This document shows, in pieces, positions 1-38,487 of a stretch of 38,487 bases of DNA. The DNA is from a virus. Position numbers and translations under genes: made by a program. A model generated the notes under the pieces. The model did no database searches and had not been told where the DNA came from. It saw nothing but the letters and a program-made list of their open reading frames with translations. Every line of letters begins with the position of its first letter. The first letter of the stretch is position 1. The DNA is taken from positions 1 to 38,487 of IMG/VR virus record IMGVR_UViG_3300042401_001086. One strand, 5' to 3'.

Positions 1-127
1 AAAATTATAAAAAAAGAATTGAAGATGCTTATACTGAGAAAGAAAAACTTGAACTTGAACATCAAAAGAAAAAGGCAGAAATAATAAAAGATGCAAATAA
101 CAAAACAAATAAAGAAGTAGAGGACAA
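1..127. repeat. Terminal direct repeat, left copy (assembly overlap of a circular genome)
   Basis: Bases 1-127 are identical to 38361-38487. The reading frame of the tape-measure gene continues without a break when the two copies are merged. This is what a circular or circularly permuted genome gives when assembled with a long k-mer. A true 127-bp physical terminal repeat inside a tail gene is much less likely. I compared the two copies base by base. Confidence 0.95.
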
Positions 128-944
128 TGACAAAAAGGTTGCTGAGTATAAGTTAGAGCAAATCAAGAAAATGGCAAATGCAGTTAATGATTTAACGCAA
201 TTGGCGATTGATGCCTATGTAAAGACTATCGAAAGAAAAATATCAATGCTTGAAGATAGAATGAATCGTATGGCTCAAAATTCTCAATACTTGCAAGACA
301 AAGCGGTTGCAGGGAATATTACTGCTCAGGAATCACTTGCAAAGGCACAAGAAGACCAATTGAATACTGAAAAAGAAAAGATAAAATATCAAAAATCAAT
401 TCAAAGACTTCAAATGGCATTGGCTATTTTTAATGCTTACAACAACAACATTCAAAATGCAAAAGTTGGTGAAAATGCATTTGCGAAAACTATTACAGAT
501 GTATCTGCTCTGAGTGCGTTTGTTTCTGCTTTACCAACCTTCTATGAAGGAACTGAAACAACAGTATCAGAAGCGTTAGGAAAACCACAATTAAGCGGTA
601 AAGATGGACACATAATTCGTGTTGATGGTTCAGAAAAAATTCTTAACCCATATTTATCTCAAAAGACTGGTGATTTAACTACATTTGAGATTGCAAAGAT
701 TGCTGAGGATAGATTAAAAGGAAAATTGATGTACAATTCCGAATCCAATTCAACTGCAAATAATATGTGGGCGAGTATTAAATTGATAGATGAAATTCAA
801 GACCTGAAAGACATCATTAAAAACAAACCTGAAACAAATATTGCAATGGGTGAAATAGTTGGTGGAGTGATGAAAATTGTCGAATCAACTAAGGTAAACA
901 ACACCACAACAAGAAACATTCATAGATTTAACAAGAAAATATGA
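1..944 (+). CDS. Tail tape measure protein, C-terminal part (continues from the right end of the window)
   Basis: The frame is open from base 3 and ends at 942-944. After closing the circle it continues the gene that starts at 35240, for a total of about 1354 residues; base 171 corresponds to about residue 1098. This part holds a charged helical stretch and then a C-terminal domain containing FYEGTETT and GKDGHIIRVDGSEKI. That resembles the 'GKDG...l..GE.i' segment near the C-terminus of many Bacteroidota phage tape measures. The stop overlaps the start of the next tail gene (ATGA at 941). An internal ATG at 168-171 could be mistaken for a separate start; it is not one. Confidence 0.88.
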   Translation, partial: NYKKRIEDAYTEKEKLELEHQKKKAEIIKDANNKTNKEVEDNDKKVAEYKLEQIKKMANAVNDLTQLAIDAYVKTIERKISMLEDRMNRMAQNSQYLQDKAVAGNITAQESLAKAQEDQLNTEKEKIKYQKSIQRLQMALAIFNAYNNNIQNAKVGENAFAKTITDVSALSAFVSALPTFYEGTETTVSEALGKPQLSGKDGHIIRVDGSEKILNPYLSQKTGDLTTFEIAKIAEDRLKGKLMYNSESNSTANNMWASIKLIDEIQDLKDIIKNKPETNIAMGEIVGGVMKIVESTKVNNTTTRNIHRFNKKI

Positions 945-2620
945 AACACTTTTTAAATGGAACTGAAATAACACCGAGAAACCTTGATGATATGGGAATC
1001 TCGGTGGATTTCTCAAAAGATGTTCAGCAAGAATCAATCAATATTGATAGTGTAATAATACCATCAAAAGGAAAAGAAATAGTGATGAATCACCTGAATT
1101 CAATTGGTATATCTGAGGGTATTCCATATGAGGTTTCTTTTTCAGGAAAAAAATTACCATACTATGTAGATTTATTAGAATCATTGAAAGTTAGAACAAA
1201 TGAAGTTGAAGTACGAATAAAGCAAAGATACGCTCACGACAATTTTATTGAGAATGCAGATTCACTAACATTTGATTACCTGAATAGTTTGAATGCTCTA
1301 AGAACGTATGATTTGAAGTATCGTATTATTCAACAAGAAGCGTTATTCAAATCATTGGTGATAACAACTACAATTTATGCGATTTCACGAACTTTACAAG
1401 ACCAAGTAAGGGAATTAGCCAAAACATCAAAAGAATTCGCATCTATTATAGCCTATGGGTTTTCTGCAACTGGAAAAATAGTTGAAGCATCAATACAATT
1501 AGGAATTCAAATTGCTTATATCGGAATATTGGTATACCAAATTAAAAAATTGGCATCTGATATGAAGGAATTGATATTCCCTAAGACAAGAACCTATAAA
1601 GCGTGTAAGGTAGTTGAATTACTTAAAGCAGGGTGTGAACATCTTGGATATACTTTTAAATCTACAATTTTTGAGGGTTCAGGGGATTACATCAATTTAG
1701 CAGTAGTATCAACACCGCAAAACAAAGAAAAAAAAGGAATATTAGACTATTTGGAATCAGATTTGAATTTTGCATTCAATACTGGTTATCCAACTATAAC
1801 AGATACAACACCTACATTGGGTTCTTTGATTAAAGCAATGCAAACAATGTTTAATGCAAGAATAAAGGTTAGGAATAAAATTGTTGAATTTGAAAGATGG
1901 GATTATTGGATAGACCAAGCGCAAGGCTCTGTAAAGGTTGCTTTGCCTATTCAGGATAGTGCGGTAGATGAATTTGAAATAGATACGGAGCGAAATTTTA
2001 AACGATACCTTATCCAATACCAAGTTGACTACTCTGATATGACTACATTAGATGAATATGCCAATACAGTTAGTGAGTATTCAGCAGAAAGAAATACGAT
2101 AATAAATCAGGATTTGAATCTTATCAAAGGTCTTACAAATGCATCTATACCATTCGCAAAGGCAAAAAGAAAAACTTCTGTAAACTGGCTTGAAAAACAA
2201 TACATAAAACTACTTAAAGAAATTGATGGTAGTTTTGGTACGAACTATGCAAATGCTAAAAATCCAATAGGGATTATGGAAGTAACAAGTCAGTATTTCT
2301 CAGTAGCAAAACTTGTGATTATTGATGGAGCAGGAAAGATGTATGCAAATGATAAATTATTCCCAAGTGTTTTGTGGGATAAATATCACTCTGTAAACAA
2401 TCCTAATTTGCACACCTGGATCATCAGGAAAAAAGTTCCTACTGCAATGACTGAGGAGCAGTTTTTACAATTATTGGATAACAACTATGCTCAGATAAAT
2501 GGAACTCAATGTGAGATATTATCTCTTGAATATTTACCAATGCAAAACAGAGCATTATTAGATTACAAGCAAAAGGTAAAGTTCTACAAGCAGAATGTAT
2601 CTATTCAAAAAATTTATTAA
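941..2620 (+). CDS. Tail tip / baseplate protein downstream of the tape measure
   Basis: 559 residues, start coupled to the tape-measure stop by an ATGA overlap. The position directly after the tape measure is where distal tail and tail-hub proteins are encoded in siphophages. The N-terminal third (about 1-110) looks like a compact beta-rich domain. Residues about 135-210 form two long, fairly hydrophobic helices (TTTIYAISRTL, QLGIQIAYIGILVYQIKKL). The rest is mixed alpha/beta. I recognise no enzymatic motif. The role as distal tail or hub component is inferred from position and size. Confidence 0.6.
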   Translation: MKHFLNGTEITPRNLDDMGISVDFSKDVQQESINIDSVIIPSKGKEIVMNHLNSIGISEGIPYEVSFSGKKLPYYVDLLESLKVRTNEVEVRIKQRYAHDNFIENADSLTFDYLNSLNALRTYDLKYRIIQQEALFKSLVITTTIYAISRTLQDQVRELAKTSKEFASIIAYGFSATGKIVEASIQLGIQIAYIGILVYQIKKLASDMKELIFPKTRTYKACKVVELLKAGCEHLGYTFKSTIFEGSGDYINLAVVSTPQNKEKKGILDYLESDLNFAFNTGYPTITDTTPTLGSLIKAMQTMFNARIKVRNKIVEFERWDYWIDQAQGSVKVALPIQDSAVDEFEIDTERNFKRYLIQYQVDYSDMTTLDEYANTVSEYSAERNTIINQDLNLIKGLTNASIPFAKAKRKTSVNWLEKQYIKLLKEIDGSFGTNYANAKNPIGIMEVTSQYFSVAKLVIIDGAGKMYANDKLFPSVLWDKYHSVNNPNLHTWIIRKKVPTAMTEEQFLQLLDNNYAQINGTQCEILSLEYLPMQNRALLDYKQKVKFYKQNVSIQKIY

Positions 2621-2632
2621 TATTTTTGATGT

Positions 2633-2824
2633 ATGAATGGATTTGAAGACTTTATGAATGGATTAGTTCACGAATGTGAAAAAGCCATAATGAATCTATC
2701 AGAAGTTGATGGTAGTGAAAGCATTAAGCAAATGCTAAAAGATGTTCAAAACGCTATTAAAAATGATGATATTGATACTCTAAACAAAATAGTAAAAGAA
2801 AATGGGGATATTATTAAAAAGTAG
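2633..2824 (+). CDS. Small hypothetical protein in the tail operon
   Basis: 63 residues, acidic and predicted helical (repeated E/D and K with regular hydrophobics, for example IKQMLKDVQNAIKNDDIDTL). It begins 12 bases after the upstream tail gene, and its last 23 bases overlap the start of the next. No family recognised. It could be a small structural or chaperone-like protein for the flanking tail proteins; that is only inferred from its place. A TAnnTTTG-like string lies just upstream at 2621-2628, but without a convincing -33 element. Confidence 0.6.
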   Translation: MNGFEDFMNGLVHECEKAIMNLSEVDGSESIKQMLKDVQNAIKNDDIDTLNKIVKENGDIIKK

Positions 2825-5159
2825 CGTATTTCAGGACATATATGGAAATGTCACCAATGAATTCAAAGCAAATGCAGGGGATAGAATCAATATCAAGCAT
2901 AAATTTGAAACTTCCGTAGAGTTCTTGTCAACAACTGAAAATCAACTTAGAGTTGATAAACTTGAAAATAAAATATCAAGAGGTCAGGGTTCTTTTTTAG
3001 ATGATGGATTTAGGGTTGGACAAACCTATACATTATTAATTGTAAACGGAACAAATGGTGTAACAGATATTTATGGAAATGCAGGTTTTCACACTGGAAC
3101 TATTACGTTTGTTTCTGATTTATACCTGAAAATGACTGGTTTACCTGATGTAAATGGTTGGACAAATGGCACTTCTTATACCGCTGTTTTATTGGCAGAT
3201 GGACAATATGATTCATTAAATTTTGCATTTAATTTTGTTGATAATGCAATACCTAATAATTCATCACCATCACTTGAATCTTTAATAGACCAAGAAACAA
3301 GTAAATTTAGTGCTAATGGATTGTCATCATTGTCAGTAGGTAATTCTTTAAATCTTGTTCAAATTGGAAAGAAATCAGGTCAATTCCTTGTTATGAATGC
3401 AATTATATCAAGATTGGCAGATACAACGGATTCATATACTGCATTCACACGAACGAAAAGGCAATTTCAGATTTCATTTGATATTATATTTCCTGCAATG
3501 TTTGCTGAGAGTTATTTTATTGGTGATAAATGTTTGAGGTATTATTCAAAAACATCATTCAAAATATTATCTACTGAAAGTCTTGCTCCAACAATTGTAG
3601 AATATAATCAGAAAGCAAATACTGGTTTATGGAATGAAGGTTTCAATGAAGACCAACCTAATTGTACGTTTGGTTCAGTTATAAACGAAATTTTTTACAA
3701 TAAAGTAGGAATATATACAATCACCGCAAAATGCCCAACATCACTTGGTATTACAAGTGTTGAATTAGGTGCTATGTATTACACTATTGATGATACGTTA
3801 AACCTGAACCAACCTGATCCGCAAGATGAATACTTACCATTCTTAAAAACTGAATCAATAAGTGCATCTGATGTTGGTAATGATTGGAATTCCACTACCT
3901 CAACACCATTTAATCTGTACTTAGATTCATTCTCATATGCAGATTCAGGCGGTGTAAGAACATTCACGATAGGGATAACATTCAATCCATTCTATTCGAA
4001 TCCAAATGGATTTGGAAAGTTTATTGAAGGCAGAGGTGAGTTCGAAAGAACATTCTTTTTATGGATAAAAGTTGGAAATACAAATAGATTATTATTTGGA
4101 AATCAATTAACATTTGAACAACCAGTTGGAGTTCCAATTACACCATTGACAAGCAATATAGTAAATCACGACAATAACAATGATTACAAAGATTTAAACA
4201 TTGCAAACAACGTATCAAATAGTGATTTCAATATTGAAGATGATATTTCATTCGTTGGTGAATTCAATCTGTATTCAACAGATGTAAATGAAAGTATATC
4301 AGCAAAAGTTGTGGTTAGAAGTATTCCTGATGACTACGAATTTGTATTGGATAAGATTACATTTGATTTGACAAATGTGAATTTGCAGTATTTTATCAAT
4401 CAGACATCACCTATTTCTAATAACCTTCCAACTTCATCTGTAAAAAAAGAAGCGTTTTTATATCAGAGAAGTGGGTTATCAGGAAACGAAATGGAAATCA
4501 GATTATTTTACCCTATTATAATTGATTGGAAGTATTGGGAAGATGTTTTATCTACTCACCCATTCTTTGTTTCGCAAGATATTGACAATGGAAATTGGTA
4601 TAATTATAAAGTTTTACCTTGGCAAGTATATGTTAAAATTGAAATAAAAAGAAATGGAGTTGTAGATTATTATTATAGATTATTATCGTTTAAAAACTAT
4701 GATGATTGGGGTGGAACATCAACAATTGAGTTGTTTGACACAACTGAAACAACGCAATATAGTAGTTTGAAAGAAAATGCAACTATCTTAATTAAAGCAA
4801 CACACGTATTTCCTTCAAATTATAGCGGATCGCCTTACGGAATGATTACAATTGAACCAAAAGAAAGTTCGCCAAGATACATTCTTTCTACTGAAATAGA
4901 TAGAACTCAGACTGAGAATCCGTTAATCGGAATTTCAATTCCAAATAGATGTGATATTCAGTTTTTAAATCCAACAACAATTGTACTAAGATGTTATGTC
5001 AATACAAATTTGTTAGATGGAAATGATTTTTGTATATCTTCAAAAATAAGTGAGGAAGGCTCTCAGAATAATAACCCTGAGGAAAATAAAATAACATCAG
5101 AAGATGGTGTTGATAAATTAACGAGTGGAAACTCACCTGAAATTAAAATTTTAAGTTAA
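2802..5159 (+). CDS. Large tail structural protein
   Basis: 785 residues; the ATG at 2802 lies inside the previous gene (23-base overlap). The sequence is rich in N, S, T, D and aromatic residues with many predicted beta strands and very few Cys. This is the usual look of a phage tail-tip, spike or fibre-associated protein. It sits between the hub-like protein and the fibre gene. No catalytic motif or known domain was recognised. It may carry the platform on which the fibre at 5166 is mounted; that is inference from order and composition. Confidence 0.6.
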   Translation: MGILLKSSVFQDIYGNVTNEFKANAGDRINIKHKFETSVEFLSTTENQLRVDKLENKISRGQGSFLDDGFRVGQTYTLLIVNGTNGVTDIYGNAGFHTGTITFVSDLYLKMTGLPDVNGWTNGTSYTAVLLADGQYDSLNFAFNFVDNAIPNNSSPSLESLIDQETSKFSANGLSSLSVGNSLNLVQIGKKSGQFLVMNAIISRLADTTDSYTAFTRTKRQFQISFDIIFPAMFAESYFIGDKCLRYYSKTSFKILSTESLAPTIVEYNQKANTGLWNEGFNEDQPNCTFGSVINEIFYNKVGIYTITAKCPTSLGITSVELGAMYYTIDDTLNLNQPDPQDEYLPFLKTESISASDVGNDWNSTTSTPFNLYLDSFSYADSGGVRTFTIGITFNPFYSNPNGFGKFIEGRGEFERTFFLWIKVGNTNRLLFGNQLTFEQPVGVPITPLTSNIVNHDNNNDYKDLNIANNVSNSDFNIEDDISFVGEFNLYSTDVNESISAKVVVRSIPDDYEFVLDKITFDLTNVNLQYFINQTSPISNNLPTSSVKKEAFLYQRSGLSGNEMEIRLFYPIIIDWKYWEDVLSTHPFFVSQDIDNGNWYNYKVLPWQVYVKIEIKRNGVVDYYYRLLSFKNYDDWGGTSTIELFDTTETTQYSSLKENATILIKATHVFPSNYSGSPYGMITIEPKESSPRYILSTEIDRTQTENPLIGISIPNRCDIQFLNPTTIVLRCYVNTNLLDGNDFCISSKISEEGSQNNNPEENKITSEDGVDKLTSGNSPEIKILS

Positions 5160-5165
5160 AATAAA

Positions 5166-7136
5166 ATGGGAAGAAAAGTTGAAAATTACATCAATAATGT
5201 ATCAGTAACACCTGATGAATTATCATTATTGGATTTATCTGAAAAGACTGGATTGGCTACTTACGAAAGTAGAAAATGGACTTTAACGCAATTCATTGCT
5301 TGGTTAAATGCAAACATTACAATTCCTGCGATTCCAACTGTAAATGGTACACAAGGACAAATACCTTTATTTGTTCTTGATGATGAAATTGGTTCTAATA
5401 CAAGATTTACATTTATTGATAATGAAGGTACAGAAGTTGGGTTTAGATTTTCAGATTCAGCAAACAATCTAACGCAAGTAGGTGTTAGTTACTTGAATGT
5501 TGAAACAGAAGGCATTGCTCAATCATCAGTATTAAGATTGGCAAATTGGTCTGATAGCGCACAAAAAGGGTTAATCTCATTCAGAAAAGCGAGAGGAACA
5601 AAAGCATCACCTACGCAAGTTTTATCAGATGATGTTTTAGGTGGCATTATCGCAAGTGGACAACATAATGGTGGAGCAGGAACAACTACATTTGAAGCTA
5701 AAATTGTAGCAAAAAGCGATTATATTTTTGATGATTCAACTCCTTGGGATTTACATAGGTATGCTCTAACAGAATTCCAATTATTATTGGCGAGTAGTGA
5801 TGATTCGACAGTGTTTACACCACCATTTACAAATAACCTTGTTTTTAGAGTTGATGGCGATGGAAATTTATACCTAAAAAATGATAAGGTTAGGTTTTCA
5901 GTTACAGATACACTTACAAGTATGGCGGTTGAATCTCCTGATGCTAATGATTCAATGACTTATAGCACAAATGCAGGTGGGTTAACAATTATGTCAGGAA
6001 ATAGAACTCCATACGTAAGAGTTAGGGCATTTTCTGATTCTGCTTATCCTATTTTAAGTTTTCAAAGAACAAGAGCAAATGCAACAAACCCTTTAACCGG
6101 CGATATACTTGGCTCTATCTTTACTATGTCAAGGTCTGTTTTTGATATTGAAGCAACAGAAGACCATAATAACGGAACGTCTTTTGGTACTCAATTAGTA
6201 TTTCACGTTTATGAAAATGCCACTAACGTGCAACGTGAAGCATTAATTTTATTAAATAGTGGTAGAGTAAGAATATCAAATGCATATACATTACCATTAG
6301 CAGATGGTACATCAGGTCAGATATTAGAAACTGATGGCGCAGGAAATTTATCTTGGGTTAACAACACTGGCGGTGGCGGTGGAGGTGGAAGTCAATTCAT
6401 TCCTCATTTACAAGGGAACGAAACATTTAGAGGTGTAACACACCGAAACAACTCTGTAACTTATGATTTGTCGTTAGGTTATACAATGAATATAACTGGT
6501 GCGCAATTCGCTAAATCTGTATCAGGAACGAATTATCAAACAAGACAAGTAATGTCTTCATATTCGCCAACTGCAACTGCAACTGGTGCTTATGGTTGTC
6601 TTAGAGGAGCGCAACCATTATGGTCTATTTTAGGTGGTTTTCACTTTGTTGCTGAATATGGTATTGCTGATTCATCTTACGCAGTAGGAACACACAATTT
6701 TATCGGTTTGACAATTGATACTGCTACATTGGCAATTGGAAGTTCATTAAACAACCAACCATCTGCATTGACTAATATAATTGCGGTTGCAAATGATTCA
6801 GGTGATGGTAACTTGCAAATAATGCATAATGACAACTCAGGTGTAGCAACTAAGATAGACCTTGGGGCAAGTTTCCCTTCAAATAGAACCGCTGGAACTG
6901 CGCAATCAACAGTTTATTTAATTGAATTTTATTGTGCGCCAAATAGTTCTTCTGTTAAATATAGAGTTAGAAATAAAGAAACTGGCGCAGAAGTGAGTGG
7001 AACAATCACTACTAATTTGCCAAGTACATCAAATTTATTAACTTGGCAAGTTGGAAGAAGTATGGGAACAAGCGCAGGAGGTGTTAATAATACTGCAATT
7101 TATGTTGTAAACAGAGTAGGTTGTTATAATTTATAA
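5166..7136 (+). CDS. Tail fibre / receptor-binding protein with poly-glycine hinge
   Basis: 656 residues. The N-terminal part (1-60, with LDLSEKTG and LTQFIAWLNANI) resembles the attachment segment of many Bacteroidota phage fibres. Residues about 60-400 are repetitive, beta-rich and full of S, T, N and G. A run of seven glycines (residues 402-408, bases 6369-6389) separates them from a C-terminal domain of about 245 residues that contains a lamin-G/lectin-like pattern of alternating strands ending in VVNRVGCYNL. I infer that the region after the glycine hinge is the receptor-binding domain. The exact receptor cannot be read from the sequence. Confidence 0.72.
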   Translation: MGRKVENYINNVSVTPDELSLLDLSEKTGLATYESRKWTLTQFIAWLNANITIPAIPTVNGTQGQIPLFVLDDEIGSNTRFTFIDNEGTEVGFRFSDSANNLTQVGVSYLNVETEGIAQSSVLRLANWSDSAQKGLISFRKARGTKASPTQVLSDDVLGGIIASGQHNGGAGTTTFEAKIVAKSDYIFDDSTPWDLHRYALTEFQLLLASSDDSTVFTPPFTNNLVFRVDGDGNLYLKNDKVRFSVTDTLTSMAVESPDANDSMTYSTNAGGLTIMSGNRTPYVRVRAFSDSAYPILSFQRTRANATNPLTGDILGSIFTMSRSVFDIEATEDHNNGTSFGTQLVFHVYENATNVQREALILLNSGRVRISNAYTLPLADGTSGQILETDGAGNLSWVNNTGGGGGGGSQFIPHLQGNETFRGVTHRNNSVTYDLSLGYTMNITGAQFAKSVSGTNYQTRQVMSSYSPTATATGAYGCLRGAQPLWSILGGFHFVAEYGIADSSYAVGTHNFIGLTIDTATLAIGSSLNNQPSALTNIIAVANDSGDGNLQIMHNDNSGVATKIDLGASFPSNRTAGTAQSTVYLIEFYCAPNSSSVKYRVRNKETGAEVSGTITTNLPSTSNLLTWQVGRSMGTSAGGVNNTAIYVVNRVGCYNL

Positions 7137-7140
7137 TATT

Positions 7141-7380
7141 ATGAAAAAATTTAATTTAGATTCAGCATATTATGTTGATGGTGATAAAGTTTATGTAAGG
7201 TTATTTCCGCAAGATTTATTGATCCAGGATTATTTGGCAGTTAATTTTGAATTTGATGTGACTGAAAATATTACATTAGGTATTGAAAATTTAATTAATG
7301 AAATGAAACCAACATTATTTGAAAGGTTTCAGCAAATGGAAAATATTCCAACTTCATTAAGAGAGCAATTCGAATTATAA
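7141..7380 (+). CDS. Small hypothetical protein following the tail fibre
   Basis: 79 residues, acidic, with a beta-rich first half (YYVDGDKVYVRLFPQDLLI) and a helical second half. It starts four bases after the fibre stop and ends six bases before the next tail gene, so it is almost certainly co-transcribed with them. The size and position would fit a fibre-assembly chaperone or a small tail component. I do not recognise the family. Confidence 0.6.
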   Translation: MKKFNLDSAYYVDGDKVYVRLFPQDLLIQDYLAVNFEFDVTENITLGIENLINEMKPTLFERFQQMENIPTSLREQFEL

Positions 7381-7386
7381 GAGAAA

Positions 7387-8259
7387 ATGGCAGGGTATTT
7401 ATACAATCGAACAAAAAAATGTTTTAGGTTAGTAAGAAGGCGGAACAGAGAAATCAATCCGCCTGAAACCTATAACACGAAAGAATGTTGTAATCCAATG
7501 CTTGTATTGGCTAAGGTTGGAGAAAATGAAAGTTGGAAAAATGACTTAACTTCTGCTTGGTGGAAAACTACTGGCAGGGTTACAGATGTTGTTGACTTTA
7601 AGTTGTACAAGAAAGGTGATGTACTTGCTACATATCAACCAAGTAAAATTGATTTCCCAACAGAAGATGCGTTTGGTGTTACAATAAAATGGCAAGATGT
7701 ATTGTCATTAGATGGTATTGGGTGTTATTACCTGAAAATTGATTACGATATTGATGGAGAAACTGGAAATACTATTTGGGGAGAGTACAATTTAAAAGAA
7801 TACTCAGTTGATAATGCAAAAGGAACTATTAGAGTAAAGGTTGAACTAAACCAATACTATTCCATTGAGGATATTAACTTTAAGGGTGCTAACTTAATTG
7901 ATTGTTTAAGGTTCGGTGGTTTCTTTGGTAATATGAATCCTAATTTCAAAATTGATAATTTGATTTATGAAAATAGAAAATTCGAAAATGTACAAAGAGA
8001 GCGAATCGCTACTTACACAATGCTTACTGATCCATTAATGTATAAGTATACAGACTTATTGATAAATGTGTATTTGTTGGCTGAAAATAACATTTGGCTA
8101 TCAGATTACAATTCATTTAATCATTCTTGGTTTCTAAAAGATAAGGCATTGATAGTTAACGATTCTCCTGATATAGAATATCAAGAATTTGCAAGGTTGG
8201 CATCTGTTAAATGTGAATTCACAGATAAAGTAAGAAATAATTTAGCGAAATATGTCTAA
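7387..8259 (+). CDS. Tail-associated structural protein (hypothetical)
   Basis: 290 residues with a basic N-terminus containing three Cys in the first 36 residues (KKCFRL, KECCNP). A beta-rich middle and a C-terminal part dense in aromatic residues (LYENRKFENVQ and similar) follow. It closes the run of tail genes before the lysis cassette. No known domain was identified. Its last 8 bases overlap the small gene at 8252. It is probably a tail-tip or fibre accessory protein, by context only. Confidence 0.55.
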   Translation: MAGYLYNRTKKCFRLVRRRNREINPPETYNTKECCNPMLVLAKVGENESWKNDLTSAWWKTTGRVTDVVDFKLYKKGDVLATYQPSKIDFPTEDAFGVTIKWQDVLSLDGIGCYYLKIDYDIDGETGNTIWGEYNLKEYSVDNAKGTIRVKVELNQYYSIEDINFKGANLIDCLRFGGFFGNMNPNFKIDNLIYENRKFENVQRERIATYTMLTDPLMYKYTDLLINVYLLAENNIWLSDYNSFNHSWFLKDKALIVNDSPDIEYQEFARLASVKCEFTDKVRNNLAKYV

Positions 8260-8395
8260 GAGAGCATCAGGTAGAAGATTTTGGGAAGGAATGAAAATTG
8301 ATGATAAAATTGTCAAGGAAGTGTTTAGAAATATGGCAGGAACTGAATATTTCATTAAATTTACTGACGGAAGTCATAAAATTTATAAATTCTAA
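8252..8395 (+). CDS. Small basic hypothetical protein
   Basis: 47 residues beginning MSKRASGRRFWEGM and ending KFTDGSHKIYKF. The ATG lies within the last codons of the previous gene (8-base overlap). It is basic, and its second half looks like a short beta-hairpin (EYFIKFTDGSHKIYKF). No family recognised. The tight packing between the tail and lysis genes supports a real gene. Confidence 0.5.
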   Translation: MSKRASGRRFWEGMKIDDKIVKEVFRNMAGTEYFIKFTDGSHKIYKF

Positions 8396-8404
8396 TGAAA
8401 TTAA

Positions 8405-8818
8405 ATGAAAACTACAATTATTTCTTTTTTGCAATATTTCTTTGTTGGTATGGTGGCTTTTTTTTCACCAATACTTTACGCATTTTTCCTTATTATAATT
8501 CTTGTAGTGGTAGACACTATTACTGGGATAATGAAAGCAGGAAAAGAAGACATCAAGAACATATCATCGAAAAAGGCATTTGCTCTAATACCTAAAATTA
8601 CGTTCTACTGTTTATTGTGTATAGTAGCGCACTCAACTCAATTGTACGTTGTAAATGAAGTTCCGTTAGTTAAATTATCGCTAATCGGAATTTCATTTAT
8701 TGAGATAAAAAGTATTGATGAAAATTTCAAAGCGTTATTTGGATTTTCATTCATAGACAAAACAATCCAAGGGATTAAAAATGTAAACCAAATTAAAAGA
8801 CATAAAGATGACAATTAA
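8405..8818 (+). CDS. Holin
   Basis: 137 residues. The N-terminal half contains hydrophobic segments at about 5-25 and 25-42; the second ends in IIILVVVDTITGIMKAG. The D-x-I-T-G-I-x-K-A pattern is the hallmark of the phage holin 4 / TcdE-like family (Pfam Phage_holin_4_1). A third membrane segment (FALIPKITFYCLLCIVAHS, about 58-76) follows. The tail is basic and cytoplasmic. It stands directly before the small membrane gene and the endolysin, as expected of a holin that permeabilises the inner membrane. A different-frame ATG at 8395 opens a shadow frame only. Confidence 0.85.
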   Translation: MKTTIISFLQYFFVGMVAFFSPILYAFFLIIILVVVDTITGIMKAGKEDIKNISSKKAFALIPKITFYCLLCIVAHSTQLYVVNEVPLVKLSLIGISFIEIKSIDENFKALFGFSFIDKTIQGIKNVNQIKRHKDDN

Positions 8819-9026
8819 AGAAAGATGGAATTCAGAATCTCCTGAATTTTGGAAGAAAGTTGGTAAAATCGGACTTGGAATTGGAGCAGTTGGTGCTTTT
8901 TTAGTAAGTGGAACAGTAGTTGTTCCTGCATCACTTGTTACAATTGGTGGTTATATGGTAGCAGTTGGCTCTGTTACAAAAGTATTATCTAAATTGACAA
9001 TAAAAAATGGATCAGTTAACGATTGA
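8808..9026 (+). CDS. Small membrane protein of the lysis cassette
   Basis: 72 residues with a charged N-terminus and two glycine/valine-rich hydrophobic stretches (IGLGIGAVGAFLVSGTVVV and ASLVTIGGYMVAVGSV). It overlaps the holin gene by 11 bases and the endolysin gene by 20. Possible roles are a second holin, an antiholin or a pinholin-like protein. No spanin-type lipobox or long periplasmic coil is present, so a spanin is unlikely. Function is inferred from topology and context. Confidence 0.65.
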   Translation: MTIKERWNSESPEFWKKVGKIGLGIGAVGAFLVSGTVVVPASLVTIGGYMVAVGSVTKVLSKLTIKNGSVND

Positions 9027-9498
9027 TAGAATTGAAAAAGCGCACCCAATAATCAGGGAAGAATTAAGGTTGTTGTATGTTGAGTGTAATAATAAACTTC
9101 CAAAGGGTGTTAGGTTGAGATTTTCATCGGTTTATAGAAGCCCTGCTGAACAAACCGCGTTGTATAATCAGAAACCTAAGGTAACAAATAGTAAAGCGTT
9201 CCAATCTATCCATAATTACGGATTAGCATTTGATTATGTGATTCTTCTTGATAAAGATAATAATGGAACATTTGAAAATATTGAATGGGATATTAAGAAT
9301 CAATACCATCAGATAGTAATTTCATTTTTCAAATCAAAAGGATTAGAGCATGGTGGCGATTGGAAAAGATTTAAAGATTACCCACATTTTCAATTCAAAA
9401 TGAAAAATGGATTAAGCTATAAATGGCAAGACTTAAAAAAAACATTAGATAACGGAAATGTCATTATAAATAACGGTATTAAATATCCAAAATTATAA
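9007..9498 (+). CDS. Endolysin, M15-family L-alanyl-D-glutamate / D-Ala-type peptidase
   Basis: 163 residues, one peptidase domain, no signal peptide. The M15 motifs are clear: RSPAEQTALYNQ near residue 44, S-x-H-x-x-G-x-A-x-D at 67-76 (zinc ligands His69 and Asp76), and D-Y-P-H-F at 124-128 (catalytic Asp124, zinc ligand His127). This matches the layout of the phage T5 and Listeria phage endopeptidases and VanY-like enzymes. It would cut the peptide stem of murein once the holin lets it out. The start lies inside the preceding small membrane gene. Confidence 0.88.
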   Translation: MDQLTIDRIEKAHPIIREELRLLYVECNNKLPKGVRLRFSSVYRSPAEQTALYNQKPKVTNSKAFQSIHNYGLAFDYVILLDKDNNGTFENIEWDIKNQYHQIVISFFKSKGLEHGGDWKRFKDYPHFQFKMKNGLSYKWQDLKKTLDNGNVIINNGIKYPKL

Positions 9499-9521
9499 TT
9501 TCTTTTAACCGCCCCAATTAT

Positions 9522-9529
9522 TATATTTG
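9522..9529 (+). promoter_or_regulatory. Probable Bacteroidota-type -7 element for the HNH endonuclease gene
   Basis: TATATTTG matches the TAnnTTTG -7 consensus of Bacteroidota sigma-A promoters. It lies about 20 bases upstream of the HNH ATG at 9550. Around -33 there is only a T-rich stretch (TTTCTTTTAA near 9499-9508) rather than TTTG, so it may be moderate in strength. Confidence 0.55.
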
Positions 9530-9549
9530 TATTTTAATTACAATAAAAT

Positions 9550-9975
9550 ATGGAAGGTTTAGTTTTGTCAGAACAAGATTTATTCTTACTTGAAAAGTAT
9601 AGAGTAAAATTAGATGTAAGTAATGGATATTTTAGGATTTATTTTGATAATAAGTACGAATATCTACATAGATTTATAATTAAGGCAAAAAAAGGAGAGA
9701 TTGTAGATCATATAAACAGAAATAAAAAAGATAATAGGAGAGAAAATCTAAGAGTTGTATCAGCAAAATTAAACTCATACAACAGAAAAGTAGTTAACAA
9801 TTTAGGCAGAGGAATTTATTACGATAAATTTGGAAATAGATATAGAGCTTGTATAAGCAATAATAATAAAACATTAAAATTAGGCTCTTTTAAGAATATA
9901 GTTGATGCTAAAAAAGCGTATAATTTAAAATCAATTGAGATTTATGGCGAAAATGCATTTCAACATATAATATAA
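9550..9975 (+). CDS. Free-standing HNH homing endonuclease with AP2 DNA-binding domain
   Basis: 141 residues. The HNH core spans about 37-80: Y-L-H-R-F at 38-42, then EIVDHINRNKKDNRRENLR, where the D-H-I-N and N-R-x-E-N-L-R elements are diagnostic. Residues about 88-138 form an AP2-type DNA-binding domain (GIYYDKFGNRYRACI ... LGSFKNIVDAKKAYN). Such genes are mobile inserts in phages that copy themselves by cutting unfilled alleles. It sits alone between lysis and replication genes with its own -7 element and a terminator behind it, in keeping with an insert. It could also be domesticated, for example to help packaging. Confidence 0.85.
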   Translation: MEGLVLSEQDLFLLEKYRVKLDVSNGYFRIYFDNKYEYLHRFIIKAKKGEIVDHINRNKKDNRRENLRVVSAKLNSYNRKVVNNLGRGIYYDKFGNRYRACISNNNKTLKLGSFKNIVDAKKAYNLKSIEIYGENAFQHII

Positions 9976-9985
9976 AGAAAATCAG

Positions 9986-10013
9986 CGTATTTCATTTGAG
10001 ATGCGTTTTTTTT
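9986..10013 (+). terminator. Intrinsic terminator after the HNH gene
   Basis: CGTATTTC (9986-9993) pairs with GAGATGCG (9998-10005) with two G-U pairs around a four-base loop. Eight T residues (10006-10013) follow. It separates the late tail/lysis/HNH transcript from the early promoter at 10049. Confidence 0.75.
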
Positions 10014-10024
10014 GTGCTTTTTAT

Positions 10025-10056
10025 TTTGTTTTAACAATTATAATTACATAATTTTG
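10025..10056 (+). promoter_or_regulatory. Early promoter driving the replication genes
   Basis: TTTG at 10025-10028 and TAATTTTG at 10049-10056 match the -33 and -7 elements of Bacteroidota promoters with a 20-base spacer. The predicted start of transcription is near 10062, about 20 bases before the first ATG at 10081. A strong terminator lies just upstream. Confidence 0.75.
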
Positions 10057-10080
10057 TCAAAACAATAAATCATTAATGAT

Positions 10081-10467
10081 ATGACTAAAAAGAAAATAAT
10101 TATGTATACGATTGGTTATGAACCTGAGATATACAAATTCGATGATGTAGTTTTCGAAGTGTTAGATGAATCATCAATTAGAATAAATTACCTTGGAATG
10201 GAAAGAGATTTTGAGGTGTTTATGCAGGAATGGTTTCCGACAGAATGGAAAGATGACGAAGAAGAACAATTATACATTCCGTTTACGACAGAAGAATTAA
10301 TGAATATGTTTGAATCATTCAAGAATATAAATATCTGTAATGATTGTTCAGGAAATGGGTATTACGAAGAACTTGAAGAATGCTATAAACCTGCAAGTGA
10401 ATGTTGTGGTGGGTGCTACAAAAAAGTTTTGTGTGATTGTACAGATTTAATTTTTCCAATCGTATGA
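10081..10467 (+). CDS. Early protein with C-terminal cysteine-rich zinc-binding region
   Basis: 128 residues; the first gene behind the 10049 promoter. The first 80 residues are acidic and mixed alpha/beta. Residues about 84-125 hold a Cys cluster: C-x-x-C-S-G-x-G (CNDCSGNGYYEE), then CYKPASECCGGCYKK and CDC. The CxxCxGxG element resembles one half of a DnaJ-type zinc finger. It probably binds zinc, and may bind a host protein or nucleic acid. No specific family recognised. Confidence 0.6.
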   Translation: MTKKKIIMYTIGYEPEIYKFDDVVFEVLDESSIRINYLGMERDFEVFMQEWFPTEWKDDEEEQLYIPFTTEELMNMFESFKNINICNDCSGNGYYEELEECYKPASECCGGCYKKVLCDCTDLIFPIV

Positions 10468-10667
10468 AAAAAAACATTTTGAAATCAATGTTGCATTTTG
10501 ATATGGATAGATACCAAAAACTTGTTGATGCAAAAAATGGCATAACAAGAATTGAGCCTAAGAAAAAGACAATGTGCCAATTGAAAATCATTAAAATTTC
10601 AGTTTTTATTTTTATAATGTTATTAGTAACCATAAGTATTTTGACGATATGTTTTATAGGAGAGTAA
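10464..10667 (+). CDS. Small C-terminally anchored membrane protein
   Basis: 67 residues when started at the ATG at 10464, which overlaps the previous stop as ATGA. An upstream in-frame TTG at 10437 is less likely. A basic soluble part is followed by one hydrophobic segment at the C-terminus (about 44-64, ISVFIFIMLLVTISILTI). Function unknown; it is presumably an early host-interaction protein in the inner membrane. Confidence 0.6.
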   Translation: MKKNILKSMLHFDMDRYQKLVDAKNGITRIEPKKKTMCQLKIIKISVFIFIMLLVTISILTICFIGE

Positions 10668-11155
10668 TGTTTATTGATAGTAACGATAATTTATTCGTTT
10701 ACAAATTACCTGATTCATTAACCGAAGATCAAATCACTTGGTATTTTGAATCGTACCTGAATCTTGAAGGTGAATGGAGATACGCAAATGATGTGAAAAT
10801 CCATCGTAGATTGAGTGTTGCAAAGTACATCACACTATTTGCAAGTAAAGATTTTAATTCAGATGTTGTAATGATTAAAAATTACGTCAATTCATATAAC
10901 GCACGTGATGCAGTATGGATTCAGATGAAGTCTTATGCTTGTAAATACCTATACAAAAAAGGAATGACAATGACAGACATTTCTAAGGCTTTAAACTACA
11001 AACATCACACAAGTGTATTCTACTTCATAAACAACTATAAAAACTTCACCAATCAATTGAAAATGGAAGATTTTATAGATAAAGTAAGGGGTGGATTGTA
11101 CCCAAAATTTATTGATGGAAAAGTTGTATACATAAAAAATAATAGCAATGATTAG
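10649..11155 (+). CDS. DnaA domain IV-like replication initiator protein
   Basis: 168 residues. The C-terminal half contains ARDAVWIQMKSYACKYL, then GMTMTDISKALNY-KHHTSVFYFINNY. This corresponds to the helix-turn-helix of DnaA domain IV, with KHHTSV in the place of the RDHTTV signature. No AAA+ ATPase domain is present. The N-terminal 80 residues are not recognised. I infer that it binds phage origin DnaA-box-like sites or competes with or recruits host DnaA. An alternative ATG lies at 10667. The upstream gene overlaps by 19 bases. Confidence 0.7.
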   Translation: MFYRRVMFIDSNDNLFVYKLPDSLTEDQITWYFESYLNLEGEWRYANDVKIHRRLSVAKYITLFASKDFNSDVVMIKNYVNSYNARDAVWIQMKSYACKYLYKKGMTMTDISKALNYKHHTSVFYFINNYKNFTNQLKMEDFIDKVRGGLYPKFIDGKVVYIKNNSND

Positions 11156-11516
11156 AGGTCACGAAGAAATCACTCACGATTTGAATGAGCAGGAGTATGA
11201 GTTAGCACTCAGGATTGCACCAATACTTAAAGGAAAGACCAAGGAAAATCCAGTATTAGCAATTCAAATCATAAATGGTGTTAATGAAAAATGGAATCCA
11301 AAACCAAAATTTACAGATGCAAGACTGAGAAAAATTATCAACTATTACAGAGTTCAATCTATCCTTCCAGTTATTAGCACATCAAAAGGATATTACGTTA
11401 GTTATGAGGAAGATGAGATAAATGGAATGATTCAAAGTTTAACTCAGAGAGCCAATTCGATAATTGATGCATCGTTCGGTTTGGGAAGAATTTTAAAGAA
11501 AGTTGAACCGAATTAA
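11148..11516 (+). CDS. Winged-helix-like protein of the replication region
   Basis: 122 residues, 8-base overlap with the DnaA-like gene. The predicted pattern is helical (NEQEYELALRIAPIL, NPVLAIQIINGVN), then a recognition-type helix (FTDARLRKIINYYR), then a beta wing (VISTSKGYYVSYEEDE). A closing helix, INGMIQSLTQRANSII, follows. This looks like a DNA-binding winged helix, and similar small proteins sit next to replication initiators in Bacteroidota phages. DNA binding is inferred from pattern only. Confidence 0.6.
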   Translation: MIRGHEEITHDLNEQEYELALRIAPILKGKTKENPVLAIQIINGVNEKWNPKPKFTDARLRKIINYYRVQSILPVISTSKGYYVSYEEDEINGMIQSLTQRANSIIDASFGLGRILKKVEPN

Positions 11517-11534
11517 AATAATTGTTTATATTTG
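11503..11534 (+). promoter_or_regulatory. Promoter for the structured RNA at 11541-11634
   Basis: TATATTTG at 11527-11534 is a consensus -7 element. TTG at 11503-11505, inside the end of the upstream gene, is 21 bases before it. The predicted start of transcription is near 11541, right at the 5' edge of the foldable sequence. Confidence 0.7.
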
Positions 11535-11540
11535 CACATA

Positions 11541-11634
11541 GTTCGCTTCGACATTTTTAGAACTTAAAGATTTTTGTAACCCTTTTGAAGAAGTAGTGAG
11601 GTCGAAGCCACGAAAATTCAAGAGGGTTTTTTTT
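11541..11634 (+). ncRNA. Structured non-coding RNA or leader with pseudoknot and terminator
   Basis: About 94 nt between a promoter and a T8 run, without an ORF. Two helices interlock. GCTTCGAC (11545-11552) pairs perfectly with GTCGAAGC (11601-11608). AACCCTTTTGAA (11578-11589) pairs with TTCAAGAGGGTT (11617-11628) with one G-U pair. The 3' strand of the first helix lies in the 27-base loop of the second, so together they form a pseudoknot. The second helix plus T8 (11627-11634) is a terminator by itself. It could be a small regulatory RNA, or a leader that controls readthrough into 11655. I cannot assign it to a known RNA family. Confidence 0.6.
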
Positions 11635-11654
11635 ATTTATTTAATTTTTTTTAT

Positions 11655-11855
11655 ATGATTTACAAATTTGAATGCCTATCAAATGATGGTGGAACAATGG
11701 AAGTTGAATTACTTAATGAAGATGCAATTTCTGATTGCGCAGTAATTTCAATAAGAAATTCCGAAGATGATAAATGGAGGACAATACATTTGTCAAAGAA
11801 AAATGTTTATCATTTAATTGGTGCTTTACACTTACTGCATAAAGAAATGAATTAA
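11655..11855 (+). CDS. Small hypothetical protein
   Basis: 66 residues, acidic, with a beta-rich first half and a C-terminal helix (KKNVYHLIGALHLLHKEM). It is the first gene downstream of the structured RNA and joins the next gene through a TAATG overlap. Transcription probably depends on readthrough of the preceding terminator, or on T-rich sequence at 11627-11653 that I cannot resolve into a promoter. No family recognised. Confidence 0.55.
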   Translation: MIYKFECLSNDGGTMEVELLNEDAISDCAVISIRNSEDDKWRTIHLSKKNVYHLIGALHLLHKEMN

Positions 11856-12478
11856 TGAGAAAGGCATTTAACTTTTTCCATAGTTACTATGATGTAGCAA
11901 AGGAATTAAACGACAAGGATAGACTTTCCTTTCTTGATGCATTACTTAAAAAACAATTCGAAGGAAAGGATACTGAATTATCAGGAATGGCGAAATTTGC
12001 GTATCTATCTCAAAAACACTCAATTGAAACCCAAATCAAAGGATATTTTGATAAAACAAAAGATGCAATGTTTGCCCCTTGCCAAGTGGGTACAGAAGGG
12101 GGTAGTAAAGGGGGTTATGTAGCCCCTTCGGTACAAGAGAAAGGGAAAGAACAAGAGAAAGAACAAGTACAATTAAAAGTAAATAATATAGAGGATCGCA
12201 AATTAAAATTTGCTCACACACTAAAACCTTTTTTAGAAATTTATGGTAAAGATTTATTGAATGAATTCTATCATTACTGGACAGAGCCAAATAAATCAAA
12301 TACAAAAATGAAATTCGAACTACAACAAACTTGGAGTTTGGAAAGAAGACTAACTACTTGGTCGAAAAATGATAAAAATTTTAATAGAAAGCAAAATGGA
12401 ACAGAAACAAGAACTTCAAGTCAGAACGATGCAATCAACAAATTTAGAGAACGCATTGTATCTGCGATTGCAAAGTAA
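11855..12478 (+). CDS. DUF6291-like replication initiation / organizer protein
   Basis: 207 residues. The N-terminal segment FHSYYDVAKELNDKDRLSFLDALLKKQF...SGMAKFAYLSQKHSIETQIKGYFDK matches the DUF6291 pattern found in replication proteins of Bacteroidota phages (helices, then a conserved aromatic/basic end). A Gly/Lys/Glu/Gln-rich linker (about 80-110) follows. A second helical domain (about 115-175) contains FLEIYGKDLLNEFYHYWTE and TWSLERRLTTW. The two-domain layout with linker resembles phage replisome organisers. It likely binds origin DNA and loads the host helicase, which is inference. Confidence 0.65.
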   Translation: MRKAFNFFHSYYDVAKELNDKDRLSFLDALLKKQFEGKDTELSGMAKFAYLSQKHSIETQIKGYFDKTKDAMFAPCQVGTEGGSKGGYVAPSVQEKGKEQEKEQVQLKVNNIEDRKLKFAHTLKPFLEIYGKDLLNEFYHYWTEPNKSNTKMKFELQQTWSLERRLTTWSKNDKNFNRKQNGTETRTSSQNDAINKFRERIVSAIAK

Positions 12479-13151
12479 AGGATTAGCAGTATCAAAAACA
12501 GATTGCAGTAGAGGAAATCAAATCTCTATCCAAATGCACCCTGATAAGATTGAATGCGCAATCCAAATCTTCAAACAGATTGTTGATTCAGCAGATATTT
12601 ATTACGGAATCAGGGCAGGACAATTATCAGAAGCGTTAACCGACAAAGTTGTAAAAACTATCCTGAGAGATTATTCCGAACTAAGCATTGATGATATTGA
12701 TTATGCATTCGAACGATACCGAAAAGAAAAAAACGATTGGAGAAACATCACATTTAACGAATTAATTGCACCATTAGCGCAGTATCACAAAGTCAAGTAT
12801 GCAGTAAGCAAAGAACTTTTAAAATTGCAAAAGGAAATCAAGGAAAGCGGTGAGCGTGATGAAAAAGAGCGAGAATTTATCAATATCTCTCAAAATCTAT
12901 ACGAAGAAAGCCTGAATTCAGGAAATACTTATCTCGGAGATATTTTTCACGCAAGAAAAATTTACGGAAGCCTGATTGGTCGAATAGATGAATCAATTTT
13001 AAGCGATTTGCAGAGGGAATCAAATTTTCAGTCGCACGAATTATCTAAAAGTAATCCATTTTTGCATTTAAGCCACACTCCTGAGCGTATCTATGCCAAG
13101 ATGGTAGTAGATTATGGTGTTGCTAATAAAATGCCTTTAAACATAAAATAA
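12429..13151 (+). CDS. Replication-associated protein, possible helicase-loader partner
   Basis: 240 residues if started at the ATG at 12429. In-frame ATGs at 12369 and 12396 would enlarge the overlap with the previous gene to 110 or 83 bases. The protein is mostly helical and charged. YGIRAGQLSEALTDKVVKTIL and YAFERYRKEKNDWRNITFNEL look like a packed helical domain, and a long coiled region follows at about 135-165. No ATPase motif is present, so it is not a DnaC-type loader itself. The place after a DUF6291-like gene suggests it acts in replication initiation. Confidence 0.55.
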   Translation: MQSTNLENALYLRLQSKGLAVSKTDCSRGNQISIQMHPDKIECAIQIFKQIVDSADIYYGIRAGQLSEALTDKVVKTILRDYSELSIDDIDYAFERYRKEKNDWRNITFNELIAPLAQYHKVKYAVSKELLKLQKEIKESGERDEKEREFINISQNLYEESLNSGNTYLGDIFHARKIYGSLIGRIDESILSDLQRESNFQSHELSKSNPFLHLSHTPERIYAKMVVDYGVANKMPLNIK

Positions 13152-13158
13152 TTGAATT

Positions 13159-13416
13159 ATGTCGAAGAAAGAAAAATTTATAGATTTGCCAGTGAAGATT
13201 TTCACGCTTGAAGGAAAGTTGTTAACACGTGAATACCTGAAAAAGTACAAAGGAACTGAATTCACAAAATGCTATTATCAGTATGTTAGTATAGATTCAG
13301 AAACGAATTTACTATCTGTGATGTACAAGACAGATGATGGCGAATGTTTAGATGAAAAATTAATAGTTGAAAGAATAAAATATAATAACAAATCAAAATG
13401 GAAGAAAAAGAAATAA
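13159..13416 (+). CDS. Small basic hypothetical protein
   Basis: 85 residues, ending in a strongly basic tail (NNKSKWKKKK). The middle (FTKCYYQYVSIDSETNLLSVMYKTDDG) reads as a beta-hairpin. The start is 7 bases after the replication gene stop, and the end overlaps the next small gene by 19 bases. Probably nucleic-acid or protein binding; no family recognised. Confidence 0.55.
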   Translation: MSKKEKFIDLPVKIFTLEGKLLTREYLKKYKGTEFTKCYYQYVSIDSETNLLSVMYKTDDGECLDEKLIVERIKYNNKSKWKKKK

Positions 13417-13538
13417 AAGCAAGAATTGAAGAATTGAAATCTCAATTAACTGGAAATTTGTTCGAAGATGGAGAAATTCAGCAGGAAATTTATGAGTTGA
13501 AAAAAAATCTTGAATCCAAGGATAGAAGAACACCCTGA
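13398..13538 (+). CDS. Small protein with out-of-frame acidic CxxC tail (probable frameshift at an A8 run)
   Basis: The zero frame gives 46 residues ending ...YELKKNLESKDRRTP. One base of shift at the A8 run (13500-13507) would join the helical N-terminus to ILNPRIEEHPEEDDDEGCLN followed by CGS, ending at 13578. That acidic tail with a C-x-x-C end looks like a real C-terminus, whereas the zero-frame tail does not. So the intact product is probably 13398-13578. Whether the shift is a sequencing or assembly error, a mutation, or programmed slippage cannot be decided here. The function is unknown. Confidence 0.55.
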   Translation: MEEKEIKARIEELKSQLTGNLFEDGEIQQEIYELKKNLESKDRRTP

Positions 13539-13622
13539 GGAAGATGATGATGAAGGTTGCTTAAATTGCGGTAGTTAATTATTTTATTTGTACATTTACA
13601 TCTGTAAACATATAATATAATT

Positions 13623-14162
13623 ATGAAGACAGAAAAAATGTATGAATTGTATCTAAGCGGATTGTCATTGGAACAAGTTGGGAAGGCTTTTGGTGTTTCA
13701 AGGCAATCCGTTTTTAATAGGTTTAAATCTAAAAAATTAGAATTGAGGAGTAAGTTTTTAAAACCATTCATTGTTGTAGATGAATTAAAATTTACGATAA
13801 ACAGAGATGGGTATTATGAATGTACAACAAGAGATAGGCTTATGTTGCATAATTACATATATGAATCTAAATATGGTGTAATACCTAATGGTTTTGAAAT
13901 ACATCACATAGATTTTAATAAATTAAATAATGAAATTTCAAACTTACAATTAGTAACTCCATCTGAACATACAAAAATTCATTCATTAGCAAGGAATGGT
14001 TCAGGTATGAATAAAAAAGTTAGATGTATAGAAACTAATGAAGTGTTTGATTCTATAAAACAAGTAGCAATAAAACACAATCAACACGCATCTAATGTTT
14101 CAAGATATTACATTGATGGAAAAAGAAAATTAAATGGCTTTACATATGAAAAAATCAATTAA
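13623..14162 (+). CDS. HNH endonuclease with N-terminal HTH and C-terminal NUMOD-like repeat
   Basis: 179 residues. Residues about 8-34 are a helix-turn-helix of the resolvase type (LSGLSLEQVGKAFGVSRQSV). The HNH core at about 75-120 contains LHNYIYESKYGVIPNGFEIH, then HIDFNKLNN and ISNLQLVTPSEHTKIH (key H-H-I-D, N-N-x-x-N-L and final H). The C-terminal part (VRCIETNEVFDSIKQVAIK ... SRYYIDGKRKLNGFTYE) is like NUMOD1/IENR1 DNA-binding repeats. A free-standing homing endonuclease next to the methyltransferase gene, which it overlaps by 17 bases. A TTTATTTG string at 13583 may be a weak promoter. Confidence 0.82.
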   Translation: MKTEKMYELYLSGLSLEQVGKAFGVSRQSVFNRFKSKKLELRSKFLKPFIVVDELKFTINRDGYYECTTRDRLMLHNYIYESKYGVIPNGFEIHHIDFNKLNNEISNLQLVTPSEHTKIHSLARNGSGMNKKVRCIETNEVFDSIKQVAIKHNQHASNVSRYYIDGKRKLNGFTYEKIN

Positions 14163-15261
14163 AATAGGAAGTCAGTTTTCAGGAGTTGGTGCTTTCGACC
14201 AAGCATTGAATAGATTAGGTATTAAATATGAAAATATTTTACAATGTGAATGGGATAAATATGCAAGAGATACATATCTTTTAAATTATGAAAAACCAAG
14301 ATATTATGTTGAAGATGTTCACGATACACCATATAAAGAAATAACTGAAATGTTTGGTAGTTTAGATATCCTGATGTCATCGCCACCTTGCCAATCATTC
14401 AGTATGGGTGGAAAAAGACTTGGTAAAAACGATAAGAGAGGAATCTTGTTCTTTAATTCTTATGAATTCATAAAGGAAAATAAACCAAGGTATTTCATCT
14501 TTGAAAATGTTCGCGGATTACTGTCTGATGATGGTGGTAAAACATTTTCCGAATGGGTTAATATGCTTGGTGGAAAATCAATAAATGGATTGCCAGTATT
14601 ATTCCCATACAAAGAATCTGTTCCATATCATTTGTATTGGAAAATAATGAATGCAAAAGATTATGGTGTTCCACAAAACAGAGAGCGAGTATTCTTAGTT
14701 GGAATTAGGAATGATGAAGACAATAATTTCAGGTTTCCAATTGAAGTTCCACTACAAAAAAAACTTGTTGATGTATTGGAAAATAGCGTTAACGATAAGT
14801 ATTTGCTTTCCGAAAGAATGATAAATGGTTTCCTGAATAAAAGAGAGGAATTCGCAAAGCAATTTAAACCAAAAAGCGTTGACGATAATGTGTTGAATTG
14901 TATCACTACGAAACCAACCGACAAAGTCACTTGCAATTACATCAGGGTTAGGTCTGCGGTTCAAAAAGGTTATGAATTGGCAACTAAAAACGATTCCATC
15001 AACTATCAGAACATAAAATCAACTACTCGCAGAGGTAGGGTTGGAAAGGGGGTTGCTCAAACATTAGATACAAAATGTGAGCAAGGAATTCTAACTGATG
15101 ATTTCAGGTTGAGAAAATTAACACCAAGAGAGTGTTTCAGGTTGATGGATTTTCCTGATGAATTTACTTGGACAGTATCAGATGCCCAAGCATACAAACA
15201 AGCAGGAAATTCGATTGTAGTAGGTGTATTGAGTAATATCATAAGTAGATTCAATCTATGA
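14146..15261 (+). CDS. DNA (cytosine-5-)-methyltransferase
   Basis: 371 residues from the ATG at 14146; an alternative ATG lies at 14134. All core motifs of C5 methyltransferases are present: motif I GSQFSGVGAF (SAM binding), motif IV SPPCQS with catalytic Cys near residue 82, motif VI F-E-N-V-R near 119-123, motif VIII Q-N-R-E-R-V-F, motif IX RKLTPRECFRLMDFP, and motif X QAGNSIVVGV. The target-recognition region lies at about 210-305. No cognate restriction enzyme is visible, so it is likely an orphan enzyme that protects phage DNA or marks it. The target sequence cannot be read off. Confidence 0.9.
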   Translation: MKKSIKIGSQFSGVGAFDQALNRLGIKYENILQCEWDKYARDTYLLNYEKPRYYVEDVHDTPYKEITEMFGSLDILMSSPPCQSFSMGGKRLGKNDKRGILFFNSYEFIKENKPRYFIFENVRGLLSDDGGKTFSEWVNMLGGKSINGLPVLFPYKESVPYHLYWKIMNAKDYGVPQNRERVFLVGIRNDEDNNFRFPIEVPLQKKLVDVLENSVNDKYLLSERMINGFLNKREEFAKQFKPKSVDDNVLNCITTKPTDKVTCNYIRVRSAVQKGYELATKNDSINYQNIKSTTRRGRVGKGVAQTLDTKCEQGILTDDFRLRKLTPRECFRLMDFPDEFTWTVSDAQAYKQAGNSIVVGVLSNIISRFNL

Positions 15262-15500
15262 CAAAAGCACAAGTTAAATTTGTAAAAGGCTATTTGTATC
15301 AGCAGATAGCCAATTACTATGAAATTACGATTAGTGAATTCGATAAATTAATGAAGGAAAGATTTGGGTTTGAACATCTATCAGATCAAGACGAAGAAAT
15401 GTTTTACGAAATATGCCTTTATTGTTTCAGGATTGGTGATGAAGTTGGATTAGACCTGAATTTTCCAAATAACGAATGGATTAAAATATATGACATCTAA
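15258..15500 (+). CDS. Small acidic hypothetical protein
   Basis: 80 residues, acidic and helical, translationally coupled to the methyltransferase by ATGA. It has many aromatic residues (YLYQQIANYY, MFYEICLYCFRI). It overlaps the NinG-like gene by 11 bases. Possibly a partner of a neighbouring DNA-processing enzyme; no family recognised. Confidence 0.55.
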   Translation: MTKAQVKFVKGYLYQQIANYYEITISEFDKLMKERFGFEHLSDQDEEMFYEICLYCFRIGDEVGLDLNFPNNEWIKIYDI

Positions 15501-16062
15501 AAAAAGAAAATGCAAATCTTGTAAAGAACCTTTTTCTCCGAGATATGCGAACGAAATAGTTTGCTCAAAGAAATGCGACATTGATTATAAAACTGCTCAG
15601 GCATTAAAAAACCTATCCCAAATTAAGAAAGACGAAGCAAAAGTTTGGAAACAAAAAAAAAGAGATCATAAACTTTCCGACATTTCATTTTGGGCAGATT
15701 TATGTAAAAAAACTTGCCATACATATATTCGATTCAGGGATAAAGACAAAGGTTGTATTAGTTGTGGTAAACCATTGAGGGCAGGAAATACCGATGCAGG
15801 ACATCTATGGTCATCAGGAGGTCATTCGTATCTTAGGTATCACGAATTCAATATCAACGCACAATGTTCAAGACCTTGCAATAAGGATAAAGCAGGGGAT
15901 ATAAATAATTATAGAATCAATTTTGTTAAGCGTTATAGTCAGGAATTGATAGACGAACTGGATAGCTTAGCCAAAAAAGAAAAAAGGTTTACCATAGATG
16001 ATTATAAGGAAATTATAGAGTATTACAAAGAAAAAACTGCTTTATTGAAAAAAAATATTTGA
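15490..16062 (+). CDS. ninG: NinG/Rap-like recombination endonuclease
   Basis: 190 residues. The N-terminal zinc motif (CKSCKEPFSPRYANEIVCSKKC) is followed by a long basic helix. The conserved NinG core follows: CISCGKPLRAGNTDAGHLWS, HEFNINAQCSRPCNKDKAGD and NYRINFVKRYSQELIDEL. This order matches phage lambda NinG (Rap), a structure-specific nuclease that acts on branched recombination intermediates. It precedes the ERF and YqaJ genes and completes a phage recombination set. Confidence 0.85.
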   Translation: MTSKKRKCKSCKEPFSPRYANEIVCSKKCDIDYKTAQALKNLSQIKKDEAKVWKQKKRDHKLSDISFWADLCKKTCHTYIRFRDKDKGCISCGKPLRAGNTDAGHLWSSGGHSYLRYHEFNINAQCSRPCNKDKAGDINNYRINFVKRYSQELIDELDSLAKKEKRFTIDDYKEIIEYYKEKTALLKKNI

Positions 16063-16067
16063 TTTTA

Positions 16068-16097
16068 TTTGTTTTTAAATATTATTGTGTATATTTG
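16068..16097 (+). promoter_or_regulatory. Promoter for the recombination operon
   Basis: TTTG at 16068-16071 and TATATTTG at 16090-16097 are separated by 18 bases. They lie in the only sizeable gap in this stretch, upstream of the ATG at 16122. The match to the Bacteroidota consensus is good. Confidence 0.75.
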
Positions 16098-16121
16098 CAT
16101 TGTATTTAAAACCAAAACAAA

Positions 16122-16400
16122 ATGAGTAAGCAAAAAAAAATCTATGACTTTGTAAGCGACCTATCGGTTGCAGATTACAAGACTGAAAACAAAAAAGAAT
16201 TGAATAAAATCGTTGATGATATTTTCAATCAAATAGAATTGGAAGCAAAACTTGATTACAAGGATAAGGAGTTCCAGTATTACAAAAGAGTTTTAGTTCT
16301 TCAAAATATAATTGAAGATATGGCAAATGAAATGTATATGAATAAGATTTCATTCAACAACAAAATCAAAATGGTAAATAATGTTTTAAATTATAAATAA
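16122..16400 (+). CDS. Small helical hypothetical protein, first gene of the recombination operon
   Basis: 92 residues, almost entirely predicted helix with evenly spaced hydrophobics (LNKIVDDIFNQIELEAKL, VLVLQNIIEDMANEMYM). It directly follows the 16090 promoter and joins the next gene by a TAATG overlap. No family recognised. Confidence 0.6.
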   Translation: MSKQKKIYDFVSDLSVADYKTENKKELNKIVDDIFNQIELEAKLDYKDKEFQYYKRVLVLQNIIEDMANEMYMNKISFNNKIKMVNNVLNYK

Positions 16401-16591
16401 TGGCAAAAAAAGTAACAATTGAGATTCACGATTACGTGGAAAGCGCAATGCTGATTTCAGCAAAAGTATGTCTTCATAAAAACGAAGATTTAACAACAAA
16501 AGTTGGTAGAATTGAAAAGTCCTTAGAATTATTCAATAAGGCAGTAGAACAAAACCTAATTAGTATAGCAGATTTAGTAAACTTAAAATAA
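16400..16591 (+). CDS. Small hypothetical protein
   Basis: 63 residues, start coupled to the previous stop. Helical, with the pattern GRIEKSLELFNKAVEQNL in the second half. It precedes the ERF gene by 8 bases and is most likely part of the same operon. Function unknown. Confidence 0.55.
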   Translation: MAKKVTIEIHDYVESAMLISAKVCLHKNEDLTTKVGRIEKSLELFNKAVEQNLISIADLVNLK

Positions 16592-16599
16592 AAAATAAA

Positions 16600-17154
16600 A
16601 TGGAAGCAATGGAAGCAATCGGAATGAATGAAGTAGGATTTTTACTTTCTAAAATTCAAAATGAAATCAAGGTTAATAAAAACCAATGGAATGCATTCGG
16701 TAAATATAAATACCGCTCAGTAGAGGATATTCAGGTAGCATTAAAACCAATCTGTTTGAAATATGAGAGTGCGGTTATCCTGACAGACGAATCATTTGAG
16801 TTGTGTGGAATACCAGTAGTTAGAGCAACCGCAAGATTTGTATGCCCATTCGGAGAGATAGTTGTTACTGCTGATGCAGGAGTTGATGTGCATCAAAAAG
16901 GTATGAATTATGCTCAGGCATTCGGAGCGAGTTCGTCATACGCAAGAAAATATGCGCTTGGGGGGTTGCTACTTTTAGACGATGTTGCTGATGCAGATGC
17001 TACTGAAAAGCACGACAAATCAGAAATAAAAGGATTGACTGATGCTCAGGTGAAATCTGCAATTGAAAAAGGAAATAAGCAGAAAGTATTGGAAGGAAAC
17101 GGAACAAAATGGATTCTTACAGATTTACAAATTAAATCATTGAAAGGTGAGTAA
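16600..17154 (+). CDS. erf: ERF-family single-strand DNA annealing protein
   Basis: 184 residues. It shows the ERF signatures: GKYKYRSVEDIQVALKPI near residue 28, and AQAFGASSSYARKYALGGLL with LLDDVADADAT near 107-137. The C-terminus is short and lysine-rich. ERF proteins anneal complementary single strands during phage recombination and genome circularisation. The YqaJ-type exonuclease at 17824 would supply the single-stranded substrate. Its stop codon TAA is also the first part of the palindromic element at 17152. Confidence 0.88.
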   Translation: MEAMEAIGMNEVGFLLSKIQNEIKVNKNQWNAFGKYKYRSVEDIQVALKPICLKYESAVILTDESFELCGIPVVRATARFVCPFGEIVVTADAGVDVHQKGMNYAQAFGASSSYARKYALGGLLLLDDVADADATEKHDKSEIKGLTDAQVKSAIEKGNKQKVLEGNGTKWILTDLQIKSLKGE

Positions 17155-17229
17155 CGGTCGGGTGCTTGGCGAAGTGGCTTTGTGTGTTGGCTTTGAGCGT
17201 TGGGAAGCCATTTTGCCAAACACCTGTTA
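17152..17229. repeat. Large imperfect palindrome (element A), attC-like
   Basis: TAAC...GTTA ends enclose nested arms: GGTG/CACC (17161-17164 with 17221-17224) and a 15-bp arm, TTGGCGAAGTGGCTT (17166-17180) with AAGCCATTTTGCCAA (17205-17219), including two G-U pairs. It is clearly richer in G+C than its surroundings. The outer right end GTTATCGGAA is complementary to 17552-17561 rather than to its own left end. It may serve as a terminator-like hairpin for erf, but there is no T run. Confidence 0.7.
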
Positions 17230-17265
17230 TCGGAAGCCTTTTATTCACAATCAAATTTTAAAACA

Positions 17266-17532
17266 ATGATACAAGTAACAGTTGACGGAAAAACAAGGGT
17301 AATAAGGGGTAAGCAAATCCATTACCAAACAGAAAATGATTTAGAATGTACTTACAAAGACCACCTTATTTGCATTGCGAAACAAGAAGCTACAAACGAC
17401 TTCTATATTACAGTAAGAGATAAGACTGGAATGTATGCAGTTCAAGGTGGTTTTGGTGGTGATTATTGTCGCTACGGAATTGAAACTATTGAAGACTGTT
17501 TGGTAATGTGTATCAAAAACATTCTTCTGTAA
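17266..17532 (+). CDS. Small hypothetical protein, candidate cassette-borne gene
   Basis: 88 residues from the ATG at 17266. A TTG-type start at 17200 would read through the palindrome and is unlikely. It has a beta-rich N-terminus (IQVTVDGKTRVIRGKQIHY), then FYITVRDKTGMYAVQGGFGG and DYCRYGIETIEDCLVMCI. It is bracketed by GTTATCGGAA (17226) and its reverse complement (17552), as if inserted as a unit. It touches the next gene by a 1-base overlap (TAATG). I do not recognise a family with known function. Confidence 0.6.
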   Translation: MIQVTVDGKTRVIRGKQIHYQTENDLECTYKDHLICIAKQEATNDFYITVRDKTGMYAVQGGFGGDYCRYGIETIEDCLVMCIKNILL

Positions 17533-17798
17533 TGTCGGGGTCTTTTAAGGTTTCCGATAACATTGTGTATTGGCGAATGAAAGATGGTAGAAAAATATCC
17601 ATAGATGATATGGATATTAACCATCTGCGTAACTCTCTAAAAATGGTTGTTAGAGGTCTTGAAAGATTGGAGCAGGAACAACTAAGAAAGAGGTCAAAGC
17701 CTAAATTCGAATTGCGTGGAGATATAGCCCAGGATCATTTTGATATTATGATGGATAATGAGTGGGCAGATGAAATGAATTATCATCAAGGATTGTAA
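17532..17798 (+). CDS. Small hypothetical protein (conserved-looking DMD-NHL motif)
   Basis: 88 residues from the ATG at 17532; an internal ATG at 17578 could also be the start. The core YWRMKDGRKISIDDMDINHL is followed by RNSLKMVVRGLERLE. It looks like a compact conserved module, followed by a charged C-terminal helix. The coding DNA around 17584-17626 is itself a strong palindrome (GATGGT...ACCATC, AATATCCAT...ATGGATATT). Function unknown; it sits between erf and the exonuclease. Confidence 0.55.
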   Translation: MSGSFKVSDNIVYWRMKDGRKISIDDMDINHLRNSLKMVVRGLERLEQEQLRKRSKPKFELRGDIAQDHFDIMMDNEWADEMNYHQGL

Positions 17799-17823
17799 TT
17801 ATTAATTTTTAAAATAAAGCAAA

Positions 17824-18441
17824 ATGGTAGAAGTAAATGTAGAACAAAGAACACCTGAATGGATTCAGTATCGCTTAGGAAAGATAACTGGAACAAGATT
17901 GAAAGAAGTATTAAGGGCAGATAATTTGCCTTTGTTATACGAAATGATTGGTGAGATTGTGAGTAAGCAAATCGAAGAAATCCCAATGAATAAAGCAATG
18001 CAACGTGGAGTTGATTTAGAGCCAATTGTTCGTCAGATGTATCAGGATAAGTTTGGAGAAATAGTTGAGGAAGTTGGTTTCTGTTTGTCAGATGAAAATG
18101 ATTACTTAGCATTATCCCCTGATGGATTCACATTGGATAGAAAGGGTGCTATCGAAATCAAATGCCCAAGTACAAAAACACATATCAAGTATATCTTAGA
18201 TGATAGAATCCCTACTGAATACTTACCACAAGTATGTATGTACTTTATCGTTAATACAGAGTTGGAATGGCTTGATTTTGTTACTTACGATGATAGATGT
18301 GAATCAATCCCAATGTATGTAATTCACGTAACAAGAGAGGAGATTTCCGACAAGATTTTCGAATACAAAACTAAGATTGATAAGTTTATCGAAAAGTTTG
18401 AGAAATACTACTCAAAATTAAGTTCTAAATTACTGTTCTAA
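17824..18441 (+). CDS. YqaJ-type (lambda exonuclease fold) recombination exonuclease
   Basis: 205 residues. The PD-(D/E)XK layout of the YqaJ family is clear: RTPEWIQYRLGKITGTRL at the N-terminus, RGVDLEPIVRQMY (conserved Glu), LSPDGF (catalytic Asp), AIEIKCPS (E-x-K) and YLPQVCMYF (conserved Gln). It resects double-stranded ends to make single strands for the ERF protein. Its stop overlaps the next start (TAATG). Confidence 0.87.
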   Translation: MVEVNVEQRTPEWIQYRLGKITGTRLKEVLRADNLPLLYEMIGEIVSKQIEEIPMNKAMQRGVDLEPIVRQMYQDKFGEIVEEVGFCLSDENDYLALSPDGFTLDRKGAIEIKCPSTKTHIKYILDDRIPTEYLPQVCMYFIVNTELEWLDFVTYDDRCESIPMYVIHVTREEISDKIFEYKTKIDKFIEKFEKYYSKLSSKLLF

Positions 18442-18887
18442 TGAATAGGTTGGAAGATATTTATCACGCATCTACATTAGATGTAATGCGTGATAATTAC
18501 ACAGAATGGATTAATAATTTAAATAAATCAGAAATGGAAAATACAGTTTTTAAAGTTGGAGATAGAGTTTACCATATTACATATGGTTGGGGTGTCATAA
18601 AAGAAATTCAAGATAGTATGATAACTGTTGATTTTAATGGAGAAAATGTATACGGATTTAGTGATGGTAATTTATTTTCTTTCACAGAATACACCCTACA
18701 AGGGTTTAGCCAAGAAAGACCAATTGAACTTCCTGAGGTTGGAGAGTTATGTTTGGTAAGGGATAATAACAATCATTTTTGGGTTGCAAAAACATTTTGT
18801 AGTTACAATCCAAAAAATACATTTCCGTATACAATGGTAGACAAGATGTCTTATAGAGATATGAAGCGAATTAAAATACTTGACTAA
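18441..18887 (+). CDS. Hypothetical protein with Tudor/KOW-like segment
   Basis: 148 residues. Residues about 33-65 (FKVGDRVYHITYGWGVIKEI, then DSMITVDFNG) have the look of the small beta-barrel found at the C-termini of UvrD-like helicases and CarD-like proteins. The C-terminal half (LPEVGELCLVRDNNNHFWVA ... DMKRIKILD) is a pattern seen in small phage proteins. It is coupled to YqaJ and to the RlpA-like gene by 1-base overlaps. It could interact with transcription or repair proteins; this is speculative. Confidence 0.55.
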   Translation: MNRLEDIYHASTLDVMRDNYTEWINNLNKSEMENTVFKVGDRVYHITYGWGVIKEIQDSMITVDFNGENVYGFSDGNLFSFTEYTLQGFSQERPIELPEVGELCLVRDNNNHFWVAKTFCSYNPKNTFPYTMVDKMSYRDMKRIKILD

Positions 18888-19183
18888 TGAAAATAATCGG
18901 ATTATTGATTTTAACGTACATTCTCACAAGTTGGGAGTGTACGTTCTACGGAAGGGCATTTCAAGGCAATTACACCTACTCAGGAGAGATTTTCGATATG
19001 AATGAAATGACTTGTGCCAGTAATGTGTTTCAGATGGGTTTAAAACTAAAAGTTACCAATATTGAAAACGGAAAAAGCGTAATAGTTAGGGTTACGGATA
19101 AGGGAGCAATGCCGGATCACGTGATAGACTTATCAGAAGGTGCTTTTAAAAAAAATCGCGAATTTAAAACAAGGAAGAATTAA
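18887..19183 (+). CDS. RlpA-like double-psi beta-barrel protein, C-terminus displaced by an A8 frameshift
   Basis: 98 residues in the zero frame. A hydrophobic N-terminus (MKIIGLLILTYILTSW) looks like a signal or anchor. The RlpA pattern follows: C-T-F-Y-G-R-A-F-x-G, TYSGEIFDMNEMTCAS, LKVTNIENGKSVIVRVTDKG and VIDLSEGAF. After FKK the zero frame ends in an unlikely tail. One base of shift at the A8 run (19149-19156) gives IANLKQGRIKVRIHPTLKKR plus L and ends at 19220, the expected end of an RlpA barrel. RlpA proteins bind or cut peptidoglycan; here it may help lysis or alter the envelope. Its placement among early genes is unusual. Confidence 0.7.
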   Translation: MKIIGLLILTYILTSWECTFYGRAFQGNYTYSGEIFDMNEMTCASNVFQMGLKLKVTNIENGKSVIVRVTDKGAMPDHVIDLSEGAFKKNREFKTRKN

Positions 19184-19215
19184 AGTAAGAATACACCCAA
19201 CATTAAAGAAAAGAT

Positions 19216-19281
19216 TATAACATTTTGCAACTATACGCATCTTGGATATGTACGTTTTTGCGTATAGATGCTGTTAGGTGC
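19216..19281. repeat. Palindromic element B, attC-like
   Basis: TAACA (19218-19222) and TGTTA (19272-19276) flank GCA/TGC (19227-19229 and 19269-19271) and a perfect 9-bp arm, CTATACGCA (19231-19239) with TGCGTATAG (19259-19267). The TAA of TAAC is the stop of the frame-corrected RlpA-like gene. The right end GTTAGGTGC (19273-19281) is fully complementary to GCACCTAAC at 19529-19537 beyond the next gene. Confidence 0.7.
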
Positions 19282-19306
19282 AGTATTTAATTTTAAAATA
19301 ATATTT

Positions 19307-19498
19307 ATGTCAAACGAAATAACAACTAAAAGAGAAGATACTATTGAAGTTATAACAATAGATTATTATACAGGTGAAGGTTTAGATGAACTCAACATTT
19401 CAATTTACAATAAACTATGTGGAGATTTAGCTAACATTTGTTTAAACGAATCAGAAGTAAGGAAATTAAGAGATTTACTTAATGAATGGATACAATAA
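19307..19498 (+). CDS. Small acidic hypothetical protein, candidate cassette-borne gene
   Basis: 63 residues from the ATG at 19307. An in-frame ATG at 19268 lies within the palindrome and is less likely. It has a beta-rich N-terminus (TIEVITIDYYTG) and a helical C-terminus with NESEVRKLRDLLNEWIQ, a pattern like small Bacteroidota phage proteins. It lies alone between palindromes B and C and is bracketed by the 9-bp inverted repeat GTTAGGTGC / GCACCTAAC. Function unknown. Confidence 0.58.
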   Translation: MSNEITTKREDTIEVITIDYYTGEGLDELNISIYNKLCGDLANICLNESEVRKLRDLLNEWIQ

Positions 19499-19504
19499 TA
19501 AATG

Positions 19505-19583
19505 TCGTTCGGGTGCATATGTAATATTGCACCTAACGAAGAAATAAGCAATCGTTTTAATGTTGCTTATGGAATGTTATAAG
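19505..19583. repeat. Palindromic element C, attC-like
   Basis: A first hairpin uses GGTGC (19512-19516) and GCACC (19529-19533). The second is TAAC (19534-19537) ... GTTA (19576-19579) enclosing the perfect 8-bp arms ATAAGCAA (19544-19551) and TTGCTTAT (19563-19570). Its right end TGTTATAA (19575-19582) is complementary to TTATAACA in element B (19215-19222). The element has no coding frame. Confidence 0.7.
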
Positions 19584-19601
19584 ATTTAAAATTGAAAAGT
19601 A

Positions 19602-19736
19602 ATGCACGAAAAGAAAGAAATAATAATAGCGATTAATTACGTTTTAATGCACTTAGATGAGTTAAAAGCACAAGCTATTAAAGAAGTAACAACAGTAGGC
19701 GAATTATATTATAAAATGAAGTATGAAAGCAAGTGA
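19602..19736 (+). CDS. Small helical hypothetical protein
   Basis: 44 residues, MHEKKEIIIAINYVLMHLDE followed by a helical tail ending YKMKYESK. It starts 19 bases after element C and overlaps the next gene by 14 bases. It has a good helical pattern, but it is short and unrecognised. Confidence 0.45.
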   Translation: MHEKKEIIIAINYVLMHLDELKAQAIKEVTTVGELYYKMKYESK

Positions 19737-20085
19737 ATTAAGAATTGGAAATTTAGTTGATTGGAACGGAGAAATAGCTAAAGTAAGTCAAATATTGGAA
19801 TTAGAAGTTGGTTTTAAATGTGGTGAATCTGATTTAACTAAAGCTATTAAACCAATACCACTAACAGAAGAATGGTTATTGAATTTTGGGTTTAAAAAAT
19901 GTGAAAATGGTTGGAAAACATTATCTATTTGCAATGATTGGACTTATTTATCATGGGAAAGATTAGCAGGTATTGAATTATCCGTAAGTAAGCATTCTTG
20001 CATGTTACCAAATATTAACTATGTTCACCAACTTCAAAACCTATACTTTACTTTAACTGGTGAAGAATTAAAAATAAAGCAATAG
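19723..20085 (+). CDS. Conserved Bacteroidota small protein (KASELRIGN family)
   Basis: 120 residues. Three features form a pattern I recognise from many small proteins of Bacteroidota genomes and phages: the opening MKASELRIGNLVDWNGE, the middle IKPIPLTEEWLLNFGFKK, and the end VHQLQNLYFTLTGEEL. Their function is, to my knowledge, not established. The start overlaps the previous small gene by 14 bases. Its presence supports a Bacteroidota host. Confidence 0.75.
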   Translation: MKASELRIGNLVDWNGEIAKVSQILELEVGFKCGESDLTKAIKPIPLTEEWLLNFGFKKCENGWKTLSICNDWTYLSWERLAGIELSVSKHSCMLPNINYVHQLQNLYFTLTGEELKIKQ

Positions 20086-20087
20086 TT

Positions 20088-20315
20088 ATGAAAAAGTGCT
20101 TTAGTTGTAAACGTAAATATCCTTTGTTTATGTACCATATAAACAACTCAACATACCAAAGACCTGCGGATAAAGGAGTATGTATTGAGTGCCGAGTATG
20201 TGGATATAAAAGAGCCTTAGAAAACAAAGGTTGGCTGCAACGAATTGACGGAAAGTTTACATTCGTAAATGCGACAAGAAAAGAAATATTAATTAAATTT
20301 TGGTGGAAAAAATGA
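20088..20315 (+). CDS. Small zinc-finger-like protein
   Basis: 75 residues with C-F-S-C at 4-7 and CIECRVC near 31-37, a four-Cys arrangement typical of zinc ribbons. Lys, Arg and Trp are abundant. It is coupled to the next gene by an ATGA overlap. Probably nucleic-acid binding; no family assigned. Confidence 0.6.
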   Translation: MKKCFSCKRKYPLFMYHINNSTYQRPADKGVCIECRVCGYKRALENKGWLQRIDGKFTFVNATRKEILIKFWWKK

Positions 20316-20671
20316 CGAATTTAAGCGTTCCTGAGAGCCTTGCGATAGATATATCCAAAAATGTACAAAAGTACCGCAAATTGAATAAAAACTATCAAAA
20401 TATTAAGTTTAAGAAGTTACCACTATCAAGACAATTACGAATCAAAGAAATGTTGAGGGTTGGTTACGGAGTTTACGAAATAATGAAGAAGGAAAGGATT
20501 CTTGTTTCCTGCTTACTTCAAGTTCAGGCAGAGGTTCAAAAATCAAGCAGTAGAATGATGATTGGGAGCAAGACCGAAGAATACGCAACCGAAGAAGAAA
20601 TGCTAACTGAATTCAAGTGTACATACGATGATTTAAGTGAGCAAGAGAAAAATATTTACAATTTAACATAG
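20312..20671 (+). CDS. Hypothetical protein with possible helix-turn-helix
   Basis: 119 residues from the ATG at 20312 (ATGA overlap); a TTG at 20300 is in frame but less likely. The basic N-terminal half contains LPLSRQLRIKEMLRVGYGVY followed by EIMKKERI, which could form a helix-turn-helix. The C-terminus is acidic (KTEEYATEEEMLTEFKCTYD). It may be a small regulator of early genes; this is uncertain. Confidence 0.55.
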   Translation: MTNLSVPESLAIDISKNVQKYRKLNKNYQNIKFKKLPLSRQLRIKEMLRVGYGVYEIMKKERILVSCLLQVQAEVQKSSSRMMIGSKTEEYATEEEMLTEFKCTYDDLSEQEKNIYNLT

Positions 20672-20676
20672 TTGAA

Positions 20677-20865
20677 ATGATGTTATTCGATATTGAACCA
20701 TTGGAAAAGCCACAACAAATAGGTTGGGTATGGTATGATAAGATGAATTTAGTAGAGAAGAAGAAATTCATCAAGAATGTAAAAATAAAAGACTTTTTCA
20801 ACGAATTTCTGTATCGAAAATTCAATGATTTTGATTCTTTTTTAAGTCAAGCAACAAGAAAATAA
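20677..20865 (+). CDS. Small hypothetical protein
   Basis: 62 residues. The N-terminal IEPLEKPQQIGWVWYDKMN is followed by a lysine-rich helix and an aromatic C-terminus (FNEFLYRKFNDFDSF). It starts five bases after the preceding stop. No family recognised. Confidence 0.5.
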   Translation: MMLFDIEPLEKPQQIGWVWYDKMNLVEKKKFIKNVKIKDFFNEFLYRKFNDFDSFLSQATRK

Positions 20866-20871
20866 TTTAAA

Positions 20872-20985
20872 ATGAAGTCAAGAATTTTTGGTATAGCCAT
20901 TCTATTAGCACTAATAGCCAGTTGTGCCACTCACAAAAAGTGTGATGCATATGGAAATGGAAAGATTTACAATAAGCCTGATTAA
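20872..20985 (+). CDS. Small lipoprotein
   Basis: 37 residues with a signal sequence (RIFGIAILLALIAS) and a lipobox, L-I-A-S-C, giving a mature peptide of about 20 residues beginning CATHKKCDAYGNG. Short lipoproteins with the C-A-T/S-x-K-K-x-C-D-A-Y-G pattern are common in Bacteroidota. In a phage it could act in superinfection exclusion or at the outer membrane during lysis. Part of its coding DNA (20881-20900) is repeated three times downstream. The terminator begins within its last codons. Confidence 0.65.
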   Translation: MKSRIFGIAILLALIASCATHKKCDAYGNGKIYNKPD

Positions 20986-21109
20986 GTTCAGGCTTTTTTT
21001 TGCTCAGGAATTTTTGGTATAGCCATCGCGTATGATTACGAATTTCATCAGGAATTTTCGGTATAGCGATCTGCTCAGGAATCTGCTCAGGAATTTTTGG
21101 TATAGCGGT
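20881..21109. repeat. Degenerate repeats of a 22-bp unit
   Basis: CAGGAATTTTTGGTATAGCC and close variants occur at 21005-21026, 21049-21070 and 21088-21109. A related copy (AGAATTTTTGGTATAGCCAT) lies inside the lipoprotein gene at 20881-20900. Copies differ at one to three positions and are spaced 39 to 124 bases apart. GCTCAGGA is repeated between them. The copies downstream of the terminator are not part of a gene I can support. Confidence 0.7.
20974..21001 (+). terminator. Intrinsic terminator overlapping the end of the lipoprotein gene
   Basis: AAGCCTGA (20974-20981) pairs perfectly with TCAGGCTT (20988-20995) around the loop TTAAGT. A run of eight T residues (20994-21001) follows. The left arm encodes the last residues and the loop carries the stop codon. 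The same loop sequence is used by the terminator at 22903. Confidence 0.85.
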
Positions 21110-21377
21110 AGCATATGGGCAGGAAAAAAGTATAGAGAAAAAAAATAGATCATCAGAAAAAAAAATAAAAAAACCAAACCTGGATCTGCCAGTATTTTGA
21201 TCAGAAAGTTGACAGTATTTTAATCAACCTGAATCAGGATTTTTTTTCAATTTTATTGATTAAATTTTAACCTATTTAGAATCAGTTTAAATTAATAAAA
21301 TATTGTAAAATAGCGATGTGTATATTTGCACAACTAAATATTAACACTAACTTTGTGGAAACAAAACGATAAAACAG
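21002..21377 (+). other. Non-coding region with repeats and promoter
   Basis: No supported gene. It holds the 22-bp repeats up to 21109. A purine-rich, A-run-rich stretch follows (21120-21172), then two related strings, CCAGTATTTTGATCA near 21189 and ACAGTATTTTAATCA near 21212. A weak CCTGAATCAGG hairpin with a T8 run lies near 21228-21247. The promoter at 21321 closes the region. Open frames here lack starts or normal composition. Confidence 0.6.
21321..21328 (+). promoter_or_regulatory. Probable -7 element for the 21378-22854 genes
   Basis: TATATTTG is a full match to TAnnTTTG, about 50 bases upstream of the ATG at 21378. The nearest TTG (21303-21305) is only 15 bases upstream, so the -33 part is poor. 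The leader between is A-rich. Confidence 0.6.
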
Positions 21378-21539
21378 ATGAAAAAATTAGCGTTAAAAAT
21401 TTGTCAATATAACGGACAAAAGGGAACAGAAAAACAAATTGAGAAATGTATCAAAAATTTTGGTGGCTCAATTCAATTAATGATTCAATTTGCACAAAAT
21501 AGAATTGATGTTGAAGCGGAAGAAATCAAAAAAGAATGA
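21378..21539 (+). CDS. Small hypothetical protein
   Basis: 53 residues: a basic first half (MKKLALKICQYNGQKGTEKQ) and a helical second half (GGSIQLMIQFAQNRIDVEAE). It is the first gene behind the 21321 promoter. Its last 32 bases overlap the start of the next gene in another frame. No family recognised. Confidence 0.5.
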   Translation: MKKLALKICQYNGQKGTEKQIEKCIKNFGGSIQLMIQFAQNRIDVEAEEIKKE

Positions 21540-21774
21540 AGACTTTTTAAGAATATCAGAAGATAGAACACAGATAGAAACCACGCAAGGGGTGAAAATT
21601 GACATTCAGGAAGCCAAAATACTTTACAAAATGATTCAGGAAGGCAAAGACATCAAAGGACTAAGAATAAGCAATTATACAATAATTTCAATAAACGGAA
21701 CTTTAAAAATAGGTTGCCACAAAATAAATATTAAAAACGTACATCAGATAGGTAAACAAATAATTAACTTTTAA
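21508..21774 (+). CDS. Small hypothetical protein
   Basis: 88 residues from the ATG at 21508; a TTG at 21490 is also in frame. It has a basic N-terminus (LKRKKSKKNEDF), a middle helix (QEAKILYKMIQEGKDI), and a beta-rich C-terminus (NYTIISINGTLKIGCHKINI). Function unknown. Confidence 0.5.
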   Translation: MLKRKKSKKNEDFLRISEDRTQIETTQGVKIDIQEAKILYKMIQEGKDIKGLRISNYTIISINGTLKIGCHKINIKNVHQIGKQIINF

Positions 21775-21786
21775 TAATTAAATAAG

Positions 21787-22143
21787 ATGAAAAATTTTAA
21801 AGTAACAATTATCACAGATGTTTTTGTTGATAGTTTTGAAGATGGTGAATTGAATCAGGTGAATAGTTTTATGAATAGTTATGTGATTCAGGAAGAAACC
21901 CCACTAAAAGCAATTCAGGAAGTATTTACAAATAAGATGTTTTATTCATTCGATGAAAAACACGCTTACATAGATGAAGAAAATGAAAAAACTTTGTTCT
22001 ACTCTCATTTAGTTGATGACGATTATAATGAAGTTCTACACTCAGAAGAAAAGCACAAACGATGGAAGAAAGGAAAGGAAAAACTTTTTTCAGCAAATCA
22101 CGAAGTAAGAGTACGAGAATTAACAACCTCAAAAATTTATTAA
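21787..22143 (+). CDS. Hypothetical protein
   Basis: 118 residues. It begins MKNFKVTIITDVFVDSFEDG, then has a helix with FMNSYVIQEETPLKAIQEVF, an acidic middle and a basic C-terminus. The second gene after it in this run (22471) opens in a similar way and also ends in a short strand-helix module. A small host-directed early protein is a fair guess; no family recognised. Confidence 0.55.
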   Translation: MKNFKVTIITDVFVDSFEDGELNQVNSFMNSYVIQEETPLKAIQEVFTNKMFYSFDEKHAYIDEENEKTLFYSHLVDDDYNEVLHSEEKHKRWKKGKEKLFSANHEVRVRELTTSKIY

Positions 22144-22144
22144 G

Positions 22145-22453
22145 ATGAATTTAGAATTCAAAATAAAGTCTTTGCCTGAATACGATAGATATGTTTTTTA
22201 TGTGGTAAAGAATAACAAAATAACGCATATAGACTTTAAACAAGGTATTGACGTAGACTATGAAGGTGACATTATCAGCACTTTTTTAGAAGGTGTAAAC
22301 GATAAAAATCCAATTATTGACATCTACAATAATTTAATCAATCAGGCGCACTACTTAGAAAATAATTTTCAAAGTTTTAATGAATTACACAAAGTTAACT
22401 ATGCAATTGAACTTTATTCAATAGCGTATATATATCAAATAATTAAATATTAA
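22145..22453 (+). CDS. Hypothetical protein
   Basis: 102 residues with an alternating strand pattern at the N-terminus (LEFKIKSLPEYDRYVFYVV) and a helical C-terminus (NELHKVNYAIELYSIAYIYQ). It starts one base after the previous stop. No family recognised. Confidence 0.55.
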   Translation: MNLEFKIKSLPEYDRYVFYVVKNNKITHIDFKQGIDVDYEGDIISTFLEGVNDKNPIIDIYNNLINQAHYLENNFQSFNELHKVNYAIELYSIAYIYQIIKY

Positions 22454-22470
22454 TATTAAATCAAATCACT

Positions 22471-22758
22471 ATGAAGACATTTGAGATATTCAGAAACGGA
22501 ACGCACCACGCAACAATAAAAGCAAAGTCAAAGCGTGAAGCAACAAACGAATATAGTGCGCAAGTTGGTAACAATAACTTTACCATCTATGAAGTAAAGC
22601 ACTATAAATTCATTTACTTAGATAAGTATAACAACGAACTACATTCAGAAGTAAATACCTTTGAAGACATTCAGGAAGCGCGAAGCATAGCAAAAGATAT
22701 ACATCAGAATAGTATGCTAAACGACTTGAAAATAATCAAAGTAATCAGAGAATATTAA
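22471..22758 (+). CDS. Hypothetical protein
   Basis: 95 residues: MKTFEIFRNGTHHATIKAKS followed by KREATNEYSAQVG, a strand-helix-strand pattern that is then loosely repeated (FIYLDKYNNELHSEVNTFED, then IQEARSIAKDI). This could be two copies of a small alpha/beta unit. It belongs to the 21378-22854 operon. Function unknown. Confidence 0.55.
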   Translation: MKTFEIFRNGTHHATIKAKSKREATNEYSAQVGNNNFTIYEVKHYKFIYLDKYNNELHSEVNTFEDIQEARSIAKDIHQNSMLNDLKIIKVIREY

Positions 22759-22788
22759 TTAAATAACTTTAAAAAATACATAATCAAT

Positions 22789-22854
22789 ATGAATCTCATT
22801 ATACTAACAATCAAAGTGAGCGCACTAATTCTACTATTATGTTTGTTGAAATAG
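22789..22854 (+). CDS. Possible tiny membrane peptide
   Basis: 21 residues, MNLIILTIKVSALILLLCLL plus K, almost entirely hydrophobic. It lies 30 bases after the previous gene and just before a strong terminator. Tiny single-span peptides occur in phage early regions, but so short a frame may also be chance. Confidence 0.3.
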   Translation: MNLIILTIKVSALILLLCLLK

Positions 22855-22902
22855 GCAAATTTTAGCAAAATATAGGGGAAATATAGGGAAAAACATCACT
22901 TG

Positions 22903-22937
22903 AATAGGTTTGTAATTAAGTTTACAAGCCTATTTTT
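22903..22937 (+). terminator. Strong intrinsic terminator
   Basis: AATAGGTTTGTAA (22903-22915) pairs with TTACAAGCCTATT (22922-22934) over 13 bp with one G-U pair, around the loop TTAAGT. Five T residues (22933-22937) follow. It ends the 21378-22854 transcript. Confidence 0.88.
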
Positions 22938-23284
22938 ATTTAAAAAAATCACTCTCAATCATTTTCACAATCAAACAGTTAGCCCCAGGATTTGAGTTTT
23001 GACAAAATTTTAACCGAAAAAAATGGATCATTGAAGGCAAAAATTGAGGGTACACCCCCTTGCTCAGGAAAAAATCGCGTTAATGAGTTTCGCCCCCTCT
23101 AAAAAATTTCCCAAAAAATCGAATGTAATTTAAAACAATACGTAGTATTCACGTAACACCCCAAAGGATAATGGGTATGCGAAAGGGGGAAATTGAAAAG
23201 GTTTACTTTTAAATGTAGTTGCCCTAAGTTACCTGAGTGGGCAGGAGTGAAGATGATGTCGTATAGACGTTGTCGAAAGACGAA
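22938..23284. other. Non-coding region with C/G runs, candidate control or origin region
   Basis: About 350 bases without a supported gene, between a strong terminator and the next promoter region. It contains short C runs on the plus strand (ACACCCCC near 23052, GCCCCCTC near 23092, ACACCCC near 23156) and G runs (AAAGGGGGAAA near 23181). These are otherwise rare in this AT-rich genome. Two small hairpins with GTC...GAC arms lie near 23258-23280. I see no clear iterons or DnaA boxes. Confidence 0.5.
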
Positions 23285-23464
23285 ATGAAGTTACAAGAAA
23301 TAATTGAGATATTCAAGGGTAAAGTTTTGACTATAATGTTGTCAGAAAATGTGATTAGATATTTGGAATATTGGCTTAAAAAATTTGTGTTTAAAAACGA
23401 ATGTAATTTAAAAAATATATTGGTATTTATTATAATTGATTATATTTGCTCTTATAACATATAA
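23285..23464 (+). CDS. Doubtful small ORF ending in the 23446 promoter
   Basis: 59 residues from the ATG at 23285. The N-terminal half is a plausible helix (KLQEIIEIFKGKVLTIMLSE). The last residues (DYICSYNI) are encoded by the -7 element of the next gene and its surroundings. No family recognised. It may be a real leader gene or chance. Confidence 0.3.
   Translation: MKLQEIIEIFKGKVLTIMLSENVIRYLEYWLKKFVFKNECNLKNILVFIIIDYICSYNI
23446..23453 (+). promoter_or_regulatory. Probable -7 element for the DUF3127 gene operon
   Basis: TATATTTG lies 24 bases upstream of the ATG at 23477. A possible -33 TTGG is at 23420-23423, with a spacer slightly longer than usual. Confidence 0.6.
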
Positions 23465-23476
23465 ATAATTGAAATT

Positions 23477-23842
23477 ATGGAGTTAAAGGGTGTTTTGAAG
23501 GTCATTAATGATACTCAACAAGTGACTGAGAAATTCAAAAAGAGAGAGGTTGTTCTTTCTGTGAGTGATGGGAAGTATAATCAGGACATACTTATTCAGT
23601 TTACTGGTGATAATACAGACTTGGTTGATGAATACGTTCTTGGAGAGGAAGTTGTTATTGGTATCAATATTCGTGGTCGTGAGTGGACAAGTCCTAAGGG
23701 TGAGGTTAAGTATTTCAATACCATTGATGGTTGGAGGATTGTAGGAACTTCTAAGGCTACTGCTCCTGCAAAGGCAATTGAACCAAATAAGATAACAACC
23801 CCTGATACAAATGTTGAGGGTGATGATGATTTACCATTTTAA
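23477..23842 (+). CDS. DUF3127 OB-fold protein, likely single-strand DNA-binding protein
   Basis: 121 residues. The DUF3127 pattern is visible: MELKGVLKVI, FKKREVVLSVSDG, ILIQFTGDNTDLVDEYVLGE, then VVIGINIRGREW and a Trp near the end of the barrel. A flexible A/P/T-rich linker follows. The extreme C-terminus is D-D-D-L-P-F, like the acidic tip by which bacterial SSB recruits partner proteins. Hence it is probably the phage SSB. It is the first gene behind the 23446 promoter. Confidence 0.78.
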   Translation: MELKGVLKVINDTQQVTEKFKKREVVLSVSDGKYNQDILIQFTGDNTDLVDEYVLGEEVVIGINIRGREWTSPKGEVKYFNTIDGWRIVGTSKATAPAKAIEPNKITTPDTNVEGDDDLPF

Positions 23843-23852
23843 TTTTTGACTT

Positions 23853-24062
23853 ATGGATATTTTTAGAATTTACCTTAATGACGGATCGTTCGTAGATGCC
23901 ATTCTTCACGAAGAATCAACTCCTGAAAAGAAATGTGCGTTAGATAATTTGGTTACATTTATGAATAGGTCAAGTGAAAAAAGAAAGTTTATCATATTCG
24001 AAACGTCAAGTGGTGATGTTTGCCTGAATTACGATGCAATTAAAAAAGTGATAAAACTATGA
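23853..24062 (+). CDS. Small hypothetical protein
   Basis: 69 residues with a beta-rich start (MDIFRIYLNDGSFVDAILHE) and end (RKFIIFETSSGDVCLNYDAI). It looks like a small beta-barrel or sandwich protein. It follows the SSB-like gene by ten bases. Function unknown. Confidence 0.5.
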   Translation: MDIFRIYLNDGSFVDAILHEESTPEKKCALDNLVTFMNRSSEKRKFIIFETSSGDVCLNYDAIKKVIKL

Positions 24063-24082
24063 GCAAGTAAGTAAAAGTTCAG

Positions 24083-24334
24083 ATGTCTGTATCGTATGAT
24101 GTGATTAGACAAATGTTTTGTATGGTTAGCGGTCAGGTAATAACTGATGAAGAAATTGATGGATTGGTAAAGTCCGATGTTTTGGTGGTTGATACCAACA
24201 AGATTGGTAATGCCAAAAAAGATACGGAACAGATGTTGGCATCATTGGTATTGGCAACCACGATTGATTATGTTCCAAGAAAATCTAAGTTCCAAGAAAG
24301 ATTGGATTTAATGAAAAAACAAAACGGATTATGA
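24083..24334 (+). CDS. Small hypothetical protein
   Basis: 83 residues, mostly helical, with repeated acidic/hydrophobic patterns (VITDEEIDGLVKSDVLVVDT, KKDTEQMLASLVLATTIDYV). The end is basic. It couples to the next small gene by an ATGA overlap. No family recognised. Confidence 0.5.
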   Translation: MSVSYDVIRQMFCMVSGQVITDEEIDGLVKSDVLVVDTNKIGNAKKDTEQMLASLVLATTIDYVPRKSKFQERLDLMKKQNGL

Positions 24335-24459
24335 ATGCATCAGATGTTTTGATAGTTGTAAATATAACCTTGGTTGTTGTGCTGAACTCAGTATACCAAT
24401 ACAAGTTAGGTTATAAAAATGGTAAAGCAGATTCAGAAAAAAAATCACAATGGAAATGA
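24331..24459 (+). CDS. Small membrane protein
   Basis: 42 residues with one N-terminal membrane segment (VLIVVNITLVVVLNSVYQY) and a basic tail ending KKSQWK. It has ATGA overlaps on both sides, which is good evidence that it is translated. This is one of three consecutive membrane genes (24331, 24456, 24527). Confidence 0.5.
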   Translation: MNASDVLIVVNITLVVVLNSVYQYKLGYKNGKADSEKKSQWK

Positions 24460-24536
24460 TTAAGGTTCAATTAATAATGCTTGGAGTTTTAGCATTTGCT
24501 TTTATAAGCGTATTAATTTTTGGTAAATGGAAATAA
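24456..24536 (+). CDS. Tiny membrane peptide
   Basis: 26 residues, MIKVQLIMLGVLAFAFISVL followed by IFGKWK: one membrane span with a basic end. The start overlaps the previous stop (ATGA) and the end overlaps the next gene by ten bases. It is small, but the coupling supports it. Confidence 0.4.
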   Translation: MIKVQLIMLGVLAFAFISVLIFGKWK

Positions 24537-24757
24537 AGAAAAATATGAAAAAGATTTTAAGAAACATCGCAGGATTGATATTGATGCCATTGTATTTGGG
24601 ATTGTATCTGTACGATAGAATTATTTGCGTTCCATTGGTATGGATAACGCACGATAATATGTTGACTTGGTTACGTAGTGAAACAAAAATCAAGCATAGT
24701 ATTATCAGGGCAGGAGTTGTTGGATTCATTCAATTTTTGGTATGGCTATTCGTGTAA
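24527..24757 (+). CDS. Small membrane protein
   Basis: 76 residues with a basic N-terminus (MEIKKNMKKILRN) and two hydrophobic segments (AGLILMPLYLGLYLYD, and a C-terminal VVGFIQFLVWLFV). Between them is ICVPLVWITHDNML. The end overlaps the next gene by 16 bases. Function unknown; possibly superinfection exclusion. Confidence 0.5.
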   Translation: MEIKKNMKKILRNIAGLILMPLYLGLYLYDRIICVPLVWITHDNMLTWLRSETKIKHSIIRAGVVGFIQFLVWLFV

Positions 24758-24885
24758 AGAAAAAATTGTCATCAAAGGAATTGTTGTACATCAGACATAA
24801 ATTCCGAGAAAACAGAAAGAATGTTTTCAATATCAAGAGAGCATTAATTAAGGGAATCAACGAATTATTAAATGATTGTAACTAA
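24742..24885 (+). CDS. Small basic hypothetical protein
   Basis: 47 residues, MAIRVKKKLSSKELLYIRHK, then FRENRKNVFNIKRALIKGIN and a short end. Strongly basic and helical, so it may bind nucleic acid. It has a TAATG overlap with the next gene. Confidence 0.5.
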   Translation: MAIRVKKKLSSKELLYIRHKFRENRKNVFNIKRALIKGINELLNDCN

Positions 24886-25139
24886 TGGCAAATCAAGTAG
24901 GAGTTAACAAAACACAAACACTGTATGTTGCTTGGTACGAAAAATTCTTTTTCAAGGTATTCGCGAGAAGGAGTTATAGCAAGAAGGCAATGTCATTGGC
25001 AATAGAAATGATGTTTGATTCATTGGATAACGAAGAATACCCATATTTCAAGCACAAAAATGATCCGAAGAAATTTTGGGAAGAATACAGAAAGTTTTGG
25101 AATTGTTTATACAGAAAAACCTTAGATAAAAATAAATAA
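24885..25139 (+). CDS. Small hypothetical protein
   Basis: 84 residues, rich in Lys, Phe, Tyr and Trp (YVAWYEKFFFKVFARRSYSK, KKFWEEYRKFWNCLYRKTLD). It is coupled to the preceding gene by TAATG and is followed one base later by the MazG-like gene. No family recognised. Confidence 0.5.
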   Translation: MANQVGVNKTQTLYVAWYEKFFFKVFARRSYSKKAMSLAIEMMFDSLDNEEYPYFKHKNDPKKFWEEYRKFWNCLYRKTLDKNK

Positions 25140-25140
25140 T

Positions 25141-25632
25141 ATGGAAATAAGATACAAGAAAAAGTACGTTAATAGAAAACTTCCTAAAATAATATTTAAA
25201 CCAACTGCGTTAGTGACTTATGGTGCTATGAAATGCGTAGAGGTAGAAACAGATGATGGTATTTATGCAGAAATTCCAATTGAAAGATTCAATAGTGACT
25301 TTGTATTGAAAAAGGAATACTCAAAAGAACCAATCAAGCGCAAGGAAAATATTCTTGAATGGGCAGATAAAAAACAACTTCTAAAACCTGAAAATGCCAT
25401 CACTCAATTGGCTAAATTGACAGAAGAAGTAGGTGAATTGGCAAATGCAATCTTGAAGAAGAATAAATCAGGTCAAAAAGATGCCTTAGGTGACATCAGA
25501 GTGGTTATTAATATTCTTGCTAACCAATTAGGCTTTGATATAGATGACTGCGAGGAAACCGCTTGGAATGTGATAAAAAATCGCAAAGGAAAAACAATCA
25601 ATGGAACATTCATAAAAGAAGAAGACCTATGA
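25141..25632 (+). CDS. MazG-like nucleotide pyrophosphohydrolase
   Basis: 163 residues. From about residue 70 the MazG fold is clear: ITQLAKLTEEVGELANAILK (the E-E-x-x-E metal-binding helix), then KDALGDIRVVINILANQLGF (E/D-x-x-D helix), and RKGKTINGTFIKE at the end. Residues 1-65 are an extra beta-rich part (YGAMKCVEVETDDGIYAEIP). MazG enzymes hydrolyse nucleotide triphosphates. In phages they are thought to alter the (p)ppGpp response or the nucleotide pool. Confidence 0.8.
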   Translation: MEIRYKKKYVNRKLPKIIFKPTALVTYGAMKCVEVETDDGIYAEIPIERFNSDFVLKKEYSKEPIKRKENILEWADKKQLLKPENAITQLAKLTEEVGELANAILKKNKSGQKDALGDIRVVINILANQLGFDIDDCEETAWNVIKNRKGKTINGTFIKEEDL

Positions 25633-26159
25633 AAAAATTAAAACAAGGTGATACAATAAAATTCATCAAGCCACACAAGAATTACGTTATGGAAGGAGAA
25701 ATCTGCAAGATAGATATGGCGATGTACGACAATGACTATTTGAGTGGTGTATTTATCAAGTTGGAACATACATACATTTACCTGAATGCAGAGGATTTTG
25801 CTGAAAAATGCATTCCCTATGATTCAAGTACGAAGGTTGTTTCCATTTGCCATCTTGGTAGTGAATGGAAAAGACAATGTGATGAAATTGACAGAAAATT
25901 ATTCAAGGAAATGGTAGATAAAAAAATGCAAGAATACGATTACGTAAACCCGGATCACTACAAAAAAGGCAACAAAGAAGTGATTGATATGATGGTTGAC
26001 ATTTGGGGAAAAGAAGATGTTGCAAAACATTGTGAAATGAATGCATTCAAATACCGAATGAGAATGGGTGAAAAGCCAAATCAGCCATTGGAGCAGGAGT
26101 TGAAAAAGGCAAAATGGTACGAAGACAAAGCAAAAGAACTGAGAAATGAGCAGAAATAG
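25629..26159 (+). CDS. DUF3310 protein (SaV-like / T7 gp1.7-like nucleotide metabolism)
   Basis: 176 residues from the ATG at 25629, coupled by ATGA to the MazG-like gene. An in-frame alternative codon at 25563 would overlap strongly and is unlikely. The C-terminal part has the DUF3310 signature: VNPDHYKKGNKEVIDMM, then AFKYRMRMGEKPNQPLEQEL and KKAKWYEDKAKEL. The N-terminal 80 residues form a separate beta-rich domain (QGDTIKFIKPHKNYVMEGEI). DUF3310 includes nucleotide kinase-like phage proteins, which fits its MazG neighbour. Confidence 0.75.
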   Translation: MKKLKQGDTIKFIKPHKNYVMEGEICKIDMAMYDNDYLSGVFIKLEHTYIYLNAEDFAEKCIPYDSSTKVVSICHLGSEWKRQCDEIDRKLFKEMVDKKMQEYDYVNPDHYKKGNKEVIDMMVDIWGKEDVAKHCEMNAFKYRMRMGEKPNQPLEQELKKAKWYEDKAKELRNEQK

Positions 26160-26355
26160 ACGAGAAAGACGAAAACTGGCTAAATTATCCAACAATCCTA
26201 ACTTTATCAAGCCTTACAATCATCAAGTAAGGCTACATAACCAAAAAGTTGTAGAAGTACGTAAAAAAGACCGAAAAGTTGAGTATTATACATTTTTTGT
26301 TCTATTAGGGATTGTTTTTAGTGTTTTATGTTACAAAATATGGCTAAAAGAGTAA
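26146..26355 (+). CDS. Small C-terminally anchored membrane protein
   Basis: 69 residues: a very basic soluble part (MSRNRRERRKLAKL ... KVVEVRKKDRKVEYY) and one membrane segment at the end (FFVLLGIVFSVLCYKIW). The start overlaps the DUF3310 gene by 14 bases. Function unknown. Confidence 0.55.
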   Translation: MSRNRRERRKLAKLSNNPNFIKPYNHQVRLHNQKVVEVRKKDRKVEYYTFFVLLGIVFSVLCYKIWLKE

Positions 26356-26603
26356 AAAAGAATTCAGAGATTGACATTAATTCGATTGACTTCAATTTTG
26401 ACATCAATATGGATATTGACATAGATTTAGATGAAAAAGAGGAGAAAAATCACCATTCACACTTCATAATCACGTGTGAAAATGAAAAACAAGATGATTT
26501 TATCAGGAAATTCTTCAATTTAGGTGTTAAAACCAAGTCAGGCAGAGGTAAATACGAAACAAATGTCATCGAAGCAGAAAAAATTATTGAAATAATATTA
26601 TAA
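26340..26603 (+). CDS. Small acidic protein with IDID repeats
   Basis: 87 residues from the ATG at 26340; an upstream ATG at 26328 is possible. After a basic start, residues about 10-35 read as an unusual run of alternating Asp/Asn and hydrophobics (IDINSIDFNFDINMDIDIDL). The C-terminal half (HSHFIITCENEKQDDFIRKF ... VIEAEKIIEIIL) is a compact alpha/beta unit. No family recognised; it lies just before the terminase genes. Confidence 0.5.
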   Translation: MAKRVKKNSEIDINSIDFNFDINMDIDIDLDEKEEKNHHSHFIITCENEKQDDFIRKFFNLGVKTKSGRGKYETNVIEAEKIIEIIL

Positions 26604-26605
26604 TT

Positions 26606-27217
26606 ATGGGGCAAAGAGGAGTAAAACCTGGATCAGTTCGTGGTAAATACAAAACCATACGAACGCATAAAGACAAGAATGTTCCACCAAAAGAGGAACT
26701 ATCAGAAGAAGATTTGTTTTTGTTACTTCCATCTACTGAAAGAAAGCGCAGAAAAGAGGAAGAAGAAAATCCAAAAGAAGAAATTGAGGAAATTCCGACA
26801 GAAGATGTTACTCACCTGAAAAAAGGTGGAAGACCAAGGGGTTCAAGAAACAGAAGTACAGTTGTTCGTGAAATTCTTCAAATTGCCAATTGGGGAAGGA
26901 ATCCTTTAACTGGTATGCAGGAAAAACTAAGTCAGGAATATCGCGTTACATTAGCAATATTGGCTAAGGCATTAAAAGGCGATGTCAATGCATACAAGGC
27001 TCTGATGGACAACGCATATAAGCCACACGCACAAGAAATAGAAACAAAAATTCAAACAATTGATTTGAGCGAATTTTCAACTGACGAACTTAAAGGATTT
27101 TTAAACGATGAATACATTGAATCAGAACAACTTGAACGCGATGAACAACAAAGACTATCCTATGGAAGTGAGGAAGGCTTTGGAGATGCAAGTGAGAGCA
27201 ACACTATCGAAGACTGA
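26606..27217 (+). CDS. terS: Terminase small subunit
   Basis: 203 residues. It contains KKGGRPRGSRNRSTVVREIL, the basic 'GGRPxGSxN' element typical of small terminase proteins of the DUF5681 type. A helical region (KLSQEYRVTLAILAKALKGD, VNAYKALMDNAYK) follows. The N-terminal 80 residues are charged and probably flexible, and the C-terminus is acidic. The protein would recognise the packaging site and regulate the large subunit, whose gene overlaps its end. Confidence 0.75.
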   Translation: MGQRGVKPGSVRGKYKTIRTHKDKNVPPKEELSEEDLFLLLPSTERKRRKEEEENPKEEIEEIPTEDVTHLKKGGRPRGSRNRSTVVREILQIANWGRNPLTGMQEKLSQEYRVTLAILAKALKGDVNAYKALMDNAYKPHAQEIETKIQTIDLSEFSTDELKGFLNDEYIESEQLERDEQQRLSYGSEEGFGDASESNTIED

Positions 27218-28517
27218 TTTTTGGGAATTTTGTAAATTTTACGACAAAGAATTTTTCCTGAAAAGACCATTCCTGAAAAGGGTTGCAGATGCATTTATGA
27301 AGGTGGAGAGCGGTGAGATTAAATCCTTATCCGTATCTCTGCCACCAAGGGGCGGAAAATCATACATTACATCATTATTTTGCGCTTGGGCATTAGGAAA
27401 AAACCCAACCGAATCTGTAATGAGAAATACTTGTACTGCCACGCTATTTCAGAAATTCTCGTATGATGTTCGTCAGATAGTGAAGTCAGAGAAATTTGCA
27501 ATGGTATTTCCACACGTAGAACTTTCTTCTGATAAAGCAAACCTTCAAGGTTGGAATACAAACCATTCTCGCCAAGTAGGTTATTTTGGAGCAGGGGTTG
27601 GTGGTACAATTATTGGTTTTGGAGCAACGATGTTGGCAATTACCGATGACTTGTATCGTGGTATCGAAGATGCGCTCTCAGATGTCACCAATGATAGGAT
27701 TTTGCAATGGAAAGAAGGTACGCACGATTCACGTTTGGAACGTAATTGTAAAAAGATTGATATTGGTACACGTTGGTCTACTGCCGATGTTATTGGAAAG
27801 AATGTTCAAAATAACGAATACGATTTATCAATTATTGTTCCTGCATTAGATGAAAATGAGAGGTCATTTTGTGAAGACGTAATGTCTACTGAGCAATATA
27901 TGGCTATCCGTAAAAGAATCAATCCTGAGATATGGTCCGCTGAGTATATGCAAGAACCAGTAGATATGAAAGGTAGGTTATTTTCTAACCTGAGATTCAT
28001 AGAGCAATCGGAATTCAATCTTATCCGAAACAACGCAAGTGGTTCAATTGCGTATATTGACGTTTCAGATGCAGGAAGTGACTTTACCGCGATGGCAGTT
28101 GCTACAATTGTAAACAAAGTTGTTTACATATCAGATTATGTATTCAACAAAGGAAATACAGATGTAACTATCCCAATTTGCGCAGAAAGAATCAATAGGC
28201 TCAATGTAAATATCTGCCGAGTTGAAAGTAACTCTATGGGTGCAATTTTCGGTAGATTATTGCAGGAAAAAGCAAGAAGGTGTAGAATTTTAAAGGTTCA
28301 CAACTCTCAAAACAAAATGACAAGGATAATTATGCAATCTTCTACAATAATAAATTCATTTGTTTTTGTGAAGCAAGATAGTAATGAATACCATCAGTTT
28401 ATGTCTAACGTATTGAGTTTCAGTAAAGAAGGTAAAAACAAGAATGACGATGCTCCTGATTGCTTGGCAGGATTGTCAATGTTTTTAAAATCTTTATTCA
28501 AAAAGTTGGAGTTGTAA
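27141..28517 (+). CDS. terL: Terminase large subunit
   Basis: 458 residues from the ATG at 27141; 27108 and 27162 are alternatives. Walker A, L-P-P-R-G-G-K-S, lies near residues 67-74. Walker B with the catalytic acid (MLAITDDL) is near 164-171. The RNase H-like nuclease follows with IAYIDVSDAGSDFTAMAV near 302-319 and a late acidic cluster, KNDDAPDC, near 434-441. It is the ATP-driven packaging motor and headful or site-specific nuclease. Family members are usually about 450-550 residues, so it is complete. Confidence 0.9.
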   Translation: MNNKDYPMEVRKALEMQVRATLSKTDFWEFCKFYDKEFFLKRPFLKRVADAFMKVESGEIKSLSVSLPPRGGKSYITSLFCAWALGKNPTESVMRNTCTATLFQKFSYDVRQIVKSEKFAMVFPHVELSSDKANLQGWNTNHSRQVGYFGAGVGGTIIGFGATMLAITDDLYRGIEDALSDVTNDRILQWKEGTHDSRLERNCKKIDIGTRWSTADVIGKNVQNNEYDLSIIVPALDENERSFCEDVMSTEQYMAIRKRINPEIWSAEYMQEPVDMKGRLFSNLRFIEQSEFNLIRNNASGSIAYIDVSDAGSDFTAMAVATIVNKVVYISDYVFNKGNTDVTIPICAERINRLNVNICRVESNSMGAIFGRLLQEKARRCRILKVHNSQNKMTRIIMQSSTIINSFVFVKQDSNEYHQFMSNVLSFSKEGKNKNDDAPDCLAGLSMFLKSLFKKLEL

Positions 28518-28535
28518 AATAAATTTCTATTTTTG
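28505..28535 (+). promoter_or_regulatory. Promoter-like element after terL
   Basis: TTG at 28506-28508 and TATTTTTG at 28528-28535 with a 19-base spacer fit the Bacteroidota consensus. No gene follows on the plus strand; instead a terminator starts at 28572. Transcription would give an RNA of about 65 nt. Confidence 0.5.
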
Positions 28536-28571
28536 TGAAAGGTATATTATTTTGCTTTATTGCTTAGGTTT

Positions 28572-28606
28572 AACCCACTCGTCTTTTTGACTTGTGGGTT
28601 TTTTTT
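28572..28606 (+). terminator. Terminator between terL and the inverted portal gene
   Basis: AACCCAC (28572-28578) pairs with GTGGGTT (28594-28600), with an inner GTC/GAC. Eight T residues (28599-28606) follow. It stops rightward transcripts before they run antisense into the portal gene. On the minus strand the hairpin is not followed by a T run, so it works mainly in one direction. Confidence 0.82.
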
Positions 28607-29825
28607 ATTTCTTAAACCCAATGAACATTCTTTTTTCTTCATCTGAAAAAGTGATTCCAAGTGTTTCCTGCATCTTAATTAAAGCATCTGTTCTAAAATT
28701 AATCGCCTGAGCATCTTGAAGAATGTCATTTTGAAGAACTGGGATATGGTCGAATGTAGCAACCAATCTCAAACCTTCTTTATCTAATCCCAATTGTTCG
28801 GTGATGTTGTCATAGATGTGTTTCGCCTCAGGAATGATTGTGTTTGTATACGCTAATCTCTCACCATAATTCACGTTCGAATATGTTGATCCGTCTTCAT
28901 TTGAGAAGATATAGTAGTTCAATCCGTAAGCATCAATTATCGCAAGTTTATCAGCCTTCAATTCCTCAAACAACATCAAGTCTTTTGTTGGGAATGACAT
29001 TGGTGTCCATTTGATGTCTGATTCAGAGATAATCAATTCATCTTTTGAACGATTATACCAATCTCGCTGAATTTGGTCTTTTTCCTCAGGTGACATTGGC
29101 AAAGCACCACCAAGGTCTGAATTAGATGTAGATAAAATACCAATTGCACCAACATTTTCCAATAATACATTACGCTTGTTATATTGCGCCTTTATATTTG
29201 ACAATGGATATTTTAATGATTCGATTCTTGATACGGAATTTAAAATATTAACACCATCAGTAGTTTGAATAATTATTACTTCGTCTTTTGTCAATGTTTC
29301 TTTGTTGTCCTCACTATAATTGAATATGTAATCCTTGATTAAACCACCTTTATCCATCTGTTTCAATGACTTTCCAGTTGTATTAATTTGAATCTTGTGA
29401 GTTGCAAGTGGAACAAAAAGATTGACAATTCCAAAACTTCTTTTAGGTGCATAAATAAATGAAGAAGAATATAAACTATCATTTACAGAGATAGAATACA
29501 TCACATCTGCCCAAGATTGCATTGGATTTGGGTTTTTAATCATATCAAGAACCCAATGACTTTCTACTTCTGTACCATCAGATTCTTTAATTAATCTTGG
29601 TGTTCCATTGGAAATCATTTGCGCTTTTTTGTCTATAACTGTCCTCAACTCAGGTATTTCTATGTAATTTTGAAATGGTTTTGACGTATCAATCCACACC
29701 GCAGTTTTCTTTCCGTAGAAATCGTGCTGATAATTTTTACTTCTATCAAACAAGTCTGATATGTTACGAATTGGTTTTTTTAATTCTTCACCAAAAAAAG
29801 CGTTCCAAAAAGAAAGGTTACTCAT
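28605..29825 (-). CDS. Portal protein, encoded on the minus strand
   Basis: 406 residues, the only gene I support on the minus strand. HK97-type portal features are visible: an N-terminal part with RTVIDKKAQMISNGTPRLI, HWVLDMIKNPNPMQSWADVM, the core LSTSNSDLGGALPMSPEEKD, WTPMSFPTKDLMLFEELKAD, and IIDAYGLNYYIFSNEDGSTY followed by NVNYGERLAY. The portal forms the dodecameric ring for packaging and head-tail joining. It stands between terL and the protease as usual but is inverted. Its own -7 element lies at 29863-29870. Length is normal and the frame is intact. Confidence 0.88.
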   Translation of the reverse strand: MSNLSFWNAFFGEELKKPIRNISDLFDRSKNYQHDFYGKKTAVWIDTSKPFQNYIEIPELRTVIDKKAQMISNGTPRLIKESDGTEVESHWVLDMIKNPNPMQSWADVMYSISVNDSLYSSSFIYAPKRSFGIVNLFVPLATHKIQINTTGKSLKQMDKGGLIKDYIFNYSEDNKETLTKDEVIIIQTTDGVNILNSVSRIESLKYPLSNIKAQYNKRNVLLENVGAIGILSTSNSDLGGALPMSPEEKDQIQRDWYNRSKDELIISESDIKWTPMSFPTKDLMLFEELKADKLAIIDAYGLNYYIFSNEDGSTYSNVNYGERLAYTNTIIPEAKHIYDNITEQLGLDKEGLRLVATFDHIPVLQNDILQDAQAINFRTDALIKMQETLGITFSDEEKRMFIGFKK

Positions 29826-29838
29826 AATAATTTTTTTT

Positions 29839-29846
29839 TATATTTG
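29839..29846 (+). promoter_or_regulatory. Promoter -7 element for the head genes (protease onward)
   Basis: TATATTTG, about 30 bases upstream of the protease ATG at 29878. Because the portal gene is inverted, the downstream head and tail genes need this promoter. The region around -33 is a run of T. Confidence 0.7.
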
Positions 29847-29862
29847 TGCAAGTATTAGATAA

Positions 29863-29870
29863 CAAATTTA
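29863..29870 (-). promoter_or_regulatory. Promoter -7 element for the inverted portal gene
   Basis: CAAATTTA on the plus strand reads TAAATTTG on the minus strand, a full TAnnTTTG match. It lies about 38 bases upstream of the portal start at 29825. The two promoters in this 52-base gap overlap and point in opposite directions. No good -33 motif is visible for this one. Confidence 0.5.
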
Positions 29871-29877
29871 TACAAAT

Positions 29878-30636
29878 ATGAATAATAAATTTAATTCAGC
29901 ATACAAAATTAAATCCCAAGGGTTGCAAATTAAAGATGTTGATACTTCTTCTCGCAAGGTTGCGATGTATCTTGCTCATTTTGGAAGCATAGATTCTGAC
30001 AATGATATGATTGTTAAGGGTGCTTTCTCAAAATCATTACAAGAGCGAGGAATTGATTCTACATCAAATAGAAAAATCGCATTTCTTAGACATCACGATT
30101 GGAAGATGCAAATTGGAAAATTTGTTGAATTAAAAGAAGATGAAAATGGTCTTTACGCAGTTGGTGAACTTGGAACTTCTACGTTAGGTAGTGATGCTTT
30201 GTGTGATTACCAAGATGGAATCATTCGTGAGCATTCAATAGGGTTCAAGTATATGCAAGATAAATTAAAGTGGATTGAAGATGCATCTATGCCAAAGGGC
30301 GGATTTTACCTTGTTTCAGAGGTTGCGTTATGGGAAGGTTCAGCAGTTACATTTGGAGCAAATGAAATGACACCAGTCTTGGAAGTTGGGAAATCTGAAA
30401 ACAAAGCAGAATTTATTACCAACATCACTTCCGAAATGGAAACGATTGTAAAAGCATTAGGAAACGGAAGTCGTACTGATGAATCATTGTATTCTCTTGA
30501 AATGCGACATAAGTTTTTATCATCACAATTAAGTGAAATTGCAAATATGAATGTTCAGGCATCAGATGTAAAACAAACATTGATTACTGAATTGAAATCA
30601 TTTGATTGGAACGAAGTATTTAACAACTTAAAATAA
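29878..30636 (+). CDS. HK97-type prohead (maturation) protease
   Basis: 252 residues. The family motifs are present: AHFGSIDSDNDMIVKGAF near 33-50, FLRHHDW with catalytic His near 72-73, and IREHSIGF with nucleophile Ser120. An acidic triad member lies near E148 before the closing VALWEGSAVTFGAN. The C-terminal 75 residues are helical and could serve as scaffold. It cleaves the delta domain of the capsid protein during head maturation. It is the first gene of the plus-strand head operon. Confidence 0.88.
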   Translation: MNNKFNSAYKIKSQGLQIKDVDTSSRKVAMYLAHFGSIDSDNDMIVKGAFSKSLQERGIDSTSNRKIAFLRHHDWKMQIGKFVELKEDENGLYAVGELGTSTLGSDALCDYQDGIIREHSIGFKYMQDKLKWIEDASMPKGGFYLVSEVALWEGSAVTFGANEMTPVLEVGKSENKAEFITNITSEMETIVKALGNGSRTDESLYSLEMRHKFLSSQLSEIANMNVQASDVKQTLITELKSFDWNEVFNNLK

Positions 30637-30642
30637 ACGATT

Positions 30643-30831
30643 ATGGCACGTGCAAAAGTAGAAAATGTAGAATTACAAGACAAAGAGGAAAAAGTATCGT
30701 TAGATGCAAAAAAAGAATACAATTTTGAATCGAATGGTTCTTGTGGCTACTTGCCAAAAGGTAAATATGTAGTAACTGGTGAACAAGCAGAATTATTTAC
30801 TAAACAAGGATATGGCAAGGTTTGTAATTAG
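30643..30831 (+). CDS. Small hypothetical head-region protein
   Basis: 62 residues. The first half is charged (VENVELQDKEEKVSLDAKKE). The second half (GYLPKGKYVVTGEQAELFTK, then QGYGKV) reads as a small beta motif with a 'KGKYVVTG' turn. It lies between the protease and the connector gene and overlaps the latter by 20 bases. Possibly a decoration or assembly factor; this is inferred from position. Confidence 0.55.
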   Translation: MARAKVENVELQDKEEKVSLDAKKEYNFESNGSCGYLPKGKYVVTGEQAELFTKQGYGKVCN

Positions 30832-31315
30832 TAGTGATTTCATTCAAAAGTTTGAGTTGTCTACTGGAATGTACTCAAACCATAAGATTGACGAATACAT
30901 AGACAGATATGAAGACCAATACCTGATTCAATTATTGGGTGTTGAGTTGTATAATTTGTTTATTGCTGATTTAGACCTAAACAATATTCCTCAGAGTGAT
31001 AGATTCAAGAAAATATTTGATCCGTTCAACGAACAGATTGGTTTTTCCCTGATGATGTCAAGAGGAATTAAAGATATGTTGATTGGGTTTATCTATTTTG
31101 AGTACCTGAAAGACTTAATCACTAAAACTACAAATGTTGGTGTGACTAAGCCACAAGAACAAAACTCAAAAATCATTACTGCTCATACGACAATTTATGG
31201 CAGATATAACGAATCAATTAGAACATACAATGCGATTCAGGAGTACATATTGTTAAGTATGAATGATTATAATGAATTTAAAGGAGTGCAAAAATTATAC
31301 GCTTATTGGTTATGA
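30812..31315 (+). CDS. Head-tail connector, DUF6712-like
   Basis: 167 residues from the ATG at 30812 (a GTG at 30779 is less likely). The pattern KIDEYIDRYEDQYLIQLLGV followed by ELYNLF matches the start of Bacteroidota phage connector proteins of the DUF6712 type. A helical bundle follows with MLIGFIYFEYLKDLITKTTN and YNESIRTYNAIQEYILLSMN. It would sit under the portal as gp6/gp15-type adaptor. The next gene starts within its stop (ATGA). Confidence 0.7.
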   Translation: MARFVISSDFIQKFELSTGMYSNHKIDEYIDRYEDQYLIQLLGVELYNLFIADLDLNNIPQSDRFKKIFDPFNEQIGFSLMMSRGIKDMLIGFIYFEYLKDLITKTTNVGVTKPQEQNSKIITAHTTIYGRYNESIRTYNAIQEYILLSMNDYNEFKGVQKLYAYWL

Positions 31316-32001
31316 CAGAGGTATCACTATTATTTGAAGAATTTGTTTTAAATATTGACAAAAACATCACTATTAATAAAATTGAATACATTAATAGTGA
31401 TACCCACATATTTACTTGCAATACAAAATGGGCGAGAAAAGGAAAGGTAATAAAACTCGGAATTGACGAACAAACATCTATGGGTGTATTCATCAAAGAA
31501 GTCATAAAAGACGAAAAAATTATTGTTGCCAATGCCTACTCGCCTATTTCAGTAGAATTAACAAATCCATTCCCAATCTCAGGAACAAAAACATCTACGA
31601 ATAACGAATGGAATAATGCTGATTCAGACCTGATGAAAAAAACACCTTTGGTTTGGCTATATCACAATTATACTCAAACAATTTACGGAGCGGAATCATC
31701 ACTTGAAAGAACAATGAATTTATCAATTGCATTTCTTGATGAAACAAACCCATTATTTCAGAAAAATTCAGATCACATAGACAATGTTGTCGTTCCAATG
31801 ACAAAATTAGTGGAAGAATTTATTAAAAGTATTGACAAATTAACTATTTACAAAAAGTTAAAACAACATAGTATTAAAGTTTATAGTAGATTTGGCATCG
31901 AAACTGATAGTGGAATCATTCAAAACATACTTGATGCTGATTTAGGCGGAGTAGTTTTAACGATTACACTTGACAAGTTCAAAGAACCTTGTAAATGTTA
32001 G
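31312..32001 (+). CDS. Probable neck protein (head closure or tail completion)
   Basis: 229 residues from the ATG at 31312. The N-terminal 75 residues are beta-rich (EYINSDTHIFTCNTKWARKG ... MGVFIKEVIKDEKIIVANAY), like small SH3-type head-closure barrels. The C-terminal part is alpha/beta (VVPMTKLVEEFIKSIDKL ... DLGGVVLTITLDKF), as in tail-terminator proteins. It ends E-P-C-K-C. It may combine two neck functions in one chain; this is inference from length and order. No family was recognised with certainty. Confidence 0.55.
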   Translation: MTEVSLLFEEFVLNIDKNITINKIEYINSDTHIFTCNTKWARKGKVIKLGIDEQTSMGVFIKEVIKDEKIIVANAYSPISVELTNPFPISGTKTSTNNEWNNADSDLMKKTPLVWLYHNYTQTIYGAESSLERTMNLSIAFLDETNPLFQKNSDHIDNVVVPMTKLVEEFIKSIDKLTIYKKLKQHSIKVYSRFGIETDSGIIQNILDADLGGVVLTITLDKFKEPCKC

Positions 32002-32091
32002 TTAAGTCGTAAAGCCGATTAAATAATCACTTTATAATTAAACCCAACATAGGTCGAAAGATTTATTGTTTAATTATTAGTATTATTTAAA

Positions 32092-33300
32092 ATGGAAATG
32101 ACACCTGAACAAGTAGTTGATAAAATCAATTCATTAGTTGCAGAAAAAACTGCAAATTCCGTTTCTAAGGAAGAATTAGAAGCGTTGAAATCTCAAATTA
32201 CTTCATTAGAAGGAAAATCTGACAACGCAGAAGTAAAAACTGCTATCGCAAAATTAGAAGGAGTAATCGAAGGAATGAAAGAAGCGAAGGTTTCTGAAAA
32301 TGTTACTTTGAAATCTATCGGACAAGCAATTGTTGATGCGTATACAACTTCAATTGACAAAATTACTGCGGTAAAAGAAAATGGTGGTTTAATTAACCTT
32401 GACGTTAAAGCCGCTGGAACAATGGGAATCACTGGTAACTACTCAGGTGGTACAGTTGCATTAACTCAATTGGAATCAGGTGTTGCTCGTATCGCACGTA
32501 GAAGACCATTCTTACGTCAATTAGTAAACGTAGCAGGAACTATCTCTAAATACGTTGCTTACATCGAACAAAAAAATCCTGATGGTGGAGCAGGAATGAC
32601 TGCTGAGGGTGCTTTAAAAACACAAGCAGATTTTGACTTAGTAGAGGTTTCTAAACAAGTGAAAAAAGTTACTGCATTCATCAAAGTTTCGAAAGAAATG
32701 ATTGCTGACTTACCATTTATGAGAAATGAAATTGATACTGAATTAATGGAATTAGTTGAGTTGAAATTAGATTCTCAGGTATTATCAGGTGATGGAACTG
32801 GCGATAACTTAGAAGGTTTGTTATTGAACGCTACTGCTTGGTTAGCAGGTGGATTTGCATTGTCAATTCCTAATCCAAATGAATTTGATGTATTGCGTGT
32901 TGCAATCGCTCAAATCCAAGGTGCTGAATTCAATCCTAACTACATCTTGTTACACCCTGAGGATATTGCTAAAATGGAGTTATCTAAAACTTCTACTGGT
33001 GAATACACTTATGCAATGTCTTACATCGTTGATGGAATTGTTCGTATCAAATCTGTTCCAGTTATCGAAAATACTGGTATTACCGCAGGAACATTCTTAG
33101 TTGGTGATTTCACTAAATCTAACTTACGTATTCGTGAGGATTTCAATATCCAAGTTGGTTATGTGAATGATGACTTCACTAAAAACTTAATGACTATTCT
33201 TTGTGAAGCAAGAGCGGTTCATTATGTGAAATCAAACCACTACGGAGCATTCGTAAAAGGAACTTTCTCTACTGCAAAAACTGCATTATTGAAACCTTAA
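32092..33300 (+). CDS. Major capsid protein, HK97 fold
   Basis: 402 residues. Residues about 1-105 are a charged coiled-coil delta domain (SKEELEALKSQITSLEGK ... AIAKLEGVIEGMKEAK), probably removed by the protease at 29878. The HK97 core follows: SGVARIARRRPFLRQLVNVA, IEQKNPDGGAGMTAEGALK, then VKKVTAFIKVSKEMIADLPF and SQVLSGDGTGDNLEGLLL. Arginine is mostly CGT here, whereas AGA dominates elsewhere, and ATC and TAC are frequent. That is typical of a very highly expressed gene. A terminator follows directly. Confidence 0.92.
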   Translation: MEMTPEQVVDKINSLVAEKTANSVSKEELEALKSQITSLEGKSDNAEVKTAIAKLEGVIEGMKEAKVSENVTLKSIGQAIVDAYTTSIDKITAVKENGGLINLDVKAAGTMGITGNYSGGTVALTQLESGVARIARRRPFLRQLVNVAGTISKYVAYIEQKNPDGGAGMTAEGALKTQADFDLVEVSKQVKKVTAFIKVSKEMIADLPFMRNEIDTELMELVELKLDSQVLSGDGTGDNLEGLLLNATAWLAGGFALSIPNPNEFDVLRVAIAQIQGAEFNPNYILLHPEDIAKMELSKTSTGEYTYAMSYIVDGIVRIKSVPVIENTGITAGTFLVGDFTKSNLRIREDFNIQVGYVNDDFTKNLMTILCEARAVHYVKSNHYGAFVKGTFSTAKTALLKP

Positions 33301-33310
33301 TAATTAATTG

Positions 33311-33336
33311 AGGGGTAGAAATACCCCTTTTATTTT
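33311..33336 (+). terminator. Terminator after the major capsid gene
   Basis: AGGGGTA (33311-33317) and TACCCCT (33322-33328) close a GAAA tetraloop. TTTTATTTT follows. It probably reduces transcription between capsid and tail-tube genes, or stabilises the capsid mRNA 3' end. Confidence 0.8.
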
Positions 33337-33357
33337 CAAACATCAAAATTTTAAATT

Positions 33358-34266
33358 ATGTCATTAGGTTGTAAATGTGATTTAGGTTTATCAAACACTG
33401 GTATGCCAAATTGTATCACTATTCAAAGTGTTACTTCAAAAATAATATTAGTTCCTTTATTTAATAGTTCAGGCGATAAGAACTATCTTGGACAAGGTTT
33501 CCCAATTGATGAAACTACAATAAATGGATTGTTGAACGCATCTGATCCTTCAAGTAGATGGTTTCCGTTAGGAACATTTGAAAATGTTACTATGGAAAAA
33601 TCAGAATCTTCTTTTGAAGAAGCACCATCAGGTAAAAAAGTTTTCATCAAACAAGGAAAGCGTTCTTTTTCAGGTGAATTATGGTCTGTAACACCTACAT
33701 TATTAGGTAAAATTCAAGATAACAGATGTGTTGAATTCGGTGTTTATGTAGTAGATGTTAACGGAAACTTGATTGGTTCTTATGATAAGGAGTATTCAAG
33801 ATTATATCCAATTCCAGTGGATAATCAATCATTTGATGCTCGTTTGATGTATGCTACTGATAATACAGTTCAAAAAATAATGGTAGCATTTGACTTTGAT
33901 AGATTATTTGATGAATCTACATTATGGATAATTACTCCTGCCGATGCTAATGGTTATAACTTTAACAACGCAGAAGGTTTGTTAGATGTTAATTTAACAA
34001 AAGTATCAGCATCTCAAACAACAATCGTTCTTAAAGCTAATTTAGATTACGGAACTGGTAAAGATGGTATTGCAGTTAAAGGTTTAGTTCAGGCTGATTT
34101 TAAATTGCAACTTGTTTCAACTGGTAGCTTTGTAACTTTAAGTTCAGTTGCATCAGTTGACAACCAATATACATTAACTTTCCCTTCTCAAACAGCAGGT
34201 GCATCAGTAAATGTTTCAGTTGCTAAAACTGGCTATATTGGAACTTTAAACACTACATTGAACTAA
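33358..34266 (+). CDS. Major tail tube protein with C-terminal Ig-like domain
   Basis: 302 residues. Residues 1-200 are beta-rich with CKCDLGLSNTGMPNC at the start, LGTFENVTMEKSESSFEEAP and KVFIKQGKRSFSGELW, as in tail tube proteins of Bacteroidota siphophages. Residues about 205-302 are a separate all-beta domain (LDVNLTKVSASQTTIVLKAN ... VNVSVAKTGYIGTLNTTLN) that looks like an Ig-like decoration. The domain may bind cell-surface sugars weakly. It is flanked by terminators, as for a highly expressed gene. Confidence 0.72.
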   Translation: MSLGCKCDLGLSNTGMPNCITIQSVTSKIILVPLFNSSGDKNYLGQGFPIDETTINGLLNASDPSSRWFPLGTFENVTMEKSESSFEEAPSGKKVFIKQGKRSFSGELWSVTPTLLGKIQDNRCVEFGVYVVDVNGNLIGSYDKEYSRLYPIPVDNQSFDARLMYATDNTVQKIMVAFDFDRLFDESTLWIITPADANGYNFNNAEGLLDVNLTKVSASQTTIVLKANLDYGTGKDGIAVKGLVQADFKLQLVSTGSFVTLSSVASVDNQYTLTFPSQTAGASVNVSVAKTGYIGTLNTTLN

Positions 34267-34289
34267 TACTTAGTATTGTCCAAATGTGA

Positions 34290-34318
34290 AAGGGTAGCAG
34301 AAATGTTACCCTTTTTTT
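34290..34318 (+). terminator. Terminator after the tail tube gene
   Basis: AAGGGTAGC (34290-34298) pairs with GTTACCCTT (34305-34313) with one G-U pair, around a six-base loop. Seven T residues (34312-34318) follow. Confidence 0.82.
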
Positions 34319-34331
34319 ATAACTTTGAATT

Positions 34332-34817
34332 ATGGAAGGATTATTCAAAAACACCATATTAGGAGAAAAGTTTAATGAGTTAAAAAAAGTCAGATCAAAT
34401 CAATTATGGTTCGATGCCATAAGCGATAATGACGTAAAAGAATTCATACTTTTTTTGGTTCAATACGGACAATTATATTCAAAAGGTATAAATGAATTCG
34501 GTCAGGTTATAGGCTTATATTCAGATTTAACAGAAGAAATTAATCCTGAAAAAAAGCAAGGAACACCATATACATTTAAAGATACTGGTGAATTCTTCAA
34601 ATCTATGTTTGTCACACCATTGTCAGAAGGATTCATAATTGATGGTGATGGTATCAAGACCGGCAAAAAACTAAAAGGTGGAGATATAATTGATTCTGTT
34701 ACTGACTTATTCAAAGAATATGGCGATGAAATAGTTGGTTTAACAGATGAAAGCAAAGAAGAATTAGCAAGGTTTTTAGTACATAAACTAATAGAAGATG
34801 TCAAAAAGTTATTATGA
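34332..34817 (+). CDS. Tail assembly or neck protein, gpG/HK97-gp10-like pattern
   Basis: 161 residues. The segment FILFLVQYGQLYSKGINEFG followed by QVIGLYSDLTEE and TFKDTGEFFKSMFV has the 'Q-L-x-x-K-G-I-x-x-x-G-x-x-I-G-x-Y-S-x-x-T ... DTG-x-F' pattern seen in phage neck and virion morphogenesis proteins. The C-terminus is helical (DESKEELARFLVHKLIEDVK). It sits between the tail tube and the tape measure, where chaperones are usual, so either role is possible. It overlaps the next gene by 20 bases in the +1 frame. Confidence 0.55.
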   Translation: MEGLFKNTILGEKFNELKKVRSNQLWFDAISDNDVKEFILFLVQYGQLYSKGINEFGQVIGLYSDLTEEINPEKKQGTPYTFKDTGEFFKSMFVTPLSEGFIIDGDGIKTGKKLKGGDIIDSVTDLFKEYGDEIVGLTDESKEELARFLVHKLIEDVKKLL

Positions 34818-35247
34818 ATCAGTTGAGGATATGCCATTGTATAATTGGCATAAATGCATTAATGGAGATTTCTATTATGCAAGGGTAGATGAAAAGCAAA
34901 TAGATTTACCTGAATGCGAAAAAGTGTTTAAGAAAATCTATGAATCCTATATGAATACTTTTGGAATTGACAAAAGATACAAGGAGAGAGTTGATATTAT
35001 TAAGAAAATAGCATTGCTACAATGTGATTACTTAATTAGCAAAGACCAGTTCAAACTTACTCAAATTGAAGTTGAAAATGCTAAATTAGATTTTTTTAAA
35101 GCAGATACATCTAACAACGTAACACTACAAACTACTTTGATTCACTTATCAAAATGGCTTGGTTATAGATTAGATTGGAAACAAGTGTCTGTATATGAGT
35201 ATTATACATTATTAGAAGAAGGTTCAAAACAAGCGCAAAATGGCTAA
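34798..35247 (+). CDS. Probable tail assembly chaperone
   Basis: 149 residues directly upstream of the tape measure, which it overlaps by 8 bases. The N-terminal part, YYESVEDMPLYNWHKCINGD followed by FYYARV, and the helical middle (KERVDIIKKIALLQCDYLIS) recur in tail genes of Bacteroidota siphophages. The role as tape-measure chaperone is inferred from position and size. A fusion with the previous gene by programmed frameshift is not evident. Confidence 0.6.
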   Translation: MSKSYYESVEDMPLYNWHKCINGDFYYARVDEKQIDLPECEKVFKKIYESYMNTFGIDKRYKERVDIIKKIALLQCDYLISKDQFKLTQIEVENAKLDFFKADTSNNVTLQTTLIHLSKWLGYRLDWKQVSVYEYYTLLEEGSKQAQNG

Positions 35248-38200
35248 AAAAATACAGAGTTCAGATATATTTGAGGGTGATTTACTTGAAGTATTGATTA
35301 AAGAGATTGTAAAGGCTGAAACAAAACTTGATGGGTTGAGTAAAAAACTTGTCGGAATTGGTTCTACTTTAAAAAATGAGTTAAAGGATTTTTCCATATC
35401 CGATTTGGATTCCATCACTAAACTTTTGCAAAAAACAAAAGAAGTTGAGAATTCGATGAAGGAACAACTTAAACTTGAAAAGGAAAAACAAAGTCTTGAA
35501 GCAAAAAGAATTGTTCTTGAAGAAAAACTTGATGCTATCAAGAAAAAGAATCAACAAGATGAATTGTTGCGCCTTGAAAAAATAAAAGGTATTCAGGATA
35601 AGAATTACGAACAAGCATATCGTGACTTACTCAAAAACGAAGCGGAAATTAAGCGATTAGACGAACTTAAAAAGAAAGCAAGTAGTGATGAACTAATTCG
35701 TATCGAAAAAGAACGTCAGGCTCGTGAAAAGTCGGTTGCTGAACAAAAGATAAACATATCCAAGATACAAGAAGCACAAGCGAAGGCAGATATTCTTTCT
35801 CAAAAGTTAAAAACAGATGCAAGTAAGGAATCTGACAGACAAAGAAAAGAAGCGCAACGTGAAGCGGATAGATTGCAACGTGAAGCCGAAAAGCAACAAA
35901 AGAAGTTAGAGCGAGAAAGAAAGATTGCTGAGGATTTGGCTAATGCTTACAAGCAATTGGAGAAAAACACTCGCGAATTAAAAAATGAATCCAAGAAGTT
36001 GGGTGCTGAATTGTTGGATTTAGAGCGTAACGGACAAAGAAATACAAAGGCATATAGAGATTTAGAGAAACAATACAAGGAAACAACAAAACAAGCCTTA
36101 GAAGGTGACAAAGCACTAAAAAAGTTAGATCAACAAGTTGGTGATAATTTCCGTTCAGTAGGTCATTATGAGAAGGCAACAAGATTTTTGAAGAATGCCT
36201 TGGCTGAAATGGGATTGGCATTTGGTGCGTTCGAAGGTGTTCGATACTTAATTGATTCACAAGTTAGATTGGATTCGCTTTCATTATCACTTAAAAACGT
36301 ATCTAAGGGTTCGAAGGATTATGGCGAGAATGTAGCATTTTTAAGAAGAATCTCAAAAGATTACGGACAAGATTTGTTAAACCTTACTGAAACGTACAAA
36401 AATTTTATTGCATCTACTGATAATTCAAGTTTATCATTAACTGAAAGAAGAAGAATTTACGAAAGTATAATCAAGGCAGGTTCATCTTTGGCTCTTTCTA
36501 ATGATGATGTTGCAGGAACTTTACGTGCGGTTCAACAAATGTTCTCCAAGGGAACTGTTCAGGCTGAGGAACTTAGACAACAATTAGGTGATAGATTACC
36601 TGGGGCATTTCAATTAATGGCAAAATCAATGGGTGTTACCGAAGAAGTTCTTGGTGATATGATGAAGAAGGGATTAGTTCTTGCGGATGATGTAATGCCA
36701 AGGTTCGCTACTGAGTTAGAGAAATCTATGGGTAATAACGCAAGAGCAAGGGTTAATACGCTTGGTGGTGCTTGGAATAATCTTAAAAACGAAGTTCTTC
36801 TTTATTTTAATGAAGCGCAAAGTGGTTATGATATAAATAGGTCTTTGGCTGATGCGCTTAATTATGTTGCTAACAACCTAAAATCAATTATTGGTCTTAT
36901 AGTTACTGCTATAAAGGTATGGGCAGGGTATAAATTAGTTGTAACTTCCTCCCAATTAGCAAATAAACTATTAGGTAACTCATTCTTAGATTTGGCTCGT
37001 GATGGCAAGATAATGTCTTCAATGGTAGATGGAGTAAAAACCGCATTTGGTGGATTGGCAAATTTCTTTAAAACAAATGTAGTTGGAATGTTTGTTTTGT
37101 TTGGAACTGAAATGGTTGCTACATATACAAAACTAAAAAGCATATCTAACAAATTAAGAGAATATAGAAGTGAATTAAAGCAATCAAGAGATGATTTAAT
37201 TAATCAATCTAAAAATGAAAAAACATATTTGGAATCAATGATTGATACATTGAAAAAAACAAATTACGAATCAAATAGAAGGAAAGAAATTTTAGATGAA
37301 TTAAATTCAAAATACGGAACAAATATCCAAAATATTAAAGATGAAAAAACATTTTTATTAGAATTAAATGATGCGTACAAGGAAATAAATAAAACCTTAG
37401 ACCTTAAATTGAAAGGTGATATTGCGCGTATAAATGTAGAAACTTCTCAAAAACAAGTTGCAGAAGCAAGGGCTAATATGGATTTGGCTATGGAAGCACT
37501 TAGAGATAAGGAAAGGCAATTGGGTATTCCTCAATTAAATTATGAAAGATTATTAAAGGGTGATGTAAGTCTTTGGAAAGAATTAGCAGTTGTAATGAAA
37601 TCCACTGTTGATGCTGTAATAGGTAAGTTTGGCGGTACTGATTTATTGGAATTAACTGATGAATGGAATAGATATTCTGATGTTTGGGTTCAATTAAATA
37701 GACAATCACAAAAATATCAAGAGGAATATAAAAAAGTTCTTAAACTTATAAATTCAGGCTCAGGAAACATTGGAAGGATTGGTGATGGAAAACAACCAAA
37801 AGACGTTCCTTCTTCATACCAACCACAAGTTGAATTAAACACTCAATTGGTAAAAACAGAAATTTATCTTTCTCGCCAAGTTGAATTACTAAAAGATATT
37901 CAAACTATTATGCAAGAAATTGCAAATATTGATGTTCTTGATAAGCAAGAAAAAATACTTGAAGCACAACGTAAATCAGCAGAAGAAAAAGGAAAGTACG
38001 ACAAGGAAGCAGTAAAAAAAGCAATTCAGGCTCAAAGAGATGCGCTATTGGAAGCAAACCAAAAAGATTTAGATGCTAAAAAAGATGATCCAATTCTCAA
38101 AGCACAACAAAAAACTGATGAAGAAAGAGAAAAACTTACCGAAAGCAGAAATAAAAGGCAATTGGAAATTGATAAGAAGTATGAAAAATACAAGGATAAA

Positions 38201-38487
38201 TTAGAGGTAAACAAAGCGAACGGAGAAAAGAATCTGACTGCAACTGCAACTCTAAGATATAAAGAGAAGAAGAAGGCATTATCAAAAGACGAAAAAGAGT
38301 TTTACGAAGCACAAATTGAACTTGAAAAAAACTTTCAGGAAGAAATGGCGATTGTTCAGGAAAATTATAAAAAAAGAATTGAAGATGCTTATACTGAGAA
38401 AGAAAAACTTGAACTTGAACATCAAAAGAAAAAGGCAGAAATAATAAAAGATGCAAATAACAAAACAAATAAAGAAGTAGAGGACAA
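35240..38487 (+). CDS. Tail tape measure protein, N-terminal and central part (continues at base 1)
   Basis: The ATG at 35240 opens a frame that runs off the window and continues at the left end to 944, giving about 1354 residues. Residues 1-300 are a long charged coiled coil (KEAQREADRLQREAEKQQ and similar). Residues about 430-470 hold the tape-measure signature GTVQAEELRQQLGDRLPGAF followed by QLMAKSMGVT. Hydrophobic segments follow near 545-575 and 610-630, and a second coiled coil from about 870. It sets tail length and probably helps DNA pass the membrane. By the usual length rule the tail would be about 200 nm; this is a rough inference. Confidence 0.92.
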   Translation, partial: MAKKIQSSDIFEGDLLEVLIKEIVKAETKLDGLSKKLVGIGSTLKNELKDFSISDLDSITKLLQKTKEVENSMKEQLKLEKEKQSLEAKRIVLEEKLDAIKKKNQQDELLRLEKIKGIQDKNYEQAYRDLLKNEAEIKRLDELKKKASSDELIRIEKERQAREKSVAEQKINISKIQEAQAKADILSQKLKTDASKESDRQRKEAQREADRLQREAEKQQKKLERERKIAEDLANAYKQLEKNTRELKNESKKLGAELLDLERNGQRNTKAYRDLEKQYKETTKQALEGDKALKKLDQQVGDNFRSVGHYEKATRFLKNALAEMGLAFGAFEGVRYLIDSQVRLDSLSLSLKNVSKGSKDYGENVAFLRRISKDYGQDLLNLTETYKNFIASTDNSSLSLTERRRIYESIIKAGSSLALSNDDVAGTLRAVQQMFSKGTVQAEELRQQLGDRLPGAFQLMAKSMGVTEEVLGDMMKKGLVLADDVMPRFATELEKSMGNNARARVNTLGGAWNNLKNEVLLYFNEAQSGYDINRSLADALNYVANNLKSIIGLIVTAIKVWAGYKLVVTSSQLANKLLGNSFLDLARDGKIMSSMVDGVKTAFGGLANFFKTNVVGMFVLFGTEMVATYTKLKSISNKLREYRSELKQSRDDLINQSKNEKTYLESMIDTLKKTNYESNRRKEILDELNSKYGTNIQNIKDEKTFLLELNDAYKEINKTLDLKLKGDIARINVETSQKQVAEARANMDLAMEALRDKERQLGIPQLNYERLLKGDVSLWKELAVVMKSTVDAVIGKFGGTDLLELTDEWNRYSDVWVQLNRQSQKYQEEYKKVLKLINSGSGNIGRIGDGKQPKDVPSSYQPQVELNTQLVKTEIYLSRQVELLKDIQTIMQEIANIDVLDKQEKILEAQRKSAEEKGKYDKEAVKKAIQAQRDALLEANQKDLDAKKDDPILKAQQKTDEEREKLTESRNKRQLEIDKKYEKYKDKLEVNKANGEKNLTATATLRYKEKKKALSKDEKEFYEAQIELEKNFQEEMAIVQENYKKRIEDAYTEKEKLELEHQKKKAEIIKDANNKTNKEVED
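38361..38487. repeat. Terminal direct repeat, right copy
   Basis: Identical to bases 1-127. Merging the two closes the genome into a circle of about 38,360 bp and restores one continuous tape-measure gene. Confidence 0.95.

Follow-up and report, generated by a model that had tools for sequence, protein, structure and literature searches.

The window analysed here, a linear virus record from IMG/VR (38,487 bases, 32% G+C) taken at its full length, carries a gene of 63 aa between two hairpins, B and C, and a second hairpin-and-gene unit that begins at the end of an ERF-family gene. The features are as follows.

17156-17561, + strand: unit 1 (the second unit found), hairpin H1 plus cassette
17156-17225, + strand: hairpin H1, a predicted folded site starting directly at the stop codon of the ERF-family gene (TAA, 17152-17154)
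17226-17561, + strand: cassette of unit 1 with arms GTTATCGGAAGCCTT / AAGGTTTCCGATAAC, G.T at position 11
17266-17532, + strand: gene of unit 1, 88 aa
17562-17577, + strand: possible half site ATTGTGTATTGGCGAA at the 3' end of unit 1, a left hairpin half only, recognised by eye from its likeness to other hairpin starts
19219-19221, + strand: left AAC joint of unit 2, the predicted recombination point, equivalent to the AAC joints of phages Freya and Danklef (below)
19222-19537, + strand: unit 2, hairpin B plus gene, ending in ..TAAC
19222-19272, + strand: hairpin B, predicted folded site of unit 2, assigned to the gene 3' of it by architecture and linkage tests
19273-19287, + strand: left arm GTTAGGTGCAGTATT, with the G of position 11 at 19283; 14 of 15 bases complementary, plus the G.T, to 19523-19537
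19307-19498, + strand: cassette gene, an open reading frame of 63 aa
19523-19537, + strand: right arm AATATTGCACCTAAC, its last three bases forming the right AAC joint
19538-19575, + strand: hairpin C, which belongs to a neighbouring insertion and not to the 63-aa gene
19576-19590, + strand: right arm of hairpin C, without a convincing partner in the window

The original prediction had placed four arms at the borders of B and C, and all four were found there (TTATAACA, 19215-19222; GTTAGGTGC, 19273-19281; GCACCTAAC, 19529-19537; and TGTTATAA, 19575-19582), as was the limited pairing of the outer ends inside each hairpin, which is confined to 4 bases (TAAC/GTTA). The crossed pairing between the right end of B and the left end of C proved stronger than had been claimed, extending to 15 nt, with 14 matches between GTTAGGTGCAGTATT and AATATTGCACCTAAC and a G.T at position 11 (numbered from GTT). 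Scanning the whole window returned two 15-nt pairs with G.T at this position (17226-17561 and 19273-19537), and pairs of the same quality occurred at a mean of 0.01 per window in 100 dinucleotide-shuffled windows. The other crossed pair, between the left end of B and the right end of C, is present but at chance level: it spans 7 bases from GTT inward, 4 of which are the TAAC/GTTA common to most such sites, and 6.6% of random arm pairings within the system equal it. A partner search in the rest of the window returned none convincing for the left arm of B or the right arm of C. The proposal that an older attC site had been split by a nested insertion rests on this outer pair, which is not significant, and is unsupported. 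At the level of motifs, GTTAGGT matches GTTRRRY, the stems are present, and the left box of B (TTATAAC) departs from strict RYYYAAC; taken together, the sites show the imperfect hairpin, RYYYAAC/GTTRRRY outer boxes and inner paired boxes by which attC sites are recognised, and Rfam families gave no match to them.

The 63-aa frame is open, and its product is 65-68% identical to relatives in the viral contigs L007, L096, L097 and L098, where they also lie in cassettes. These viral relatives were missed by single-sequence search and recovered by a two-sequence profile; the relatives of the protein form a shallow set of six, none was found in cultured phages, and Pfam gave no family above its cut-off. 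L007 and L096-L098 carry the same gene family as the window, yet other hairpins; the arms read GTTAGGTGCAG/..TTGCACCTAAC in the window and GTTAGGCGAAG/..CGCCTAAC in these four contigs.

Hairpin arrays in related viruses

No near-identical phage was found in the cultured collection, and the relatives L002, L006 and L007 were reached through conserved neighbours (rlpA-like and yqaJ-like genes). L006 and L007 contain tandem arrays of small genes with hairpins between them, and in L007 the array interrupts the yqaJ-like gene after residue 152. The hairpin core common to L006 and L007 was found in 74 viral stretches; BLAST of cultured phages with this core returned none, while the exact core gave 7 matches in 84,980 bacterial genomes, one of them in clear context (L083, a Flavobacterium MAG). 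IMG/VR contigs may contain bacterial DNA wrongly classed as viral; the phages Freya and Danklef have been cultured. At ~40 distinct sites, the partner of the upstream arm is the start of its own cassette and not that of its neighbour, and G/T at position 11 is the commonest mismatch among 220 arm pairs taken from viral loci, each strand being counted on its own. Most of the counts come from an arm finder that requires G.T at this position, and they therefore underestimate cassettes that lack it.

The hairpin architecture was surveyed in 96 distinct hairpins lying between confirmed cassettes at recombinase-selected loci. Nearly all start with AACG (95/96) and all end in TGTT, in 67 of the 96 the stem is separated from AAC by 5 nt and from GTT by 1-2 nt, and at least 8 of 9 stem pairs are formed in 95% of the hairpins compared to 2% after shuffling. 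Hairpin H1 fits this architecture fully. Hairpin B has a spacer of 5 nt, a stem with one mismatch and a spacer of 1 nt, and starts with AACA, in contrast to the family's AACG. The AACG...TGTT borders of hairpin C fit the family; its right spacer is 4 nt compared to the usual 1-2, and it folds weakly in place (-5.1 kcal/mol, z -0.98).

Most of the cargo is uncharacterised by Pfam: among 108 cassette proteins of at least 75 aa, 95 or more had no match, the matches comprised 13 families, and DNA methyltransferases (five proteins) were the commonest known cargo. In Freya_10 (L180, 1-4147), some units hold one gene in the hairpin loop and another after it, a layout in which one unit can carry two or more genes. 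In L002 (2721-3085), the segment after the hairpin of the ERF-family gene contains a second copy of the end of this gene, as if a gene fragment had been captured by a cassette.

A tyrosine recombinase beside the arrays

The phage of the window had been described as having no tyrosine recombinase, and the Pfam domain search bears this out: PF00589 is absent from the window record, and no Pfam tyrosine recombinase domain was found in the window or its three nearest relatives. With H1, B and C, the window matches the description of a CALIN, that is, at least two attC-like sites with the integrase absent from the element. Among 50 array-bearing records, four encode a Pfam tyrosine recombinase, in three of them on the array strand, 0.7 to 4.7 kb further downstream. 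Five such proteins of ~267 aa were aligned (A2), and the best 80 viral loci, chosen by A2 alone, were used as test loci. Cassettes lay upstream on the same strand in 66 of the 67 recombinase-chosen loci with more than 600 bp upstream. Of the units at recombinase loci, 272 were upstream in the orientation of the recombinase, 4 were upstream in the reverse orientation and 15 were downstream; shuffled sequence gave 10 in all. The nearest cassette typically ends ~50 nt before the recombinase gene, and the interval that separates the array from this gene holds a conserved site free of hairpins, AACTATTATATATA, in 74 of 76 loci, with a median of 56 nt from its AAC to the start of the match; in Freya the recombinase site is AACACCCCTATAACAACAATAAG. 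A primary site, meaning an attachment site beside the integrase at which new cassettes enter, is a property of the phage system and not of the window. A bacterial IntI is not required as the enzyme, for which the original prediction had considered a host source in trans, as dedicated recombinases are encoded next to the cassette arrays of many related phages. A large-terminase family was detected in 15 of 47 recombinase-chosen records; the remaining records may be partial sequences or encode different terminases.

The best NCBIfam match of the recombinase is XerA_Arch, at 169-195 bits (cut-off 220), and the IntI model TIGR02249 scores 135-159 bits in two separate stretches (cut-off 265). Compared to IntI4, the recombinase has 34 residues in place of 82, ~48 fewer between two conserved patches. 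An integrase that scores as IntI and bears the IntI-specific insertion, as expected of a classical integron, is not what these phages encode.

Relatives of the recombinase were also found in 106 of 395 Bacteroidota genomes, and 5 of 12 Bacteroidota regions read contain arrays that follow the phage arm rule; these arrays are found 3' of a longer recombinase, on the strand opposite to that gene. In the Bacteroidota genomes L214, L219, L220, L221 and L222, the recombinase frames are ~350-400 aa, with arrays just 3' on the opposite strand; this layout, unlike that of the phages, is possibly a chromosomal branch of the same system. Given these chromosomal arrays beside longer recombinases, the system seen in phages is probably a single branch within a larger group.

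Linkage of hairpins to genes and differences between isolates

Which hairpin goes with which gene was scored in homologous cassette pairs. In 50 scored pairs, a set partly chosen by a hairpin sequence, both hairpins were shared in 20, the upstream hairpin only in 19, neither in 11 and the downstream hairpin only in 0; in the recombinase-chosen set, the corresponding numbers were 37, 5, 0 and 0. The pairs in either set are not all independent, because some contigs are near-duplicates, and the 11 pairs sharing neither hairpin indicate that hairpin and gene can uncouple. L096 and L097 are identical through ..CGCCTAACG and then wholly different, which puts the break at the left hairpin edge. Since the hairpin is linked to the gene downstream of it, the units are 19222-19537 and 17156-17561.

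Recombinase relatives annotated as 'integrase' are present in the Polaribacter phages Freya_1-10 and Danklef and in Cellulophaga phage Ingeline, and the Freya isolates come from a single host strain. Freya_10 is longer than Freya_9 by 307 bp, Freya_2 than Freya_1 by 842 bp and Freya_6 than Freya_5 by 472 bp, all three insertions lying exactly at ..AAC^ACCCCTATAACAACAATAAG beside the recombinase. In addition, Freya_10 contains a 902-bp internal unit relative to Freya_8, and Danklef_1 contains a 781-bp internal stretch relative to Danklef_2, joined at TAAC, with an adenine methylase gene in Danklef_1 only. The inserted Freya units have the hairpin first and the gene and ..AAC last; overall, the isolate differences are hairpin-plus-gene units joined within a shared AAC, 3 of 5 beside the recombinase. 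In Danklef_1-5 (MT732458-MT732462), the array varies among the isolates even though the recombinase gene seems to be cut short; an annotated antisense ORF covers part of this gene (e.g. L224, 5473-5992).

These results uphold one half of the original prediction, namely a mobile cassette whose ends pair across the gene beside folded hairpin sites, as in integrons, but not the other, in which the downstream hairpin C travels with the gene. The proposed extent of about 19274-19576 gives way to a unit of about 19222-19537, as indicated by linkage (19:0 and 5:0) and by 5 of 5 isolate differences, and the same two lines of evidence place the joint at AA|C instead of a right-hand G|TT cut, with its position uncertain within AAC. 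A hairpin-plus-gene unit would leave an empty locus reading ..GATTATAAC|GAAGAAATAAGC.., as opposed to the ..GATGCTG|TTATAAG.. expected earlier. Among related phages, no empty site was found for the 19222-19537 locus; the relative L002 has the upstream gene without B or C and is too diverged for a joint to be read.

The turnover in the isolates also bears on two other explanations. A reading in which the hairpins are terminators or conserved spacers and the genes are shuffled by phage homologous recombination (ERF, YqaJ) at short similarity is favoured by the ERF and YqaJ genes of the window phage and by the 9 and 7 nt, more than AAC, shared at the Freya_1/2 and Freya_5/6 joints. The Freya_9/10 joint, however, has AAC alone in common, 3 of 5 events fall at a single site beside the recombinase, and compensating arms 250 bp apart would be left unexplained, which makes this reading very improbable. 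The inverted repeats flanking the gene could likewise suggest a transposon or a MITE-like element with short terminal inverted repeats, but we consider this hardly credible: the units stand in tandem arrays with the hairpin as part of the unit, and insertions occur at one site beside a tyrosine recombinase. Because arm sequence differs from cassette to cassette, there are no fixed transposase ends, so that the fixed terminal repeats across copies that mark DNA transposons and MITEs are lacking, and target duplication is likewise lacking beyond the 3-nt AAC. Judged on these sequence comparisons, 19222-19537 is very probably a mobile gene cassette that belongs to an integron-like system found in Bacteroidota phages.

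Known systems and a proposed mechanism

Integrons are gene-capture platforms of bacteria, and phages have been thought to carry stray pieces of them. The phages studied here appear to own a dedicated version. Like integrons, the phage system has small promoter-poor gene units in tandem arrays, folded hairpins with GTT/AAC boxes, ends that would pair in a circle, and a simple primary site beside a tyrosine recombinase at which new units are added. Unlike integrons, its hairpin lies 5' of its gene and the genes point toward the recombinase; its arms are ~15 nt with a conserved G.T and its spacers 5 and 1-2 nt; and its recombinase is ~267 aa, lacks the IntI-specific insertion and is carried by phages. 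In a classical integron the recombination site lies at the 3' end of the cassette gene, whereas here the hairpin is linked to the downstream gene. Because neither the IntI model nor the 3' site applies, the system was not filed as a classical integron. Spirochaete integrons (reverse IntI, mentioned in PMC9668308) likewise have a non-classical orientation of the recombinase relative to the array, but the phage system also reverses hairpin polarity relative to the gene, and its recombinase is not IntI by model score. The resemblance to Xer/dif (XerA/XerC/XerD) consists in XerA_Arch being the best model and in a short, AT-rich attI-like site that is dif-like by eye; the phage recombinase differs in being linked to cassette arrays and not to chromosome dimer resolution.

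Clusters of attC sites in phages are already known: CALINs were reported in virulent phages (Qi et al. 2023, PMC9892861), and IntegronFinder 2.0 lists one complete Bacteroidetes integron, in Salinibacter (PMC9024848). Polaribacter phage P12002L, a lytic Bacteroidota phage that like the window has attC-like sites without an integrase, contains a 15/15 arm pair of the present system with G.T at position 11 (30951-31120). One could suppose a classical cassette in the window, with the gene and downstream hairpin C as the unit, a cut at the right-hand G|TT and a host IntI that moved it into an older attC. The arms and hairpins are integron-like, and IntI1 joined one of the two P12002L attC sites (attC2) in E. 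coli (PMC9892861). We nonetheless regard this as unlikely, as the hairpin is linked to the downstream gene and never to the upstream one, the outer pair is not significant and the phage family has its own recombinase. Qi et al. (PMC9892861) described isolated attC sites, and reported no dedicated phage recombinase of the present type, arm rule or unit polarity. What is new here, as far as sequence can tell, is the dedicated recombinase, the hairpin 5' of its gene, the 15-nt arms with G.T at position 11 and the natural cassette turnover in isolates. No description of a phage-owned cassette system was found in the literature, in a search short on subscription papers and bioRxiv preprints.

For the hairpin-first cassette, the following mechanism is proposed. 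In the unit as a circle, the two 15-nt arms would meet around hairpin B and could form one long folded single-stranded site; for unit 2, this circular-form site is predicted to be one long hairpin of -21.8 kcal/mol (z -8.1, DNA fold), compared to -12.1 in place. The Xer/IntI-type tyrosine recombinase, which we infer to be the enzyme, would bind the folded site and exchange one strand within AAC (complement GTT). The target would be either the dif-like simple site beside the recombinase gene (attI-like, AACTATTATATATA) or the AAC of another cassette, and in the window phage insertion may have taken place at secondary AAC sites between genes. Since the window phage has no recombinase, the enzyme would act in trans, possibly supplied by a co-infecting phage or by the host. 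We note separately that the position-11 G.T (19283 / 19527 in the window, and equivalents) is kept on the gene-sense strand in most cassettes and reads as a C-A mismatch on the opposite strand; it may set strand choice.

Taken together, it is likely that Bacteroidota phages, many of them large, own an active class of integron, with an IntI/Xer-like recombinase that has no IntI insertion, a dif-like primary site immediately 5' of the recombinase gene and hairpin-first cassettes with 15-nt arms and G.T, and that cassettes have spread from it to enzyme-less phages such as that of the window, with related arrays in Bacteroidota chromosomes, in what would amount to a gene-exchange market among phages. 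The 63-aa gene is the predicted cargo of this integron-like gene-shuffling system, which is widespread in Bacteroidota viruses. As the difference between cultured relatives is exactly one cassette, located at the predicted joint, the viruses appear to swap accessory genes singly, and because isolates of one phage, obtained from one host, are distinguished by single cassettes at its primary site, viral cassette capture is directly testable. The system offers an explanation for many small uncharacterised genes in Bacteroidota phages, and the phage recombinase may illuminate the origin of IntI from Xer. The paper on the isolation of Freya took the integrase as a hint of temperate life and mentions neither integrons nor cassettes (PMC8776804); an 'integrase' gene alone is no sign of a temperate phage.

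Two further observations concern the array ends. In three arrays at separate loci (L002, 4558-4610; L006, 7550-7600; L007, 8340-8390), what comes after the last AAC is the sequence TAATGGCTAATCG(A/C)CATATGTCGCATATACAACAA, which resembles a secondary attachment site or half a hairpin. In many contigs (L013, L018, L028, L039, L040, L045, L048, L069, L075, L076 and others), a small lipoprotein gene stands after the array end, behind the half site TTTGCAGATAAGCGAAGGC. That the gene behind the half sites encodes the enzyme of the system was considered and rejected, as it is a lipoprotein in most contigs; its start is conserved (MKTKTSIYHRTFAFAYVLLVAVIFCGC), its end is often conserved (HKGNCKFCAERSKK) and its middle is variable.
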